Below are positions 1 through 64,000 of a stretch of DNA of 64,000 nt, in pieces. Within the stretch, counting starts at the first letter, position 1; every line of letters begins with the position of its first letter. The stretch spans positions 124,001 to 188,000 of the forward strand of contig NZ_KN050789.1 of NCBI RefSeq assembly GCF_000745965.1. The letters run 5' to 3'. The position numbers were made by a program, and so were the translations under genes. Source of the DNA: Edaphobacter aggregans DSM 19364. GTDB taxonomy: Bacteria > Acidobacteriota > Terriglobia > Terriglobales > Acidobacteriaceae. Below the pieces are notes generated by a model that was not told the DNA's origin, searched no databases, and saw only the letters and a program-made list of their open reading frames with translations.

Positions 1-527
1 TCGAGATTGCGGGTCGCGACCGAGCCCAGTCCCAGCACCGCGCCCTCTCCAACGCTCACGCCGGGAGCGACCGAAGCGCGGGCGCAGATCCAGCTATAAG
101 CTCCGAGGCTCATGGCAAAGGCGATCAGCGGGAACGCGGGATCGTCGTAGTCGTGCGTGGCTCCGCAGAGATAGGCGTCCTGCGAGAGGATGGCATGGGA
201 GCCGAGGGTGATGGGCGCGGGGTTGTAGATCTCGGCGCCATCGGCCGCCGTCACCTGCTCGGCGCAGATCAGATTCCAGGGCGCCCATACCCTGGAGGCG
301 GGGTAGAAGTGACACTTCGGACCCATGCTGGCGCCAAAGGATCGCAGCAGGAAGGAACGCCACGAGTGCAGGGGGCGCGGCGAGGTGCGATAGAGCAGCG
401 ACCAGCAGACGTTCCACATCAGCCGCCGCAGCCTGAGCCGGAGCGGGAAGGCCGGACGCAGATACGGGTCCCGAGCCGTATTCGCAGAGATGTGTTCCGC
501 CGCGTTGTAATGAATCTCTCTTGGCAT
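1..527 (-). CDS. WcaF-type acetyltransferase for exopolysaccharide (3' end outside window)
   Basis: Translation from the ATG at 527 gives MPREIHYNAAEH, then a basic segment and a hexapeptide-repeat (left-handed beta-helix) region with the phrases GASMGPKCHFYP, EIYNPAPITLGSHAILSQ and CGATHDYDDP. This matches putative colanic-acid-type O-acetyltransferases (WcaF family), which move acetyl from acetyl-CoA to a sugar of a growing exopolysaccharide. At least 175 residues are visible; the C-terminus lies beyond the left edge. The start is 17 bp after the stop of the upstream glycosyltransferase, so the two are probably co-transcribed. The acetyl acceptor cannot be read from the sequence. Confidence 0.8.
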   Translation of the reverse strand, partial: MPREIHYNAAEHISANTARDPYLRPAFPLRLRLRRLMWNVCWSLLYRTSPRPLHSWRSFLLRSFGASMGPKCHFYPASRVWAPWNLICAEQVTAADGAEIYNPAPITLGSHAILSQDAYLCGATHDYDDPAFPLIAFAMSLGAYSWICARASVAPGVSVGEGAVLGLGSVATRNL

Positions 528-544
528 GTCCGCTGGCCTGGCCT

Positions 545-1741
545 TCAGGAATGGATGACGCTGGATTCTTCGTCCTGCGTTACGGCCTCGCCCTGCGTCG
601 CGGCTTCGAACAGCCGAATGATCGCCTTTGCATTCTCGCGCATATTGTAGCGGCGGTGGAAGCACTCTTCCGCGCGGTCTGCCATGGCGGCCCGCTCCTC
701 AGGAGGCGTTGCGATCCAGCGTTTCAGCAACCGCAGAGTTCCATCGATGGTATCGGTCTCCATCAGGCCCGCGTTGTCTCGTGCGATGTCTTCGGCGATG
801 TTGACCTTGTCGGCCAGCAGCACCGGCGTTCCACAGCCCAGCGCCTCGGCCACTGCGATGCCGAAGTTCTCCTGGTGCGAGGGCAGCACGAAGGCCTCGG
901 AGGCATAGAACGCGCCCCACTTGGCGTCTCCGGTTAACATGCCGGGCCAGTGAACGCGCTGGCCGACTCCGCCGCTCTCAGCCATCTCAGCCAGGTGCGC
1001 TCTCCAGAGCTGCTGGTCGGGGCCGGCCATCACCAGATGAAGCTCCGGATCCTCGTCGGCAATACTGGCGAAGGCCTGAATCAGAAGGTCGCATCCCTTC
1101 TTCTTGTGGATGCGGCCCAGAAACAGAAGAAATCGCTTGCCGCGGACCTGCGGACACTTCGCAAAGAACGCTTCTCTGAGGAGGTCCCGGTCCTTGGGTG
1201 GCGGACCGCTGGCTCCGTAGGGAACAACGAAGGGGTTCCAGCGATGCAGCCAGAAGCTTTGCTCGGCCAGCCTCTTCTCCGCCGTCGAGGTGAACAGGAC
1301 ACGGTACGCGTCGCGCAGAATCCGATACTCCGCGGGCACCCAGTAGAGCCATTTCTTGATGTGCTTCAGGGGAAACGCGTGCTTGAAGTAGGGATCGAGC
1401 ATGCCGTGCGTGAACACCACATAGGGCGTATTGCCGGACATCGCGCGCCAGGCGGCAAAGCCGCAATACTGCCACAGGCCGTTGACTACCACGCCGTCGA
1501 AGCGGGAGCGGTTCTCCCTCAGCCAGGGCAGCAGCTTCGAGTTGAAGCCGTACTTCGTTCTCGTCGGCCCGAGCGCGTGGACCGGAAACTGCAGATCCCT
1601 GAGAAACGGCGCCTTCGGGTCATCGAGCGTAACCACCTCACCGGCGTAGCCGATCGGGCCATAGCTGAGAAGCACCCGCACCGATTCGGTCGGACCGCCG
1701 GCCTCCGGGCTCAGGGTTCCGATAATGTGCAGAATTCGCAT
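545..1741 (-). CDS. Glycosyltransferase family 4
   Basis: 398-residue cytoplasmic GT-B glycosyltransferase. The N-terminal Rossmann half starts MRILHIIGTLSPEAGGP, typical of GT4 enzymes. The C-terminal Glycos_transf_1 half has FLGRIHKKKGCDLLIQA (about residues 207-223) and the nucleotide-sugar-binding stretch PSHQENFGIAVAEALGCGTP (about 287-306) with the family E-x7-E pattern. It lies between another GT4 gene and the WcaF-type acetyltransferase on the same strand, which fits assembly of the repeat unit of the polysaccharide exported by the upstream Wza/Wzc pair. Donor and acceptor sugars cannot be assigned. Confidence 0.88.
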   Translation of the reverse strand: MRILHIIGTLSPEAGGPTESVRVLLSYGPIGYAGEVVTLDDPKAPFLRDLQFPVHALGPTRTKYGFNSKLLPWLRENRSRFDGVVVNGLWQYCGFAAWRAMSGNTPYVVFTHGMLDPYFKHAFPLKHIKKWLYWVPAEYRILRDAYRVLFTSTAEKRLAEQSFWLHRWNPFVVPYGASGPPPKDRDLLREAFFAKCPQVRGKRFLLFLGRIHKKKGCDLLIQAFASIADEDPELHLVMAGPDQQLWRAHLAEMAESGGVGQRVHWPGMLTGDAKWGAFYASEAFVLPSHQENFGIAVAEALGCGTPVLLADKVNIAEDIARDNAGLMETDTIDGTLRLLKRWIATPPEERAAMADRAEECFHRRYNMRENAKAIIRLFEAATQGEAVTQDEESSVIHS

Positions 1742-1817
1742 CAGCAGTTAACCATCGTTATCGAGAATAGCAGTCTCATTATTTCGTCCATCTCTTCTGC
1801 AATCAGGCCTCTTGCCC

Positions 1818-3074
1818 TCATGCCGTAATCTTTCCGGTTACCGCAGCCAGCGCTCTTCGCAGTCCGCGAACATCTTCGTCGAAGCTCCAGCGTTCAATGC
1901 GTTGGAAGGCGCGCCGGCCCATTGCGGAGGCCGTCTCGGGCGACGCCAGAGTCCTGCGCAGGGCATCGGCCAGCGCCTCCACGTCGCCGGCGCGAAAGAC
2001 CGCTCCCTCCACGCCGTCCGTAATCAGATCGCGCTGGCAGCCTACCTCGTCGGAGACGATGACGGCCCGCGCTGCGTTCATCGCCTCGTTGACGATCAGG
2101 CCCCAGGGCTCGTGTCGCGACGGCAGAACGAAGACGGTCGCCAGATCGAAGAACCGTGGAAGCTCGGACTGGTTTCGGAAGCCGCAGAAGCGGATGCTGC
2201 TGAAGCCGGTCTCGCGGGCTCTCTTCTCGAGCGAGGCGCGCTCTTCGCCGTCGCCGACGATCACCAGATAGGGATCGGGCTCCATGCCCGGCGCAGGCGA
2301 GAGTCGCACATAGGCCTCCAGAAGATCGATCGCGCGTTTGCGACTCCGCAGCTTCGAGGCGAAGAGGATGACCGGCCGCGAGGGATCCAGCGCAAGCTCG
2401 GCGCGAAGCTCCGCACGGCGGACCTCGGCCTCGCGGCTGCGCTGCTGGAAGTACTGGTTATCCACCGCATAGGGCATCGGAAAGAGAGGAAACTCGTCGC
2501 CCAGGTAGTAGCGCCAGTAGGCAGTGTTCAGGGTCCCGATGGGAAGCACGGCATCGATCATCTGCCCCAGGGCACGAAGGAAGAGCCGCTTGGCGGCCAG
2601 CTTCGCTCCGCTGCGTTCACGATCGCCCAGCCAGGACTCGGCACGCAGCAGCACTGGAATTCCCAGCGCCCTCGCCGCAGTCATGCCGTGCAGCGAGTTC
2701 ACGCTGGAGTAACCGTGCACCCAGAGAGCATCGAAGGCTCCCTGTCCCGGTGCGCCCTTGAGCCGGCTTGCAATGCCGTAGTTCATCGGCGACGTCGGGC
2801 TGTTGGTCGCATTGTCCCTGAGGACCGGAAGAAACTCGTGCCGATAACCTTCGAGCAGAGGCACATCCCACTTGACGCCCACGCCGCCGAAGCCTTTGTC
2901 CTTGTAGCCTCGCACCGAGAAGTCCGATCCGAAGAAGACTGTAAGGTCTATATCCGGCTCTTGCGCGATGCGGCGCAGCAGCGGCGCCTGGTACTGGATG
3001 GGATGGCTGACGAGATACGCCAGCCTGAGCCTGCCGTCTTTGCTCTCTGTGGTCCGCTGGGGGAGGGAATCCAT
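1818..3074 (-). CDS. Glycosyltransferase family 4 (second of the locus)
   Basis: 418-residue GT-B glycosyltransferase. After a short polar N-terminus comes LAYLVSHPIQYQAPLLRRIA, the usual opening of a GT4 subgroup of exopolysaccharide enzymes. The C-terminal domain carries ILFASKLRSRKRAIDLLEAY and PSRHEPWGLIVNEAMNAARA, the nucleotide-sugar pocket with its E-x7-E-like arrangement. It starts 42 bp after the export-protein gene and ends about 75 bp before the next GT4 gene, so it is part of the same leftward transcription unit. The product is predicted to add one sugar of the repeat unit; specificity is unknown. Confidence 0.88.
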   Translation of the reverse strand: MDSLPQRTTESKDGRLRLAYLVSHPIQYQAPLLRRIAQEPDIDLTVFFGSDFSVRGYKDKGFGGVGVKWDVPLLEGYRHEFLPVLRDNATNSPTSPMNYGIASRLKGAPGQGAFDALWVHGYSSVNSLHGMTAARALGIPVLLRAESWLGDRERSGAKLAAKRLFLRALGQMIDAVLPIGTLNTAYWRYYLGDEFPLFPMPYAVDNQYFQQRSREAEVRRAELRAELALDPSRPVILFASKLRSRKRAIDLLEAYVRLSPAPGMEPDPYLVIVGDGEERASLEKRARETGFSSIRFCGFRNQSELPRFFDLATVFVLPSRHEPWGLIVNEAMNAARAVIVSDEVGCQRDLITDGVEGAVFRAGDVEALADALRRTLASPETASAMGRRAFQRIERWSFDEDVRGLRRALAAVTGKITA

Positions 3075-3116
3075 GGTGATGATGTTGACGGTGCAGTCTC
3101 GTGGAGATCGGTTGCG

Positions 3117-4106
3117 TTACTGTTGCACGGCGAGGATCAGAATCGAGGCGAATCCGAGCAGAGTGGAGACGCCTCCCGACTTGATCGCGGCCTTCATGCG
3201 GTCGGTCGGGAGGAAGACGATGTCGTCGGTCTGAAGTACGGGATCGGGGTCCTTGCCGTCCATCACGCGCTTGATGTCGACATGGACGACCTTGCGCTCG
3301 AGTCCAACTGTGCGGATCAGGCGCAGATCCCCCAGCTTACCTTCAAAGCCTGGGCCGCCGGAGACTGCCGCGACCTGCATCAGCGTCAGAGGAGAGTTCT
3401 GCGCGAGCGGAACGGCTCCCTGGGTCTTGAATGCGCCGAGCACATAGACCACGCCCGTCCGTGCGACCAGGATCGTGTCCTTCGGAAAGATCGGAACGTT
3501 CGACTTGTCACTCTGCTCGGGGTCGGTGCCGAGGTCGATTACGACCGGCTGAGCGACGTCCGCACGATAAATTGTGACGATATGGCTCGCCGTGGGAGGA
3601 AGTCCGCCCGCGGCTGCCAGGACATCGAAGAGCCTGCGCTGGCCCACGACCGGGACCACGGCGTGCAACTCACCCGTTACGGTGGCAACCTGATTCGGCG
3701 ACTCCATCAGCTGCAGCGTCACCTGAGGGTTGCGGTACATTCCGCCGGCCACAAGCCGGTCAGCGATCAGCCGCTCCGCTTCGTGGATGGACAGACCGTC
3801 CACCACCACCGTGCCGACCAGCGGCAGCTGGACGGAGCCATCCAGGCTGACCCGCGCCACCGGCGCATAGTCCGTCGATCCGTACAGATGCACCGCGATC
3901 AGGTCTCCTGCGCCGACATGAATCTCGCGTCCCTTCGGAAAGAGGATCGCGGGATCAGTGGTCGGGGTCACCCGGCGGTTCACCGCCGTGGAAGCTCCCA
4001 GCGCAGGCCCGTTGAACTGCGCCTGTGCCACAGGACCGGCGAGACCCAGCACGAAGAACAGGGGCAGGACCGCCAGGGCTGACCGGAAGGGCCGCTGCCC
4101 GCTCAT
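3117..4106 (-). CDS. Polysaccharide export outer-membrane protein (Wza-like)
   Basis: 329 residues from the ATG at 4106. A signal peptide (about 1-29, ending AQAQ; no lipobox Cys seen) is followed by a Poly_export domain (IHVGAGDLIAVHLYGS, GSVQLPLVGTVVVDGLSIHEAERLI) and SLBB-type beta-grasp segments (RRLFDVLAAAGGLP and YVLGAFKTQGAVPL). A final hydrophobic segment (LLGFASILILAV) could be the membrane-spanning element. The start overlaps the stop of the upstream wzc-like gene as ATGA (4103-4106), implying translational coupling. A longer frame extends further upstream but only through the wzc-like gene. Predicted job: periplasmic/outer-membrane channel for the polysaccharide. Canonical Wza is a lipoprotein of about 380 residues, so this is a shorter relative. 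Confidence 0.9.
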   Translation of the reverse strand: MSGQRPFRSALAVLPLFFVLGLAGPVAQAQFNGPALGASTAVNRRVTPTTDPAILFPKGREIHVGAGDLIAVHLYGSTDYAPVARVSLDGSVQLPLVGTVVVDGLSIHEAERLIADRLVAGGMYRNPQVTLQLMESPNQVATVTGELHAVVPVVGQRRLFDVLAAAGGLPPTASHIVTIYRADVAQPVVIDLGTDPEQSDKSNVPIFPKDTILVARTGVVYVLGAFKTQGAVPLAQNSPLTLMQVAAVSGGPGFEGKLGDLRLIRTVGLERKVVHVDIKRVMDGKDPDPVLQTDDIVFLPTDRMKAAIKSGGVSTLLGFASILILAVQQ

Positions 4107-6361
4107 CGCTTCACCTCGTCCGTTGTCTCGGCGTGGCGCGCCGCGCGTGACGGCGACTCCCAGCTTTCGGCATCCACACCCGAATACGAGTAACCCGAGT
4201 ATCCGTAGTAGCCGTAGTACTCCGGCGAGCTCATATCGACTGCGTTCAGCATGATGCCCGTGATCGGGGCACCGGAGCGCATCAGCAGGTCGCGCGCTCG
4301 GCGCACCACGTGCTTGCTCGACTTGCCGTGCCGGACCACCAGCACCACGGCGTCGGCCTCGTGCGCCAGAATCACGCCATCGGTGACCGACAGGATCGGA
4401 GGTGAGTCGATGATCACATGGGTATACATCCGGCAGCACTGTTCGAGCAGAGTCGTCATGGACTCCGAGCTCAGCATCTCTGTGGGGAACGGAGGAACCG
4501 GTCCGCTGACCAGGACATCGAGGTTCGGCACATTGGGGACGTGTTGGACCGTCTGTTCGAGCGTCGTTGCGCCCGTCAGCAGCGTCGTTAGTCCGACTCT
4601 CGCGTTTATACCAAAGCGATGGTGAACGTTGGGCCTCCGCAGGTCGGCATCGATCAGCAGGACACGGGCCTTGCCCTGTGCAAGGATGACGGCGAGGTTG
4701 CTGGCCGCCGTTGTCTTGCCCTCCGACGGCGTCGCGCTGGTAAGCAGGATGACCTTCGGAGGCTGCCCTGCGCTCGAGAGCAGAAGCGCCGTGCGCAGCG
4801 AGCGGAAGGCCTCGGCGAACTGCGATTTGGGCTGCGACAGCGAGATGATATTTCGCTCGGCGACGGAGAGAGTGCTCTGGTCGGTCGCGGTGCGCCGGGC
4901 GCGAGGGACGATGGCGAGGGAAGGAAGCTCGGTGATCCGCTCGATCTCGGCGACACTGCGCAGGCCTGTATCCAGACTCTCGAGAAGGAAGGCCAGGCCA
5001 ATGCCGCCCAGAAGTCCGAAGATCAGCCCGGTCAGAATGATCGTCGACACTGGCCGCAGCACCGGAGCCGCCGGAAGCATCGCCTGATCGACTACGTCGA
5101 TCTCCAGCGATTCCAGCCCTGCCTGCACGCCCGCCGTGCGCAGACGCTGGAGCAGCCCTTCGTAGAGGTTCCGGTTCGATTCAAACTCGCGCTGCCGGAT
5201 CGTGTACTCCACCAGGTCGTCGCGCAGCTTGTAGGCATCGGCCTTCTGGGCCTCGAGCGCTGCGCTCGTCTGGTCCTCGTTGGTGCGGGCAGCAAGGTAG
5301 TTCTCCTTGGCCTGCAGGACCAGCCGCTGCTCCTCGGTGTCGATCTCGCGGCTCAGTTCGTCGATCTGCGCCTTCTGTGCCTTGGCCTGTGGATGGTTCG
5401 GCCCGAGCGTCGACTCCATCTGGGCATACGTCGCCTTGGCGGTCGCATACTGGCCGCGAAGCTGATTCAGCCCCGACGCCGTGGCCCCCGACGCGGTATC
5501 GATCGATGCTTCGATCGAGTTCGGGTCCATGCTGCTGAGCATGCGGTAGCGCGACTCCGCCAGGATGCGTGCGATGTGAGCATCGTTGGAGGCCTTCGAG
5601 AGCTGCTCCACCGAGGCGTTGATCTGGCTGTGGTTCTGGTCGAAGCCGAGGATGCCGAGCCGCTTCTGCAGGTCCATCAGCTGTTCCTGCGAGGTCTGCA
5701 CCTGCTGCTTCAGGTCGTCCAGCTGGCCCGAGAGCCAGTTCGACACTCTCTGGGTCGAGGCGAACCTCGTCTCGTAGCTCCGCTGGATATAGGCCGCGAT
5801 CACCTTGTTGACGATGTCGGCCGCCAGCTTAGGGCTCAGGCTGCTGTACCCGATGCGGATAATGTCGGTCTTCTGCACCAGCATGATGTGCAGACTGCTC
5901 TGCAGCCGGTGTATCGTGTCCTGCCGCACTCGCGGATCGTCCAGCGCGGCGCGCGGCACGGGAGCCTTGCCGCCGAGAAAGTCCGGATTGTTGGCGAGAT
6001 CCATCTCGCGGGCCACCGCGAGCATGAGCGAGTCGCTCTCGAGAATCGCGACCTCGGCCAGCATACGCGAGCCCGTGGCGTCGCCGGTGTATCCCTGAAC
6101 GGCGCTGACGCGGTATTCGTTCGACGAGCCGGACCGTACCTGGATGCGTCCGAAGGCTTCAAACACCCGCGGCTGAGTCCCGGCCTTGTAGATGCCATAG
6201 GCCAGGCCCAGCAGAACACAGATGATGACAACCGCCCGCCGCTTCCTCAGCGTGAGCAACGCATCGGAGAGGGTCGTGTCGGTGACCGACGTACTGAATG
6301 CCGGCGCATTGACCTCAGGTGTGTCCGCCCCAGGCGGTGTCTTCGCGCTTTGCGGACCCAT
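4103..6361 (-). CDS. Wzc-type chain-length determinant fused to a bacterial tyrosine autokinase
   Basis: 752-residue inner-membrane protein. Order: cytoplasmic N-terminus, transmembrane segment about 43-62 (VVIICVLLGLAYGIYKAG), Wzz-type periplasmic domain with long coiled coils about 170-420, second membrane segment about 430-460, then a BY-kinase. The kinase has Walker A SATPSEGKTTAASNLA (about 540-555), Walker A' LLIDADLRRP (about 570) and Walker B HVIIDSPP (about 648). The C-terminal tail has a tyrosine cluster (EYYGYYGYSGYSYSG, about 715-733), the autophosphorylation region of this family. Such kinases control polymer length and export through cycles of phosphorylation. It is the first gene of the leftward exopolysaccharide operon and overlaps the Wza-like gene by 4 bp. 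Confidence 0.93.
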   Translation of the reverse strand: MGPQSAKTPPGADTPEVNAPAFSTSVTDTTLSDALLTLRKRRAVVIICVLLGLAYGIYKAGTQPRVFEAFGRIQVRSGSSNEYRVSAVQGYTGDATGSRMLAEVAILESDSLMLAVAREMDLANNPDFLGGKAPVPRAALDDPRVRQDTIHRLQSSLHIMLVQKTDIIRIGYSSLSPKLAADIVNKVIAAYIQRSYETRFASTQRVSNWLSGQLDDLKQQVQTSQEQLMDLQKRLGILGFDQNHSQINASVEQLSKASNDAHIARILAESRYRMLSSMDPNSIEASIDTASGATASGLNQLRGQYATAKATYAQMESTLGPNHPQAKAQKAQIDELSREIDTEEQRLVLQAKENYLAARTNEDQTSAALEAQKADAYKLRDDLVEYTIRQREFESNRNLYEGLLQRLRTAGVQAGLESLEIDVVDQAMLPAAPVLRPVSTIILTGLIFGLLGGIGLAFLLESLDTGLRSVAEIERITELPSLAIVPRARRTATDQSTLSVAERNIISLSQPKSQFAEAFRSLRTALLLSSAGQPPKVILLTSATPSEGKTTAASNLAVILAQGKARVLLIDADLRRPNVHHRFGINARVGLTTLLTGATTLEQTVQHVPNVPNLDVLVSGPVPPFPTEMLSSESMTTLLEQCCRMYTHVIIDSPPILSVTDGVILAHEADAVVLVVRHGKSSKHVVRRARDLLMRSGAPITGIMLNAVDMSSPEYYGYYGYSGYSYSGVDAESWESPSRAARHAETTDEVKR

Positions 6362-6503
6362 TGCGACTAGTCTAACAAGAGGAGCAGGTACCAGCGAGCG
6401 AATTGAGAGATGCCCGCAGTAACCCTTTCTGTACCTTGAAATTCACAGAAAGTCGGATATGCTCAAATGTGAGGTTCAAACGCTGAGTCACGCTGCCTTT
6501 CCT

Positions 6504-7919
6504 ATGAGCAAACCGATTCCAATCGCTGTTGTGGGCTCCGGATATGTCGGCCTCGTCGCCGCCGTTTGTTTCGCCGAGATGGGCCATCCGGTCATCTGCG
6601 TCGATAACGATGAGCGAAAGGTCTCTGCGCTGCAAGGCGGAGATACCCTCATCCACGAACACTATCTCCCGGAGTTGCTCGGCAAGTACCGCAACTCACG
6701 CGTCCGCTTCACTACCGATCTCGCCGAGGCCACGCGAGAGTCCGACGCCATCTTCATCGCCGTCGGCACGCCGCAGAGCGAGAACGGCGACGCCGATCTC
6801 TCCTACGTCGAGGCCGTCGCCTGCGAGATCGCCCGCTCGCTGACCAGCTACAAGGTCATCGTCGAGAAGAGCACCGTGCCCGTCTACACCAACGAGTGGA
6901 TCAGCCGTGCGTTCGAGCGCAACGGTGTCGAGCGCCATCTCTTCGACGTGGTCTCGAACCCCGAGTTTCTGCGCGAGGGAACCGCCGTCGCCGACTTCCT
7001 CCACCCGGACCGCATCGTCGTTGGCGCCGACAGCGAGCGCGCCGGTGCAATTCTGCGCGACATCTACGCTCCTCTCACCGGCGGCAAATACTATGAGCGC
7101 GAGGATGGCATCCCCGGTCCCTGCACCGTCTCCGAGCCTCCGCCGCTGCTGATGACCTCTACCAAGAGCGCGGAGATCATCAAGCACGCCTCCAACGCCT
7201 TTCTCGCGCTCAAGATATCCTTCATCAACGCCGTCTCGAACCTCTGCGAGGCCACCAACGCCAATGTGGAACAGGTCGCCCGCGGCATGGGCCTGGACAC
7301 CCGCATCGGACCGAAGTTCCTCCGCCCCGGCATAGGCTACGGAGGCTCCTGCTTCCCCAAGGACGTCGCCGCCTTCCGCTCCGTCGCCGAGCAGCTCGGC
7401 ATCGACTTCAGCCTCCTCAGCGAGGTCGAAAAGATCAACATCCAGCAGAAGAAGCGCTTCGTTGGAAAGGTGCGCTCGGCCCTGTGGAACCTCCGCGGCA
7501 AGCGTCTCGGTGTCCTCGGCCTCGCCTTCAAAGGCGACACCGACGACATCCGCGAGTCTCCCGCGATCGAGATCGTCAAGATGCTGCTGAACGAAGGCTG
7601 TATCATCGCCGCCTTCGATCCCGCGGCCATCGAACGCACCCGCCAAGTGCTGCCGGAGTCGAAGGAACTGCGCTACGCCTCCAACGCCTACGACGCCGTC
7701 GCCGACGCCGACGCCTTGCTGATCCTCACCGACTGGCCCGAGTTTGCCGAACTCGATCTGAAGCGTCTCAATAAGGCTCTGCGCTATCCCATCGTCATCG
7801 ATGGCCGCAATCTCTATGACCCTTCGGTGATGACCGAGCACGGCTTTACCTATCTCAGTGTCGGCCGGCCCGCGGCGTATCCTGTCCGTGATCTCGCCGC
7901 GGCGTCTTCGAGGGGCTAG
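6504..7919 (+). CDS. ugd: UDP-glucose 6-dehydrogenase
   Basis: 471 residues from ATG 6504. It oxidises UDP-glucose to UDP-glucuronate with two NAD+. N-terminal Rossmann motif IAVVGSGYVGLVAAVCFAEM; catalytic cysteine in GYGGSCFPKD (about residues 277-286); central helix with NAFLALKISFINAVSNLCEA; C-terminal UDP-binding domain with GLAFKGDTDDIRESPA. An in-frame ATG at 6459 would add 15 residues (MLKCEVQTLSHAAFP) not typical of the family; neither start has a strong Shine-Dalgarno, so the start is uncertain. It is divergent from the wzc-like gene across about 140 bp and followed by the UDP-glucuronate decarboxylase, which uses its product. Confidence 0.93.
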   Translation: MSKPIPIAVVGSGYVGLVAAVCFAEMGHPVICVDNDERKVSALQGGDTLIHEHYLPELLGKYRNSRVRFTTDLAEATRESDAIFIAVGTPQSENGDADLSYVEAVACEIARSLTSYKVIVEKSTVPVYTNEWISRAFERNGVERHLFDVVSNPEFLREGTAVADFLHPDRIVVGADSERAGAILRDIYAPLTGGKYYEREDGIPGPCTVSEPPPLLMTSTKSAEIIKHASNAFLALKISFINAVSNLCEATNANVEQVARGMGLDTRIGPKFLRPGIGYGGSCFPKDVAAFRSVAEQLGIDFSLLSEVEKINIQQKKRFVGKVRSALWNLRGKRLGVLGLAFKGDTDDIRESPAIEIVKMLLNEGCIIAAFDPAAIERTRQVLPESKELRYASNAYDAVADADALLILTDWPEFAELDLKRLNKALRYPIVIDGRNLYDPSVMTEHGFTYLSVGRPAAYPVRDLAAASSRG

Positions 7920-8063
7920 CTTGCGTCGATCAGACACCAGCGTCGAAACCCTCCCCGCACGACGCATGCGCGGCTGCCAGGGCGCGCCGTCGTGCCGCAT
8001 CGGCCGCTCTGCTAGGCAATTCGCTGGGCAACTGGCCGACGCGAAGAATTAGAAAGGCAAAAC

Positions 8064-9008
8064 ATGGCGTCTCACACCATCCTCGTCACCGGAGCAGCGG
8101 GCTTTCTCGGCTCGCACCTGTGTGACGCTCTGCTGGCCGAAGGCCACACCGTTCTGGGTGTCGACAACCTCTCGACCGGCAACACCGCCAACATCGATCA
8201 CCTCTCCGCGGAGCCGCGCTTCCGCTTCCTCGAACAGGACATCACCCGCGCCTTCGATCCCGGCCGCGTCGACTACGTCTTCAACTTCGCCTCGCCGGCC
8301 AGCCCCGTCGACTACACGCGCCTCGGCATCGAGACCCTCCTGGTCGGCTCCGCCGGCACCATCAACACTCTTGATCTCGCCCGCAAATACAACGCCGGAT
8401 ACCTGCACGCCTCCACCTCAGAGTGCTACGGCGACCCCGAGGTCCATCCCCAGGTCGAGACCTACTGGGGCAACGTCAATCCCATCGGCCCGCGCTCCGT
8501 CTACGACGAGGCCAAGCGCTTCTCCGAGGCCGCCGTCATGGCCTACCACCGCTATCACGGCCTCAACACACGCCTGGTCCGCATCTTCAATACGTACGGT
8601 CCTCGCCTGCAGGCCAGCGACGGCCGCGTCATCTCCAACTTCATGATCCAGGCGCTACGCGAGGAGCCGCTCACCATCTACGGCGACGGCTCCCAGACCC
8701 GCAGCTTCTGTTACGTCTCCGACCTGATCGATGGCATCCTCCGCCTGTCGCGCTCCAACGAGCATCTGCCCGTCAATATCGGCAATCCGGACGAGTGGAC
8801 CATCCTCGAGTGCGCCCGCGAGGTCCTTGCGGTCACCGGGTCGCGTTCGGAGATCGTCCTCATGCCGCTTCCTCCAGACGATCCCGCGCGCCGTCGCCCC
8901 GACATCACCCGAGCCCGCACGCTGCTCGGCTGGGAGCCGAAGATCGCCCTGCGCGAGGGCCTCGAGCGCTCGCTCGAATACTTCCGGTCGAGTGTCGCCT
9001 TCGCGTAG
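8064..9008 (+). CDS. UDP-glucuronate decarboxylase (UDP-xylose synthase)
   Basis: 314-residue extended short-chain dehydrogenase. NAD-binding [14 protein letters not shown] at residues 6-19. The family-specific run [18 protein letters not shown], then [16 protein letters not shown] and [17 protein letters not shown], contain the catalytic Tyr-x3-Lys and the UXS signature that separates this group from UDP-galactose epimerases. RIFNTYGPR follows. The enzyme turns UDP-glucuronate into UDP-xylose with bound NAD+. It begins about 145 bp after ugd, so the pair supplies UDP-glucuronate and UDP-xylose, suggesting the locus polymer contains uronic acid and/or xylose (inference). A dTDP-glucose dehydratase role is less likely given the SPASP and [10 protein letters not shown] motifs. 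Confidence 0.9.
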
Positions 9009-9031
9009 AAATAGACTGCGCCGCAGTCGAG

Positions 9032-10981
9032 CTACTGTGGATAACGCCTGAGCCGGGGGTACCAGGTCAGCTGAAAGGCGCCCACCGTGTCGCTCTGGTA
9101 TCCGTTCTTGTAGACCGGGGCCTTCCAGCCCTCGTACTGCACCCAGGCCTTCATCTCCACGTCCGGGCCGAAGCGCTTCACCACATTGACCTGAAACTGA
9201 TTCTGCGTCGTGCCGGACGGAACGAAGTCCTTGGGGATCTTCTTGTTCAGGTACTCCAGCTGAAGCCACTCGTTGCCCGAGAGGTGCCAGGTCAGCCACG
9301 CCTGGCCGCCCTTGGCCTCTCGGCCGATCCAGTCGCCCATGATGTAGCCCTTGTTCGTGTAGCCCTGTAGCTGGACGACCTCCCAGTAGGCGAACTCGCC
9401 TCCATGGCTAGGCGTCACGCCAGGATCAGTCGTCACCGCCTCCACGCGCAGGTCCAGCTTCTTCAGACTTCCCGGAAACTGCGAGATGTAAAGGCCCGTG
9501 CGATAGGAGGCGCGGCGCGGCGCGCTGATCGGCGTCACGTCGTCGTGGCTGATCGAGTCCAGGTAGAGCGTGGCGTACTTGCGCATGAACGGCAGCCGCC
9601 AGGAGAAGTTGAAGTCGCTGAACCGCGCCCCCGGATCCTCCCGTGAGTACTTCTCGTCCGCCGTTGTATCGCTGAAGTCGAAGAAACTCTTCAGGAAGGT
9701 GTGCATAGTCACCGGGGTGTGCCCTTTGCCTCCGAAGATGACTGTCCTTTGGAACCCGAACTCGAAGTTCTTCGTCGGCCGGAAGGAGAACATCTCCGAG
9801 TGCGCGTAGGGGCTGTTGGGCGACGTGTGGCCCTTCAGGCTTCCGTAGAAGAAGTCGTAGCGCAGCGGCCCCATCAGCTTCGACACCAGCGGAATATACA
9901 TCGGCTCAACGCGGTTGATGCGGAACGAGTAGATATTCTCGGCGTTGTTGGACCATGCCATGGCTCCACCCTGCGCCGGACCCAGCCACGCATCGTTCTT
10001 GCCGCCCGAAATCTCGTGACCCAGCAGATGAAACGACAGTGAAGCCTCCACCAGTCGGAAGTTGTTCTCCGACGCGATCGGCCCCTCCGGGATCGTGTCC
10101 TGCGGCCTGTTCGGTGGAGCATACGGTGCCAGGCGGTCTACCCGCGAGAGCAACTCCGACAGGTCGTAGCTGTAGCCGGCCGCCGAAGGAGAGTGCTGAT
10201 ACTCGCCCCGCACAAACAGCGAGAAGCGCCCCGCCTCATTCAGCGTGGAGAAGCCGGTGACGTTATTGAATCCGCTCTGGTACGGCCGCCCGTAGTCGTT
10301 CGCAATCGTCTGGCCGAGGTGATAGCTGTCCCGCAGCGGTGTTCCGCCGATCCCCATAAAGCGCGTGTAGACCGATTGAATGCCATACACCACGCCTCGC
10401 TGCGCGTATCCCAGCGGAGCCTCGGACCGGAACTCGTATAGCAGCTTGTCGTAGATCCCCTGCGCCTCTTCGTTGTCGCTGCGCATTATGTCCACCTGCG
10501 ACTTCTGCAGCATGTGCACCGCGCTGCGACGCGTCCACGGTCGCATTCCGATAAAGGCGGTGTCGAGAAAGCCCATCGAATAGAGCCGCATCATCGCCGG
10601 GTAAACCCAGCTGTCCATCGGGATGTAGGCCGAGCCCAGGGCATCGGTCTTCGGGGGCGGGGCAGTCGTGTCGTAGTTGGGATATGCGGTGTAGACCCTC
10701 TCGGGAGAGGTCGGTCCGGGAGGCGGCGCAGGGGCCGGAGCCGGCTGTGGCTGTGGTGTCGAGGGCAAGGCCGGCGCAGGGGAGGGAGGATTCTGTGCGG
10801 GCTGAGACTTTGTCTGGTCAGGATCGTAAGCTGGTCTGGAGGGCTGCTGCGCTGCGGGAGCCTGCGTCGGAGGCGCCTCGGTCGGTACAGACGCAGGCGG
10901 AGCAGTCTGGGCGAATCCGGCGGAAAATGTTGCTGCAAAGAAACCGGAGAAAAAAAGAAGAGTTCTGATCTGCAATTGCAC
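9032..10981 (-). CDS. Wzi-family capsule assembly outer-membrane protein
   Basis: 649 residues. Signal peptide about 1-24 (FFSGFFAATFSAGFAQ), then an unusual proline/alanine/glutamine-rich spacer to about residue 100. The rest is a beta-strand-rich domain with alternating aromatic/polar strands, matching the Caps_assemb_Wzi family: IPMDSWVYPAMMRLYSMGFL near the start, SGGKNDAWLGPAQGGAMAWS in the middle, FQLTWYPRLRRY at the C-terminus. Wzi is an 18-strand barrel that holds surface polysaccharide at the outer membrane; E. coli Wzi is about 480 residues, so the extra length lies in the spacer and loops. It converges with the UXS gene (24 bp between stops) and probably serves the adjacent exopolysaccharide system. 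Confidence 0.85.
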   Translation of the reverse strand: MQLQIRTLLFFSGFFAATFSAGFAQTAPPASVPTEAPPTQAPAAQQPSRPAYDPDQTKSQPAQNPPSPAPALPSTPQPQPAPAPAPPPGPTSPERVYTAYPNYDTTAPPPKTDALGSAYIPMDSWVYPAMMRLYSMGFLDTAFIGMRPWTRRSAVHMLQKSQVDIMRSDNEEAQGIYDKLLYEFRSEAPLGYAQRGVVYGIQSVYTRFMGIGGTPLRDSYHLGQTIANDYGRPYQSGFNNVTGFSTLNEAGRFSLFVRGEYQHSPSAAGYSYDLSELLSRVDRLAPYAPPNRPQDTIPEGPIASENNFRLVEASLSFHLLGHEISGGKNDAWLGPAQGGAMAWSNNAENIYSFRINRVEPMYIPLVSKLMGPLRYDFFYGSLKGHTSPNSPYAHSEMFSFRPTKNFEFGFQRTVIFGGKGHTPVTMHTFLKSFFDFSDTTADEKYSREDPGARFSDFNFSWRLPFMRKYATLYLDSISHDDVTPISAPRRASYRTGLYISQFPGSLKKLDLRVEAVTTDPGVTPSHGGEFAYWEVVQLQGYTNKGYIMGDWIGREAKGGQAWLTWHLSGNEWLQLEYLNKKIPKDFVPSGTTQNQFQVNVVKRFGPDVEMKAWVQYEGWKAPVYKNGYQSDTVGAFQLTWYPRLRRYPQ

Positions 10982-11105
10982 CTCAAACGGCCCGGTGATT
11001 CGCCACTTTCCAAGTGTAATCGCCGGTTGAAGAAACAGCGGAGCGGTGTCTCCTCTTCTGTGCTATCCACGCCGCTGCATGATGTCGTCTTATCTTTGTG
11101 ATGAC

Positions 11106-11978
11106 TTACTTCTTCGATTCTCGCGGCCTCGCTCGAAGCCGCCGGTCCGCCGCCTTGCGCGCCTGCCGGAACCATGCCGGCGTGCAGATTCTTCGCGCCA
11201 GCAGTGACTCCTCAAGATGCTCCAGAGGATCGTCCACGCCGCTGCGCCTCCCCTCCGGACGCCATACGATGGACTCGATCAGCACCGCCCCATCGCCGTT
11301 CCGCGTCCTTCCCAGCGACTCCTGTACCACGCGATACAGCGCCACCGCATCGCACGCATCCACTGGCATGCCCGGAACCCCCACCTTCCGCGCTACGCCG
11401 CACAACTCCGCCGTCTCGTCGCCCTTCTTCGGCGCGCCTGTGCGCGGCAGCACGACGAAGATCACCGGAAGATCGAGCTCGCCCGCCGGGCCCAGAATGC
11501 GCCGCCACGCTGCAGGACTCACCTCGCCCTTGCCCGCATACACAACCACTACGCCGCGCCTGCCCTGCGCCTTCAGCGCCAGCGCCGCGCCCACCGCAAG
11601 ACGCAGCCGCTCCTCCGCATCGCTGGAGACACGCAGGAGTCGCGTCGCGCCCGCATCTCGCAGCGCCTTTTCTTGCATGTCCTTCGCGCGCGAGAGGCCG
11701 CGCAGAAGGGAACCGGCATCGCCTCCAAGGATCAGCCCCATCCCTCCCGTCACCGCGCCATCGCTCACCAAATCGTCCGCGCCCAGATCGATCGCTGTGC
11801 TCACCCGCACTGCCTCCTGCCCACGAATCGTAGCGCCGCGTCGCTTTCCCTTCGCCGTCGCGCGCTTCTCCAGCGCCTTCTCCAGAGTTCGCGCCTCCAG
11901 CATCATCGTGTACATCTGCCTCAGCTTTGCATTCGGCACCAGCGGATTCTCGCCGGCCTCACCTGCACCCTTCGCCAT
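11106..11978 (-). CDS. E1-alpha-like protein apparently lacking the thiamine-diphosphate motif
   Basis: 290 residues from ATG 11978, which is preceded by a purine-rich AAGGAGAG ribosome site; a longer frame upstream begins inside aceE and is not supported. The fold resembles the alpha subunit of 2-oxo-acid/acetoin dehydrogenase E1: KLRQMYTMMLEARTLEKAL, RGQEAVRVSTAIDLGADD, and LDLPVIFVV in the expected order. The thiamine-diphosphate signature GDG-x24-27-N is not intact: the equivalent site reads YAGKGEVSPAAW (147-158) and the distal Asn is absent (VVLPRTG follows). The RxH and GSMH motifs are also missing. No beta-subunit gene is nearby. It starts 79 bp after aceE on the same strand. Role unknown; possibly a non-catalytic accessory subunit. 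Confidence 0.75.
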   Translation of the reverse strand: MAKGAGEAGENPLVPNAKLRQMYTMMLEARTLEKALEKRATAKGKRRGATIRGQEAVRVSTAIDLGADDLVSDGAVTGGMGLILGGDAGSLLRGLSRAKDMQEKALRDAGATRLLRVSSDAEERLRLAVGAALALKAQGRRGVVVVYAGKGEVSPAAWRRILGPAGELDLPVIFVVLPRTGAPKKGDETAELCGVARKVGVPGMPVDACDAVALYRVVQESLGRTRNGDGAVLIESIVWRPEGRRSGVDDPLEHLEESLLARRICTPAWFRQARKAADRRLRARPRESKK

Positions 11979-12007
11979 CGTCTCTCGTCTCTCCTTGCCA
12001 TATACAC

Positions 12008-12035
12008 CGAGAGGGTCCCCTGAGGAACCCTCTCG
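12008..12035 (-). terminator. Perfect 9-bp hairpin between aceE and the E1-alpha-like gene
   Basis: CGAGAGGGT (12008-12016) pairs perfectly with ACCCTCTCG (12027-12035) around a 10-base loop. It lies 23 bp after the aceE stop, within the 79-bp gap to the next gene on the same strand. No U-run follows on the minus strand, so it may be an mRNA-stabilising or attenuating hairpin rather than a full terminator. Confidence 0.5.
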
Positions 12036-12057
12036 TTTGCAGCTACAACAGATTTGA

Positions 12058-14745
<2,688 letters not shown>

Positions 14746-15051
14746 AAGCGGTCCTTATCCCCCATTCCGGCACGGACATACTCCGGCCCGGAAAGAACTA
14801 GCCTCATCTAAGATAATCGCCAAAGGCCACGATCGTCACTGCCACCCAAAATTCCCGTGCGAACACCGGATAGCGAACCGGTGCCCGCCCACGCACTTGT
14901 CGGCACTGATTTGGTGAAGCCGCTGTGGTTCCTAATCGCTTTTCTCGTAGGCCTTCCCGAGTGCTCAAACAAGCCCCTCTTGTTCTCAATCGAGTTTCAT
15001 CCAGAATTGCAAGAACTTTCGAATTATCCGTCTCTCATGAGGCAAACTTCT

Positions 15052-15080
15052 TTGCAACCGGCGGCGAATTGTGACATCTT
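15052..15080 (+). promoter_or_regulatory. Probable sigma-70 promoter of the Rrf2 gene
   Basis: TTGCAA (15052-15057) and CATCTT (15075-15080) are 17 bp apart. Initiation would fall at about 15087, at the left arm of the palindrome 15086-15110, a layout suited to repression. Read by eye only. Confidence 0.4.
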
Positions 15081-15085
15081 AGATT

Positions 15086-15110
15086 GTGTGTACGAGAGTC
15101 AAGTACACAC
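15086..15110. promoter_or_regulatory. Palindromic operator upstream of the Rrf2 gene
   Basis: GTGTGTAC (15086-15093) and GTACACAC (15103-15110) form a perfect inverted repeat with a 9-base spacer. It sits just downstream of the predicted -10 and upstream of the TTG start. A related palindrome precedes the next gene (15596-15614). Autoregulation by the Rrf2 protein is inferred. Confidence 0.6.
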
Positions 15111-15124
15111 TTCTGAGGTGGCCA

Positions 15125-15574
15125 TTGCCTACGAGCACTCGGTTCGTTCTCGCTATTCATGTGCTGACATCGCTTGCGGTGACTGAGGGGAACCCCATGC
15201 GCTCGGAGGATCTGGCTTTCAGTGTCAACACGAACGCGACGTTTATTCGCTCCTTACTGTCTCGGCTGCAAGAGGCCGGCCTGACGACATCTCAGCTGGG
15301 CACTGGCGGTGGAGCGTTGCTGGCCAAAGCTGCCGAGAAGATCCGTCTGTTGGACGTCTACCGTGCGGTCGAAGATGGGGAGATTTTTGCGTTTCATCGG
15401 CAGGGCCCGAATGAGTCCTGCGTCGTCGGAAAGAACATTCAAGCTGCTATGCTCCCTTCCTTAGATCGGGCGACAAGAGCGCTTGAACAGCAGCTATCCT
15501 CGGTAACCATCGCCGACATCGCCAAAGACGTAGCCCGTTTGGGGAAGTTTAACATTCCCTGGAAAGGTTGTTGA
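15125..15574 (+). CDS. Rrf2-family transcriptional repressor
   Basis: 149 residues from a TTG start at 15125, chosen because AGGTGG lies just upstream and the protein then begins MPTSTRFVLAIHVLTSLAV, the normal Rrf2 opening. A GTG at 15086 would put the palindromic operator inside the coding region. The winged helix-turn-helix follows: SEDLAFSVNTNATFIRSLLS and LQEAGLTTSQLGTGGGALLA. Only two cysteines are visible (in NESCVVG and at the last residue), so the three-Cys iron-sulfur cluster of IscR/NsrR is absent; it resembles the YwnA/cluster-free branch. It probably represses itself and the downstream quinone oxidoreductase. GC content looks lower than in flanking genes. Confidence 0.85.
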   Translation: MPTSTRFVLAIHVLTSLAVTEGNPMRSEDLAFSVNTNATFIRSLLSRLQEAGLTTSQLGTGGGALLAKAAEKIRLLDVYRAVEDGEIFAFHRQGPNESCVVGKNIQAAMLPSLDRATRALEQQLSSVTIADIAKDVARLGKFNIPWKGC

Positions 15575-15595
15575 TTATTTTTGTCCCTATATGTA

Positions 15596-15614
15596 TGTGT
15601 GTCGCTAACACACA
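15596..15614. promoter_or_regulatory. Second palindromic operator, before the quinone oxidoreductase
   Basis: TGTGTGT (15596-15602) and ACACACA (15608-15614) are a perfect inverted repeat with a 5-base spacer, inside an AT-rich promoter-like stretch (ATTATTTTTG and TATATGTATG just upstream). The half-site resembles that of the operator at 15086-15110, suggesting control by the same Rrf2 protein. The different spacer length is a caveat. Confidence 0.5.
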
Positions 15615-15673
15615 ATCATATCTCACCAACGATGCCTGGCATCCATAAAAACTCATGATCGGAGAAGACAGCA

Positions 15674-16636
15674 ATGAAGTTCATTGAAGCCCCTCAATTT
15701 GGTGGGCCAGAAGTGCTCACTCTAGTAGAAACAGAAACTCCCACGCCAGGTGAAGGCATGTTGTTGGTCGAAGTGAAGGCTGCAGGCCTCAACTATGCAG
15801 ACATCATGGCTCGGTCCGGCTTCTACCCACAGGTTCCGAAGGCGCCATTCGCATTGGGATTTGAGATTGCCGGCGTGGTGACAGGCGTTGGTAAGGGTGT
15901 TGAGGGCTTTAAGGAGGGCGATTCAGTTGCGGCGATCACGTTGGCAGGTGGCGGCTATGCGACACATGCGATGATCCCCGCTGCGACGGCAATCCCGCTC
16001 CCTACGGGTTTCAATCATGCACTCGCTGTCGCGCTGCTCGTGCAGGGTCTCACGGCCTACATCCTTCTTGACGAGGCCAGGGTCAAAGAGGGTGATGCCG
16101 TGCTGATCGCCGCAGCTGGCGGAGGTCTTGGGAACATCGCCGTTCAGCTGGCGAAAGCAAGGGGCGCAAAGGTTATCGGCCTTACCTCAAGGTCAAAGTT
16201 CGAGCTGGTGAAGAATCTCGGAGCCGATCACGTCGCAGACTACGAAGAAGCCGGTTGGGCCGCCACGGTCAAAGACAAGATCGGAGAAAAAGGAATTCAG
16301 GTCTACCTGGACTCGATCGGTGATCTTGCGACGGAGGCCTTCCCCCTGCTCGGTCAGTTTGCTCAGTGGATTATCTTTGGTGTTCGCTCGGGCGCGCATA
16401 ATCCGCTCCCCGTCGAATCCACCTTCGCCATGGTAGAGAAAAACATCACGCTGCGAGGCTTCAATCTCGAAGGCAGTCTTCAGCTCGTACCGCAGGCGCT
16501 CTCGGCCCTTTTCAAAGCCGTAGCGGAGGGCAGGCTCAAGGTCGAAGCCGCAAAGTATCCTCTGAGCGAGGCAGTGAAGGTTCACCAACTATTTGAGGCA
16601 CGCAAAACGGCTGGCAAAGTCGTATTTATCCCCTAG
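15674..16636 (+). CDS. NADPH:quinone oxidoreductase (medium-chain, zinc-free type)
   Basis: 320-residue MDR-superfamily reductase. N-terminal GroES-like domain (MKFIEAPQFGGPEVLTLVE, AGLNYADIMARSGFYP) and a Rossmann domain with VLIAAAGGGLGNIAVQLAKA (about 140-160). No zinc-binding Cys/His set is visible, as in quinone oxidoreductases (QOR/CrtJ-like) rather than alcohol dehydrogenases. Family members reduce quinones or alpha,beta-unsaturated carbonyls with NADPH. GGAGAAG lies about 9 bp before the ATG. With the Rrf2 gene and its two palindromes it forms a small, likely electrophile- or redox-responsive module (inference). Base composition appears less GC-rich than nearby housekeeping genes. Confidence 0.88.
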   Translation: MKFIEAPQFGGPEVLTLVETETPTPGEGMLLVEVKAAGLNYADIMARSGFYPQVPKAPFALGFEIAGVVTGVGKGVEGFKEGDSVAAITLAGGGYATHAMIPAATAIPLPTGFNHALAVALLVQGLTAYILLDEARVKEGDAVLIAAAGGGLGNIAVQLAKARGAKVIGLTSRSKFELVKNLGADHVADYEEAGWAATVKDKIGEKGIQVYLDSIGDLATEAFPLLGQFAQWIIFGVRSGAHNPLPVESTFAMVEKNITLRGFNLEGSLQLVPQALSALFKAVAEGRLKVEAAKYPLSEAVKVHQLFEARKTAGKVVFIP

Positions 16637-16736
16637 AAGTGGTTTCATCCTCCATAGATAACCGCAGCATCCGACGCGCGTTGAAAGCTGTTCTGGCAAC
16701 AGCGCGGCGAATCTTGGCAAGCACCTCGTTCAAAGT

Positions 16737-16763
16737 GTCTGGGACTCTGATTGAGTCCCAGAC
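16737..16763. terminator. Strong 11-bp hairpin between convergent genes
   Basis: GTCTGGGACTC (16737-16747) pairs perfectly with GAGTCCCAGAC (16753-16763) around a 5-base loop. It lies between the convergent quinone oxidoreductase and argJ stops, so it can serve as a bidirectional terminator. No long T-run follows on either strand. Confidence 0.65.
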
Positions 16764-16814
16764 TGCCTTAGAGATCTGCAACGTTCGCTACCGAGATTAG
16801 TATGAGAAACGATC

Positions 16815-18059
16815 CTACGTCGAATAATCCGCATTAATCCGCACATACTCTTCCGTCATATCGCACGTCACAAACAGACACTCCGCGGTCCCCTGGCCCA
16901 TATCCATCGTGATCGTGTACTCCCTGTGTTTCATCACCTCATGCGCGCGGGCCTCATCGAACCTCGCCGACCGCATCCCGGACTCGTACACCGGCTCCCC
17001 GCCGATCCGCACCGTCACCCGCGCCGGATCGAACTCCACGCCCGAGTAGCCCGCCGCAGCCAGCAGCCGCCCCCAGTTCGGATCCGCGCTCGACCACGCC
17101 GTCTTGCACAGCGGCGAGTGCGCGATCGACTTCGCAATCTGCTTCGCCTCACGCTCGTTCCGCGCGCCGGTGATGTGCAGCGTCACCACGTGGGTCACGC
17201 CCTCGCCGTCGTCCACAATCGCGTACGCCAGCTTGCGGCACACCAGGTCCAGAGCATGCGCGAAGCTCTCACGCAGCTTCGGAGAAGCCGAGGCATCCAG
17301 CTTCACCCCGCTCGTCCCGCTCGCCAGCAGCAGCACTGTGTCGTTGGTTGACGTGTCCCCGTCGATCGAGATCGAGTTGAAGCTGTGCTCCACCGCCCCC
17401 GGCAGCAACCCTCGCAGCTCCGCGCTCGTCGCATCGAGATCCGTGAACAGGTACACCAGCATCGTCGCGTGCGGAGCCACCGGCGCGCCCAGCCGAGGAT
17501 GAATCATCCCCGCGCCCTTTGCCGCCCCGAAGATCCGCACCTCCTTGCCGTCCACCGCAATCGAGGCGCGCGCCACCTTCATGCGCGTGTCCGTCGTCAT
17601 GATCGCGCGCGCAAACGACTCGGCATCATCTGCCGTCGGTCCTATCCCGGCCTTCAGCCTCGGCAACGCCTCAATCACCTTCTCCCTCGGAAAAGGCACC
17701 CCGATGATGCCGGTCGAGGAAGGGAAGACCTCGTCGAAGATGCACCCGAAGGTCTCCGCCGCCGCCACGCACGTCTTCTCGCAGGCGTCGATGCCGGCCT
17801 GCCCCGTCGCGCAGTTCGCGTTCCCCGCATTCACCAGCACCAGACCCACCCGCCCGCCGGACAGAGCCATATGTCTCCGCCCCACCGTCACCGGAGCCGC
17901 CACCACCTGGTTGGTGGTAAACATCGCAGCAGCCTGCGCACCCCCAGCTGCCCGCACCACAGCCAAATCCAGATTCCCGCTCGCCTTGATCCCGGCCTTC
18001 GTCGCACCCCACTCAAACCCGCCGGGCACCGCCCCACTCATCTTCGTTTCTCGTTCCAT
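16815..18059 (-). CDS. argJ: Bifunctional ornithine acetyltransferase / N-acetylglutamate synthase
   Basis: 414 residues, near the family length. It recycles acetyl from N-acetylornithine to glutamate in arginine synthesis. The protein self-cleaves before a Thr that becomes the nucleophile: here HATMLVYL, preceded by KGAGMIHP. Other family marks: VNAGNANCATG, FPSSTGIIGVPFP, NSISIDGDTSTNDTV and the C-terminal SSADPNWGRLLAAAGYSG. Between GMIHP and ATML there are about nine residues (RLGAPVAPH) where the Bacillus enzyme has two, so the cleavage loop is longer. No other arg gene is in the window. The start could also be the internal ATG seven codons in (MSGAVPGGF). Confidence 0.94.
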   Translation of the reverse strand: MERETKMSGAVPGGFEWGATKAGIKASGNLDLAVVRAAGGAQAAAMFTTNQVVAAPVTVGRRHMALSGGRVGLVLVNAGNANCATGQAGIDACEKTCVAAAETFGCIFDEVFPSSTGIIGVPFPREKVIEALPRLKAGIGPTADDAESFARAIMTTDTRMKVARASIAVDGKEVRIFGAAKGAGMIHPRLGAPVAPHATMLVYLFTDLDATSAELRGLLPGAVEHSFNSISIDGDTSTNDTVLLLASGTSGVKLDASASPKLRESFAHALDLVCRKLAYAIVDDGEGVTHVVTLHITGARNEREAKQIAKSIAHSPLCKTAWSSADPNWGRLLAAAGYSGVEFDPARVTVRIGGEPVYESGMRSARFDEARAHEVMKHREYTITMDMGQGTAECLFVTCDMTEEYVRINADYST

Positions 18060-18356
18060 AAGTCCTTACTCTATCAACCATAATCATTGTCGATGACGCC
18101 GCAGAGCCGCTTTTCCACACGCTGCCCAGGCCAAAACGCTATCAAGCCCCAAACCTGCCGATCCCCTTCAAAGCAAAAGAAATCCAGGTTGCCGATTAAT
18201 TCCCCTCGTTTTGTTAAGTTTAAAGTATTGGATTAAGCAAAGCCCCTGGAGATGAGCAAAACTCAGGCCGCGGCTCCTGCCTTCAGTACCGCAAGCAAAG
18301 GGAAGTACCAACCTAAAGTTTCTCGTTCCGAGAGTTTGCGCAAAAAAGTACGGGGG
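18060..18356. other. Intergenic region, argJ / oxidoreductase
   Basis: About 297 bp. It contains the argJ promoter side and an AT-rich patch (TTGTTAAGTTTAAAG, about 18213-18227). An ATG at 18252 opens a basic frame (MSKTQAAAPAFSTASKGK) that runs on antisense through the whole Gfo/Idh/MocA gene; the first 35 codons are in this gap. I do not call it as a gene. Confidence 0.5.
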
Positions 18357-19430
18357 CTAGAACGAGACCGGCAAGGTCAGCCCCTTCGTGCTGCTCTCCC
18401 GAGCCATCTCCAGCAGCCGGATCACCCGGAAGCCGTCCTCCGAGCTGACTGCCAGCTCACCCGTCCCGAGGATCGCATCGCGAACGTTCGCATAAAACCC
18501 GCGATAATCACCCAACTCCGTCTTCACCTTCGTCCTGACCAGAATCCCCGGCTCCGCAGGATCGGGAGCCACCGCCAGCGTCCCCCACGCCGCCTCCGGC
18601 TCCCCCAGCCACTCCCGCGCGTCGCCCATCGGCGGAACCGTCGCCCCGCCAACCAGCGCCGGCTCCTGCGGATCGACCCCGTACTTCCGAAAGCTGCCCC
18701 GCGTTCCATGCAGCAAAAATCGCGGCGCCTGCTCAGCCGCCAGCATCGTCGCCCGGCAGATCGCCTGAAGCCGCGGATAGTGCAGCGTAATGTCGAAAGC
18801 ATCCTCAATATCGGTCTTGTCTCGATCGCGCCGAACACTCGCCGTAATCGCCTGCGGCGCGCCAAACAGCGCCAGCGCCTGATCAACGAGATGCGGCCCC
18901 AGATCGAAGAGCATGCCGTTCGCGTCGTGGCTCGCCTCTTTCCACGTCGCCTCGCGCGGAAGCGGACGGAAGCGGTCGAAGTGCCACTCGAAGGTCACCA
19001 GCCTGCCCAACTGGCCCTCGCTGAGAAGCTTGCGAATCGTCAGGAAATCACCGTCCCAGCGGCGGTTGTGGAACGGTGCCAACACCAGCTTCTTCTCCGC
19101 CGCCAGCTCGATCAGCTGCCTTGCCTCGGCGCTCGACGCCGCGAACGGCTTGTCGATCACAACGTGCTTGCCCGCTTCGAGCGCGCGCTTCGCCAGATCG
19201 AAGTGCGTCTCGTTCGGCGTCCCGACGACGATCAACGAGATCGAGTTGTCCAACAGCGCTTCGTCCACCGACCGCAGAATCCGAGCCTTCGGATAAGCTT
19301 TCGCGGCCTCGTCGCCCCTCCGCTGCACGATCGCCTCAAGCTTCAGCCCCGGCACCGCGCTGACGAAAGGCGCATGAAATACACGCCCCGCCAGCCCGAA
19401 GCCGATTACCGCCACACGAATCTCCTGCAT
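18357..19430 (-). CDS. Gfo/Idh/MocA-family NAD(P)-dependent oxidoreductase
   Basis: 357 residues. N-terminal Rossmann domain with VAVIGFGLAGRVFHAPFVSA (6-25), the motif VIDKPFAASSAEARQLIELA (about 96-115) carrying the conserved Lys-Pro that contacts the nicotinamide, and the C-terminal alpha/beta substrate domain with HDANGMLFDLGPHLVDQAL. The GPHLVDQ segment holds the family active-site His. Family members oxidise or reduce sugars, inositols or biliverdin-like substrates; E. coli YdgJ/YhhX are the closest type by motif. Substrate unknown. It is a monocistronic gene facing away from the TolC gene. Confidence 0.9.
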   Translation of the reverse strand: MQEIRVAVIGFGLAGRVFHAPFVSAVPGLKLEAIVQRRGDEAAKAYPKARILRSVDEALLDNSISLIVVGTPNETHFDLAKRALEAGKHVVIDKPFAASSAEARQLIELAAEKKLVLAPFHNRRWDGDFLTIRKLLSEGQLGRLVTFEWHFDRFRPLPREATWKEASHDANGMLFDLGPHLVDQALALFGAPQAITASVRRDRDKTDIEDAFDITLHYPRLQAICRATMLAAEQAPRFLLHGTRGSFRKYGVDPQEPALVGGATVPPMGDAREWLGEPEAAWGTLAVAPDPAEPGILVRTKVKTELGDYRGFYANVRDAILGTGELAVSSEDGFRVIRLLEMARESSTKGLTLPVSF

Positions 19431-19577
19431 GCATCCTCCTTTGGTGCGGCCATTGTTTCACGGCAGGAAAACTTTTTGAGACCACCGCAGACCCTAAGCA
19501 TCAGAATCTAGATAGATAGGTGTACAAGCAGACGCGCCCTACCCGACGCAACGGGAAACCGAGCCGAAAAGAAAAGG

Positions 19578-21161
19578 ATGCAAGGTACCATCAGAACCAT
19601 GGTTCAACGCAAAGGAACGGCCGCAAAGCGGCATAGTACCGCTTCGCGGCGAGTGCCCTATCTCGGCGGCGCTGTGACCGCTCTGGGCCTCAGCCTGCTT
19701 GGCCAGCCACTTATGGCACAGACTCCGGTCTATCCCTCGGGCAACCAGCCTCGGCCCACGCAGACCGGCGCGAGCACCGCGACCGAGAGCTCGCCCATCG
19801 CCGGAGCCCAGCAGCAGCTCTACACCGCCTCCGGAGAGAATGGAGCTACCGTCACGCAGGGCTCCTTCAAGGGCTCCGTCGTCGAGGGCAAGTCCACTGG
19901 CACGGTCCTCGACCTCTCGCTCGACGACGCCATCCAGCGCGGCCTACGCAATAACCTCGGCGTCATCCTGCAGGGAGCCGCGCAGCGAAACGCGAACGGA
20001 CAGCGCCTGGAAGAGCTGCAGGCGCTTCTTCCCACTGTCACGGGCGCGGCCAGCATCAACGTCCAGCAGATCAACCTCGCCGCCTACGGTCTGAAGTTTC
20101 CAGGACTCAATCCCATCATCGGCCCCTTCCAGGTCGTCGACTTCCGCGCCTACCTGACGCAGAATCTGCTGAACGTCTCGGCGCTTCAGAACTACATCGC
20201 CTCGAAGCACAACTTCGCCGCCGCGAAGTTCACCGCCGAAGACGCGCATGACTTCGTCGTCCTCACCGTCGGCAACGCCTATCTGCTCTGCATCGCGGAC
20301 GCTGCGCGCATCGAGGCGGTCATCGCGGAGCTTGCGACCGCAAAGATCACGCTCGATCAGGCGGTTGCCGCGCACGACGCCGGAACCAGCCCGAAGCTCG
20401 ACGTTCTGCGCGCCCAGGTCGACTATCAGAACGAGCAGCAGACGCTGATCTCCGCGAAGAACCAGCTCGCCAAAGACAAGCTGGCGCTCGCGCGTACCAT
20501 CGGCCTCCCGCTCGATCAGGAGTTCCGCCTGACGGACCTCGTTCCATACGCGGCCTTCAACAAAGTCGATCCGCAGACGGCGGTCGAGCAGGCGCTCAAG
20601 ACCCGCAAGGATCTCGCCGCCTCAGGCGAGCAGGTGAAGGCCGCCAGCGCACAGAAGACCTCGGCCCGGGCCTACCAATATCCGGTGGCCAGCTTCGTCG
20701 GCGACTTCGGCGACCTGGGAACCACTCCCGGCCAATCGCACTCCAGCTACACCGCCACTGGCCAGGTGACCATTCCGATCCTGCAGGTCGCCAAGACGAA
20801 GGGGCAGAACGAGGTTGCAGGAGCTGCTTATGAGCAGGCGCGCGCCCGTCTCGCCGATCAGGCCCAGCAGGTGAACCAGGACGTTCGCGACAGCATCCTC
20901 GATATTCAGGCGGCGGCGAAGCTGGTTGAGGCGACGCACTCGAACGTCGAGCTTGCCAACGAGGCGCTGAGCGAGGCGCAGCAGCGCTTCAAGGCCGGCG
21001 TCTCGGACAACCTTCCCGTCTCGCAGGCGCAGTCCCAGACCGAGCAGGCCAACGATCAGTACATCAGTGCGCTCTACCAGCACAACCTCGCCAAGCTCTC
21101 GCTGGCGCGCGCGTTAGGCGCGGCCCAGAGCAATTACAAAGATTATCTTGGAGGAAAGTAA
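19578..21161 (+). CDS. TolC-family outer-membrane efflux protein
   Basis: 527 residues from ATG 19578; an internal ATG eight codons in (MVQRKGTAAK) is also possible. Twin-basic signal region, hydrophobic core about 32-48 ending LMAQ, a Ser/Thr/Gln-rich mature N-terminus, then two OEP repeats rich in long coiled-coil helices: LDLSLDDAIQRGLRNNLGVI begins the first and LATAKITLDQAVAAHDAGTS lies in it; ANEALSEAQQRFKAGVSDNL is in the second. It forms the trimeric channel of a tripartite exporter. The HlyD-type adaptor starts 2 bp after its stop, so the two are one operon. Confidence 0.92.
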   Translation: MQGTIRTMVQRKGTAAKRHSTASRRVPYLGGAVTALGLSLLGQPLMAQTPVYPSGNQPRPTQTGASTATESSPIAGAQQQLYTASGENGATVTQGSFKGSVVEGKSTGTVLDLSLDDAIQRGLRNNLGVILQGAAQRNANGQRLEELQALLPTVTGAASINVQQINLAAYGLKFPGLNPIIGPFQVVDFRAYLTQNLLNVSALQNYIASKHNFAAAKFTAEDAHDFVVLTVGNAYLLCIADAARIEAVIAELATAKITLDQAVAAHDAGTSPKLDVLRAQVDYQNEQQTLISAKNQLAKDKLALARTIGLPLDQEFRLTDLVPYAAFNKVDPQTAVEQALKTRKDLAASGEQVKAASAQKTSARAYQYPVASFVGDFGDLGTTPGQSHSSYTATGQVTIPILQVAKTKGQNEVAGAAYEQARARLADQAQQVNQDVRDSILDIQAAAKLVEATHSNVELANEALSEAQQRFKAGVSDNLPVSQAQSQTEQANDQYISALYQHNLAKLSLARALGAAQSNYKDYLGGK

Positions 21162-21163
21162 CC

Positions 21164-22390
21164 TTGCCCGACGAACCGAAGAATATTGCCCCGGACATCG
21201 AAGAGGAGTCCCCGGAGAAGAAGTCGCGCCGCAAGCTCATCGTCATCGCTGTGGTGACGCTGCTCGCGATTGGCGCCGCACTCTTCTACTGGCACTCGAC
21301 CTTTACCGAGGACACAGACGACGCGCAGGTGGATGGCGACCTCTACCAGGTCAGCTCCCGCATCGCCGGACAAGTGATTAAGGTCTACGTGGAAGACAAT
21401 CAGGAGGTCAAGGCGGGCGATGTTCTGGCCGAGATCGACCCCAAGGACTTTCAGGTCGCGCTCGAGCAGGCCCAGGCTAACCTCGCCAGCGCCGAGGCCG
21501 CTGCGATCCAGGCCAATGTGAATGTGCCGATCACCAGCATCACTTCGAGCACCAGCATCAGCACCACCAGCTCCGACGTGCAGGGTGCACAGTCTGCCGT
21601 CGCTCAATCGCAGAAGCAGGTGGCCGCAGCTGAGGCGCGCGTCGCCCAGGCTAAGGCGAACGCCATCAAGTCCGACCTCGACGTCGAGCGCTACAAGCCG
21701 CTGGTTGAGAAGGACGTCATCTCCAAGCAGCAGTTTGATGCTGCGGTAGCTGCCGCTGCGGCCAATCGGGCCTCCGTTCTCGAAGCCGAGGCCACGCTGA
21801 TTGCGCAGCAGGAGGCCGTCCGACAGGCCCAGCAGAAGCTCGCGCAGTCTCGTTCCACCGCCGTCGAAGCCACGAAGAACGGGCCCAGCCAGGTGAAGGC
21901 CCAGGAGGCTAAAGCGCAGGCCGCTCTGGCGGACGTCAAGCAGGCGCAGGCGAAGGTCGATCAGGCGAAGCTGAACCTCAGCTATACCAAGATCTCGGCC
22001 CCGACCACGGGCATCGTCAATAAGAAAAACGTGCAGGTGGGTGCCAACCTTTCGGTCGGCCAGGATCTGCTGACGATCATTCCGGTCACCGATCTGTGGG
22101 TCACGGCCAACTTCAAGGAGACGCAGCTTGAAAAGATGCGGCCCGGCCAGAAGGTCGTCGTCGAGGTCGACGCTCTCGGCGGACGCAAGTTCCAGGGTGA
22201 GGTCAAGCAGATCGGCGGAGCTACCGGCTCCCGGCTCTCGCTCTTCCCCCCGGAGAACGCCACCGGAAACTATGTGAAGGTGGTTCAGCGCATTCCGGTG
22301 CGCATCAACTTCACCAATCTCGACCAGGACAACAGCGACCATCAGCTGCGTCCCGGCTTCTCGGTCACGCCGATCGTCTCAGTGAAGTAG
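21164..22390 (+). CDS. HlyD/EmrA-type membrane-fusion protein
   Basis: 408 residues from a TTG start at 21164 with GGAGGAAAG seven bases upstream. Acidic/basic N-terminus, one membrane anchor (LIVIAVVTLLAIGAALFYWH, about 25-44), then TEDTDDAQVDGDLYQVSSRI, the beta-barrel/lipoyl start typical of EmrA. A long alpha-hairpin (about 85-260) rich in Ala/Gln follows, then LSYTKISAPTTGIVNKKNVQ and DLWVTANFKETQLEKMRPGQ. It links an inner-membrane pump to TolC. No MFS (EmrB-type) or ABC partner follows; the next gene encodes a DedA-rhodanese protein. The missing pump must be elsewhere or the pair is shared. Confidence 0.92.
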   Translation: MPDEPKNIAPDIEEESPEKKSRRKLIVIAVVTLLAIGAALFYWHSTFTEDTDDAQVDGDLYQVSSRIAGQVIKVYVEDNQEVKAGDVLAEIDPKDFQVALEQAQANLASAEAAAIQANVNVPITSITSSTSISTTSSDVQGAQSAVAQSQKQVAAAEARVAQAKANAIKSDLDVERYKPLVEKDVISKQQFDAAVAAAAANRASVLEAEATLIAQQEAVRQAQQKLAQSRSTAVEATKNGPSQVKAQEAKAQAALADVKQAQAKVDQAKLNLSYTKISAPTTGIVNKKNVQVGANLSVGQDLLTIIPVTDLWVTANFKETQLEKMRPGQKVVVEVDALGGRKFQGEVKQIGGATGSRLSLFPPENATGNYVKVVQRIPVRINFTNLDQDNSDHQLRPGFSVTPIVSVK

Positions 22391-22405
22391 CTGTCTCAAC
22401 TCATG

Positions 22406-22434
22406 CAGCCCGGCTGCCCAACGGCCCCGGGCTG
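22406..22434 (+). terminator. Probable terminator hairpin after the TolC-HlyD operon
   Basis: CAGCCCGG (22406-22413) pairs with CCGGGCTG (22427-22434), loop 13 bases, starting 16 bp after the adaptor stop and followed by TGTATCTTT. A short, imperfect T-rich tail makes it plausible but not certain. Confidence 0.5.
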
Positions 22435-22500
22435 TGTATCTTTAAGGTACGAGGACGCATCCAATCCCGGTGACCACTTACAGTTGATGGAACCGTCTTT

Positions 22501-23529
22501 ATGCCGATCGCGCTCCAATTTTTCGTTCACTATGCCTACCTGATCCTCTTCCTCTGGGTCCTGGTGGAGCAGATCGGTATTCCGATCCCGAGCCTGCCTG
22601 TTCTGCTGACCGCCGGAACGCTGAGCGCGACCCACCGGATTCACCACCTTCCGGCATTGATCGCAGTGCTTGCTGCCTGTGCCATCGCAGACTCGATGTG
22701 GTTCGCCCTGGGCCGCAAGTACGGCAACAGCGTCCTCAAGCTGCTCTGCCGGCTCTCCTTCGAGGCCTCCACCTGCGTCTCGAAGACCGAGGGCTACTTC
22801 ACCCGCCGCGGGCCGGCGACCCTGTTGTTCTCGAAGTTCATCCCCGGGCTCAGTACGGTGGCTCCACCCATCGCCGGACAGATCGGGATGCCGTATGCGC
22901 GCTTCTTTCTCTGGGATCTCGCCGGCTCTTTGATCTGGGCCGAGACGTTCCTCCTCGCCGGACGCTTCTTCGGCGACATCGCGCAGAAGAGCGCGCCGTT
23001 CTTCCACTGGCTCGGCCACTTCGCCTTCGCTATCTTCATCCTGATGGTGCTGGGCCTGATGGCCTACCGCATCTTCAAGCAGCGCAAGTTCCTCCAGCAG
23101 GTGCGGGAGCTCAGGCTCGAGCCTCAGGAGCTGAAGGAGATGATGGACCTGGCCGAAAAGATGGGCAACACGCCGCCGTTCATCGTCGACCTGCGCCATC
23201 CGCTGGACTATCTTCCCGATCCTCGCGTGCTTCCCGGTGCTCTGCGCATCGGTCCCAACGAGATTCGGCAGCACAGCGAGATCATCCCTCGCGATCGCGA
23301 CGTGGTGCTCTACTGCACCTGCCCCAGCGAGGAGACCAGCGCGAAGCTCGCGCTGCAGCTCCACAAGGTGGGCGTCTACCGCGTGCGGCCCCTGCGCGGA
23401 GGCTTCGACGGCTGGAAGAACGCCGGCTATCCGCTGATGGACTACGTCACGGACGCGCCTACGACGGCGGTGCTGACGACCGAGATCGCGGCGGCTCCGG
23501 AGTCGAAGCCGGCCCTTCCGCTCCTCTAA
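22501..23529 (+). CDS. DedA-family membrane protein fused to a C-terminal rhodanese domain
   Basis: 342 residues. The DedA/SNARE-associated half (1 to about 210) has several membrane segments and the family signatures EQIGIPIPSLPVLLTAGTLS, RRGPATLLFSKFIPGLSTVA and GSLIWAETFLLAGRFFGD. DedA proteins act in lipid flipping and membrane homeostasis. A cytoplasmic rhodanese domain follows (about 220-325): FIVDLRHPLDY, VVLYCTCPSEETSAKLAL with the candidate active-site Cys, and VRPLRGGFDGWKNAGYPL. The fusion suggests a sulfur-transfer or redox-linked function at the membrane, but this is not proven. Convergent with tonB with only 7 bp between stops. Confidence 0.9.
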   Translation: MPIALQFFVHYAYLILFLWVLVEQIGIPIPSLPVLLTAGTLSATHRIHHLPALIAVLAACAIADSMWFALGRKYGNSVLKLLCRLSFEASTCVSKTEGYFTRRGPATLLFSKFIPGLSTVAPPIAGQIGMPYARFFLWDLAGSLIWAETFLLAGRFFGDIAQKSAPFFHWLGHFAFAIFILMVLGLMAYRIFKQRKFLQQVRELRLEPQELKEMMDLAEKMGNTPPFIVDLRHPLDYLPDPRVLPGALRIGPNEIRQHSEIIPRDRDVVLYCTCPSEETSAKLALQLHKVGVYRVRPLRGGFDGWKNAGYPLMDYVTDAPTTAVLTTEIAAAPESKPALPLL

Positions 23530-23536
23530 TCCTGAA

Positions 23537-24256
23537 TCACGCTCCCAAGCGGAAGTTGACCGTAATCGTCGTCTGGACCTCTGTCGGCTCGCCGTTCAGC
23601 CGGAAGGGCTGGTAGCGCGCCGCGCGAATCGCGTCGAGGGCTGCGCCGCGCAGCATCTCCGGCCCGCTGACGACGTGCAGGCTCTCGATCGTTCCGGTCT
23701 TCGAGATGATCGCCTCGACCACAACCGTGCCGGAGATTCTCGCAGCCTTCGCGATCGCTGGATAGACCGGCCGGATGGGCGAGAGCAGCATTCCCGTCGA
23801 GACACCCTCCGAGACTGGTATCGGCCTCACCGGTCTGGCCGCAGCCACCGTCACGTTCGTGTCGCTGCCAACTCCGTTGCGCAGGGCGTCCGGGAAGCCC
23901 GTCGCCCGTCCCATGCCAATGATCGTGCCAATCACGGGCGGCTCCTCTACCGCGGGCCCCGGATGGGTGATGAGAATGGTCGTGATGGGGCGCGCAGCGC
24001 TCGGCAGATCGGCGATCGAAGGTCCCTGCGAGGCGGCAGGTTCGGGCCGCGTCTGCGGAATGGGAGGCCTCGGTGGTGGAGGCGTGAACACAAGCGGCGT
24101 GCTGGCGTGGAAGGTGAGCCGCTCAGGGTGCAGCAGCGGAAGAACGATGAGCGCTGCTGCCGCCGCAAGCTGCAATGCAGTCGATCCTGCCATCGTCCAT
24201 CGTGTTGTGGGGGAGAGATGCGCGACCCGCGACTCAACAAGGCTGTCCTCAAACAT
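23537..24256 (-). CDS. TonB-family energy transducer
   Basis: 239 residues: short cytoplasmic N-terminus, one membrane anchor (about 25-42, ALQLAAAAALIVLPLLHP), a proline-rich periplasmic spacer (TPPPPRPPIPQTRPEP), then a C-terminal TonB domain (about 155-239) with YPAIAKAARISGTVVVEAII, GTIESLHVVSGPEMLRGAAL and ARYQPFRLNGEPTEVQTTIT. It transmits proton-motive energy from ExbB/ExbD to outer-membrane receptors; none of these partners is in the window. Many acidobacterial genomes carry several TonB paralogues, so this may serve a specialised receptor. Confidence 0.9.
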   Translation of the reverse strand: MFEDSLVESRVAHLSPTTRWTMAGSTALQLAAAAALIVLPLLHPERLTFHASTPLVFTPPPPRPPIPQTRPEPAASQGPSIADLPSAARPITTILITHPGPAVEEPPVIGTIIGMGRATGFPDALRNGVGSDTNVTVAAARPVRPIPVSEGVSTGMLLSPIRPVYPAIAKAARISGTVVVEAIISKTGTIESLHVVSGPEMLRGAALDAIRAARYQPFRLNGEPTEVQTTITVNFRLGA

Positions 24257-24397
24257 ATGCCACCTCCGAACCGTTCCGATTCAGGGGCGCATCTGCGAGG
24301 AATGCGTCCGTTACAGCGTTAGACCCCTACGGTGGCTAAATTGTTCCCGCAGAAAAGACTGCACAACAGAGCGCCGCTTGAGCGATGATGAATCACC

Positions 24398-25645
24398 ATG
24401 GCTGAACGGTCTTCAACTCTCGTCGCTCCTGGCGCTGCTGCCACCACGGTCAAGGCGCCGTCCTCACGCGTTCTTTCGGTCGACGTGCTGCGCGGCATCA
24501 CGATCGCCTTCATGATCCTCGTTAACGATCCCGGCGACTGGTCGCACGTCTATACACAGCTCGAGCACGCGGCGTGGAATGGCTGCACCCTCACCGATCT
24601 TGTCTTCCCGACCTTCCTCTTCGTCGTCGGCATCTCGATCATCCTGTCGCTCTACACTCGTTTGCAGCGCGGAGCCAGCCGGCGTGAGCTCGCCATCCAC
24701 ACCGTCCGCCGCGCGGCGACCATCTTCTTCGTCGCGATGCTCATCAACCTGATTCCGTACTTCCGCTTCACGCACCTGCGCATCTACGGCGTGCTCACGC
24801 GGATCGCGGTCTGCTATCTCATCGCCGGACTCATCTGCCTGGTCACACAGCGCGCGCGCGCGCTGCTGGCGATCACGGCGGCGCTGCTGGTCAGCTACTG
24901 GCTGCTGATGCGCTTCGTTCCGGTCCCGGGCTTCGGCGTCCCCACGCACGAGATTCCCCTGCTCGACCCGGACCGCAACTTCGCCGCATGGATGGATCGC
25001 GGCATCAACGACTTTCTGCAGCGAACCATTCACACCGGGCGACTGTATGAAGGGACGCGCGACCCCGAGGGGCTTCTCAGCACCATTCCCGCTATCGGCA
25101 CAACGCTGCTGGGCGCGGTGGCGGGTCTCTGGCTTCGAAAGGCGGACGGCAAGCCTCCTTTGATGACGCGGGCGCAGTGTGCGATGGGCCTTCTGCTCTC
25201 CGGCTTGCTCGGCATGGCCTCGGGCCTGCTGTGGAACCTCTGGTTCCCGCTCAACAAGAACCTCTGGACCAGCTCGTACGTGCTCTTCGCCGCCGGCTGC
25301 GCTCTGGTTGGCCTTGCGACGTGCTACTGGCTCATCGACATCCGCCGATTCCACGAGACAAAGGTCGGCGGCTGGCTCACCTGGCCGTGGCTGGTCTTCG
25401 GCTCGAACGCAATTGTGGCCTATTCGGTCGCGGCGCTATTCGTGAAGACCCTCTTCCTCATCCACACCTCGAGCCTCGGGCCTACCGGCAAGCCGCTCAA
25501 CGGCTGGGGCTGGATCTACTGGCACATCTTCGCGAGCAACGGCTCCACGAACATGACCTCGGCGGCCTTCGCGTTCGCCTTTGTGCTCGTGTGTTTCATC
25601 CCGAACTGGATTCTCTGGCGTAAGCGAATCTTTGTGAAGCTCTGA
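24398..25645 (+). CDS. Heparan-alpha-glucosaminide N-acetyltransferase-like membrane acyltransferase
   Basis: 415 residues, about ten membrane segments. The N-terminal signature SVDVLRGITIAFMILVNDPG followed by WNGCTLTDLVFPTFLFVVGI is the HGSNAT/DUF5009 family hallmark (NagX in bacteria). The family moves acetyl groups from cytoplasmic acetyl-CoA across the membrane to sugars; the bacterial substrate is usually unknown. Later segments GLLSTIPAIGTTLLGAVAGL and SSYVLFAAGCALVGLATCYW also fit. It stands alone between tonB (divergent) and ubiD. Peptidoglycan or other amino-sugar recycling is possible but not shown. Confidence 0.85.
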   Translation: MAERSSTLVAPGAAATTVKAPSSRVLSVDVLRGITIAFMILVNDPGDWSHVYTQLEHAAWNGCTLTDLVFPTFLFVVGISIILSLYTRLQRGASRRELAIHTVRRAATIFFVAMLINLIPYFRFTHLRIYGVLTRIAVCYLIAGLICLVTQRARALLAITAALLVSYWLLMRFVPVPGFGVPTHEIPLLDPDRNFAAWMDRGINDFLQRTIHTGRLYEGTRDPEGLLSTIPAIGTTLLGAVAGLWLRKADGKPPLMTRAQCAMGLLLSGLLGMASGLLWNLWFPLNKNLWTSSYVLFAAGCALVGLATCYWLIDIRRFHETKVGGWLTWPWLVFGSNAIVAYSVAALFVKTLFLIHTSSLGPTGKPLNGWGWIYWHIFASNGSTNMTSAAFAFAFVLVCFIPNWILWRKRIFVKL

Positions 25646-25743
25646 TCGCTTTGAGTGCTTCGTCCGTATGCGGAGTGCGCTTCCACCTTCGCGAGCCGTT
25701 ACCATAGATCACGGGCTGCAGCATACTGCGGCAGGAGAGGGAA

Positions 25744-27336
25744 TTGGCCTACGACGATCTTCGCGACTGGATCAATGAGCTGCACAAGGCAGGAGAGCTG
25801 AAGCGCATCACCGTCGAGGTCGATCCCATCCTCGAGATGGCCGAGATCGCCGACCGCACCGCGAAGCTCAGCCGCGGCACAGCAAAAGCAGGTGGCCCGG
25901 CGCTCCTGTTTGAGAACGTCAAAGGCCACGCCGGCGCGCGCGTCCTGATGAACCAGTTCGGCAGCGAGCGCCGCATGAGGCTCGCGCTCGAGGCCGACTC
26001 GCTCGATGCCATCGCCGACCGCATCCGCACGTTGCTCAAGCCCGAGACTCCGACCAGCCTCATCGACAAGCTGAAGCTGCTGCCGAAGCTCGCCGAAGTG
26101 GGCAGCTTCTTCCCGAAGGTGATTGCCGCAAAGGACGCCCCGTGCAAGCAGGTTATCCTTCGCGGCAGCGACGTCGATCTGAACCGGCTGCCCATCCTCA
26201 AGACCTGGCCGCACGACGGTGGGCGCTTCATCACGCTGCCTTGCGTCATCACGCGCGATCCAAAGTCAGGCAAACGCAACGTCGGCATGTACCGCATGCA
26301 GGTCTACGACGGCCAGACGACCGGCATGCACTGGCAGCGCCAGAAGGTCGCAGCAGAACACATGCGCGACCGCCTGCGCGCGGCTTCGGTCGATCCCAGC
26401 GCGGCGATCGACCTGATGGCCCTGACCGCCGGAGGCACCACGGCGGCCCAGTCGCTCGAGACAATCTCGCAGGTCACGCTCGGCAAGATTCGCAACGAGC
26501 GCATGGAGGTCGCGGTTGCAATCGGCACCGACCCCGCCACCACCTTCAGCGCGATTGTCCCGGCGCCGCCTGACGTCGAGGAATACCTTATCTCCGGCTT
26601 CCTTCGCCAGAAACCGCTCGAGCTCGTCAAAGCCGAGACCATCGATCTCGAGGTGCCGGCGAACGCCGAGTACATCCTCGAGGGATACGTTGAGTTGGGC
26701 GAGCTGCGCACCGAAGGACCCTTCGGCGACCACACCGGCTTCTACACCATGCAGGACGACTACCCGGTCTTCCACGTCACCTGCATTACACACCGCCGCG
26801 ATCCCGTCTACGCCGCGACCATCGTCGGCAAGCCTCCGATGGAGGACGCATGGATGGGCAAAGCAGTCGAGCGCATCTTCCTGCCGCTGATGCAGCTCAC
26901 GCTGCCGGAGATTCGCGACGTGAACCTGCCTCCCGAGGGCGTCTTCCACAACCTGATGATCGTGTCGATCCGCAAGTCCTATGCTGGCCACGCGCGCAAG
27001 GTGATGAACGGGATCTGGGCGATGGGGCAGGCGATGTTTACCAAGTGCATCATCGTCGTCGATGAGGACTGCGACGTGCAGGATCTCGCCGAGGTGGTGC
27101 TGCGGACGACGAACAACATCGACCCCGAGCGCGACATTCAGTTCACCATGGGTCCCATTGACACGCTCGACCACGCCAGCCGTCTCCCGAACTACGGCAG
27201 CAAGATGGGGATCGACGCGACGCGAAAGTGGCCGGCGGAGGGTTTCAATCGCCCGTGGCCGCAGATGCTCGCCATGGACGCGGCGGTAAAGTCGCGGGTC
27301 GATGCGATCTGGAAGAAGATGGGTATCGACGCGTGA
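25744..27336 (+). CDS. UbiD-family decarboxylase
   Basis: 530 residues from a TTG start at 25744, which has GGAGAGG six bases upstream and gives MAYDDLRDWINELHKAGELK, the normal UbiD opening. The prenylated-FMN binding region shows NVGMYRMQVYDGQTTGMHWQ with the conserved Arg, then LRTEGPFGDHTGFYTMQDDY containing the catalytic acid region, and LPEIRDVNLPPEGVFHNLMI. It removes the carboxyl group of 4-hydroxybenzoate-type or futalosine-pathway menaquinone precursors; which one cannot be decided here. It needs the UbiX flavin prenyltransferase, not seen in the window. The next gene is a separate transporter unit 164 bp on. Confidence 0.92.
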   Translation: MAYDDLRDWINELHKAGELKRITVEVDPILEMAEIADRTAKLSRGTAKAGGPALLFENVKGHAGARVLMNQFGSERRMRLALEADSLDAIADRIRTLLKPETPTSLIDKLKLLPKLAEVGSFFPKVIAAKDAPCKQVILRGSDVDLNRLPILKTWPHDGGRFITLPCVITRDPKSGKRNVGMYRMQVYDGQTTGMHWQRQKVAAEHMRDRLRAASVDPSAAIDLMALTAGGTTAAQSLETISQVTLGKIRNERMEVAVAIGTDPATTFSAIVPAPPDVEEYLISGFLRQKPLELVKAETIDLEVPANAEYILEGYVELGELRTEGPFGDHTGFYTMQDDYPVFHVTCITHRRDPVYAATIVGKPPMEDAWMGKAVERIFLPLMQLTLPEIRDVNLPPEGVFHNLMIVSIRKSYAGHARKVMNGIWAMGQAMFTKCIIVVDEDCDVQDLAEVVLRTTNNIDPERDIQFTMGPIDTLDHASRLPNYGSKMGIDATRKWPAEGFNRPWPQMLAMDAAVKSRVDAIWKKMGIDA

Positions 27337-27500
27337 TGTACGTTCCTTGCACGTCATCTTGCAGTGGCTCTTTGCCGTCAGCATAATCAGGTACTCTAGA
27401 GCTGGCGGGTACAGACCTGCTCCTTCGCACAACTTGCGGCTGGCCTTTGATGAGGGCAAGCCAAGACACTGTCCTCTATCCGTGAGACAAAGGGGCTTCG

Positions 27501-28751
27501 ATGGCACTGTGGCGCAGATGGAGAACGCGGCTGATGCTCATCTTCGCCGTGCTCGGTCCGGGCTTCATCACCGCCAACGTGGACAACGATTCCGGCGGCA
27601 TTCTTACCTACTCGCAGGCAGGCGCGCAGTACGGCTACCAGCTGCTGTGGACGATGATTCCCATCACGCTCGCGCTGATCGTCGTTCAGGAGATGTGCGC
27701 CCGCATGGGCGTCGTGACAGGCAAGGGCCTCAGCGATCTGATCCGCGAGGAGTTCGGCCTGCGCATCACGTTCTTCGTCATGATCCTGCTGGTCATCGTG
27801 AACTTCGGCAATGTGATGGCCGAGTTCTCGGGAATCGCCGGCTCCATGCAGTTGTTCCACGTCAGCAAGTACATCAGCGTGCCGGTCTGCGCGTTCATCG
27901 TCTGGATCCTTGTCGTCAAGGGCGACTACAAGAGCGTCGAGAAGGTCTTCCTTCTCGCGAGCACCGTCTACATCTCGTACATCTTCGCCGGTGTGCTCAG
28001 CGAGCCCAACTGGCATCTCGCGCTGGCGGAGACGGTCAAGATTCCCAGCCGCGCGGTCTGGAGCGACAGAAACTACGTCTACATGGTCATCGGCGTCATC
28101 GGAACCACGATCGCACCATGGATGCAGTTCTATCTGCAGTCCTCCATCGTCGAGAAGGGCATCGAGGTGCGGCAGTACCGCAACACGCGTCTCGATGTCA
28201 TCGTGGGCTCTATCTTTACGGACGTCGTCGCCTGGTTCATCATCGTGGCCTGCGCGGCTACGCTGTACACGCACGGTCTGCGCAACATCGGCGAGGCCGC
28301 CGACGCTGCCGAAGCCATGAAGCCGCTCGCAGGCCAGTACGCCTTCATCCTCTTCGCCGCGGGGCTCTTCAATGCTTCGATCTTCGCCGCGTCCATTCTT
28401 CCGCTCTCCACGGCATACACGGTCTGTGAGGGACTCGGATTCGAGAGCGGGCTGGACAAGGGCTTCAAGGACGCGCGCTTCTTCTATTGGTTCTACACGC
28501 TGCTGCTGGCGCTTGGCGCCGCCGCTGTGCTGATTCCGAACTTTCCGCTGGTCAAGGTCATCATCGGATCGCAGGTGCTCAACGGCGTGCTGCTTCCCGT
28601 GGTGCTGATCTTCATGCTGCGGCTGATCAACCGGCACGAGCTGATGGGAAAATACACCAACTCACGATGGTTCAACATCATTGCATGGGGCACAGCGATC
28701 GTGGTCATCTGCCTGTCGCTGATGCTGATGTGGAACACGATCCATGGCTGA
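27501..28751 (+). CDS. Nramp-superfamily transporter lacking the canonical metal-binding motifs
   Basis: 416 residues with about eleven membrane segments. TM1 reads LGPGFITANVDNDSGGIL: the DPGN metal-binding motif of manganese/iron Nramps is replaced by DNDSGG. TM6 has IGTTIAPWMQFYLQSS where Nramps have the A/C-x-MPH motif, so the metal-coordinating Met and His are absent. The fold-level family assignment is firm from the flanking LTYSQAGAQYGYQLLWTMIP and NFGNVMAEFSGIAG. Divergent Nramp-related branches include magnesium transporters and uncharacterised groups; the cargo here is unknown. Start ATG at 27501. Single-gene unit converging with the NUDIX gene. Confidence 0.85.
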   Translation: MALWRRWRTRLMLIFAVLGPGFITANVDNDSGGILTYSQAGAQYGYQLLWTMIPITLALIVVQEMCARMGVVTGKGLSDLIREEFGLRITFFVMILLVIVNFGNVMAEFSGIAGSMQLFHVSKYISVPVCAFIVWILVVKGDYKSVEKVFLLASTVYISYIFAGVLSEPNWHLALAETVKIPSRAVWSDRNYVYMVIGVIGTTIAPWMQFYLQSSIVEKGIEVRQYRNTRLDVIVGSIFTDVVAWFIIVACAATLYTHGLRNIGEAADAAEAMKPLAGQYAFILFAAGLFNASIFAASILPLSTAYTVCEGLGFESGLDKGFKDARFFYWFYTLLLALGAAAVLIPNFPLVKVIIGSQVLNGVLLPVVLIFMLRLINRHELMGKYTNSRWFNIIAWGTAIVVICLSLMLMWNTIHG

Positions 28752-28765
28752 AAGAATGGCTCCGG

Positions 28766-29227
28766 TTAGAGCAGCTTGCCTTCGGAGAGATCACGGATCA
28801 GGCCGAGGTCGGCGGCCAGGAAGTCGAACTCCGTGAGGCGTTCGAGCGGCGACCAGCGCACGTCGTTGAAGATGCGATTCTCGATCGTGCTGGTAAACTC
28901 GCGCACTATGAAGAACTGCAGGTCGATGGTTCCGCCGTTGCGGTACTTGTGGCGGATGCGGGCGACGCTCTTGCCGATGGTGGCGATGATTCCCAGCTCT
29001 TCGTCCAGCTCGCGGCGCAGGGCCTCCTCGGCGCTCTCTCCGGGTTCGATCTTGCCGCCGGGAAACTCCCACTTGAGGCTCATGGGTTGATCGGCCTTGC
29101 GCTGGCAGATCAGCACCTCGGTTCCCGACCCCGTGCTGCGGAGGATGAGCGCCGCGACCACAAATCTGACCGGCCTTGGGGCGGGTGCTTCGATATGTCC
29201 TCTCAGCTTGCGAATGGGCTCCCTCAC
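28766..29227 (-). CDS. NUDIX hydrolase, MutT-like
   Basis: 153 residues. The complete Nudix box is visible, GGKIEPGESAEEALRRELDE followed by ELGI (about residues 57-80), matching GX5EX7REUXEEXGU with its metal-binding glutamates. The preceding MSLKWEFPGG is typical of MutT/8-oxo-dGTP diphosphatases, which clean oxidised nucleotides; other nucleoside-diphosphate substrates are equally possible. The gene starts 48 bp after the HAD phosphatase stop on the same strand, so the two may be co-transcribed. Confidence 0.88.
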   Translation of the reverse strand: MREPIRKLRGHIEAPAPRPVRFVVAALILRSTGSGTEVLICQRKADQPMSLKWEFPGGKIEPGESAEEALRRELDEELGIIATIGKSVARIRHKYRNGGTIDLQFFIVREFTSTIENRIFNDVRWSPLERLTEFDFLAADLGLIRDLSEGKLL

Positions 29228-29275
29228 CTGACCAGTTTAGACGCCGTTCCGCAGTTGTGTGGCCTCGACTGAGGA

Positions 29276-29998
29276 TCAGGCGGGCGTGACTGAGGCAGGA
29301 TAGTAAACAGGCCAGCTCTGCTGCGTGCTGCGCTCGAGCAGGGCAGGCGTCGGGTTCACCGCGAAGGCGCGGCGGCCGATGGCGAGCATCGCGGCGTCGT
29401 GGATGGAGTTTCCGAAGACAGCGTCGGGCGACGTGACTCCCACGCGGTTGAGCGAGGCGACCTTGCCTTCGTCAGTCGGCACATCGGCGAGGAGGTCGGT
29501 TACGATGCCGTTCTTCGCCTCGACGCGCGCGGCGAGGACGCGAGCGACCGGGATGCCGAAGCGGCGGACGCCCTCTTCGATGACCCAGACGTTGGTGGAG
29601 CTGACGGCCCAGATGTCGGTGCCGTTCGCACGGAGGTTGGCGATGAGTTCCAGCATCTCGGGGAAGATGTGGCGTTCAATCTTCTGCGCGAAGAAGTTGC
29701 GGGCGGCGCGGCGCAGCTCGTCGTCGCGGAGGCCCTGGTAGAGCTGGACCATCTCGCCGCAGATGGCGAGTTCGGAGACCTCGTTGCGGTTGTAGGCGCG
29801 ATAGCGAGCGTCGATCCAGTCGGCGGCCTCGCGGGAGATGAGGCCGGTTTCGATGGACCAGGTCATGAAGCCGGAGCCGGCGTCACCGGACCAGAGGGTT
29901 CCGTCGCAGTCGAAGACGGCGATCTTTGGATTGAGGGAGTGGACGGCGGCGTGGAACTGTTCGGTGGTGAGGGGTCGGGTGGTGAGGGTCTCGGTCAC
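29276..29998 (-). CDS. HAD-superfamily phosphatase (phosphoserine-phosphatase-like, subclass IB)
   Basis: 240 residues. HAD motif I is AVFDCDGTLWSGDAGSGF (about 28-45) with the nucleophile Asp and acid Asp; motif II Ser/Thr lies in IWAVSSTNVWVIEE; motif III/IV includes VFGNSIHDAAMLAIG near the C-terminus, where the second acidic residue of the usual GDSxxD is Asn-Ser (GNSIHD). The helical cap of subclass IB lies between motifs I and II. Serine or other phosphate monoesters are possible substrates. Nudix gene downstream; a 400-bp gap lies upstream. Confidence 0.85.
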   Translation of the reverse strand: MTETLTTRPLTTEQFHAAVHSLNPKIAVFDCDGTLWSGDAGSGFMTWSIETGLISREAADWIDARYRAYNRNEVSELAICGEMVQLYQGLRDDELRRAARNFFAQKIERHIFPEMLELIANLRANGTDIWAVSSTNVWVIEEGVRRFGIPVARVLAARVEAKNGIVTDLLADVPTDEGKVASLNRVGVTSPDAVFGNSIHDAAMLAIGRRAFAVNPTPALLERSTQQSWPVYYPASVTPA

Positions 29999-30398
29999 TG
30001 GTGTTCTACATTTCTGCGCGGTCTGCAGTCACGCGCTATGTTGAATCGAGTCAATCGTTCGCTCTCTATCTTACTCCTGTGCCGGTTCGGCGAATGGGCA
30101 GAATCCCGGTGGGTACCCCAGTACCAAAGGTATGCAAAGTATTCGAAAGAGATACTTTAGCAGGGTACTTCTGTTTTCCGGTCTGCCCGTCCGGCCCCTT
30201 CGCTGCTCCATGGGCCCGTCTGCCGCTCAGGCCTGTCTGCCGCTCAATTGTCCTACTTAAAGTTTACGAAATGCAGGCTAATTAATCGGCACATCCTGGG
30301 AAGATGGCCTGTGCTTGTAAGTTGTTGGTAAACGGTTGGTTAATCGGCGCGTGGGAGAGATCGCCGCGCCGGAGGGGCTTGACAGCGTTTTCCACAGG
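29999..30398. other. 400-bp intergenic region with short repeats
   Basis: No convincing gene; a 94-codon open frame on the plus strand (30001-30285) lacks family features. It contains a 7-bp inverted repeat AAAGTAT/ATACTTT (30136-30142 and 30152-30158), a 12-bp direct repeat GTCTGCCGCTCA (30218-30229 and 30235-30246) and TTAATCGGC twice (30282-30290 and 30340-30348). The leftward HAD promoter should lie here. The base composition is less GC-rich than the genes beside it. Confidence 0.5.
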
Positions 30399-31037
30399 CT
30401 AGATGGGGGGAAGGGCGTCCACGACGGCGATGCCTTTGGGCGGGGTGAAGGTGAAGTCGGAGTCGCGGGTGGGGACGTTCTCCTCGACCTGGGTGAAGGC
30501 GAACTCGGTGGTGGCGCCGTCGAGCTCTTCGAGCCGCATGTGCTGGATGGCTCCGGCGGGGGTGACGTCGAGAGTGAGGGTCTTGATACGCTGCTCCATG
30601 CCGACGGGCACGCCGGCGATGTGGATGCCGTGCGAGTCCTGGGTGACGGTGAGGCTGCCGAGCTCCTTCTTGAGCTGGGTGCGGCCGAGGAGGAAGCGCA
30701 GGGGGCTGCGGAGGTCGTCGAGCTGCCTGGCGGGGACGCGCTGCACCTGGTCGTCGCCGGGGGTATAGAACCAGGCGTATTTGCCGTCGAGGACGAAGAG
30801 CTTTCCGGCGGGCTGGTCGTAGCTCCAGCGCATGCGGCCGGGCTTCTTGAGCAGGAGGGTTCCGGACTCGGTGCGGTCAAGCCCCATGCCGGCGTAGTGC
30901 TCGGTGTAGCGGGCGCGGAGGGAGGAGAGGCGGTTGTAGTGGTCGTCGACCTTGCGGAGGAGCGTGTCGGCGTCCTGGGCGTGGGCGAGGGTGGGGAAGA
31001 GGAGAGCTGCGAGCAGGAGTGTGAGACCGCGCATCAT
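30399..31037 (-). CDS. LolA-family outer-membrane lipoprotein carrier protein
   Basis: 212 residues; signal peptide about 1-21 (LLLAALLFPTLAHAQ). The mature part follows LolA: DTLLRKVDDHYNRLSSLRAR, SGTLLLKKPGRMRWSYDQP with the conserved beta-strand Arg/Trp region, and KYAWFYTPGDDQVQRV. LolA ferries lipoproteins from the inner to the outer membrane across the periplasm. It is not next to lolB or ftsK, and acidobacteria often have several LolA-like proteins, so a role for a special lipoprotein or glycolipid cargo is possible. Start: two adjacent ATGs at 31037 and 31034. Confidence 0.85.
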   Translation of the reverse strand: MMRGLTLLLAALLFPTLAHAQDADTLLRKVDDHYNRLSSLRARYTEHYAGMGLDRTESGTLLLKKPGRMRWSYDQPAGKLFVLDGKYAWFYTPGDDQVQRVPARQLDDLRSPLRFLLGRTQLKKELGSLTVTQDSHGIHIAGVPVGMEQRIKTLTLDVTPAGAIQHMRLEELDGATTEFAFTQVEENVPTRDSDFTFTPPKGIAVVDALPPI

Positions 31038-31083
31038 GTCTGGATCAATGGTAGTTGGATAGCGGGCCGGGACAAAATGCAGG

Positions 31084-31141
31084 TCCCTTCGACAAGCTCA
31101 TGGCAGGCTCTTCGACTCCGTTGGGCTTCGTTCAGGATGAC
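31084..31141. repeat. Fragment of a dispersed intergenic repeat (CTTCGAC...CAGGATGAC type)
   Basis: The stretch contains CCCTTCGACAAGCTCA, CTTCGACTCCG and CTTCGTTCAGGATGAC in tandem. These words resemble short repeats scattered between genes in many bacterial genomes, usually seen as CTTCGACTTCGCTCAGGATGAC. It lies in the 396-bp gap between the divergent lolA and DUF3300 genes; the rest of the gap (to 31433) shows no gene. Repeat status cannot be proven from one copy. Confidence 0.45.
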
Positions 31142-31433
31142 AAACAATTTGGGTTTGGATGACAATTTGCCGGAGGGTAGATAGCGCTTCGCGCGATTGC
31201 CCGCTCATGTGATGAAGCTGCAGGAATGGGCATATGGCGACCATCACTCAACACAAGCCGCCTTGCACTAAGACTTCACGTTACTAATCCGCAGCTCGGT
31301 GAGTGGTTCGGTTATTTATGGCTAGCCGCTGGCGCATCCGTTTCGGGTTGCACTTCGAGCCTACACTGTCCGCAACTCGATCATTATTTGGTAGATAAGG
31401 CGAAGCACGATGTCTTTCCCGGATGGAGGGAAC
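31142..31433. other. Upstream region of the DUF3300 gene
   Basis: About 290 bp with no supported gene; it should hold the promoter of the DUF3300-DUF2950 unit. An in-frame ATG at 31410 lies at its end, but the GGAGGG site before 31434 favours the latter as start. Confidence 0.45.
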
Positions 31434-32810
31434 ATGATCAGGACTTTCGTGAAACAGCTTTTGTCAACAGTGTTATCTTTCCTACTCGTCTTCCCCGCTG
31501 TGCCATTGGAAGCTCAAGATCAGCAGTCGGCGCCAGCGGGATCCGCCGGATATGCCGGACAAGGCGCGCCCCTGTCTGCGGACGAGCTGCAACAGCTGGT
31601 GGCTCCGATTGCGCTGTACCCTGACGCCCTCGTCGCCCAGGTTCTTGGAGCCGCGACCTTTCCGGACCAGATTACCGCCGCCAGCAGTTGGCTGCAGCAG
31701 AACAAGAGCCTCACCGGCACAGCTCTCATGCAGGCCGTTGATAAGCAACCGTGGGATCCCAGCGTGAAGGCGCTGACACAGTTTCCGTCCGTTCTCGACA
31801 ACCTGGCGAAGAACCTCAGCTGGACCTCCTCGTTAGGGGAGGCGTACCACACGCAGGCCACCGAAGTGATGGCGGCGGTGCAGACGTTGCGCGCCAAAGC
31901 AAAGGCTGCCGGCAATCTGAAATCAGGCTCACAGATCACCGTGGTGGAGCAATCGCCGCAGGTGATCGTGATTCAGCCAACCAATCCGCAGGTGGTGTAC
32001 GTCCCGCAGTACAACCCCACGGTTGTCTACGGCGCTCCGGTTACGACGCCGGGCTACAGCACAGCAGATGTGGTGGCGACCAGCATCCTCGCGTTCGGAG
32101 TTGGTATCGCCGTAGGAGCCGCGATAAACAATAGCTGTTGCGGGTGGGGTTACAGCTACTGGAACTGCAATTGGCACGGCGGCGCAGTCGTCTACCGGAG
32201 CAACGTCTACTACGGAAACTCCGCATGGCACGGCGGCTACTATGGTTCCAGCGCGACCGCTTACGGTCCTTACGGTGCCGCACGGGTTGGCAACGCCTAT
32301 AATCCGTCGACCGGAACCTACGCTCGTGGCGCAGAAACCGCGACTCCTTATGGCACCCAAAGAGCGGGTCAGGCATACAACCCAAACACGGGAGCGTATG
32401 CTGCGACGCATCAAGCGTCCAACGCCTATGGCAACTACGGAAGCTCGGTTGTCTCAAAGGATGGCAACACCGCATACACCCAGCATCAAACGACTGCGCG
32501 AGGGTCCGAGGCGTCGGTACAGACTTCAGCGGGCGGCAACGCTGCTGCGGCGACCGGCGCGTACGGCAACAGCGCAGCCGCGGCTAAGACCGCCAGTGGC
32601 AACAAGTATGCGGCGGTAAACGGGAATGTCTACAAGAACACCGGAGGCGGTTGGAACCAAACCCAGGGTTCCTCCGCTCGAGGCTATGGAGCGCAACAGG
32701 GATTTAGCGGATCGGCCTTTGGCGGAGACGGTTGGCAAGCCCGGCAGTCGAGTGCACGTGGTTGGGCGAGCCGCGGTGGTGGTGGCGGCTGGGGAGGTCG
32801 CCGTCGGTGA
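31434..32810 (+). CDS. DUF3300 secreted protein with a Gly/Ser/Tyr/Asn-rich tail
   Basis: 458 residues from ATG 31434, selected for its GGAGGG ribosome site. Signal peptide about 1-28 (LSTVLSFLLVFPAVPLEAQ). The DUF3300 domain covers about 45-200: LSADELQQLVAPIALYPDAL, VDKQPWDPSVKALTQFP and VIVIQPTNPQVVYVPQYNP. A short hydrophobic segment (VVATSILAFGVGIAVGAA) follows, then a long low-complexity tail rich in Gly, Tyr, Asn, Ala and Ser, ending in Gly/Arg (RGGGGGWGGRRR). The family has no established function; it is usually paired with DUF2950, as here. The product is probably periplasmic or envelope-associated. Confidence 0.88.
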   Translation: MIRTFVKQLLSTVLSFLLVFPAVPLEAQDQQSAPAGSAGYAGQGAPLSADELQQLVAPIALYPDALVAQVLGAATFPDQITAASSWLQQNKSLTGTALMQAVDKQPWDPSVKALTQFPSVLDNLAKNLSWTSSLGEAYHTQATEVMAAVQTLRAKAKAAGNLKSGSQITVVEQSPQVIVIQPTNPQVVYVPQYNPTVVYGAPVTTPGYSTADVVATSILAFGVGIAVGAAINNSCCGWGYSYWNCNWHGGAVVYRSNVYYGNSAWHGGYYGSSATAYGPYGAARVGNAYNPSTGTYARGAETATPYGTQRAGQAYNPNTGAYAATHQASNAYGNYGSSVVSKDGNTAYTQHQTTARGSEASVQTSAGGNAAAATGAYGNSAAAAKTASGNKYAAVNGNVYKNTGGGWNQTQGSSARGYGAQQGFSGSAFGGDGWQARQSSARGWASRGGGGGWGGRRR

Positions 32811-32893
32811 AGCCAACGGTCCTGTTGTAGACGAAGTCAACGTTAGTGGGCAGTGTCGGTAAAGAGGTTGGAGACGAAATCTTGGAGGATGGA

Positions 32894-33847
32894 ATGTCGC
32901 TCAACCACCGCAGAGTTGCGTTTACGATTCGGTTGCTGCTTCTGGCGATCGTCCTTCCACTTGCTGCTTGCAAAAAATCCGAGACGCCGGAGAAACCTTC
33001 GATCAGCGTCTTTGCCTCCCCCGACAACGCGGGCAACGCGCTGCTCGCGGCGGAAAGGTCAGGCGATCAAAACGCGCTGCTGGCACTCTTCGGTCCGGAT
33101 TCGAAGCAGGTCATCTACTCCGGCGATGCCGTGGAGGACAAGAATGCCGCCGACGCATTCGTGGCTCGGTATGGAGTGATGCACCGCTGGCGCAAGCTGC
33201 CGGATGATTCGCTGGGCCTGCTTGTTGGAGCTGACAACTTCCCCTTCCCGATTCCGCTGAAGAAGAATAACGACGGGAAGTGGTTCTTCGATACGGCTGC
33301 GGGCAGGGAGGAGGTTCTGAACCGCCGTATCGGCGGCAATGAGCTGGCAATCATCGAGGTCTGTAGAGCGGTGGCGGACGCACAAGGGGAGTACTTCTCG
33401 CGACCTCGCGATGGCGAAAAGACGAAACAATTCGCGGTGAAGTTCCTCAGCGATCCGGGCAGGCAGAACGGCTTGTACTGGAAGTCGGCGGAAGGGCAGC
33501 CAGCGAGCCCGCTCGGCCCGCTGGCTGCGAACGCATCCGCCGAAGGATATCGCGCAAACCCCGAGGGAAGCCACACTACATTCCACGGCTACAACTTCCG
33601 CATGCTGACTGGCCAAACCGATAAGGCGCCGGGCGGCGCGAAGGACTACGTGGTCAACGGGAAGATGACAGGCGGATTCGCCTTCGTCGCCTATCCGGCG
33701 GAACACGGCAACTCAGGGGTGATGACCTTCATGATCAACCAGGATGGCGTGTTGCTCCAGAAGGACCTGGGGAAGAACACGACAGAAATCGCAGCCGCGA
33801 TGACCCGGTTCGATCCCGATCCCGGCTGGACTATCGTAGCGCAATGA
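32894..33847 (+). CDS. DUF2950 lipoprotein
   Basis: 317 residues from ATG 32894, with GGAGGAT eight bases upstream; an upstream in-frame start at 32846 lacks such a site. Signal peptide with lipobox LPLAAC (Cys at about 24) predicts an outer- or inner-membrane lipoprotein. DUF2950 hallmarks: FASPDNAGNALLAAERSGDQ, WFFDTAAGREEVLNRRIGGN, DAQGEYFSRPRDGE and DPGRQNGLYWKS. GFAFVAYPAEHGNSGVMTFM lies near the C-terminus. No enzymatic activity is established for the family. It follows the DUF3300 gene by about 80 bp, so the two likely act together in the envelope. Confidence 0.9.
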   Translation: MSLNHRRVAFTIRLLLLAIVLPLAACKKSETPEKPSISVFASPDNAGNALLAAERSGDQNALLALFGPDSKQVIYSGDAVEDKNAADAFVARYGVMHRWRKLPDDSLGLLVGADNFPFPIPLKKNNDGKWFFDTAAGREEVLNRRIGGNELAIIEVCRAVADAQGEYFSRPRDGEKTKQFAVKFLSDPGRQNGLYWKSAEGQPASPLGPLAANASAEGYRANPEGSHTTFHGYNFRMLTGQTDKAPGGAKDYVVNGKMTGGFAFVAYPAEHGNSGVMTFMINQDGVLLQKDLGKNTTEIAAAMTRFDPDPGWTIVAQ

Positions 33848-34034
33848 ACGGGTTTTCCGACCCCGTCAGTGATGCTGCTGCTACGCATACTGAAGCTAAC
33901 CCGAGCCGTCTTTCCGGTGAGCCCAGCAATGTCCGTGCTGGTTTGAAGTACAGCGTGATCGGCGTTTTAGAGGATCAGTAGCTGCTAGACGCTCTTGTGT
34001 AGAGCGAATGCCGCTCGGGACTCAGTGCTCGCAG

Positions 34035-34565
34035 CTATTGAATCGGCTGGGTGCAGTTGGTTCCGCCGGCGGGGTCGAAGGTGATGCGGTTGTTCTCGTC
34101 GGAGCAGAAGCCGCGGTCGCCGGATTTGCCGACGGAAGCGGGGACGGCGGTCACCTCGTAGGAGGTGTACATGTCCTGGTTGTTGACCGTCACCTTGTTG
34201 CAGTTGGTGATGGCGAAGGTGTAGCCGGCCTTGTTGCCCGTGGCGAGGTCCGGCGTGACGAGCTGCGCGGCCTGTGCCGAGGGGGCTCCGGACTTGGGAT
34301 CGCCGCCGAGCTGCGCCAGCGAGCAGGCGAAGCCGTTGCCCGGGTACATGGAGTTGTACTGGAGCTCGGCCTGCACGATGGTGCGGACCGACTGGATGGC
34401 CGAGGTCTCGTGCGCCTGCTTGGTGAGCTTGAGCATCTGCGGGACGGCAAGGGTCATGAGGATGAGCATGACCGACATGACGATGAGGAGCTCGATGAGG
34501 GTGAAGCCTTCTTCGTTCGTGCGGGTCTGCTGCTTGCGGTGCTGCTCGAGTTCTGCTGCGATCAT
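34035..34565 (-). CDS. Type IV pilin / type II secretion pseudopilin-like protein
   Basis: 176 residues. The class III signal peptide is clear: a charged leader, then EEG cut before FTLIELLIVMSVMLILMTLA (residues about 20-40), with Glu at mature position 5. The globular part has two Cys pairs (GFACSLAQLGG; ITNCNKV; GFCSDENN; GTNCTQP) that could form disulfides. No prepilin peptidase, assembly ATPase or secretin gene is nearby, so it depends on a system elsewhere. It could be a minor pilin, competence pseudopilin or T2SS pseudopilin. Confidence 0.88.
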   Translation of the reverse strand: MIAAELEQHRKQQTRTNEEGFTLIELLIVMSVMLILMTLAVPQMLKLTKQAHETSAIQSVRTIVQAELQYNSMYPGNGFACSLAQLGGDPKSGAPSAQAAQLVTPDLATGNKAGYTFAITNCNKVTVNNQDMYTSYEVTAVPASVGKSGDRGFCSDENNRITFDPAGGTNCTQPIQ

Positions 34566-34621
34566 CGTGTTTCTCTTTGGCCTCTCGTCCCTTGGGTTGA
34601 ACCTGACAATTCAAGACTGTA

Positions 34622-35938
34622 TCAGCAGGCGAGGTCTCCGCGCTCGACGTTCATCTCGCCGAGGTTACCCAAAAGTGTCAGGGCCATGGCCTCGGGGCGG
34701 AAGAGCGCGTTGGCCAGCCGCTCGACGTCCTCGGGTGTGACGGCCTCGATCTCGCGGGTGATCTCCTCGACGCCGAAGAAGCGACCGAAGTACATCTGCT
34801 GGCGGGCGAGGTTGGCCATGCGCGAGGACGAGCTCTCGAGGCCGAGGACGATGTTGCTCTTCAGCTGGTCCTTGGCGCGCTTGAGCTCAGAGTCGGAGAC
34901 CATCTGCTGCTTGAGACGGGTGAGCTCCTGCATGGTGAGCCGGATGGTCTCTTGGATCTTGTCGACGGCGACGCCGGCGTAGATGCAGAGCGAGCCGGTG
35001 TCGCGGAAGGGGCTCATCTCGGAGAAGATGGAGTAGGCCAGGCCGCGGTCCTCGCGGATGGTCTGGAAGAGGCGCGAGCTCATGCCTCCGCCGAGGATGC
35101 TATTGAGCAGGTAGATGGCGTAGCGGTCGGGGTGGGCGACGTGCGGCGCAGAGACTCCGAGGACGAGCTGCACCTGCTCGAGCGACTTCTTGCGACGCAG
35201 CGTGATGTGCGGGCGTGCGGCGGGGGGCGGGGCGGGGAAGGGGGTACTTACGCTGGGAGCGAGTTGGCCGAAGTGCTGCTCGACCTGGTCGACGAAGCTT
35301 TCGTGATCGAGATTGCCGGCGGCGGAGAAGACGATGTTGCGCGGGGTGAACTGCTCGCGGTAGAAGTCGAAGACGATCTGCTGGTTGAAGCTGGAGACGG
35401 TCTTCTTCGTCCCGAGGATGGGCCGACCAAGGGCATCGCCTTTCCAGAAGTTCTGGGTGAAGACCTCGTTGACGAGGTAGTCGGGGTTATCCTCGTCCAT
35501 CTTGATCTCCTCGAGGATGACGCCTTTCTCGCGCTCGATCTCGTCGGGGGTGAAGGTGGGGTGGAGGACGAGGTCGGTGAGGACGTCAAGGGCCGGGGTG
35601 ATGTGCTCGTCGAGGACCTTGATGTTGAAGCAGACGCTCTCCTTGCCGGTGAAGGCGTCGAGATTGCCGCCGATGGTGTCGACCTCGCGGGCGATCTGGC
35701 GGGCGGAGCGCGTGGTGGTTCCCTTGAAGACCATGTGCTCGACGAAGTGGGAGATGCCGTTGATGGCGGGTATCTCGTCGCGCGAGCCGGCGTTGATCCA
35801 GGCGCCCATGGAGACGGAGCGGTGATGCGAGATCCTCTCCGTGAGGACGACGAGGCCGTTGGTAAGGGTGGTCTTGCGGATGCTGCGGGGCGTACGGAGG
35901 GCGACGCCGATATCTTCGACTACGTTCGTGGCTGCCAT
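34622..35938 (-). CDS. M16-family zinc metallopeptidase
   Basis: 438 residues. The inverted zinc motif HxxEH is seen as GISHFVEHMVFKGT (about 61-74); the third ligand Glu lies in GVILEEIKMDED about 70 residues later. The N-terminal TTLTNGLVVLTERISHHRSV and the C-terminal half with the R/Y dyad region (DRYAIYLLNSILGGGMSSRL, EDRGLAYSIFSEMSPF) match the mitochondrial-processing-peptidase-like/PqqL-YmxG group. Such single-chain enzymes degrade peptides; the substrate here is unknown. Pseudopilin gene downstream on the same strand, rlmN divergent upstream. Confidence 0.93.
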   Translation of the reverse strand: MAATNVVEDIGVALRTPRSIRKTTLTNGLVVLTERISHHRSVSMGAWINAGSRDEIPAINGISHFVEHMVFKGTTTRSARQIAREVDTIGGNLDAFTGKESVCFNIKVLDEHITPALDVLTDLVLHPTFTPDEIEREKGVILEEIKMDEDNPDYLVNEVFTQNFWKGDALGRPILGTKKTVSSFNQQIVFDFYREQFTPRNIVFSAAGNLDHESFVDQVEQHFGQLAPSVSTPFPAPPPAARPHITLRRKKSLEQVQLVLGVSAPHVAHPDRYAIYLLNSILGGGMSSRLFQTIREDRGLAYSIFSEMSPFRDTGSLCIYAGVAVDKIQETIRLTMQELTRLKQQMVSDSELKRAKDQLKSNIVLGLESSSSRMANLARQQMYFGRFFGVEEITREIEAVTPEDVERLANALFRPEAMALTLLGNLGEMNVERGDLAC

Positions 35939-36009
35939 AGGGATATTGTTTCATAGCTGTGTGAATGGGCGTAAACTATAGAAAGATAAGGGTTGTGGTT
36001 TAAGGTTTG

Positions 36010-37254
36010 ATGTCTATCTCGAAGAAAAATCAAGTGGTTGACGGTTCCGTGGAGGATTCACAGAAGGCGCTTTTCGGCATGCTGCCGGAGGAGCTGAAGG
36101 AGCTGGTGGCGGAGCTGGGGGAGAAGGGCTACCGGGCCACGCAGATCACTGAAGCGCTGTATCGTCAGCGAGTTACGGATATTGGGGCGATGACGGCGCT
36201 GTCGGCGGCGCTTCGGGAGGAGCTTGCGCTGCGGGGGATCGCGGTGGGGATGCCGGAGATCGTCCAGACGGCGAAGTCGGTCGACGGGACGGAGCGGTAC
36301 CTGATGCGGATGGGCGATGGCGAGACCGTCGAGACGGTTTGGATGCCGGACGGCGATGGCGGTGAGCGTGGGGATGGAAGCGAGGCTTCAGCCGAGGAGG
36401 AGCAGGCCGAGGGGCTGGAGGGGAACGTCTCGGAGTTTGCGCCACGGCGTGATCTTCGCAACGTCGGCGCGCTGGAGCAGAGCGGCTACAGTCGGGCGAC
36501 GATCTGCATCTCGAGCCAGGTGGGGTGCGCGGTGAACTGCCAGTTCTGCCTGACGGCGAAGCTGGGGATCAAGCGCAATCTGACGGGCGGGGAGATCGCC
36601 GGGCAGGTGGCGGCGGTGCTGAACCGGCATGGGGTGAAGATCGGCAAGGACCGGATCAACCTGGTCTTCATGGGGATGGGCGAGCCGTTCCTGAACTACG
36701 ACGAGTTCATCCGCAGCGTAGAGATTCTGGTGAAGCACATCGGTATTCCGGAGTCGCGGATGACGGTCTCGACGAGTGGGATCGAGCCGGCGATCAGAAA
36801 ATTTGCGCAAGAGCCACTCAGGCCGAAGCTGGCGCTGAGCCTGAATGCCTCGAACGACGTGGTTCGCGAGCAGGTGATGCCGATCACGAGGAAGTGGAAG
36901 ATCGGGCAGCTCCTCGACGCAGTGAGGACGCTGCCGCTGGGCAAGCGCGAGTGGGTGACCTTCGAGTACGTTCTGCTGGGCGGGGTGAACGACCAGCCGG
37001 AGCACGCGCGCGAGGTCCTGGACCTGCTGCGAGGGATGAAGGCGAAGGTGAACCTGATCGTGTGGAATCCGGGGCCGGGAATCGACTACACGCAGCCGAA
37101 GCCGGAGGACGTGGCGGTCTTCCAGAAGATGCTGATCGAGGGCGGGATGCCTGCGTATATCCGGCGGCCAAGGGGCCGGGATATCTATGCGGCCTGCGGG
37201 CAGCTCAAGCGGACGGTGAGCGAGGAGCAGGGGCAGCTGGTGACGATCGGATGA
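36010..37254 (+). CDS. rlmN: Dual-specificity RNA methyltransferase RlmN with an acidic insertion
   Basis: 414 residues from ATG 36010 (a TTG three bases earlier is possible). Radical-SAM enzyme that methylates C2 of A2503 in 23S rRNA and A37 of some tRNAs. Seen: the [4Fe-4S] motif CAVNCQFC, the methyl-carrying Cys region RATICISSQVGC, NLVFMGMGEPFLNY and the C-terminal catalytic Cys in AACGQLKR. Between VETVWMPDGD and SRATICISSQ, where E. coli RlmN has only a few residues, about 45 extra residues occur, rich in Glu, Gly and Asp. The stop overlaps the ATG of the next gene as ATGA. Confidence 0.93.
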   Translation: MSISKKNQVVDGSVEDSQKALFGMLPEELKELVAELGEKGYRATQITEALYRQRVTDIGAMTALSAALREELALRGIAVGMPEIVQTAKSVDGTERYLMRMGDGETVETVWMPDGDGGERGDGSEASAEEEQAEGLEGNVSEFAPRRDLRNVGALEQSGYSRATICISSQVGCAVNCQFCLTAKLGIKRNLTGGEIAGQVAAVLNRHGVKIGKDRINLVFMGMGEPFLNYDEFIRSVEILVKHIGIPESRMTVSTSGIEPAIRKFAQEPLRPKLALSLNASNDVVREQVMPITRKWKIGQLLDAVRTLPLGKREWVTFEYVLLGGVNDQPEHAREVLDLLRGMKAKVNLIVWNPGPGIDYTQPKPEDVAVFQKMLIEGGMPAYIRRPRGRDIYAACGQLKRTVSEEQGQLVTIG

Positions 37255-37694
37255 AGAAGCCTCTTGGTGTTGTATTCGTGTTTGTCTGCGAAATGATACT
37301 GAGTCTCGCCACTGGTCTTTTGGGGTTGATGTACATTGTCTACGGCTTCTACGGTCTGCTTCACTACGACTGGTCACGCTGTGTCAGTTCCGTTGGAGTA
37401 GCGTCCGTTCTGTTAATGATCGCCGCCGCGTGCTACTTCACCAGTTCTGCATTTCTGGATGGATTGCGCTGGGCCTGGAAGGCTTCTCTTGGGATTGGAT
37501 TGATGGCTGGGGTATTCGCCATGTATTGCATTTACACCTCTGTTGCTTCTCAGACTGAGGGTATTTTCCGAGAAGGATGGGGCGATGGAATTGGAATTCT
37601 TATCCTTATCCCGGTCTTGTTGGGATGGGCCGTTTTACTGCTTCCATCCACTCGCAGGTTCTTCCAAGGGCGCGATGCGAGCAATGCTAAGTAA
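37251..37694 (+). CDS. Small integral membrane protein of unknown function
   Basis: 147 residues from ATG 37251, sharing ATGA with the rlmN stop. Four hydrophobic segments are visible: about 5-32 (VVFVFVCEMILSLATGLLGL), 45-65, 72-100 (LGIGLMAGVFAMYCIY) and 115-132 (IGILILIPVLLGWAVLLL). A polar C-terminus follows (RRFFQGRDASNAK). No family recognised. The base composition is markedly less GC-rich than rlmN and yvcK on either side, which suggests a different origin. The last 8 bp overlap the end of the convergent acetyltransferase gene. Confidence 0.7.
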   Translation: MKKPLGVVFVFVCEMILSLATGLLGLMYIVYGFYGLLHYDWSRCVSSVGVASVLLMIAAACYFTSSAFLDGLRWAWKASLGIGLMAGVFAMYCIYTSVASQTEGIFREGWGDGIGILILIPVLLGWAVLLLPSTRRFFQGRDASNAK

Positions 37695-38292
37695 TCAATT
37701 GCAGACGCTGTTCTAATTTCACTTTGACCTCAGGCCACTCCTCTCGAGTGATCGAGTACCAGAGGGTGTGGCGGAGTGTGCCGTCGGGCATGACGTAGTG
37801 GTTGCGGAAGGTGCCTTCGTACTGGGCGCCTAGTTTTTTGATGGCGGCCTGCGATTGCAGGTTCTCGTGATGGGTCTTGAAGGCGACGCGGTTGAGGTTG
37901 AGGGTCTCAAAGGCGTAGGCGAGTTGGAGGAGCTTGGCCTCCGGGTTGACTCCCGCTGCGTGGAGCGTGGGTGTGAGCCATGTGTGGCCGATCTCGACGG
38001 TGCGGTGGTGGAGGTCGAGGTCGAGGAAGCGCGTTGAGCCGACGACGCGTGCTTCTTCCGAGCCGTTCTGCGCCTTCAGAATCGTGACCCAGGGCAGGTG
38101 GCCGTTGCTGCGCGCGGCGAGGGCGGCTTCGACCCATGCTTCAAGTTCTTCGCGGTTGGTGACGCGCGTGAGCATGTAGCGCCAGATGCGCGTGTCGTAG
38201 GCGACCTCTTCGAGCGCGGGCAGGTGAGCGCGGGACAGGGGCTCAAGGCGGACGCGTGGGCCTTCGAGAACAGGGGTCTCGGGGAGTGTCAT
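37687..38292 (-). CDS. GNAT-family acetyltransferase (RimJ/RimL type)
   Basis: 201 residues. GNAT fold features of the Acetyltransf_3 group: RVRLEPLSRAHLPALEEVAY at the start, VVGSTRFLDLDLHHRTVEIG with the central strand, HTWLTPTLHAAGVNPEAKLL in place of the strict acetyl-CoA loop, and NRVAFKTHHENLQSQAAIKK with the terminal helix. The C-terminus MPDGTLRHTLWYSIT is typical of RimL-like enzymes. Substrate may be an amino group on a protein or small molecule. Its ATG overlaps the yvcK stop (38289-38292), so it is translated with that gene. Confidence 0.9.
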   Translation of the reverse strand: MTLPETPVLEGPRVRLEPLSRAHLPALEEVAYDTRIWRYMLTRVTNREELEAWVEAALAARSNGHLPWVTILKAQNGSEEARVVGSTRFLDLDLHHRTVEIGHTWLTPTLHAAGVNPEAKLLQLAYAFETLNLNRVAFKTHHENLQSQAAIKKLGAQYEGTFRNHYVMPDGTLRHTLWYSITREEWPEVKVKLEQRLQLIT

Positions 38293-39434
38293 GCGTCTTT
38301 TGGAGACTGTCGGCCAAAGCAGAGTTGGAGCAAGGCATCGGCGACGCGGTCGTGGTCGTGGCGAAGGACCTCACCCTCGTGGAGAAAGTTGCCGGTGATG
38401 GGCTCGACGCCGAGTGCGCGGATGCAGTCGAGGTCGTTGATGATGGGTTCCTGACCTTCGCGCGCGTACTGGGCGAGCGTCGCGGGCCGGATGGGCTGGG
38501 TGTTGATGAGCGCGTAGTCGAAGAGCTTATGACCGCGCGAATGGCAGAGGATCTTTTCGAGGTGCTGCGAGGCGGTGAGTCCGATGGACTCATTGGCCTG
38601 GGTCATCAGATTGCAGATGAAGACGCGGCAGGCGCGCGAAGCGGCGATGGCCTCGGGGATTCCGCGGACGAGCAGGTTGGTGATGAGCGAGGTGTAGAGC
38701 GAGCCGGGGCCGAGGGTGATGAGGTCGGCGTGGGCGATGGCCTCGAGGGTCTCGGGAAGGGGATCGACCTCGGCGGGGTCGAGCTTCAGCTCGATGATGG
38801 TCTTCTTGCTGCGGGTGATGCTGGTCTCGCCAAGGACGGTCGAGCCGTCGTCCATCTGTGCGACGAGCGTGACGTTCGCTGTCGTGGCGGGAAAGATGCG
38901 TCCGCGTGCGGCGAGGATCTGCGACGAGGTCTGGACGGCCTGGGCGAAGTCGCCGGTGACGTGCGAGAGGGCGGCGAGGAAGAGATTGCCGAAGCTGTGG
39001 CCCTGGAGCTCGCCCTGGTCGAAGCGGTACTTGAAGAGCCTGGCGAGAAGGTGCTCGTCCTCCGACAGCGCGACCATGCAGTTGCGGATGTCGCCGGGAG
39101 GGAGGATGTTGAGGTCGTCGCGCAGGCGTCCGGAGGAGCCGCCGTCGTCGGTGACCGTGACCACCGCAGCGAGCTCGCCGATGGGATGCTGGGGCGACGG
39201 AGCGGCATCGGCAGGAGTGCGCGCGCCCCGGCGGCGGTCCTGCACGGGGACGTACTGCTTCAGGCCGCGCAGCAGCGTCGAGAGGCCGGTGCCTCCGCCG
39301 ATGGCGACGACCCGGAGGGGGCGTTCCGTCGATCCCTTGGCTTCAGGTGAGGGCGAAACCGGCTCTTCCACGGGCAACTCGTTTGAGTTCAACAGCAACA
39401 CGCATACCTCTTCAATCTGGACGCTCTTATCCAT
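38289..39434 (-). CDS. YvcK/CofD-like gluconeogenesis and morphology factor
   Basis: 381 residues. Core motif VVAIGGGTGLSTLLRGLKQY (about 42-61), then TVTDDGGSSGRLRDD, LPPGDIRNCMVALSE and ANVTLVAQMDDGSTVLGETS, all family marks; YvcK binds UDP-sugars and links carbon metabolism to cell-wall growth in Bacillus. Two differences from short family members: a roughly 40-residue N-terminal extension and an insertion of about 20 residues (RRRGARTPADAAPSPQHP) between the first Gly loop and the DDGGSSG motif. Located with the RimJ-like gene in one operon. No rapZ/yvcL neighbours. Confidence 0.9.
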   Translation of the reverse strand: MDKSVQIEEVCVLLLNSNELPVEEPVSPSPEAKGSTERPLRVVAIGGGTGLSTLLRGLKQYVPVQDRRRGARTPADAAPSPQHPIGELAAVVTVTDDGGSSGRLRDDLNILPPGDIRNCMVALSEDEHLLARLFKYRFDQGELQGHSFGNLFLAALSHVTGDFAQAVQTSSQILAARGRIFPATTANVTLVAQMDDGSTVLGETSITRSKKTIIELKLDPAEVDPLPETLEAIAHADLITLGPGSLYTSLITNLLVRGIPEAIAASRACRVFICNLMTQANESIGLTASQHLEKILCHSRGHKLFDYALINTQPIRPATLAQYAREGQEPIINDLDCIRALGVEPITGNFLHEGEVLRHDHDRVADALLQLCFGRQSPKDA

Positions 39435-39519
39435 GGTACTTGGATGCAGGAGCGGGCAGAGAACGGAGGTGTTGGCGGATGAGAGTTGGCGCTAAACCTC
39501 GGGCGCGAAAGCTCGGGGC

Positions 39520-40080
39520 CTAGACCTCCGGATAGAGCAGCTCGGTAAAGCGCGGATCGTCGGCCATGTCCTGGAAGTCGGAGTCCGAGCGCGCCTGGAT
39601 GCGGTTGCGCGGATTGCGACGGATGGCCTCAGTGAGGTGCTCGAGGCAGGTGTGCGAGTCGCCGGTCATCGACGCCAGCACGGCGAGGCCGTAGAAGGCG
39701 TAGTCGGCGTTCTCGTTCTGCTTGAGGATGAGCTGGAACTGCTCGCGCGCGTCCTCGTAGTGGCCGTCGTTCAGCAGAGAGACGGCGTAGTCGTAGTGCT
39801 CCTCGTGGTTCGAGAAGGTGGCCTTGGCGCGCGAGAGCTGCGCGGTGCAAGCGTTGATGTACATGCGAATGCGGTCGGCGAGATCGCCGGCTCCGGAGGC
39901 GAGCAGCTTCTCGAAGGCCGCGCGGGCCTTGTCGAATTTGCCCTCCTGCATCAGCCGTATGGCGGCTTCGTAGCTTGCGAGAACCTGGGCGCGGGCCGGA
40001 TCGTCTGCTGGGGAGACCGCACCGGCAAGGGTGCGGGGGGGACGCTTGGAAGCAGTTGCGGTCTTTGCTGTCTGTGCCAT
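39520..40080 (-). CDS. TPR-containing protein
   Basis: 186 residues, cytoplasmic (no signal peptide). A low-complexity basic N-terminus (AKTATASKRPPRTLAGAV) is followed by TPR-like helix pairs: ASYEAAIRLMQEGKFDKARA, DYAVSLLNDGHYEDAREQFQ and NADYAFYGLAVLASMTGDSH. The C-terminus has LTEAIRRNPRNRIQARSDSD. Likely a protein-protein adaptor; partner unknown. It is an isolated leftward gene, about 85 bp upstream of the yvcK start. I know no named function for it. Confidence 0.78.
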   Translation of the reverse strand: MAQTAKTATASKRPPRTLAGAVSPADDPARAQVLASYEAAIRLMQEGKFDKARAAFEKLLASGAGDLADRIRMYINACTAQLSRAKATFSNHEEHYDYAVSLLNDGHYEDAREQFQLILKQNENADYAFYGLAVLASMTGDSHTCLEHLTEAIRRNPRNRIQARSDSDFQDMADDPRFTELLYPEV

Positions 40081-40270
40081 GGTCTTAATCGTCTCGCCCC
40101 GTGGGGCGCACTCCTGAGTCTGCCATAGTTGTGGCCGACCGATTTTCTGATTTGCTCCAGTTTCGGATTTATACGCAGCCGCGAGCGTAAGGTCAACTCA
40201 CGTCCGTGTTACGTGTGCCTGTGTGGTATCCCTCGCTCGGTGAAGGCTACAACTGTCGTTCCTTCATAGC

Positions 40271-40870
40271 TTACGATTTGCGGTTATACACAGCCGGATT
40301 CAGCTCCGGATCGTTGTACATCTTCATCTGTCTGTAAAGCTTGAAGCGGCGCCTTCCGGCGGCGATGTCGGAGAAGAGTGCATCCAGGGCGAGCGCGAGA
40401 TCGGTGCGCTGTTCTTCGAGCAGCGCAAGCCGGTCGCGGTTGCGCTGGCGGTGCTCTTCGGAGGCGCTGGTGCGCTGCGCCTCCTCGCGGGTGTGGAAGA
40501 TCTTGAGCGCGAGGATGGACAGCCGGTCGATCATCAGGCCCGGCGTCTCGGAGTGCAGGGGGGCGTCTGGGTGCGCGTCGAGATTGGACTGGAGCTCTGC
40601 GAGCAGGCGAGTGTCTACCTGCTCGACCAGGTCGTTGCGCTGCTGGTTGAGCCGGTCGATGGCGCGCTTGACCTGGGCGATCTCGCGATCGGTTGCGGCG
40701 GGGTCGCGGGCCTTGTCCTCCTCGTGCCAGAGGTCGAAGTTGGCGCGGTGCTGCGCACGGATCAGCGCGGCCAGATCGGAGGGATCGGGGTCAGGCTCGG
40801 CGGCGGAGGGGAGATGCCAGGCGTCGGTGGTGTCGTCGTGCAGGCGTGTGATCGTTGGGGCGTCGAGCAT
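40271..40870 (-). CDS. DUF4254 protein
   Basis: 199 residues from ATG 40870 (a longer frame to 41056 runs into the divergent glycosyltransferase and is not supported). Mainly helical: ALIRAQHRANFDLWHEEDKA, VKRAIDRLNQQRNDLVEQVD and ETPGLMIDRLSILALKIFHT, which match the DUF4254 family; the C-terminus is LYRQMKMYNDPELNPAVYN. The family has no assigned function but usually sits beside LPS/heptose glycosyltransferase genes. Here it is divergent from GT9-hldE-hldD across about 95 bp, supporting a role in LPS core assembly (inference). Confidence 0.82.
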   Translation of the reverse strand: MLDAPTITRLHDDTTDAWHLPSAAEPDPDPSDLAALIRAQHRANFDLWHEEDKARDPAATDREIAQVKRAIDRLNQQRNDLVEQVDTRLLAELQSNLDAHPDAPLHSETPGLMIDRLSILALKIFHTREEAQRTSASEEHRQRNRDRLALLEEQRTDLALALDALFSDIAAGRRRFKLYRQMKMYNDPELNPAVYNRKS

Positions 40871-40965
40871 GCAGGCTTTGAATGGAGCTCCACGGAAGAC
40901 TTTACCAGTTTGACGCGGGTTGGTTGCCGGATCAGCAGCGAGCAAGCAGACTAGAGACTGGGCCA

Positions 40966-42048
40966 ATGACGACCACCTCGACGAAGGAAATGACTGCAGA
41001 CGCGCGGCGCGTGCTGATCTACCGTCTGGGCAGCCTGGGCGACACGCTGATAGCACTGCCTGCGCTGCATGTGGTGGCGCGGGCGTTTCCGCGGGCCGAG
41101 CGCCGCATGCTTACCAACGTTCCAGTGAACGTGAAGGCTCCTCCGGCGGCGGCGATCCTCGAGAGCACGGGGCTGGTCGATGGCTACTTCCGCTACGCCG
41201 TGGGAACCCGAAGTCTCGACGAACTGGCGCGGCTGTGGTGGACGCTGCGGCGCTGGAGTCCCGATGTGCTGGTGTACCTGGGGTCGGCCCGCGGGGTGGA
41301 GTCGGCACAACGCGATGAGAGATTCTTCCGCCTCTGCGGGATTCGCCGGATCGTCGGGGTGCCGGTGACCGGCGAGATGCAGCAGAACGGCTGGGACGAG
41401 GCCGAGCAGGCACTGGAGCCTGAGGCGGCGCGGCTGGCGCGCAACATCGCGACGCTTGGCGATGCGCGGCTCGAAGATGCACAGAGCTGGGACCTGCACC
41501 TGACCGATGGCGAGAAGGCGCGCGCCGATGCTGCTCTTGGGCCGCTGGCAGGCATGCCCATGATCGCGGTCAGCGTGGGGACGAAGGTGCAGTCCAAGGA
41601 CTGGGGCCGCAACAACTGGCGCGCGCTGCTGGGGCGGGTGGCCGAGCTTTACCCCGGCTATGGGCTTGCGCTGAGCGGAGCCCCAGAGGAGAGCGAAGCC
41701 AGTGAGTTTGCCTCCCAGCTGTGGAACGCGGGGCCCGTGGTGAACCTCTGCGGCAAGCTGACGCCACGCGAGAGCGCGGCGGCCTTTCGGCGGGCGCGGC
41801 TCTTCGTCGGACACGACAGCGGCCCGATGCATCTGGCCGCGGCGGTGCAGACTCCGTGCGTGGCGATCTTTGCGGCGCGCAACAAGCCGCGGGTCTGGTT
41901 CCCGTACGGAAAGCAGCACCGTGTCGTGTATCACCAGACCGAGTGCTGGGGCTGCGGGCTTGAGACCTGCACGGTCGAACGGAAGCGATGCCTCACGTCG
42001 ATCACGGTCGATGAAGTCGTCGCCGAGATTCGCGCCGTGCTGAGCTGA
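40966..42048 (+). CDS. Glycosyltransferase family 9 (heptosyltransferase-like)
   Basis: 360 residues from ATG 40966; an internal ATG at codon 9 (MTADARRV) is possible. GT9 features: RVLIYRLGSLGDTLIALPAL (N-terminal, acceptor side), SVGTKVQSKDWGRNNWRALL and LFVGHDSGPMHLAAAVQTPC (about 285-304), the nucleotide-sugar site with the conserved Asp. The C-terminus has four cysteines (ECWGCGLETC and KRC) typical of some GT9 members. Family members add ADP-heptose to the lipid A-Kdo core. The HldE and HldD genes that make the donor follow directly. Confidence 0.9.
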   Translation: MTTTSTKEMTADARRVLIYRLGSLGDTLIALPALHVVARAFPRAERRMLTNVPVNVKAPPAAAILESTGLVDGYFRYAVGTRSLDELARLWWTLRRWSPDVLVYLGSARGVESAQRDERFFRLCGIRRIVGVPVTGEMQQNGWDEAEQALEPEAARLARNIATLGDARLEDAQSWDLHLTDGEKARADAALGPLAGMPMIAVSVGTKVQSKDWGRNNWRALLGRVAELYPGYGLALSGAPEESEASEFASQLWNAGPVVNLCGKLTPRESAAAFRRARLFVGHDSGPMHLAAAVQTPCVAIFAARNKPRVWFPYGKQHRVVYHQTECWGCGLETCTVERKRCLTSITVDEVVAEIRAVLS

Positions 42049-42143
42049 CTTCGGTGTGGACGATCCGGGGGGCCGGCGGTTGTATTCACAGCCTCGAACG
42101 GTCGGGATGCGATGATTGGAGAGAAGGAGTCTTTGCCCGCTCG

Positions 42144-43625
42144 ATGCTACCGGAACTTCATTCCATCCTGAACCTCCTCGAAGGCGGTTTTTCCAGGCTT
42201 AAGATTCTCGTGGTCGGCGACATCATGCTGGATCGCTACATTCACGGCGAGGTGGAGAGGATCTCGCCGGAGGCTCCTGTGCCGGTGATCCGGCATGCGC
42301 AGCGTTACGAGCGCGCGGGCGGCGCCGCAAACGCGGCGATGAACCTCGCCGGCCTCGGCTGCCAGAGCGTGCTTGCAGGTTTTTGGGGGGACGACACCGA
42401 GAAGGCCGAACTGCACGCGCTGCTCGATCGCGCGGGAGTCGATACGGTCGGGGTCGTGACCAGTTCTCTGCCGACGATCTCGAAGACGCGCATCGTTGGC
42501 AGGATGCAGCAGCTTCTGCGGCTGGACATCGAGAGCCGCGAGACTCCGCCAGAGCTCGATATGGAGCGGCTGATTGCACGTTCGACCGAGCTTGTGGGCA
42601 AGGTGCACGCCGTGGTGCTCTCCGACTACGCCAAAGGCGCGCTCTCGCGCAGGCTCTGCGAGGCGGTGATTCGCGCGGCGCGAGCGAAGGGCATTCCTGT
42701 GCTCGCCGACCCCAAGACGCCTGATCTGAGCAAGTACACGGGCGCGACGACGGTGTGTCCGAACCTGGGCGAGTTGGCCATGTCGACCGGCATTTCGTCG
42801 CATCAGACCGAGGCTTTGCTCGATGCCGGTCAGCGGCAGGTCGCCGAGCATGGCTTTGAGTTTCTGACCGTGACGATGAGCGAGAAAGGAATCAGCGTCA
42901 TGTGGCCGGAGCGCAGGTATCACTCGCCGGCGCGGGCGCGCGAGGTCTTCGACGTCTCGGGCGCGGGCGACACCGTGATTGCAACACTCGCGGCGGCGCT
43001 TGCCGGGGGCCTCAAGGTGGAGACGGCAGTCGATCTCGCGAACCTCGCGGCGGGCATCGTCGTCGGCAAGATGGGAACGGTTCCGATCGCGCAGCATGAA
43101 CTGATCGCCGCGCTGACGCCGAGCACGGGGGTCACCGCGGGAGAGAAGATACTCGACCGCGAGCGCATCGCCCGGCGTGTCGCCGAGTGGAGGGCCTCGG
43201 GCGAGACCATCGTCTTCACCAACGGCTGCTTCGACCTGCTGCACGTCGGCCACATCACGCTGCTCGAAGACTGCCGCAGGTTCGGCACCAAGCTGGTGCT
43301 GGGGCTGAATGCAGACGCCTCGGTCTGCCGGCTGAAGGGCCCGACGCGGCCGATCGTCGGCGAGCGCGAGCGGGCGCGCGTGATGGCTGCGCTGGCTGCC
43401 GTCGATGCGGTGGTGCTGTTTGAAGAGGACACGCCGCTCGAGTTGATACGCGCGCTCAGGCCCGACGTGCTGGTGAAGGGCGGCGACTACACGATCGAGA
43501 CCGTGGTGGGCCACGAGGACGTCATCGCCTTCGGCGGGCGCGTTGAGATCGTGCCCACCGTAGAAGGATTTTCAACGACCAACATCGTCAAGAAGCTGAC
43601 GGCAGCGCAGGAGGGCGGCAAGTGA
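42144..43625 (+). CDS. hldE: Bifunctional heptose-7-phosphate kinase / heptose-1-phosphate adenylyltransferase
   Basis: 493 residues from ATG 42144 (E. coli HldE 477). The ribokinase-type N-terminal domain starts LKILVVGDIMLDRYIHGEVE and contains ERAGGAANAAMNLAGLGC and the catalytic VSGAGDTVIATLAAALAGG (about 280-298). The C-terminal nucleotidyltransferase has FTNGCFDLLHVGHITLLEDC with the HxGH motif (about 363-382) and VKGGDYTIETVVGHEDV. It makes ADP-D-glycero-heptose. The best ribosome site (AGGAG) is 14 bases before the ATG; no in-frame start matches it better. The stop overlaps the GTG start of hldD as GTGA. Confidence 0.94.
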   Translation: MLPELHSILNLLEGGFSRLKILVVGDIMLDRYIHGEVERISPEAPVPVIRHAQRYERAGGAANAAMNLAGLGCQSVLAGFWGDDTEKAELHALLDRAGVDTVGVVTSSLPTISKTRIVGRMQQLLRLDIESRETPPELDMERLIARSTELVGKVHAVVLSDYAKGALSRRLCEAVIRAARAKGIPVLADPKTPDLSKYTGATTVCPNLGELAMSTGISSHQTEALLDAGQRQVAEHGFEFLTVTMSEKGISVMWPERRYHSPARAREVFDVSGAGDTVIATLAAALAGGLKVETAVDLANLAAGIVVGKMGTVPIAQHELIAALTPSTGVTAGEKILDRERIARRVAEWRASGETIVFTNGCFDLLHVGHITLLEDCRRFGTKLVLGLNADASVCRLKGPTRPIVGERERARVMAALAAVDAVVLFEEDTPLELIRALRPDVLVKGGDYTIETVVGHEDVIAFGGRVEIVPTVEGFSTTNIVKKLTAAQEGGK

Positions 43626-44593
43626 TCATCGTTACGGGAGGCGCAGGATTCATCGGCAGCAACCTGGTGCATGAGCTGAACCACGCCGGCGAGAAGGACA
43701 TTCTGGTGGTCGATAACCTCGCCCCGGCTCCAAACCTCAGCGGGCCGAAGTTTCTCAATCTCGCCGGTGCCGAGTACTCCGACTACATGGACAAGCGTGA
43801 GTTCCGCGCGGCGCTGAAGAGCGGGGACTTTGAAGGGGCGAAGGTCCGCGCGATCCTGCATCAGGGCGCCTGCTCGAACACGCTCGAAGACGACGGCCGC
43901 TACATGATGGACAACAACTTCAGCTACTCGAAGGAGCTGTTGCACTTTGCGCTCGAGCATAAGATTCCGCTTGTCTATGCCTCGACGGCCGCGGTCTACG
44001 GAGCCAGTTCGAGCTTCGTCGAGACGCCGGCGAACGAGCGGCCGCTGAACGTCTACGGCTACTCGAAGCTCGTCTTTGACAACTACGTGCGCCGCCTGAT
44101 GCCGGAGATGAAGAGCACCGTGGTGGGGCTGCGCTACTTCAACGTCTACGGCCCGCGCGAGCAGCACAAGGGACGCATGGCGAGCGTGCTGCATCACTTC
44201 ACGAAGCAGTTGAAGGAGACTGGGACGATCCGCATGTTCGAGGGATCGGGCGGCTACGCCGACGGCGAACAGCGTCGTGACTTCGTCTTCGTTCGGGATC
44301 TCGCGCGGATCAACATGTTCTTCGCCGGGTTGCTGCCGGGCGAGCATTCCCCGAAGCATGTTCACGCCGTGGTGAACGCGGGCACCGGAGAGGCGCGCAC
44401 CTTCAAGGCAGTGGCCGAGGCGCTGATGCAGGTGCACGGCCCCGGCAGGATTGAGTTCATGCCGTTTCCCGGCGATCTGAAGGACCGCTACCAGCACTAC
44501 ACGCAGGCCGACATCACCGGGCTGCGGGCCGCAGGTTACACGGCTCCGTTCACTCCGCTCGAGCAGGGTGTCGCGGAGACGTTCGCCCGATAG
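43622..44593 (+). CDS. hldD: ADP-glyceromanno-heptose 6-epimerase
   Basis: 323 residues from a GTG start at 43622 that overlaps the hldE stop. It converts ADP-D-glycero- to ADP-L-glycero-D-manno-heptose with bound NADP+. Seen: IIVTGGAGFIGSNLVHELNH at the N-terminus, LHQGACSNTLEDDGRYMMDN (the specific HQGA-x-S motif of the family), the catalytic Tyr-x3-Lys in VYGYSKLVFDNYVR, and RYFNVYGPREQHKGRMASV. The order GT9-hldE-hldD is a compact LPS inner-core module; gmhA and gmhB are not in the window. Confidence 0.95.
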   Translation: MIIVTGGAGFIGSNLVHELNHAGEKDILVVDNLAPAPNLSGPKFLNLAGAEYSDYMDKREFRAALKSGDFEGAKVRAILHQGACSNTLEDDGRYMMDNNFSYSKELLHFALEHKIPLVYASTAAVYGASSSFVETPANERPLNVYGYSKLVFDNYVRRLMPEMKSTVVGLRYFNVYGPREQHKGRMASVLHHFTKQLKETGTIRMFEGSGGYADGEQRRDFVFVRDLARINMFFAGLLPGEHSPKHVHAVVNAGTGEARTFKAVAEALMQVHGPGRIEFMPFPGDLKDRYQHYTQADITGLRAAGYTAPFTPLEQGVAETFAR

Positions 44594-44672
44594 CCCTGAC
44601 CGGCATCGTTGCGAAAACGCCTTTATCGACAGGGATTCTGGAGCAGAGAACAGAGCAAGCCGCTGAGGGAGA

Positions 44673-44748
44673 TGGTGAGAGCGCTGGGGCTCGAACCCAG
44701 GACCAACGCCTTAAAAGGGCGATGCTCTACCAACTGAGCTACGCTCTC
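44673..44748 (-). tRNA. tRNA-Lys (anticodon TTT)
   Basis: The minus strand folds as a full cloverleaf: acceptor GAGAGCG (from 44748) pairs with CGCTCTC; D-arm GCTC..GAGC with AGTTGGTAGA loop; anticodon stem around loop CTTTTAA with anticodon TTT; T-arm loop TTCGAGC. Discriminator A at 44676 is followed by an encoded CCA (44675-44673). It lies between hldD and the cellulose operon. Confidence 0.97.
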
Positions 44749-44906
44749 AAACCACACATCCAAGTTAGCACATCAGGGGTGTTGTTTTCCGCTTGCGGGA
44801 GTACTGCGCGCGATCGTTCGAAGCAGGGAAGAGTGCTGCTCGTGACCTTTCCCCAGGCGGGAATCAAGCGACGAAGGGCTGACACAAAAGTGCCACCTCT
44901 GTTGCA

Positions 44907-44935
44907 TTGACTTGCGATAGGGGTGCCGTTAGCCT
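44907..44935 (+). promoter_or_regulatory. Candidate promoter of the cellulose operon
   Basis: TTGACT (44907-44912) and TAGCCT (44930-44935) are 17 bp apart, about 100 bp before the bcsQ start. The -35 is near consensus; the -10 is weak. No other good candidate was seen in the 286-bp gap after the tRNA. Confidence 0.35.
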
Positions 44936-45034
44936 CGTGCTATTGCATAACAACAGGTGCAACGTCTCTGCTGTGGCCCCTGCGTTGGTGCAGCCGAGGG
45001 TGAGGCCCGGAACGCCGGGACAGGACGAGTGACG

Positions 45035-47560
45035 ATGGAAAAGCGTGGCACGGACAAGATCGACGATCTGGGTATCGCGGAGACGCCGGAAGACGTAGCC
45101 GTCCTCTATTCCTGGGCCAACCTTCACGGAGCGAAGTATCACGACTTCTCGGCATCGCGCCGCGAGTATCGCGCGCAACTGCGGCATCGCGCCGCCGAGC
45201 AGGTTCGCCAGCAGGCTTTGCTGGCACAGGCCGAGGCTGAGGCCGCCGCCGAGGCCGCCGAAGCTACCGCGAAGAAGGCCGCCGAGGCCGCGCTGGCGCA
45301 CAAGGGCAACGGATCGGATTCCACTCAGCAGCAGAGCCTTCGCGAGGCGGAAGAGGCATCGCGCACCGCAGCCGCCGAACGTGTTGAGGCAGCGCGTCGC
45401 GCAGAAGCAGCCGCCGTCGCCGAAGCAGCAGGCCGCCGCGAGGAACGTGAGATCGCCGAAGCACAGGCCTCCGCAGCGCGACAGGCTGCCCGTTACGCTG
45501 AATCGGAGATTCGCCGCCGCGAGATGTCGGTTGGCCGGGGAGGCGCAATGTCACAAGGACACGGCAGACAGTTTTCCGCAGGGATCACAGGCCAGACCTC
45601 GGCCGGGGTTCCCGGCCATATCGAAGACCCCTACACGCCGCAGCCGCATCCGATCGTTTCCGCGGGGGCGCCGCTGGCTCATTCCGGAGCTGTTGCCGGA
45701 GCTGCGACTGCGCAGCCCCAGCCCGCCTTCCGGCAGCCGCAGGGCTTCGCTCCCGCACCGCCGTTCGCGGCAGAGGCGCCGCCGCCGGCCCGTCCCGCCG
45801 CACCGCCACCGCCTACGGCGCAACATGCTCCCGCACAGGTCGTCGAATCGATCTCCGCGCGTGGCGATTCGAGCGGTTCGCAACGTCGTCCGCAGGGCTA
45901 TCACCCGGATGAAGCTTCAGGCGTGCGCCAGATCTATCGGGGACCGGAGTACACCGCTCCTCAACCCGCGCCTCGCATGATGGACTCGATCCGCCAGCCG
46001 CTTCGCGCAGAGGGCCAGCCGCCGAGAGAGAGGCGTGGCGCTCCGGAGCAGTCGCCGCAGAGCGGCCCGGTTGCGCCCGGCAGTGGAGCGGGAAGCGGCT
46101 CAGGCAGCGGAACAGGCTCCAGCGGCGACCGCGCTCCGTTTACCGGAAGCGGCAAGAGACACACCGACCCGCAGGCCCAGCAGCCGCGCCCGGCACGTCC
46201 TCAGGAGCCCGCCGCCACGAGTCCGTTCTGGCAGACCGCGAGCTCGGGCGACCGGCCCGCCGCGAACTTCGATGTCGGATACGTCTCCAGCCGCGAGGCG
46301 ATGCCCGGATCAGGGGCAGCAGGATACACGTCACAGAGATCGGCGGCAGGCGCTCAGCCGCCGTCGAACGCTCCACGGCCAGTCTCGCCCTTCTCGCAGC
46401 CTCCGGCGCCCATGCACTCTGAGGGAACACGCGGCCGCAGGGCCCAGGACGACTTCGGCTATCCCTCGGGGATCAACTACTCCGATGCGTCGCGGCCCGC
46501 GTACTCCGATCTTCCGCGCCGCGTCGGCGTGGCTCCTTCGACGGACTCCGAGCCATCGCGCGCGGCGTACTCCTCCGATCCCGCGGGTCCGGCATGGCTG
46601 TATGCTCCGTCGTCGGCATCGGCCGGGCAATCTGTCCCGATCGCGCAACCTTCGATCACGCCTCCTCCGGCGCAGTCCTCCGTGGCCGAGACGCTGCAGC
46701 ACTCCCGCGAGCGCGTCGCCGCGCGATGGTTTGCGTTGAAGGGTGTCTTCGAGCAGCCGGGTCAGGAGGTCGTCGAGCCCGCGCCGGTTCGGCAGAAAGA
46801 GATTCGCACCCCGGTGCTGGCGGTCTTCTCGCTGGCCGGCGGCGTCGGCAAGACGAGTATGGTGGCCACCATCGGACGCTCGCTCTCCTCGCTCGGCGAA
46901 AAGGTTTTGCTCACCGACACCACCTCGCACGGCCTGCTGCCGTTTTACTTCGGCGCCAGCGAGTTGCGGCAGGGAAACGTGCGCACCTTCTCTCCGCCCA
47001 GTGGAAGCACTGACGCTCCGATCTACCTGGTCAGCTACGAGGTCGATCAGAAGGCCGACCAGCAGGCGCAGGAGAGCCTGGTCGAAGAGATCGTGAACAA
47101 CAGTCGCGGCACGCACCGGATTCTGCTCGACCTCACCGTCGGCTCGTCGTGGATCGTGCGCCAGATGGCGCGCATGAGCCCGACCGTTCTGGTTCCGGTT
47201 GCGCCCGACATGAACTCCGTCATCAGCCTGCAGTCCATCGAAAACTTCTTCCGCGGCATGGTCGATGCCGACGGCCGGCCTCTGCAGCCCTACTACGTGA
47301 TCAACCAGTTTGACGTCTCTCTGCCGCTGCATCTCGATGTGCGCGAGGTTCTCCGGCGGCAGCTGGGCGACAGGCTGCTGCCGTTTGTCATCCATCGCGC
47401 CCCTGAGGTCTCCGAGGCGCTGGCCGAGGGCATGACGGTGGTCGACTATGCACCCGATTCGCCCGTCTCTGGGGACTACATGAACGTCGCGACCTGGCTC
47501 CGTACGATCGCCGCGCCAGCTGCCGCAGGCTTCCGTAACGTGCGCTGGAGCGAACGATGA
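45035..47560 (+). CDS. bcsQ: BcsR-like / BcsQ fusion, cellulose synthesis ATPase with long disordered linker
   Basis: 841 residues from ATG 45035 (GTG at 45029 also in frame). Three parts. (1) About 1-45, DDLGIAETPEDVAVLYSWAN and YHDFSASRREYRAQLR, resembling small BcsR/BcsP-type partners. (2) About 46-590, first an Ala/Glu-rich coiled coil, then a Pro/Ser/Gln/Gly-rich region predicted to be disordered. (3) A MinD/ParA-type ATPase from about 590: LAVFSLAGGVGKTSMVATIG (Walker A), VLLTDTTSHGLLPFYFG, RILLDLTVGSSWIV, and FRGMVDADGRPLQPYYVINQ. BcsQ helps place and activate the cellulose synthase. The signature Lys of ParA/MinD (KGG) is Ala here. Its stop overlaps the BcsAB start by ATGA. Confidence 0.85.
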   Translation: MEKRGTDKIDDLGIAETPEDVAVLYSWANLHGAKYHDFSASRREYRAQLRHRAAEQVRQQALLAQAEAEAAAEAAEATAKKAAEAALAHKGNGSDSTQQQSLREAEEASRTAAAERVEAARRAEAAAVAEAAGRREEREIAEAQASAARQAARYAESEIRRREMSVGRGGAMSQGHGRQFSAGITGQTSAGVPGHIEDPYTPQPHPIVSAGAPLAHSGAVAGAATAQPQPAFRQPQGFAPAPPFAAEAPPPARPAAPPPPTAQHAPAQVVESISARGDSSGSQRRPQGYHPDEASGVRQIYRGPEYTAPQPAPRMMDSIRQPLRAEGQPPRERRGAPEQSPQSGPVAPGSGAGSGSGSGTGSSGDRAPFTGSGKRHTDPQAQQPRPARPQEPAATSPFWQTASSGDRPAANFDVGYVSSREAMPGSGAAGYTSQRSAAGAQPPSNAPRPVSPFSQPPAPMHSEGTRGRRAQDDFGYPSGINYSDASRPAYSDLPRRVGVAPSTDSEPSRAAYSSDPAGPAWLYAPSSASAGQSVPIAQPSITPPPAQSSVAETLQHSRERVAARWFALKGVFEQPGQEVVEPAPVRQKEIRTPVLAVFSLAGGVGKTSMVATIGRSLSSLGEKVLLTDTTSHGLLPFYFGASELRQGNVRTFSPPSGSTDAPIYLVSYEVDQKADQQAQESLVEEIVNNSRGTHRILLDLTVGSSWIVRQMARMSPTVLVPVAPDMNSVISLQSIENFFRGMVDADGRPLQPYYVINQFDVSLPLHLDVREVLRRQLGDRLLPFVIHRAPEVSEALAEGMTVVDYAPDSPVSGDYMNVATWLRTIAAPAAAGFRNVRWSER

Positions 47561-50500
47561 CCGATTCGCCGCTGTGGCGGGAGTTTGAGTCTGGCGATGC
47601 GCTCCTGTTGAAACTGCTCCGCTTCGTCATCTCTGTGGGTGGAATTCTCTTCCTCGGCTTCACCGGGATTCTGGAGCTTACCTGGCCGCAGCAGCTTGTG
47701 CTGGGACTGCTCACCGTGCTGGTCGCCATATGGATTGACCGCAGCTCCAGTTCCTACCTCGTCACGCTGACGCTGATGATCGCGTCGATGTACTCGACCT
47801 TTCGCTACGGCTTCTGGCGCATCTCGACCACAGGCAAGTTCTTCTTTGATCCTGGCTCGAACTGGAGTTGGCTGGACGGTTTCTTCATCTCGATGCTGCT
47901 GCTGGCCGAGGCCTATGCCTTCGTCATCCTCTTCCTCGGCTATCTGCAGACCGTTTGGCCGCTGCGCCGCACTCCGGTGCCGCTGCCCGACGATCCGCAG
48001 CTGTGGCCCTCGGTCGACCTGCTGATCCCCACCTACAACGAGCCGCTCAGCGTCGTGAAGTACACGGCGCTGGCCTCGATGAACATTGACTGGCCCGCCG
48101 ACAAGCTCAACGTCTACATCCTCGACGACGGCAAGCGCGAGGAGTTCCGCCGATTCGCCGAAGAGGCCGGCATCGGCTACATGACGCGCGACGACAACAC
48201 ACACGCGAAGGCCGGCAACATCAACCGCGCGCTCGCCCGGCTGGACTCTCCCTTCGTCGCCATCTTCGACTGCGACCACGTTCCCACGCGAAGCTTCCTG
48301 CAGATGACGATGGGCTGGTTCCAGCGCGACACCAAGCTGTCGATGCTGCAGACGCCGCACCACTTCTACTCGCCCGATCCGTTCGAGCGAAACCTCGGCC
48401 AGTTCCGCACCATCCCCAACGAGGGCGAGCTCTTCTATGGAATCGTGCAGGACGGCAACGACTTCTGGAACGCGACCTTCTTCTGCGGCTCCTGCGCTGT
48501 GCTCAGGCGTACGGCGCTGGACGAGATCGGCGGCATCGCCGTCGAGACCGTCACCGAGGATGCCCACACCTCGCTGCGCATGCAGATGAATGGCTGGAAC
48601 ACGGCCTACATCAACATCCCGCAGGCCGCGGGCCTCGCCACCGAGCGGCTGAGCGGGCACGTCAAGCAGCGCATCCGCTGGGCGCGCGGCATGATCCAGA
48701 TCATGCGCACCGACAACCCGCTCTTCGCCCGGGGACTCCGGCCCGCGCAGCGTCTCTGCTATCTGAACGCGATGACGCACTTCCTCTACGCGCTGCCGCG
48801 GCTCATCTTCCTCACCGCTCCGCTGATCTATCTCGTCCTCGGACAGGTCAACGTTCCGGGCTACTGGGCCGCCATCTTCGCCTACGCCCTGCCTCACCTG
48901 TTCCTGTCGAGCATCACCAACTCGCGCATCCAGGGCAATCACCGCCACTCGTTCTGGAACGAAATTTATGAGACGGTTCTGGCGCCTTACATCCTGCTGC
49001 CCACCATGCTGACGTTTGTCAACCCAAAGTTTGGCAGCTTCAATGTGACGGCCAAGGGCGGAGTCGTCAACCGGCGCTTCTTCGATGGCCGCATCGCGCG
49101 GCCCTTCCTCTTTCTCGTGGGGCTGAACCTGCTCGGCATCCTGATGGCGATCCCGCGCTTCTTTTACTTTCCATTCCCGTACATCAGCGATCTCTACGAC
49201 GGCAACCACGTCGGCACCATCGTGATGAACCTCATCTGGGTTGGCTTCAATACCATCATCCTCGGCGTCTGCGCCGCAATCGCATGGGAGAACCAGCAGC
49301 GCCGCCAGACGGTCCGTGTCGAGATGGCTGTTCCGGTCGATGTGCGCATGCCCAGCGGCAGCATGGTCCACGGTGTCACCACCGATATGTCGAGCGGCGG
49401 CCTGATGATGAAGATGGAGCGCGACTTTACCGTCGCCACCGGCGACTCCATCAAGCTCACTCTTCCGGTTCTCGACGGCAGCGCGACTCTGCCCGCCACC
49501 GTGATCGAGGTGAGCGGAAATATTCTGCGGGCGCAGTTCGATCCCCTCACCATGCAGGAAGAAGAGGCGCTCACGATGGTGCTCTACTCGCGCGCAGACA
49601 CCTGGCTGGGATGGGGAGAGAACCGCGAGCCCGATCAGCCGATGAAGAGCCTCGGACGCATCTTTGAGCTCTCCATACTCGGCCTTACCCAGACGGCGAA
49701 AGAATTGATGAAGACAAATAAGAAGAGTCCCCCGAAGGGCAAGCTGGTCACCAGCATAGCTCCACTCCTTCTGCTGGCGATGCTGTCTTCGCGGACGCTC
49801 TCGGCTCAACTGACGCAGCCCTCCGCCCCGACCGCCCAGGCCAATATGGCCATCCCCTCCGACACAGGCATGCAGGCCAGGCCCGTTGCACCAGGAAACT
49901 TCGACAATCTCTTCTCCCTCGCCGATCTCGGCGTGGCCGACACCATCGTGCTTCGCGGCGTCGACGCCTACCACACGGTCTACTTCTCGCTCCCGCAGAC
50001 GCAGGTGGTGAAGTCGGCGACGATGCACCTGCGCTACCACTTCTCTCCGGGGCTGATTCCCTCGCTGAGCCACCTTAAGGTCAGCCTGAACGGAACCCTC
50101 TTCGCCACCCTCCCGGTCACTGCGGCACCGACGCCTCCCGGCCCGGCCGATCCCAACGCCCCGCGCAGCGAGAACAACTCACTCCTGGAAGCCACCCTAA
50201 CGCTTCCCGCCGAGATGCTGGTCCGCGACAACCAGCTCACCTTCGAGTTCGTCGGCCACTACACCATGGAGTGCGAAGACCCCTCGCACACCACGCTCTG
50301 GAGCCACGTCGACTCGAACTCGACCATCGAACTCGCCGGCAACCTGCTGCCGCTGCGCAACGACCTGAAGCTGCTGCCGCTGCCGTTCTACGACGCCTCG
50401 GTCAACCTGCACCCCGTCATCCCGATCGCCTTCTTCGGCCAGCCGTCGCCCAAGGCGCTTCAGGCCGCGGGCATCATCTCCTCGTCGTTCGGCATGCTCG

Positions 50501-52032
50501 CCGACTTCCGCCAGGTGCGCTTCCCGGTCTCGCTCGGCACCATCCCATCGGGCAACGCCATCGTCATCGCGGAGAACTCATCCGACCTTCCTTCCACCCT
50601 TGGGATCCGAGGCGCATCGGGACCGACCGTCGCCATGCGCGCCAACCCGTCCGATCCCTACTCGAAGGTGCTGGTCCTCACCGGCGACAACTCCGATGAT
50701 CTCCTCACCGCCGCCCTTGGGCTTGCGCTCCAGCGCGACATGCTGGACGGCGACCAGGCGCGCGTCGCCTCGATGAAGATGCCCGCGCCGCGCCAGCCGG
50801 ACGACGCGCCGCGGTGGCTGAGCACCGATCGCAACACCCCAGTCGGCGAGATCGCCCAGACAGGCGACCTGCAGGGAGACGGCTCCGTGCCGCTGCGTAT
50901 CTACATGCGTATCCCACCCGACCTCTACTACGGCCAGTCGCAGAACCTCGGTTTCCATCTCGGCTATCGCTATAACGGAATCCCCATCTCCAACGAGAGC
51001 TCGATGCAGGTCTACATCAACGACGCCTACATCAGCTCCACGCCGCTGCCGCACACCGACAACGCCTCGGCGCAGCTCGATACCATCATTCCCGTGCCGG
51101 TCTCGAACATGCGGCCCTTCTCCAACACCCTCATGTCGCAGTTCATCTTCCTGCTCGCCAAGAAAGGGAAGTGCCAGGACACCGCGCCCTACAACATGAA
51201 GGCGTCGATCATCAAAGACTCTTACCTCGACATCAAGGACATCCCCCACTGGGCGGTCCTGCCGAACCTCGAGATCTTCGCCAACGCCGGCTATCCCTTC
51301 ACCCGCAAGGCCGACCTCTCCGATACCGCCGTCGTGCTTCCGTCGTCGCCCACCGCCGACGAGATCGAGACCTACCTCACCTTCGCCGGCCACTTTGGCA
51401 GCCAGACCGGCTATCCGGTGCTCAACGTCACCGTCACCGACGCCGAGGGAATGAAGTCGAACGCACACAAAGACTACCTCGTCATCGGCACCGTCGACGA
51501 CTCGCCCGCCATCTCGCTCCTCAATCCCTCGCTGCCCGTCATGGTCGACGGCAGCGGCCTCCATATCCAGGACACCCAGGGCTTCTTCGCCTCGTTCCAG
51601 CGCGCATGGTGGAAGGTCCGCAGCTCCGACCGCATCCAGTCAGGCCAGCTCGAGACGGCCGGCGGACTTCCCGACGTGCTCATCGAGGGCATCGAGTGGC
51701 CCAGCCGGTCCAAGCGCTCTGTCGTGCTGGTTGCGCTGCGCGATCACGCCGTCGTCCCGGACTTTCTCTCCGTTTTCCTCAAGACCTCGCAGTCCTCCGA
51801 TATCTCGCAGTCGGTCAGCGTGCTCCACGGCAAACGCTTCGTCTCCTACCGGATCGGCAACGACGTCTACAACGTCGGTTCGCTCAGCCTGTGGACGCAG
51901 CTGAACATCTGGTTCACCCAGTTCCAGTGGATGATGGTCGTCGGCGCCATGTCCGTCTGCTTCCTGATGGCGATCGTGGCCCGGAGCGGACTGCGCCGGC
52001 GCGCTCGCCTGCGCCTGCAGGGGAACGAGTAG
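47557..52032 (+). CDS. bcsAB: Cellulose synthase BcsA-PilZ-BcsB fusion
   Basis: 1491 residues. The first ~717 are BcsA: membrane helices, GT2 domain with VDLLIPTYNEPLS, DDG (190-192), FDCDH (DxD, 237-241), TED (333-335) and QRIRW (371-375), more helices, then a c-di-GMP-binding PilZ domain from about 578 (QRRQTVR and DMSSGG). The BcsB part begins near 718 with a signal-like helix (LVTSIAPLLLLAMLSSRTLS), continues through two carbohydrate-binding/flavodoxin-like repeats (LRYHFSPGLIPSLSHLKVSL; FHLGYRYNGIPISNESSMQV) and ends in a C-terminal membrane anchor (FQWMMVVGAMSVCFLMAIVA). UDP-glucose is polymerised to beta-1,4-glucan and extruded when c-di-GMP binds. AB fusions are also known as AcsAB in Komagataeibacter. 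Confidence 0.96.
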   Translation: MTDSPLWREFESGDALLLKLLRFVISVGGILFLGFTGILELTWPQQLVLGLLTVLVAIWIDRSSSSYLVTLTLMIASMYSTFRYGFWRISTTGKFFFDPGSNWSWLDGFFISMLLLAEAYAFVILFLGYLQTVWPLRRTPVPLPDDPQLWPSVDLLIPTYNEPLSVVKYTALASMNIDWPADKLNVYILDDGKREEFRRFAEEAGIGYMTRDDNTHAKAGNINRALARLDSPFVAIFDCDHVPTRSFLQMTMGWFQRDTKLSMLQTPHHFYSPDPFERNLGQFRTIPNEGELFYGIVQDGNDFWNATFFCGSCAVLRRTALDEIGGIAVETVTEDAHTSLRMQMNGWNTAYINIPQAAGLATERLSGHVKQRIRWARGMIQIMRTDNPLFARGLRPAQRLCYLNAMTHFLYALPRLIFLTAPLIYLVLGQVNVPGYWAAIFAYALPHLFLSSITNSRIQGNHRHSFWNEIYETVLAPYILLPTMLTFVNPKFGSFNVTAKGGVVNRRFFDGRIARPFLFLVGLNLLGILMAIPRFFYFPFPYISDLYDGNHVGTIVMNLIWVGFNTIILGVCAAIAWENQQRRQTVRVEMAVPVDVRMPSGSMVHGVTTDMSSGGLMMKMERDFTVATGDSIKLTLPVLDGSATLPATVIEVSGNILRAQFDPLTMQEEEALTMVLYSRADTWLGWGENREPDQPMKSLGRIFELSILGLTQTAKELMKTNKKSPPKGKLVTSIAPLLLLAMLSSRTLSAQLTQPSAPTAQANMAIPSDTGMQARPVAPGNFDNLFSLADLGVADTIVLRGVDAYHTVYFSLPQTQVVKSATMHLRYHFSPGLIPSLSHLKVSLNGTLFATLPVTAAPTPPGPADPNAPRSENNSLLEATLTLPAEMLVRDNQLTFEFVGHYTMECEDPSHTTLWSHVDSNSTIELAGNLLPLRNDLKLLPLPFYDASVNLHPVIPIAFFGQPSPKALQAAGIISSSFGMLADFRQVRFPVSLGTIPSGNAIVIAENSSDLPSTLGIRGASGPTVAMRANPSDPYSKVLVLTGDNSDDLLTAALGLALQRDMLDGDQARVASMKMPAPRQPDDAPRWLSTDRNTPVGEIAQTGDLQGDGSVPLRIYMRIPPDLYYGQSQNLGFHLGYRYNGIPISNESSMQVYINDAYISSTPLPHTDNASAQLDTIIPVPVSNMRPFSNTLMSQFIFLLAKKGKCQDTAPYNMKASIIKDSYLDIKDIPHWAVLPNLEIFANAGYPFTRKADLSDTAVVLPSSPTADEIETYLTFAGHFGSQTGYPVLNVTVTDAEGMKSNAHKDYLVIGTVDDSPAISLLNPSLPVMVDGSGLHIQDTQGFFASFQRAWWKVRSSDRIQSGQLETAGGLPDVLIEGIEWPSRSKRSVVLVALRDHAVVPDFLSVFLKTSQSSDISQSVSVLHGKRFVSYRIGNDVYNVGSLSLWTQLNIWFTQFQWMMVVGAMSVCFLMAIVARSGLRRRARLRLQGNE

Positions 52033-53241
52033 GTGCAGCAACGCCGCTGGAGACTCATCCCGATGGCGTCAGAGAGGCAAAACCGCTCGCGGAGAGGCCG
52101 TTGGCTTACGACGGCAACTCTTCTGCTCTGCTTTGCGTTCGCCGACCTCTGCCGCGCGCAGCAGCCGTGGCCGCTGTGGGAGAGCTACGCCCTCGCCGTC
52201 CTTGACCCGCAGGGGCGTGTGATTGACCGCAGCGCGCAGGATCGCACCACCAGCGAGGGGCAGTCCTACGCGATGTTCTTCGCCCTCGTCGACAACGATC
52301 GCGCCCGCTTCGACAAGCTCCTCCACTGGACCGAGATCAATCTCGCCAACGGCAATCTCGCCCTGCAGCTCCCCGCATGGAACTGGGGCAAGGCGCCCGA
52401 TGGCAGCTGGCGTGTGCTCGACCCGCACTCAGCCTCCGACGCCGACCTCTGGATGTCCTACTCGTTGCTCGAAGCCGGCCGGCTGTGGCGCGAGCCGCGC
52501 TACGACCGGCTCGGCATGGCCATGGCCGCGCGCATCGCCCAGCAGGAGGCGGCCTTCGTCCCCCGCGTCGGAACCACGCTCCTGCCCGGCGCGACGGGCT
52601 TTCATCCCGACTCCGAGACCTGGGTCCTCAACCCAAGCTATCTCGAGCCCTCAGTGCTGGCCCACCTCGCAAAGATCATGCCCAACGGTCCCTGGGCTGC
52701 AATCCTCGGCTCGCTCGATCCCATCCTCGCCCAGGGCTCTGGCGTGGGCTTCGCAATGGACTGGATCGAGGCCGGAACCACAGTGCGCCCCGCGCTCTCG
52801 CCGGCCCAGCATGCCTCGGGAGACTCCGCAGCCGTTCCGCTCGGCAGCTTCGACGCCATCCGCGTCTATCTCTGGCTCGGCATCGCCGACCCCCAGACCC
52901 CTGGCGTAAAGACGATGCTGCACCGGATCGGCGGTATGGCCGAGTATCTCAAGAGTCATCCGCTGCCGCCCCAGCAGGTCGACCCGCAGGGCAGGGTGCT
53001 CAATCCCAACGCGCCGTCCGGCTTCTCGGCAGCAGTCGTTCCGTATCTCAAGGCGCTCGATATGAAGCACCATGCCAATGCCCAGATGGACCGGCTCGCT
53101 GCCACAAAAGATGCAGCGACAGGACTGTACGGAAAGACCGGCAACTATTACGATCAGAATCTCGCACTCTTTGCTACCGGTTGGATCGAGGGACGCTATC
53201 GCTTCGATCGCGAGGGAAAGCTCCGCGTGAAATGGAAGTAA
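52033..53241 (+). CDS. bcsZ: BcsZ periplasmic endo-beta-1,4-glucanase (GH8)
   Basis: 402 residues from a GTG at 52033, directly after the BcsAB stop, with AGGGG nine bases upstream; ATG 52063 is the alternative. Signal region about 20-42 (LTTATLLLCFAFADLCRAQQ). GH8 marks: DRTTSEGQSYAMFFALVDND with the general-acid Glu, LPAWNWGKAPDGSW, DSETWVLNPSYLEPSVLAHL, and GSFDAIRVYLWLGIAD with the catalytic Asp. BcsZ trims cellulose during secretion and is required for ordered export in many bacteria. It completes the order bcsQ-bcsAB-bcsZ-bcsC. Confidence 0.94.
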   Translation: MQQRRWRLIPMASERQNRSRRGRWLTTATLLLCFAFADLCRAQQPWPLWESYALAVLDPQGRVIDRSAQDRTTSEGQSYAMFFALVDNDRARFDKLLHWTEINLANGNLALQLPAWNWGKAPDGSWRVLDPHSASDADLWMSYSLLEAGRLWREPRYDRLGMAMAARIAQQEAAFVPRVGTTLLPGATGFHPDSETWVLNPSYLEPSVLAHLAKIMPNGPWAAILGSLDPILAQGSGVGFAMDWIEAGTTVRPALSPAQHASGDSAAVPLGSFDAIRVYLWLGIADPQTPGVKTMLHRIGGMAEYLKSHPLPPQQVDPQGRVLNPNAPSGFSAAVVPYLKALDMKHHANAQMDRLAATKDAATGLYGKTGNYYDQNLALFATGWIEGRYRFDREGKLRVKWK

Positions 53242-53247
53242 ACGTCT

Positions 53248-53321
53248 GCTTACCGGCAAAGGTAGTAGTAAACCAGTAAATACTTGAAAAATAGCTACAA
53301 ATCCGGAAAAAAGCGGTAAGC
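53248..53321. promoter_or_regulatory. AT-rich inverted repeat upstream of bcsC
   Basis: GCTTACCG (53248-53255) and CGGTAAGC (53314-53321) flank about 58 AT-rich bases containing TACTTGAAAAATAG. The 147-bp gap between bcsZ and bcsC is the least GC-rich part of the cellulose cluster, so it may hold a separate promoter or a regulator site. Not matched to any known riboswitch by eye. Confidence 0.35.
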
Positions 53322-53388
53322 TTCCGTAGGATGTACGAGGTGTCAGCACAGGCTTTTGTGTGACTTATGCCTCCGGTATGACAAGACA

Positions 53389-56300
53389 ATGAAGTCTTTT
53401 CGGTCAATTCGGCCGCTGTGGTCTGCGATTCTCCTTGGTGGCGTTCTGGCGCCGATGCCCCTGTTTGTTCACGCGCAGGCGGTAGAGCCTGCCACGCAGG
53501 CGCTGCTCGACAAGGCGCACGCACTTGAGGTGCGCGGCCGGCTCGACATGGCGGCGCAGACCTGGCAGCAGGTTCTGCTGGCCGATCCTAATAACGTCGA
53601 TGCACTCGCCGGCCTCGCGCGCGCGGCAAAGGTTAGCGGTAACAACGCGCTCGCCGGGACCTACATCGACCGTCTCCGCGCCATCAATCCCAACGACCCC
53701 AACATCCAGCGCATCGAGAACATGGGCTCGCAGGCGAACCAGTCGGCGGAGCTGCAGCAGGCCGGCAAGTATGCCCAGGCCGGGCAGTATGCGCAAGCCA
53801 TGGCGATCTATCGCAGGATGTTCGGCGACGCTCCGCCCCCCCGGTGACTGGGCCCTGGCCTACTACGAGACCGAGGCCGCCACGACCGACGGCCGCCCCC
53901 ACGCCATCGCAGGGCTTCGCAGCCTGGTCCAGAAGTACCCGAACGACTCGCGCTATCAGATTGCGCTCGGCCGCATTCTGACCTACTCGCCCGCGACACG
54001 CTCCGAAGGCCGCCGCTTCCTCGACAAGCACCCCAACGATCCTCAGGCTGTCGATGCCCTGCGTCAGTCGCTGCTCTGGGACGCGACCAGTCCCGCCTCC
54101 GCGGCCGACATCCGCGCCTACCTCGCAAAGCACAACGACCCCCAGCTCGCGGAGGCGCTGCGCAAGCAGCCCAAGCCGAGTCCGCAGAAGCCCGGCGCCG
54201 CGCCGCAGACTCCTGAGGAACGCGCTGCCGCCTCCGCAGAGCGCGCCCGCAGCCAGGAGGAGCAGGCCGCCTACAACGCTCTGAACGCCAAGCGGCTCGA
54301 CGAGGCCGAGACGCGCTTCAAGGCGATCCTCGCAAACGACCCGCAGAGTCCGCGCGCTCTGGCCGGCATGGGTTACGTGCGGATGCAGCAGTCGAACTTC
54401 GGCGGGGCCATCAGCTTCCTCGAACAGGCCAAACAGTACGGAGCCCGCGACACCGGCCTCGATAACGCGCTTGAGACTGCGCGCTTCTACTCCACCATGA
54501 GCGAGGGCCAGGTCGCGCTGAACGAGAACGACCTCACTACCGCCGAGCAGAAGTACCAGGCGGCCCTCACGCTCCGCCCCAACAGCCCTGAGGCTCTCGA
54601 AGGTCTCGGCGGAACGCTGCTCAAGGCCCAGCAGTCTGAGGCTGCGGTTCAGGTCTACGATCGCTACACGAAGGCGAAGCCGTCCGCCGCCGCCGCATGG
54701 CGCGGCCTCTTCATCGCGCAGTACAGCGCGGGCAACGCTCCCGGCGCGCTGCTGACCGAGCGCAGGATTCCCCCAGCCGTGCGCTCGCAGCTCATGAAGG
54801 ACCCCGACTTCCTTCGCTCGCTCGCCTCCGCCTATTCGGCCGTGGGCCGCGATGCCGATGCGCAGCGCGTGCTCAAAAGCGCGCTCGACCTTCCGTTCCC
54901 TCCAGGAGCGCGCGGCCTCAAAGAGGAGACACAGTTGCAGTACGCCGCTCTGCTTCAGGCAGCGAACCGCCCCGATCAGGCCGCCGGCCTCTACCGTCAG
55001 GTCATCGCGACCAACATGGCGAACACGCAGGCCTGGCAGGGCCTGGTTCGCGTCGAGCACGCGATGAAGGACGATGCGCAGGCTGTCGGGACCCTCCAGA
55101 GCATGCCGCCCTCCAGTTACCAGCTGGCGATGCGCGACCCCGGCTTCCAGGCCACGGTCGCCTCCATCTATCAGGCGCAGAACCGGCTCGACGTCGCGCA
55201 GGACATCCTCGAAAAATCCGTCTCCGCGCAGATGACGGCGGGGCAGAAGCCCTCGACGGCCATCCTGCTGCAACTTGCCGGCCTCTATCTCTCGCGCAAC
55301 AACGCGCAGGCGGCCTACCCTATCTACCGCAAGATCCTTACTGATGATCCGCAGCGCGCCGATGCGTGGAAGGGCCTGGTCACGATCCTGCACGGCACGG
55401 GCCGCGATCAAGAGGCGCTCGCCCAGGTACAGCAGATTCCTCCCGCCATTCGCCAGCAGCTCGAGCAGGACCCCGAGTACCTGCAGGCGATGGGCGCGGT
55501 CTACAACGCGCTCGGCCAGCCTCAGCAGGCGATGGTCTTCCTGCAGCGCGTGCAGCAGCACTACGCCATGCAGCACGCCGCTCCTCCTGCCGATGTCGAT
55601 ATTCAGGACGCCTGGCTGCTCTATAACGGTGGCAACGACGCCGGGCTTTACCGCCAGCTGATGTTCATCGGAAGCCGTCCCGACCTGAATGACGAGCAGC
55701 GCCGCGCTGTGCAGACCATCTGGGCCAACTGGGCCGTACGGCGCGCCAACCAGACGGCCGCCACCGGCAACATCAAGCGCTCGCTCGCTATCCTCAACGC
55801 CGCCGCCAAGGCCTTCCCGGATAACCCCGGCGTGCTTCGGGCCCTGGCCTCGGGTTATGCGCGCGCCGGCCAGCCCAAGCAGGCCATCCTTATCTTTCAG
55901 TCGCAGGACATGACCTCGGCCACGGCCTCCGACTATAAGTCCGCCGTCGGCGCCGCACTTGCCGCCAACGACACCAAGGACGCCGAGATCTGGCTCCGCT
56001 ACGGCCTCGACCAGTATTCCCGCGACGCCGAGATACTCTCGCTCGCCGCAAAGTTTGAGCAGGCTCGCGGCAACAGCGGCCGCGCCGCCGACTACTTTAA
56101 AGCCTCTCTCGCCGCTCTTCCTCCCGGAGACCCAGGAGCCGAACTCGCCAGCGAGTTGAGCCAGCCCGCCCCGACCAATCGGCTGCCCAGCTCCGCCCAC
56201 GCGCAGGACCTCGCCCGCCTCCTCGGCACAGCCGACGCCGACGAGAACGGGCAGCAGGCTCCCTCGAAGCCCTACCTTCCCAGTTATGTGAACGCGTACG

Positions 56301-58384
56301 GTCAGGCTCCGGTCGAAGTGCAGGGCGGCCCCTATGGGCCCACCTCGAGCGTCGTACCCGCCTACATGGCCAATCCAGGCGCGCGCCGTTCGTACTCTAC
56401 CACCGGAACGCTGCGCGACTATGTTCCTGAGGTATCCAGCCCGACGGCTCCCGCCGCCGCACCCGCCCTGGAGCTTGCCGACGCGACACCCGCAGCAGCA
56501 CCGCTCTCCTCCGAGGAGTATCCGCGCCAGGCGATCGCCCGGCTGACCACTAAGGCGCAGTCGCAGCCTTTGATCTCCGCCGTCCCGCAGGAGACTTACG
56601 GCCCCTACGTGCCGTACGCCCCTCCCGCGCAGAACTCAGCCCAGACGGCCTCTGTTGCGCCGCAGAATCCCGGCTGGGGCTATACACCGTCCCCGGTTCC
56701 GGTGCAGCTCGGCGACAGCACACCGCACATCGATCCTCCGCAGAAGGAGGTCACCGACGTTCTTCCCACCGCGCGCTACATGCCCACCGCGCGCATCGGC
56801 TCGCAACGCTCCACCCGTCCGATGACGGGGGAGAGCAACCCTCCGCCGGATGACTACGGCACGCTGACCACCCATAATGCGCAGTACAACCCGCAGAGCC
56901 AGTTGCAGCCCACCGCCGACAGTTACGCCCAGCAGTATCCGCAGCCCGGCCTTGGGACACGCTCCACGACGACGCACCGCGCCGCAGCCCCCCGGCCGAC
57001 GACCCCGCCCCTGAGCTACCCCAACGTCAGGCAGCCGCTCGGCGACTCCGGCTACCCCACGCTGGTCCCGCAGACGCAGGGCAATCCTCCCAGCGACGCC
57101 GACCTGATGGCCAAGAGCCTTCCTCCGCTGCGCGGCTCTTACGATCCAAGCGCCATCGTTCCCCGCGGCCCAATGTCGCAGCGCGAGACGACCGAGCTGG
57201 AGATCGCTGCCATCGAGGCCTCGTACAGCGGCTGGGTCGGCGGAACCGGCTACGGCCGCTACCGCAGCGGCACCGCCGGCTTCGATCGCCTCACCGATCT
57301 CGAGGCTCCCTTTGAGGCCTCCGCCGTCCTTGGGAAATCCATTCGCCTTACCGTCGTTCCGCGCGCCGTCTTCCTCAACTCCGGCACCATCGACACCACC
57401 AGCTTCCAGAATCAGAACGGCGGCGTCATCCCCGTCCTCGGCACGCTTCCGGCCAATGCGCTCGTGGCTCCGCAGCAGCAGTTCTCCTCCGGTGTCGGCG
57501 GCGAGATTCAGCTCACCAGCGCCAATATCGGCCTCGCCGTCGGCTACACGCCCTACGCCTTCCTGGTCTCCAACGTCACCGCCCACGCGCAGTGGCGTCC
57601 TCTCGGCGGGCACTTCACCTTCTTCGGCGACCGCGACTCCGTCAAAGACACGCAGCTCTCCTACGCCGGCCTGCGCAACCCCGGCAGCATCACTCCTGTC
57701 TTCTCCGGCAACATCTGGGGCGGCGTGATCTCCACCGGCGGCGGCGTCCGAGTCGAGAACGGCAACGAGCGCGCCGGCATGTACGTCACCGGCGGCGGCT
57801 ATGCCCTTACCGGCTACCACGTCCTCGACAACCGCCGCTACGACGGCACCATGGGAGCGTACTTCCGCGTGCACCGTTGGCCCGGATACGGCAGCCTGAA
57901 CATGGGCGTCAACTTCTTCGGCATGCACTACGATCACAACGAGCGTGGCATGACCTACGGGCAGGGCGGATACTTCAGCCCCAACATCTACTTCCTCGCC
58001 TCGGTGCCGCTCACCTACAACGGCTATTACGGCAAGAACTTCAACTACGTCATTAACGGCGCTGTGGGACTCCAGAGCTTCCAGGAAGAGAGCGCGTCGT
58101 ACTATCCTCTCGACCGCCCGCTCCAGACCGGATCCAGCAACGCCTTCTACCCGCAGAACAGCAATACCGGCCTGAACTACTCCACTGAGTCGGAGGGCAG
58201 CTACCGTGTCGCCGACCACTGGTACGTAGGCGGCTTCCTCACCGCGAACAACACCCGCAACTACAACATGGTCTCGGGCGGCTTCTTCGTGCGCTACCTG
58301 TTCAAATCACAGGTCCCGACCGAGAGCGGCTTCAAGGGCATCTTCCCCACCAACACCGGCTTCCGCCCGCTACGCGTCCCGTAG
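53389..58384 (+). pseudogene. bcsC: BcsC cellulose export protein, frameshifted in a poly-C tract as given
   Basis: Start ATG 53389: signal peptide about 1-30 (LLGGVLAPMPLFVHAQA), then TPR helices up to FGDAPPP, where the frame hits a stop at 53845. From the same point the +1 frame continues without interruption, GDWALAYYETEAATTDGRPH, to the stop at 58384. Removing one C from the run at 53836-53842 would give a continuous 1664-residue BcsC. Parts: TPRs about 30-930, a Pro/Tyr/Gln-rich linker about 935-1250, and the C-terminal BCSC_C outer-membrane barrel (SSYSGWVGG-like ELEIAAIEASYSGWVGG, then GYGRYRSGTAGFDRL). BcsC exports cellulose through the outer membrane. Sequencing error, true inactivation or phase variation are all possible. 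Confidence 0.88.
53836..53842 (+). repeat. C7 homopolymer causing the bcsC frameshift
   Basis: Seven consecutive C within CTCCG-C7-GGTGAC. With six C the reading frame is open across the junction (A-P-P-P-G-D-W); with seven it stops at the TGA three bases after the run. Confidence 0.9.
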
Positions 58385-58583
58385 CACCGCGCTCAGGCGG
58401 GAAGGGAATCGCCGCCTCCGAATCGGACGTGTGCGCGCAATGACCCAAACGGGGAGCTTCACAGGCAACATTTCACTTGAATCAGCAACTTGCTTCGTCG
58501 TATAACGGCGAAACGCCAACATCTTCGATCTCTGGCAGGGCAATGCCTTAGCCACGCAAGGAAAGTTGTGCGCGAGGGGCTTG

Positions 58584-60572
58584 ATGACAGGATTGATCGA
58601 TCTGCTGCGAAGAGCCCAACGATACCTCTTCGTCTCTGCTTTGTTTTCTCTGCTTGCGGTGCCCTCCTGTGCTGCAAAAGACAGCGTCCCCGACTGGGTC
58701 CGTACCGCCGCCGCGCAGAAGGTCCCGGCCTATCCGCCGGAGACCAACGCCGTCATCCTGCTCGACGACACCACCTATACGGTCGCGCCTGACGGCACAG
58801 CTGTAGAACACTCGCGCACGGTCCTCAAGATCCTTCGTCCTCAAGGCCGCGACGAGGGACTCGTCTACGTCCCATTCGACAAGGACAGCAAGATCCTATC
58901 CATGCATGTCTGGAGCATCGGCCCTGACGGCCATGAGTACGCCGTCAAGGACAATGAGATCGTCGAGTTCGGCCAGCCCGGCGGCGGCATCCTCTACGAA
59001 GACGTGCGCTTCAAGGCAGCCAAGCCGCCGGGGCGCGATCCGGGCGGCATCATCGCCTGTGAGTACGAGCAGCGCATGCGGCCCTACATCGCCGAAAAGA
59101 CCTGGTTCTTCCAGGGAACCACACCGCGGCTCGACCAGGTCTTCACGCTCGAGCTCCCTGCCGGCTTCACCTACACCACTGTCTGGGCCCATCACGCCGC
59201 CGCAAAAGAGGCCGACCTCGAAAACCGGCGCTGGCGCTGGGAGATGAAGGATACCCCCGGCATCGATCTGAAGGAGGTCACGCACCGCCCATCGGAGCTC
59301 TCACTTGCCGGCCGCATGACCGTCCACTATGCCCCGGCAGGTTCCTCTGTCTCCGCGCAGGATGGCTGGCGCAGCGTCGGCGAGTGGTACGACAGGCTCT
59401 CCCACGACCGCCTCGCAGCGACGCCCGAGATCACGGCCAAGGCGCAAGAGCTTGCCGCCGGCAAGTCCGACTTCTACGACAAGACCGAGGCCATCGCCGA
59501 GTTTGTCCAGAAGCAGATCCGCTACTTCGTCATCGAGATGGGCGTCGGCGGCTATCAGCCCCACTACGCCAGTGACATCTTCCACAACCGCTACGGCGAC
59601 TGCAAGGACAAGGCGACCCTGCTCTCCTCCATGCTCTCCACCGTCGGCATTCACGCCGCGCTCCTCATGGTCGACGACCGGCGCGGCGTCATCGATCCCG
59701 ACGCGCCCTCCATCGTCGGCAACCACATGGTCGCGGCCATCGAGGTTCCCAAGGACTACGACTCGCCGAAGCTGCGCAGCGTCGTCACGGCCAAGACCGG
59801 CCGTCGCTATCTGATCTTCGATCCCACCTGGGAGAAGACTCCCTTCGGCCAGCTCGAACACGAGTTGCAGGGAAGCTACGGTGTCCTCATGGAAGGCTCT
59901 GACTCTCAGGTCATCGCGCTCCCGCTCCTCTCCCCGACGCTCAATACGGTCCACCGCACCGCCAGCCTTCACCTCGACTCCGACGGCACGCTCAAGGGCT
60001 CCGTCACGGAGAAGCGATTCGGTGATATCTCCGACCACCGCCGCACCCTCTACACTCACGGCGATGCCAAGCAGCAGAGCGAGTACCTCGACCATGTCCT
60101 CGGGCAGGACTTCACCACCTTCAAGGTCTCCGACATCAAGGTCGAGAACGCCGAGGCTCTCAACAAGGACCTCACCACCACCTTCACCATCGACGTCGAC
60201 CGCTACGCCCGCTCCACCGGGCCTCTCCTGATGGTCCGCCCGCGCGTCCTCGGTGAAGAGGCTCCGCGCGTCGACCACAAGCCCCGCACCGTCCCCATCG
60301 ATCTCACCGAAACAATGCAAGCAAGCGACGACTACGACATCGAGCTTCCCGCCGGCTACGTCGTCGACGAGCTGCCTGACCCTGTCAAGGTCGATCTCGG
60401 CTTCGCCTCCTACGAGAGCCAGAGCCAGGTCAAGGGCAACGTCCTTCACTACTCGCGCACCTACACCGTCCGCCAGGTCACCCTGCCGCCGGAGAAGTAC
60501 GCCGATCTCCAGAAGCTCTCAAGCGTCATCGCCACCGACGAGCAGAGCCGCGCCATCCTCAAGAAACAGTAG
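58584..60572 (+). CDS. DUF3857 protein with an intact transglutaminase-type Cys-His-Asp triad
   Basis: 662 residues from ATG 58584, which has GAGGGG five bases upstream; a start at 58566 lacks this. Signal peptide about 1-31 (FVSALFSLLAVPSCAAKD). DUF3857 domain (about 50-230): VEHSRTVLKILRPQGRDEGL, then a transglutaminase-like domain with the triad in NRYGDCKDKATLLSSML (Cys), NHMVAAIEV (His) and YLIFDPTWEKTPFG (Asp). A C-terminal domain ends at RQVTLPPEKYADLQKLSSV. These proteins are periplasmic; their substrate is unknown. It begins about 200 bp after bcsC and is followed by a related gene. Confidence 0.88.
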   Translation: MTGLIDLLRRAQRYLFVSALFSLLAVPSCAAKDSVPDWVRTAAAQKVPAYPPETNAVILLDDTTYTVAPDGTAVEHSRTVLKILRPQGRDEGLVYVPFDKDSKILSMHVWSIGPDGHEYAVKDNEIVEFGQPGGGILYEDVRFKAAKPPGRDPGGIIACEYEQRMRPYIAEKTWFFQGTTPRLDQVFTLELPAGFTYTTVWAHHAAAKEADLENRRWRWEMKDTPGIDLKEVTHRPSELSLAGRMTVHYAPAGSSVSAQDGWRSVGEWYDRLSHDRLAATPEITAKAQELAAGKSDFYDKTEAIAEFVQKQIRYFVIEMGVGGYQPHYASDIFHNRYGDCKDKATLLSSMLSTVGIHAALLMVDDRRGVIDPDAPSIVGNHMVAAIEVPKDYDSPKLRSVVTAKTGRRYLIFDPTWEKTPFGQLEHELQGSYGVLMEGSDSQVIALPLLSPTLNTVHRTASLHLDSDGTLKGSVTEKRFGDISDHRRTLYTHGDAKQQSEYLDHVLGQDFTTFKVSDIKVENAEALNKDLTTTFTIDVDRYARSTGPLLMVRPRVLGEEAPRVDHKPRTVPIDLTETMQASDDYDIELPAGYVVDELPDPVKVDLGFASYESQSQVKGNVLHYSRTYTVRQVTLPPEKYADLQKLSSVIATDEQSRAILKKQ

Positions 60573-60615
60573 ACTCTCCACCACCCTCAGCCCACAAAAG
60601 AAGGGAATCGCACGC

Positions 60616-62688
60616 ATGAATCGCCTCACGAATCCGAGAGCAGGCCACCGCCTCTTCCGCGCAATGCTCTTTGCCACGCTCGCTGCCGCTGCATCGCCCT
60701 TGCTCCGCGCTGACCAGTGGACCGCGCCCACCAGGGAAGAGCTCTCCATGACGTCGATCCCGGAGGTCCCCGGCGCCGCGGCCGTCTATCTCAACAAGGA
60801 GGAGACCACGGAGGACAAGCTGCACGCCTGGAGCATCTACGTCCGGCTGAAGGTCCTCACCGAGAAGGGCAAGGACTACGCTAACGTCGAGCTCAAGTAC
60901 GGCTCCAGTAACAGTGGCGGCGGCTACACCGTCGGCGACATCGCCGGCCGCACCATCCATCCCGACGGCACCATCATTCCCTTCACCGGCAAGCCGTACG
61001 AGAAACTCATCGAGAAGACCAAGGGCTACGAGGGTTACAAATACATGGCCAAGGTCTTCACCCTGCCCGACGTCGAGGTAGGCAGCATCATCGAGTACCG
61101 CTACTCCATCCGCTACGACGACAACTACTACATGTCGCCCGACTGGTACATCCAGTCCGAGCTCTTCCTCCGCAAGGGCCGCTACGTCTGGAAGCCCACC
61201 AGCGCGCAACTGGTCCATCGCAGCGCTGGCGGCCGCGAGCAACTCACCAGCGCCATCGGCTGGTTTCCCGTTCTTCCCGCCGGCGCCGAGGTGAAGCAGA
61301 CACGCCTTCCCGCCACTGGCTTCGACCAGGGCCAGATCATCCTTGAGCTCAACGTGCATGACGTTCCTCCCGCGCCAAAGGAGGAGTACATGCCGCCGAT
61401 CTCCGCCTTCACCTACCGCGTTCTCTTCTACTACTCGCCTTACCGCAGCGGCGAGGAATTCTGGAAGTCCGAAGGCAAGTTCTGGTCCAAGGACACCGAC
61501 AAGTTCATCGGACCCGGAGCGAAGGTCACCGCCTCTGTTCACGAACTCACCGCACCCTCCGACACCGCCGACCAGAAGCTCCGCAAGCTCTACGCCGCGG
61601 TCATGCAGCTTGAGAACACCGACTTCACCCGCGAGCACGAGAAGGTCGAGGACAAGGCCGCCGGTCTTCGCGAGGTCCATAACACCGACGACATCCTCGA
61701 GCGCAAGCGCGGCTCCAGCGATCAGCTCGCCGAGCTCTTCATCGCCATGGCGCGTGCCGCCGGCATGAAGGCCTACGCCTTCGCCGTCACCAACCGCGAC
61801 CGCAGCATCTTTACCAATGCCTACCTCAGCCTCGGCCAGCTCGACGACATCGTTGCTGTAGTCAACGTCGATGGCAAGGAACAGTACTTCGATCCCGGCT
61901 CGCGCTACTGCCCCTACGGCCATCTCGAGTGGAAGCACAGCTTTGCCGCCGGTCTTCGCCAGGTGGAGGGAGGCACCACAGTGACGGAGACGTCGGGCGA
62001 GCCCTACACCGCATCCCGCATCCAGCGTGTCGCCAACCTCACCATGGACGAGCACGGCGAGGTCACCGGCACCGTCAGGATGACCTACATGGGCGCTCCG
62101 GCCGTCATCTGGCGCCACCGTTCGCTCTCAGGCGACCAGGCCAGCCTCGAGCGTCAGCTTCGCACCTCCGTGGAGCATCTGCTCCCCGGCGGCATGGAGG
62201 TCCAGGTCGCCTCGATCGACAAGCTCACCAGCTACGAGGAGCCTCTCACCGTCACCTTCAACGTCAAGGGTCCAATCGGTGCTCCCACCGGGAAGCGTCT
62301 CCTCATCCCCGGCGATATCTTCGTCTCCAACGAGAAGGCCGCCTTCCCGCACGAGAAGCGCGAGATCCCCGTCTACTTCGACTACAACCACATGGTGCAG
62401 GACGCCGTGCGCATTCATTTACCCGCCAGCATCAAGGTGGAGTCGATGCCCACCGCAGAGAAGCAGCAGTTCGAGAAGTTCGCGCTTTACAACCTCACCA
62501 CCGAGTCCGCGCCGGACTCCGTTACCGTCCGCCGCGACTTCGTGCTCGGCGAGTTCACCTTCCTCCAGAAGGAGTACCCCGGGCTGCGCGCCTTCTACAA
62601 CAAGATGGAGACCAAGGATCAGGAGAGCGTCGTTCTCACCGCGTCGCCGGTTGCATCGGCTGTGAAGCCGGCTGGCTCCGCAAACTGA
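60616..62688 (+). CDS. DUF3857 paralogue that has lost catalytic Cys and His
   Basis: 690 residues from ATG 60616, with AAGGGA about ten bases upstream. Signal peptide about 1-32 (AMLFATLAAAASPLLRADQW). Same layout as the preceding protein: DUF3857 part (VLTEKGKDYANVELKYGSSN; VEVGSIIEYRYSIRYDDNYY), then a transglutaminase-fold region. The expected GDCKDKA is KRGSSDQLAELF (Cys replaced by Ser), and the His position reads LDDIVAVVNVDG; the Asp is kept in YFDPGSRYCPYG. Probably a non-catalytic partner or binding protein. The gene follows 43 bp after its paralogue, so they form an operon, and its end overlaps the convergent membrane gene by 53 bp. Confidence 0.85.
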   Translation: MNRLTNPRAGHRLFRAMLFATLAAAASPLLRADQWTAPTREELSMTSIPEVPGAAAVYLNKEETTEDKLHAWSIYVRLKVLTEKGKDYANVELKYGSSNSGGGYTVGDIAGRTIHPDGTIIPFTGKPYEKLIEKTKGYEGYKYMAKVFTLPDVEVGSIIEYRYSIRYDDNYYMSPDWYIQSELFLRKGRYVWKPTSAQLVHRSAGGREQLTSAIGWFPVLPAGAEVKQTRLPATGFDQGQIILELNVHDVPPAPKEEYMPPISAFTYRVLFYYSPYRSGEEFWKSEGKFWSKDTDKFIGPGAKVTASVHELTAPSDTADQKLRKLYAAVMQLENTDFTREHEKVEDKAAGLREVHNTDDILERKRGSSDQLAELFIAMARAAGMKAYAFAVTNRDRSIFTNAYLSLGQLDDIVAVVNVDGKEQYFDPGSRYCPYGHLEWKHSFAAGLRQVEGGTTVTETSGEPYTASRIQRVANLTMDEHGEVTGTVRMTYMGAPAVIWRHRSLSGDQASLERQLRTSVEHLLPGGMEVQVASIDKLTSYEEPLTVTFNVKGPIGAPTGKRLLIPGDIFVSNEKAAFPHEKREIPVYFDYNHMVQDAVRIHLPASIKVESMPTAEKQQFEKFALYNLTTESAPDSVTVRRDFVLGEFTFLQKEYPGLRAFYNKMETKDQESVVLTASPVASAVKPAGSAN

Positions 62689-64000
62689 GCCTCACGCCGC
62701 CTGCCGGCTCAACCCCTGGCAGGCGGCACACCTTCACCGCCGCGTTGGCGTAGTCGCAGGCAAACGATGTGGCCGCGCCTCGCTCCAGCACAACCCACTC
62801 GGCACCCTCAGGCACCAGCGCAGCCAGCCGCTCCGCATCGCTCTCTTCACTCAGCCGCGCCTGCGCGCTCTGCCCGGCTGCCCATGCAGCAGTCAGTGAC
62901 GGTGTAATCGCCGCCTCGCCGCCGTCCTTGGAGTAGTCCGGCAGCACGCTTCGTTCTGCGATCGCCCGGAAGCACTGCGCATCTTCACCCGCCTTCGTAA
63001 TGTAGTCCGAGTCCAGCGCGAAGACTGCATTCACCGGTGTGCTCGCCCTGATCCACTCAAACGCCTGCACCCACGCATTCGCCGGTGGCTCCGCTCCCGA
63101 CAACGAAGGCAACTCCAGGTGCGCCGACGCCGGGAACGTCTGCCGATCCACCGTCCACATTATCGCGGCAAGCAGGCCGAACACGCCTGCCCAGAGCAGC
63201 GTCCGCCGCCCCAGCCAGCGAGCCAGCGCGGCCCCCACAAACAGGATCATCACGATATACACCTGCTGAAAGATGCGCAGCGGCTGCAGCCGTGCCACGA
63301 TATGCGTCGCCGATTCCGCGCGCGCGAACACGACGGCAATCACGATCGCGATCGAGCCCGTCACCAGCGCCATCAGCGTCAGAGCCGCCCGAGCACTGTC
63401 ACCTCGCCCGCGCTCCTGCCACGCCGCTCCCGCCAGAATCGCCAGCGGAGCGGCCAGCCCGATCCACTCATACCATTGCCACTGGCTCAGGAACCAGTAG
63501 TACCGCGACATCGCCACGCCGTGATACGCCGCGCTCTCCGGCTGTGCCACCGTCTGTAGCACAGCCGCAACCATCACCGCCGCGCAGCAAAGCCCAAGCG
63601 CCACCGCCATTCGCACTCCGCGGCGCTCCGGCAGCGTCAGGCCCAGTGCCAACGCGCACCCAAACCCATACGCCGCCATCAGCGGATGCATCGCCGCCGC
63701 CACCGCAAACGCCACCATCGCCAGCGCGAGACGGCCCCACCGCCACCGTTCGCGCAACTGCACCGACCGTAGAAAATCGAGCACGCCCACCAGCGCCAGA
63801 AGCACGCACGGCGTCGAGATGCTTCGCGCCGTCACATACGGATCCATCAGCATCAGCGACGTCCCCGCAATCGACAGCGGCAGCCACGCCGCGAGCAGAA
63901 CCACTGCGCCCACGCGCTCCCTCAGGCCGTCGAAGCACCGGCTGGCCAGCATCCAGCCCGCCGCCAGCGTCAGCCACGTACTCGCCAGGTAGATCGCCAG
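62636..64000 (-). CDS. Multi-span membrane protein (5' end outside window)
   Basis: At least 454 residues; the frame stays open to the right edge (LAIYLASTWLTLAAGW upstream of the first visible Met at 63952). About nine hydrophobic segments are visible, among them AVVLLAAWLPLSIAGTSLML, VTGSIAIVIAVVFARAES and GVFGLLAAIMWTVDRQ. A C-terminal soluble part contains FALDSDYITKAGEDAQCF. The layout resembles DUF6798/glycosyltransferase-C-like membrane proteins found in acidobacteria, but no motif identifies an activity. Its last 53 bases overlap the end of the convergent DUF3857 gene. Confidence 0.72.
   Translation of the reverse strand: MAIYLASTWLTLAAGWMLASRCFDGLRERVGAVVLLAAWLPLSIAGTSLMLMDPYVTARSISTPCVLLALVGVLDFLRSVQLRERWRWGRLALAMVAFAVAAAMHPLMAAYGFGCALALGLTLPERRGVRMAVALGLCCAAVMVAAVLQTVAQPESAAYHGVAMSRYYWFLSQWQWYEWIGLAAPLAILAGAAWQERGRGDSARAALTLMALVTGSIAIVIAVVFARAESATHIVARLQPLRIFQQVYIVMILFVGAALARWLGRRTLLWAGVFGLLAAIMWTVDRQTFPASAHLELPSLSGAEPPANAWVQAFEWIRASTPVNAVFALDSDYITKAGEDAQCFRAIAERSVLPDYSKDGGEAAITPSLTAAWAAGQSAQARLSEESDAERLAALVPEGAEWVVLERGAATSFACDYANAAVKVCRLPGVEPAGGVRLSLRSQPASQPMQPATR

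Follow-up and report, generated by a model that had tools for sequence, protein, structure and literature searches.

Described losses of cellulose export and homopolymer switching

Small lesions in bacterial cellulose synthesis (bcs) genes are known from Komagataeibacter, where 1-bp and other small changes in bcsC and bcsB have been reported (PMC7347698, PMC13068021). In one of these studies cellulose production is described as disappearing and returning via small bcsB and bcsC indels (PMC7347698); in the other, bcsC lesions rose in agitated cultures, and the relevant passages make no claim of a return to cellulose (PMC13068021). Closer to the organism considered here, the bcsC of Acidisarcina polymorpha SBC82 is described as lying in two fragments (ACPOL_3663/3664), and that species is reported to make cellulose, its aggregates being broken up by cellulase; the bcsC of Acidobacterium capsulatum (ACP_0077) is annotated as a pseudogene (PMC9693552). 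For switching by homopolymers, the poly-G/C tracts of Campylobacter are the comparison used here: they are scored from a cut-off of 7, and runs of 9 and 10 dominate (PMC6321876). No publication joining the bcs operon, phase variation and a homopolymer was found in the one literature collection searched.

The bcs locus of Edaphobacter aggregans

The window analysed here is a 64,000-nt stretch of contig 5 in the draft genome of Edaphobacter aggregans DSM 19364 (8.18 Mb in 345 contigs). It carries a bcs operon on the + strand, in the order bcsQ-like gene, fused bcsAB, bcsZ, bcsC. This order, together with the tetratricopeptide repeats (TPRs) and BCSC_C domain of the last gene, matches the Acidobacteriales BcsC type (PF05420, fused bcsAB); unlike that type, the reading frame of bcsC is split here at a run of seven C:

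44957..47560, + strand: bcsQ-like ATPase gene with a long N-terminal extension, open frame (PF06564 over cut-off)
47557..52032, + strand: bcsAB, fused cellulose synthase A and B, open frame (TIGR03030 over cut-off; PF03170; PilZ)
52033..53241, + strand: bcsZ, GH8 endoglucanase, open frame (NF008305 over cut-off)
53389..53847, + strand: bcsC upstream piece, 152 codons with a start resembling a signal peptide and the first TPRs; stops at TGA 53845-53847 (ORFs and profile matches; signal peptide by eye)
53836..53842, + strand: C7 run with the frame change in bcsC (7 bases here, 6 in all 37 distinct relatives' junctions)
53843..58384, + strand: bcsC downstream piece in the +1 frame, 1513 codons; holds TPRs and the BCSC_C barrel, signal peptide not seen (ORFs and profile matches)

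The upstream frame begins at ATG 53389 and reads through the run as CCG-CCC-CCC-CGG-TGA, so that the stop follows the seven C and a single CGG codon; the +1 frame stays open between 53525 and 58384, and no second stop or frameshift is found in the 1513 codons of the downstream piece. Homology confines the frame change to the seven C themselves, the upstream alignment stopping at 53835 and the downstream one starting at 53843. Scored separately, the pieces show TPRs upstream (PF14559, over its cut-off) and then the BCSC_C barrel downstream (PF05420, 307.5 bits, over its cut-off). Against the NCBIfam BcsC model NF008520 they match successive parts, positions 15-143 (43.9 bits) and 147-705 (160.6 bits); neither comes near the model's cut-off (858) when scored apart, a figure to be read with no intact relative scored alongside. 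The position in an operon with bcsA, bcsB and bcsZ is also that of a bcsC; what sets this one apart is that it does not occupy a single continuous frame. The bcsQ-like product scores 153.7 bits against TIGR03371, slightly below the cut-off of 157.85. The initial annotation had proposed that the C7 splits bcsC by one base, with the remainder in the next frame, and this is confirmed by the ORFs, the profile matches and the alignments.

A search of the genome returned one BCSC_C domain and one close (full) BcsAB match, so that no backup is evident. A close second copy of bcsC or bcsAB was looked for and not found in this search: the two further BcsAB matches are weak, at 26% and 22% identity.

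The junction in related genomes

The two bcsC pieces were aligned separately to the bcsC loci of relatives, giving 82 loci with any match. Both alignments reached the junction in 75 of these, and the remaining 7 were excluded; since many loci represent the same genome twice, the 75 reduce to 38 distinct junctions, from 37 relatives and this genome. Exactly six bases separate the two parts in every one of the 37 relatives' junctions, and seven in this genome only. In the relatives the six are in frame and encode Pro-Pro or Pro followed by another residue. Together with the preceding Pro they give Pro-Pro-Pro in 22 of 37, Pro-Pro-Ala in 12, and Pro-Pro-Gln, Pro-Pro-Val and Pro-Pro-Asp in one each. 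A C-rich run at this place is thus a by-product of a protein motif.

A C/G run of at least 6 occurs at the junction in 2 of the 37 relatives. One of these two, G022 (L188, G022:C88), carries an in-frame C8 at the corresponding Pro-Pro-Pro position, and of the 22 Pro-Pro-Pro junctions it alone has a run of 8; about 2.7 such runs would be expected from a CCC usage of 0.348, a value that is this genome's and not the relatives' own. The same broken tract with further decay, which would have marked a plain pseudogene shared with relatives, was not found, the aligned relatives being in frame at the tract.

Age of the break

Amino-acid changes unique to this genome were compared with those unique to G010, the closest relative for which the whole operon was available, using three different outgroups. 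For the downstream bcsC piece the counts (this genome vs. G010) were 107 vs. 114, 105 vs. 110 and 86 vs. 116; for the upstream piece, bcsAB and bcsZ, no significant excess here over G010 was seen with the three outgroups. Neither extra stops, nor frameshifts, nor faster amino-acid change, as expected of an old pseudogene, were found in bcsC. Because neither piece has evolved faster than in G010, any break is recent; the lesion is either recent, or absent from the organism, or rescued.

Of these, we favour a recent loss of function by slippage as the best reading of the sequence, and consider it slightly better than an even bet. The conserved Pro-Pro-Pro between the early TPRs, written in C-rich codons, would have given rise to a C run, which may have grown recently by one base; replication slippage would be the ordinary mechanism. 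A ribosome would then meet the stop after the run and one CGG, yielding a 152-residue fragment with a signal peptide and without the barrel, while the rest of BcsC would be left without a signal peptide. With one bcsC found in the genome, normal cellulose export should fail in this strain.

Possible rescue by the ribosome

Leaky or programmed +1 frameshifting on CCC-CCC-C could give some full-length BcsC. The shift would have to be +1, and CCC-C favours that direction; the stop comes one codon after the run; and the codons downstream show no relaxed constraint. Where +1 shifting of up to 1% is described in E. coli, it is at the second codon (PMC4519876), and there the comparison turns against the idea, since no other position is as prone to shifting as the second codon, and non-programmed shifting is typically put below 0.003% (PMC4519876). 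Nor does the site have the usual attributes of a programmed one: the slippery sequence is not conserved across the 37 relatives' junctions, and CGG, at 11.5 per 1000 codons, is not a rare codon in this genome. A stimulating RNA fold was sought at the run and rejected, the predicted fold being weaker than those of shuffled sequences (z +2.1). The lack of a fold and of conservation makes leakiness the most that is likely, and we regard rescue of this kind as very unlikely.

Possible phase variation

As an alternative to a simple loss, the run length might change often, toggling cellulose export within the population, as the initial annotation had suggested. The gene makes this worth considering: bcsC serves a surface polymer, and a G/C run within a surface-related gene is what is described for the phase-variable genes of Campylobacter, for which seven is the lowest cut-off used (PMC6321876). 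In Komagataeibacter, moreover, cellulose has been described as lost and regained via bcs frameshifts, on one occasion within a C-rich part of bcsB (PMC7347698). The strongest individual point in favour of a switch is the C8 of G022, of different length at the same site and in frame.

At seven, however, the run is at the lower end of the known range, the switching reported in Campylobacter being for runs of at least 8 (PMC6321876), and it is not kept: a C/G run of at least 6 in 2 of 37 relatives' junctions, and one 8-run where about 2.7 would be expected from this genome's CCC usage, argue against a maintained tract. Nor does the examined part of the genome hold a set of such runs. In 848 kb of the 8.18 Mb, counts of C/G runs drop steeply from length 5 to length 10, at 938, 128, 13, 4, 1 and 1, with no tail of long G/C runs in that portion, as against the Campylobacter peak at 9-10 (PMC6321876). 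The window holds two C7/G7 runs against a mean of 11.1 in shuffles, fewer than by chance; the second is a G7 (+ strand) at 40035-40041. A run of this length is in itself nothing out of the ordinary. Missing mismatch repair was considered and rejected: the frames holding the MutS_V matches are open over 911 and 881 codons and that holding the MutL_C match over 717, these being the only domains searched. One 7-run that is not conserved, in a genome with open frames that contain MutS and MutL domains, is thus unlike the Campylobacter situation, in which runs of 9-10 dominate (PMC6321876). Since the bcs breaks of other genomes also lie at other sites, the proposal of slipped-strand phase variation finds no support here, and we give an evolved switch at this C7 very little credence.

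Possible sequencing or assembly error

The main rival to a recent loss is that the consensus carries one C too many, the organism's own bcsC being intact. A homopolymer is a likely site for such an error, and a one-base break with no other decay, in a gene that all 37 distinct relatives' junctions show in frame at this point, is what it would produce. The assembly is a draft in 345 contigs, its contamination is 7.21%, and 445 N fall within the 848 kb examined; it also contains further frame breaks.

How unusual those breaks are was gauged against G024. With thresholds set at 40% for identity and 80% for coverage, 96 of 437 G024 query genes passed; two of these 96 are frame-broken here: bcsC and a porin-like gene (C2 near 164436; judged by eye, with no family search). 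The reverse test, with 106 of 979 query genes passing, found one break in G024, which is in bcsAB. With some 2% of testable genes broken and bcsC one of several, a single such break is unremarkable, and the rate is compatible with ordinary pseudogenes as well as with a modest level of error.

The first frame-break finder was too insensitive, picking up 7 of 60 breaks planted at coding and non-coding sites combined; a Viterbi codon model, one setting of which missed bcsC and was then altered, found 59 of 100 planted in coding sites. It made 75 calls in 1.648 Mb, or 45.5/Mb, against 41.5/Mb in the control G024, so that most calls are noise in both; about half of the 12 inspected looked false. 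The similar rates do suggest that this assembly is not grossly worse than that of G024.

A general difficulty with homopolymers is also not evident. In 89 distinct genes (118.2 kb, bcsC excluded) that align to a G024 gene over at least 80% of the latter's length, 22 C/G runs of at least 6 lie within an alignment that stays in one frame. The 848 kb contain 19 C/G runs of at least 7, of which 9 besides that of bcsC are, by our own reading, in ORFs with a clearly positive coding score; and among the 75 frame-change calls bcsC alone has a C/G run of at least 7. Such runs are therefore not generally misassembled, and some breaks in this assembly lie away from long runs. Gross homopolymer error throughout the assembly, although other frame-broken genes are present, was not seen in the part examined. 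An erroneous base in bcsC, as the initial annotation had suggested, is, we think, a serious candidate but on the doubtful side.

Several other genes of this assembly seem to be interrupted. The porin-like gene with the likely frame break corresponds to L065 near 4436 (C2). On the same locus, a GH130 gene (L065:15955-17072, C2) that the codon model picked out is split between two frames, its halves hitting consecutive sections of the same models in Pfam and in NCBIfam. Likely frame-broken, partly by eye, are genes for a papain-family protease (L052:19722-20000 and L053:17-529, C1), a nucleoside permease (L066:18513-19605, C2) and a receptor-like outer-membrane protein (L101:6852-7848, C1). A dprA (L059:9611-10625, C2) seems to be without its middle: its C-terminal piece begins at position 84 of TIGR00732, and the preceding piece matches no family. 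For the papain-family gene, the permease gene and dprA the break was judged by eye, with one half only matching a family.

bcs lesions in related genomes

Of 24 relatives' loci examined, 18 have a whole bcsC; a contig end truncates it in 3, an unknown stretch interrupts it in 1, and in 2 it is broken. Lesions occur in G024, G019 and G022, which belong to the same genus. In G024, bcsA is frame-broken by one base (G024:C3 near 149501), with a stop at once, and bcsZ (L161-L162) has a frame break near its 3' end; G019 (L187, G019:C3) has in-frame stops in both bcsA and bcsC. The bcsC of G022, in frame at its C8, occupies a frame of 540 codons whose matches to the downstream piece end at residue 269, with no N in the stretch. 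An apparent frame break in the bcsC of L045 was rejected, there being a masked or unknown stretch at that place.

Over the family, BCSC_C is present in 127 of 398 genomes, and 26 of 62 genomes of the genus, some of them incomplete, give no strong hit with a bcsC segment of 300 residues. Two family genomes, G148 (G148:C1:3922823-3927170) and G139 (G139:C10:8523-12745), carry the TPR part and the barrel of bcsC on one contig in different frames; in both, the N-terminal part is out of frame with all or part of the barrel, and the break is well downstream of the C7 site. Some other drafts also have short bcsC frames, which could reflect contig ends. G148, which may be Acidisarcina polymorpha, has its break between the TPRs and the barrel, unlike the one at the C7. 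G123, assembled as one contig and conceivably Acidobacterium capsulatum, has an open bcsC frame of 1807 codons; if the identification is right, this would speak against the annotation of that species' bcsC as a pseudogene.

E. aggregans thus resembles A. polymorpha and A. capsulatum in being a related bacterium with a broken, or annotated as broken, bcsC in its bcs locus (PMC9693552). It also resembles the spontaneous cellulose-negative bcsB and bcsC mutants of Komagataeibacter, whose small bcs indels stop cellulose and in some cases revert; those, however, are strains with a phenotype, while the lesion here is known from one consensus sequence (PMC7347698, PMC13068021).

Implications for cellulose export

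In these genomes bcs breaks recur in relatives at places other than the C7, and the differing sites speak for repeated loss and not for one conserved switch. Within a recent loss by slippage, the bcsC break would be one case of repeated independent bcs loss in the family, with no dedicated switch involved. Several points count against it: other frame breaks in the assembly would also be expected from a noisy one; the absence of decay fits a sequencing error equally well; and several of the relatives with lesions are drafts too.

More speculatively, export in the Acidobacteriaceae might be repeatedly lost and regained by small indels in bcsC, in this genome at a Pro-Pro-Pro C run that both slips in the DNA and shifts ribosomes by +1, leaving cells with seven C a trickle of full-length BcsC. 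We consider this a long shot; if true, it might also help to explain cellulose production by Acidisarcina despite its split bcsC.

The case cautions that single homopolymer breaks in draft genomes should not be called phase switches. If the break is real, it would be a fresh loss of cellulose export, seen before decay. The lack of a strong bcsC match in 26 of the 62 genomes of the genus makes the trait look dispensable, and cellulose export looks, from these genomes, to be easily lost in these soil bacteria.
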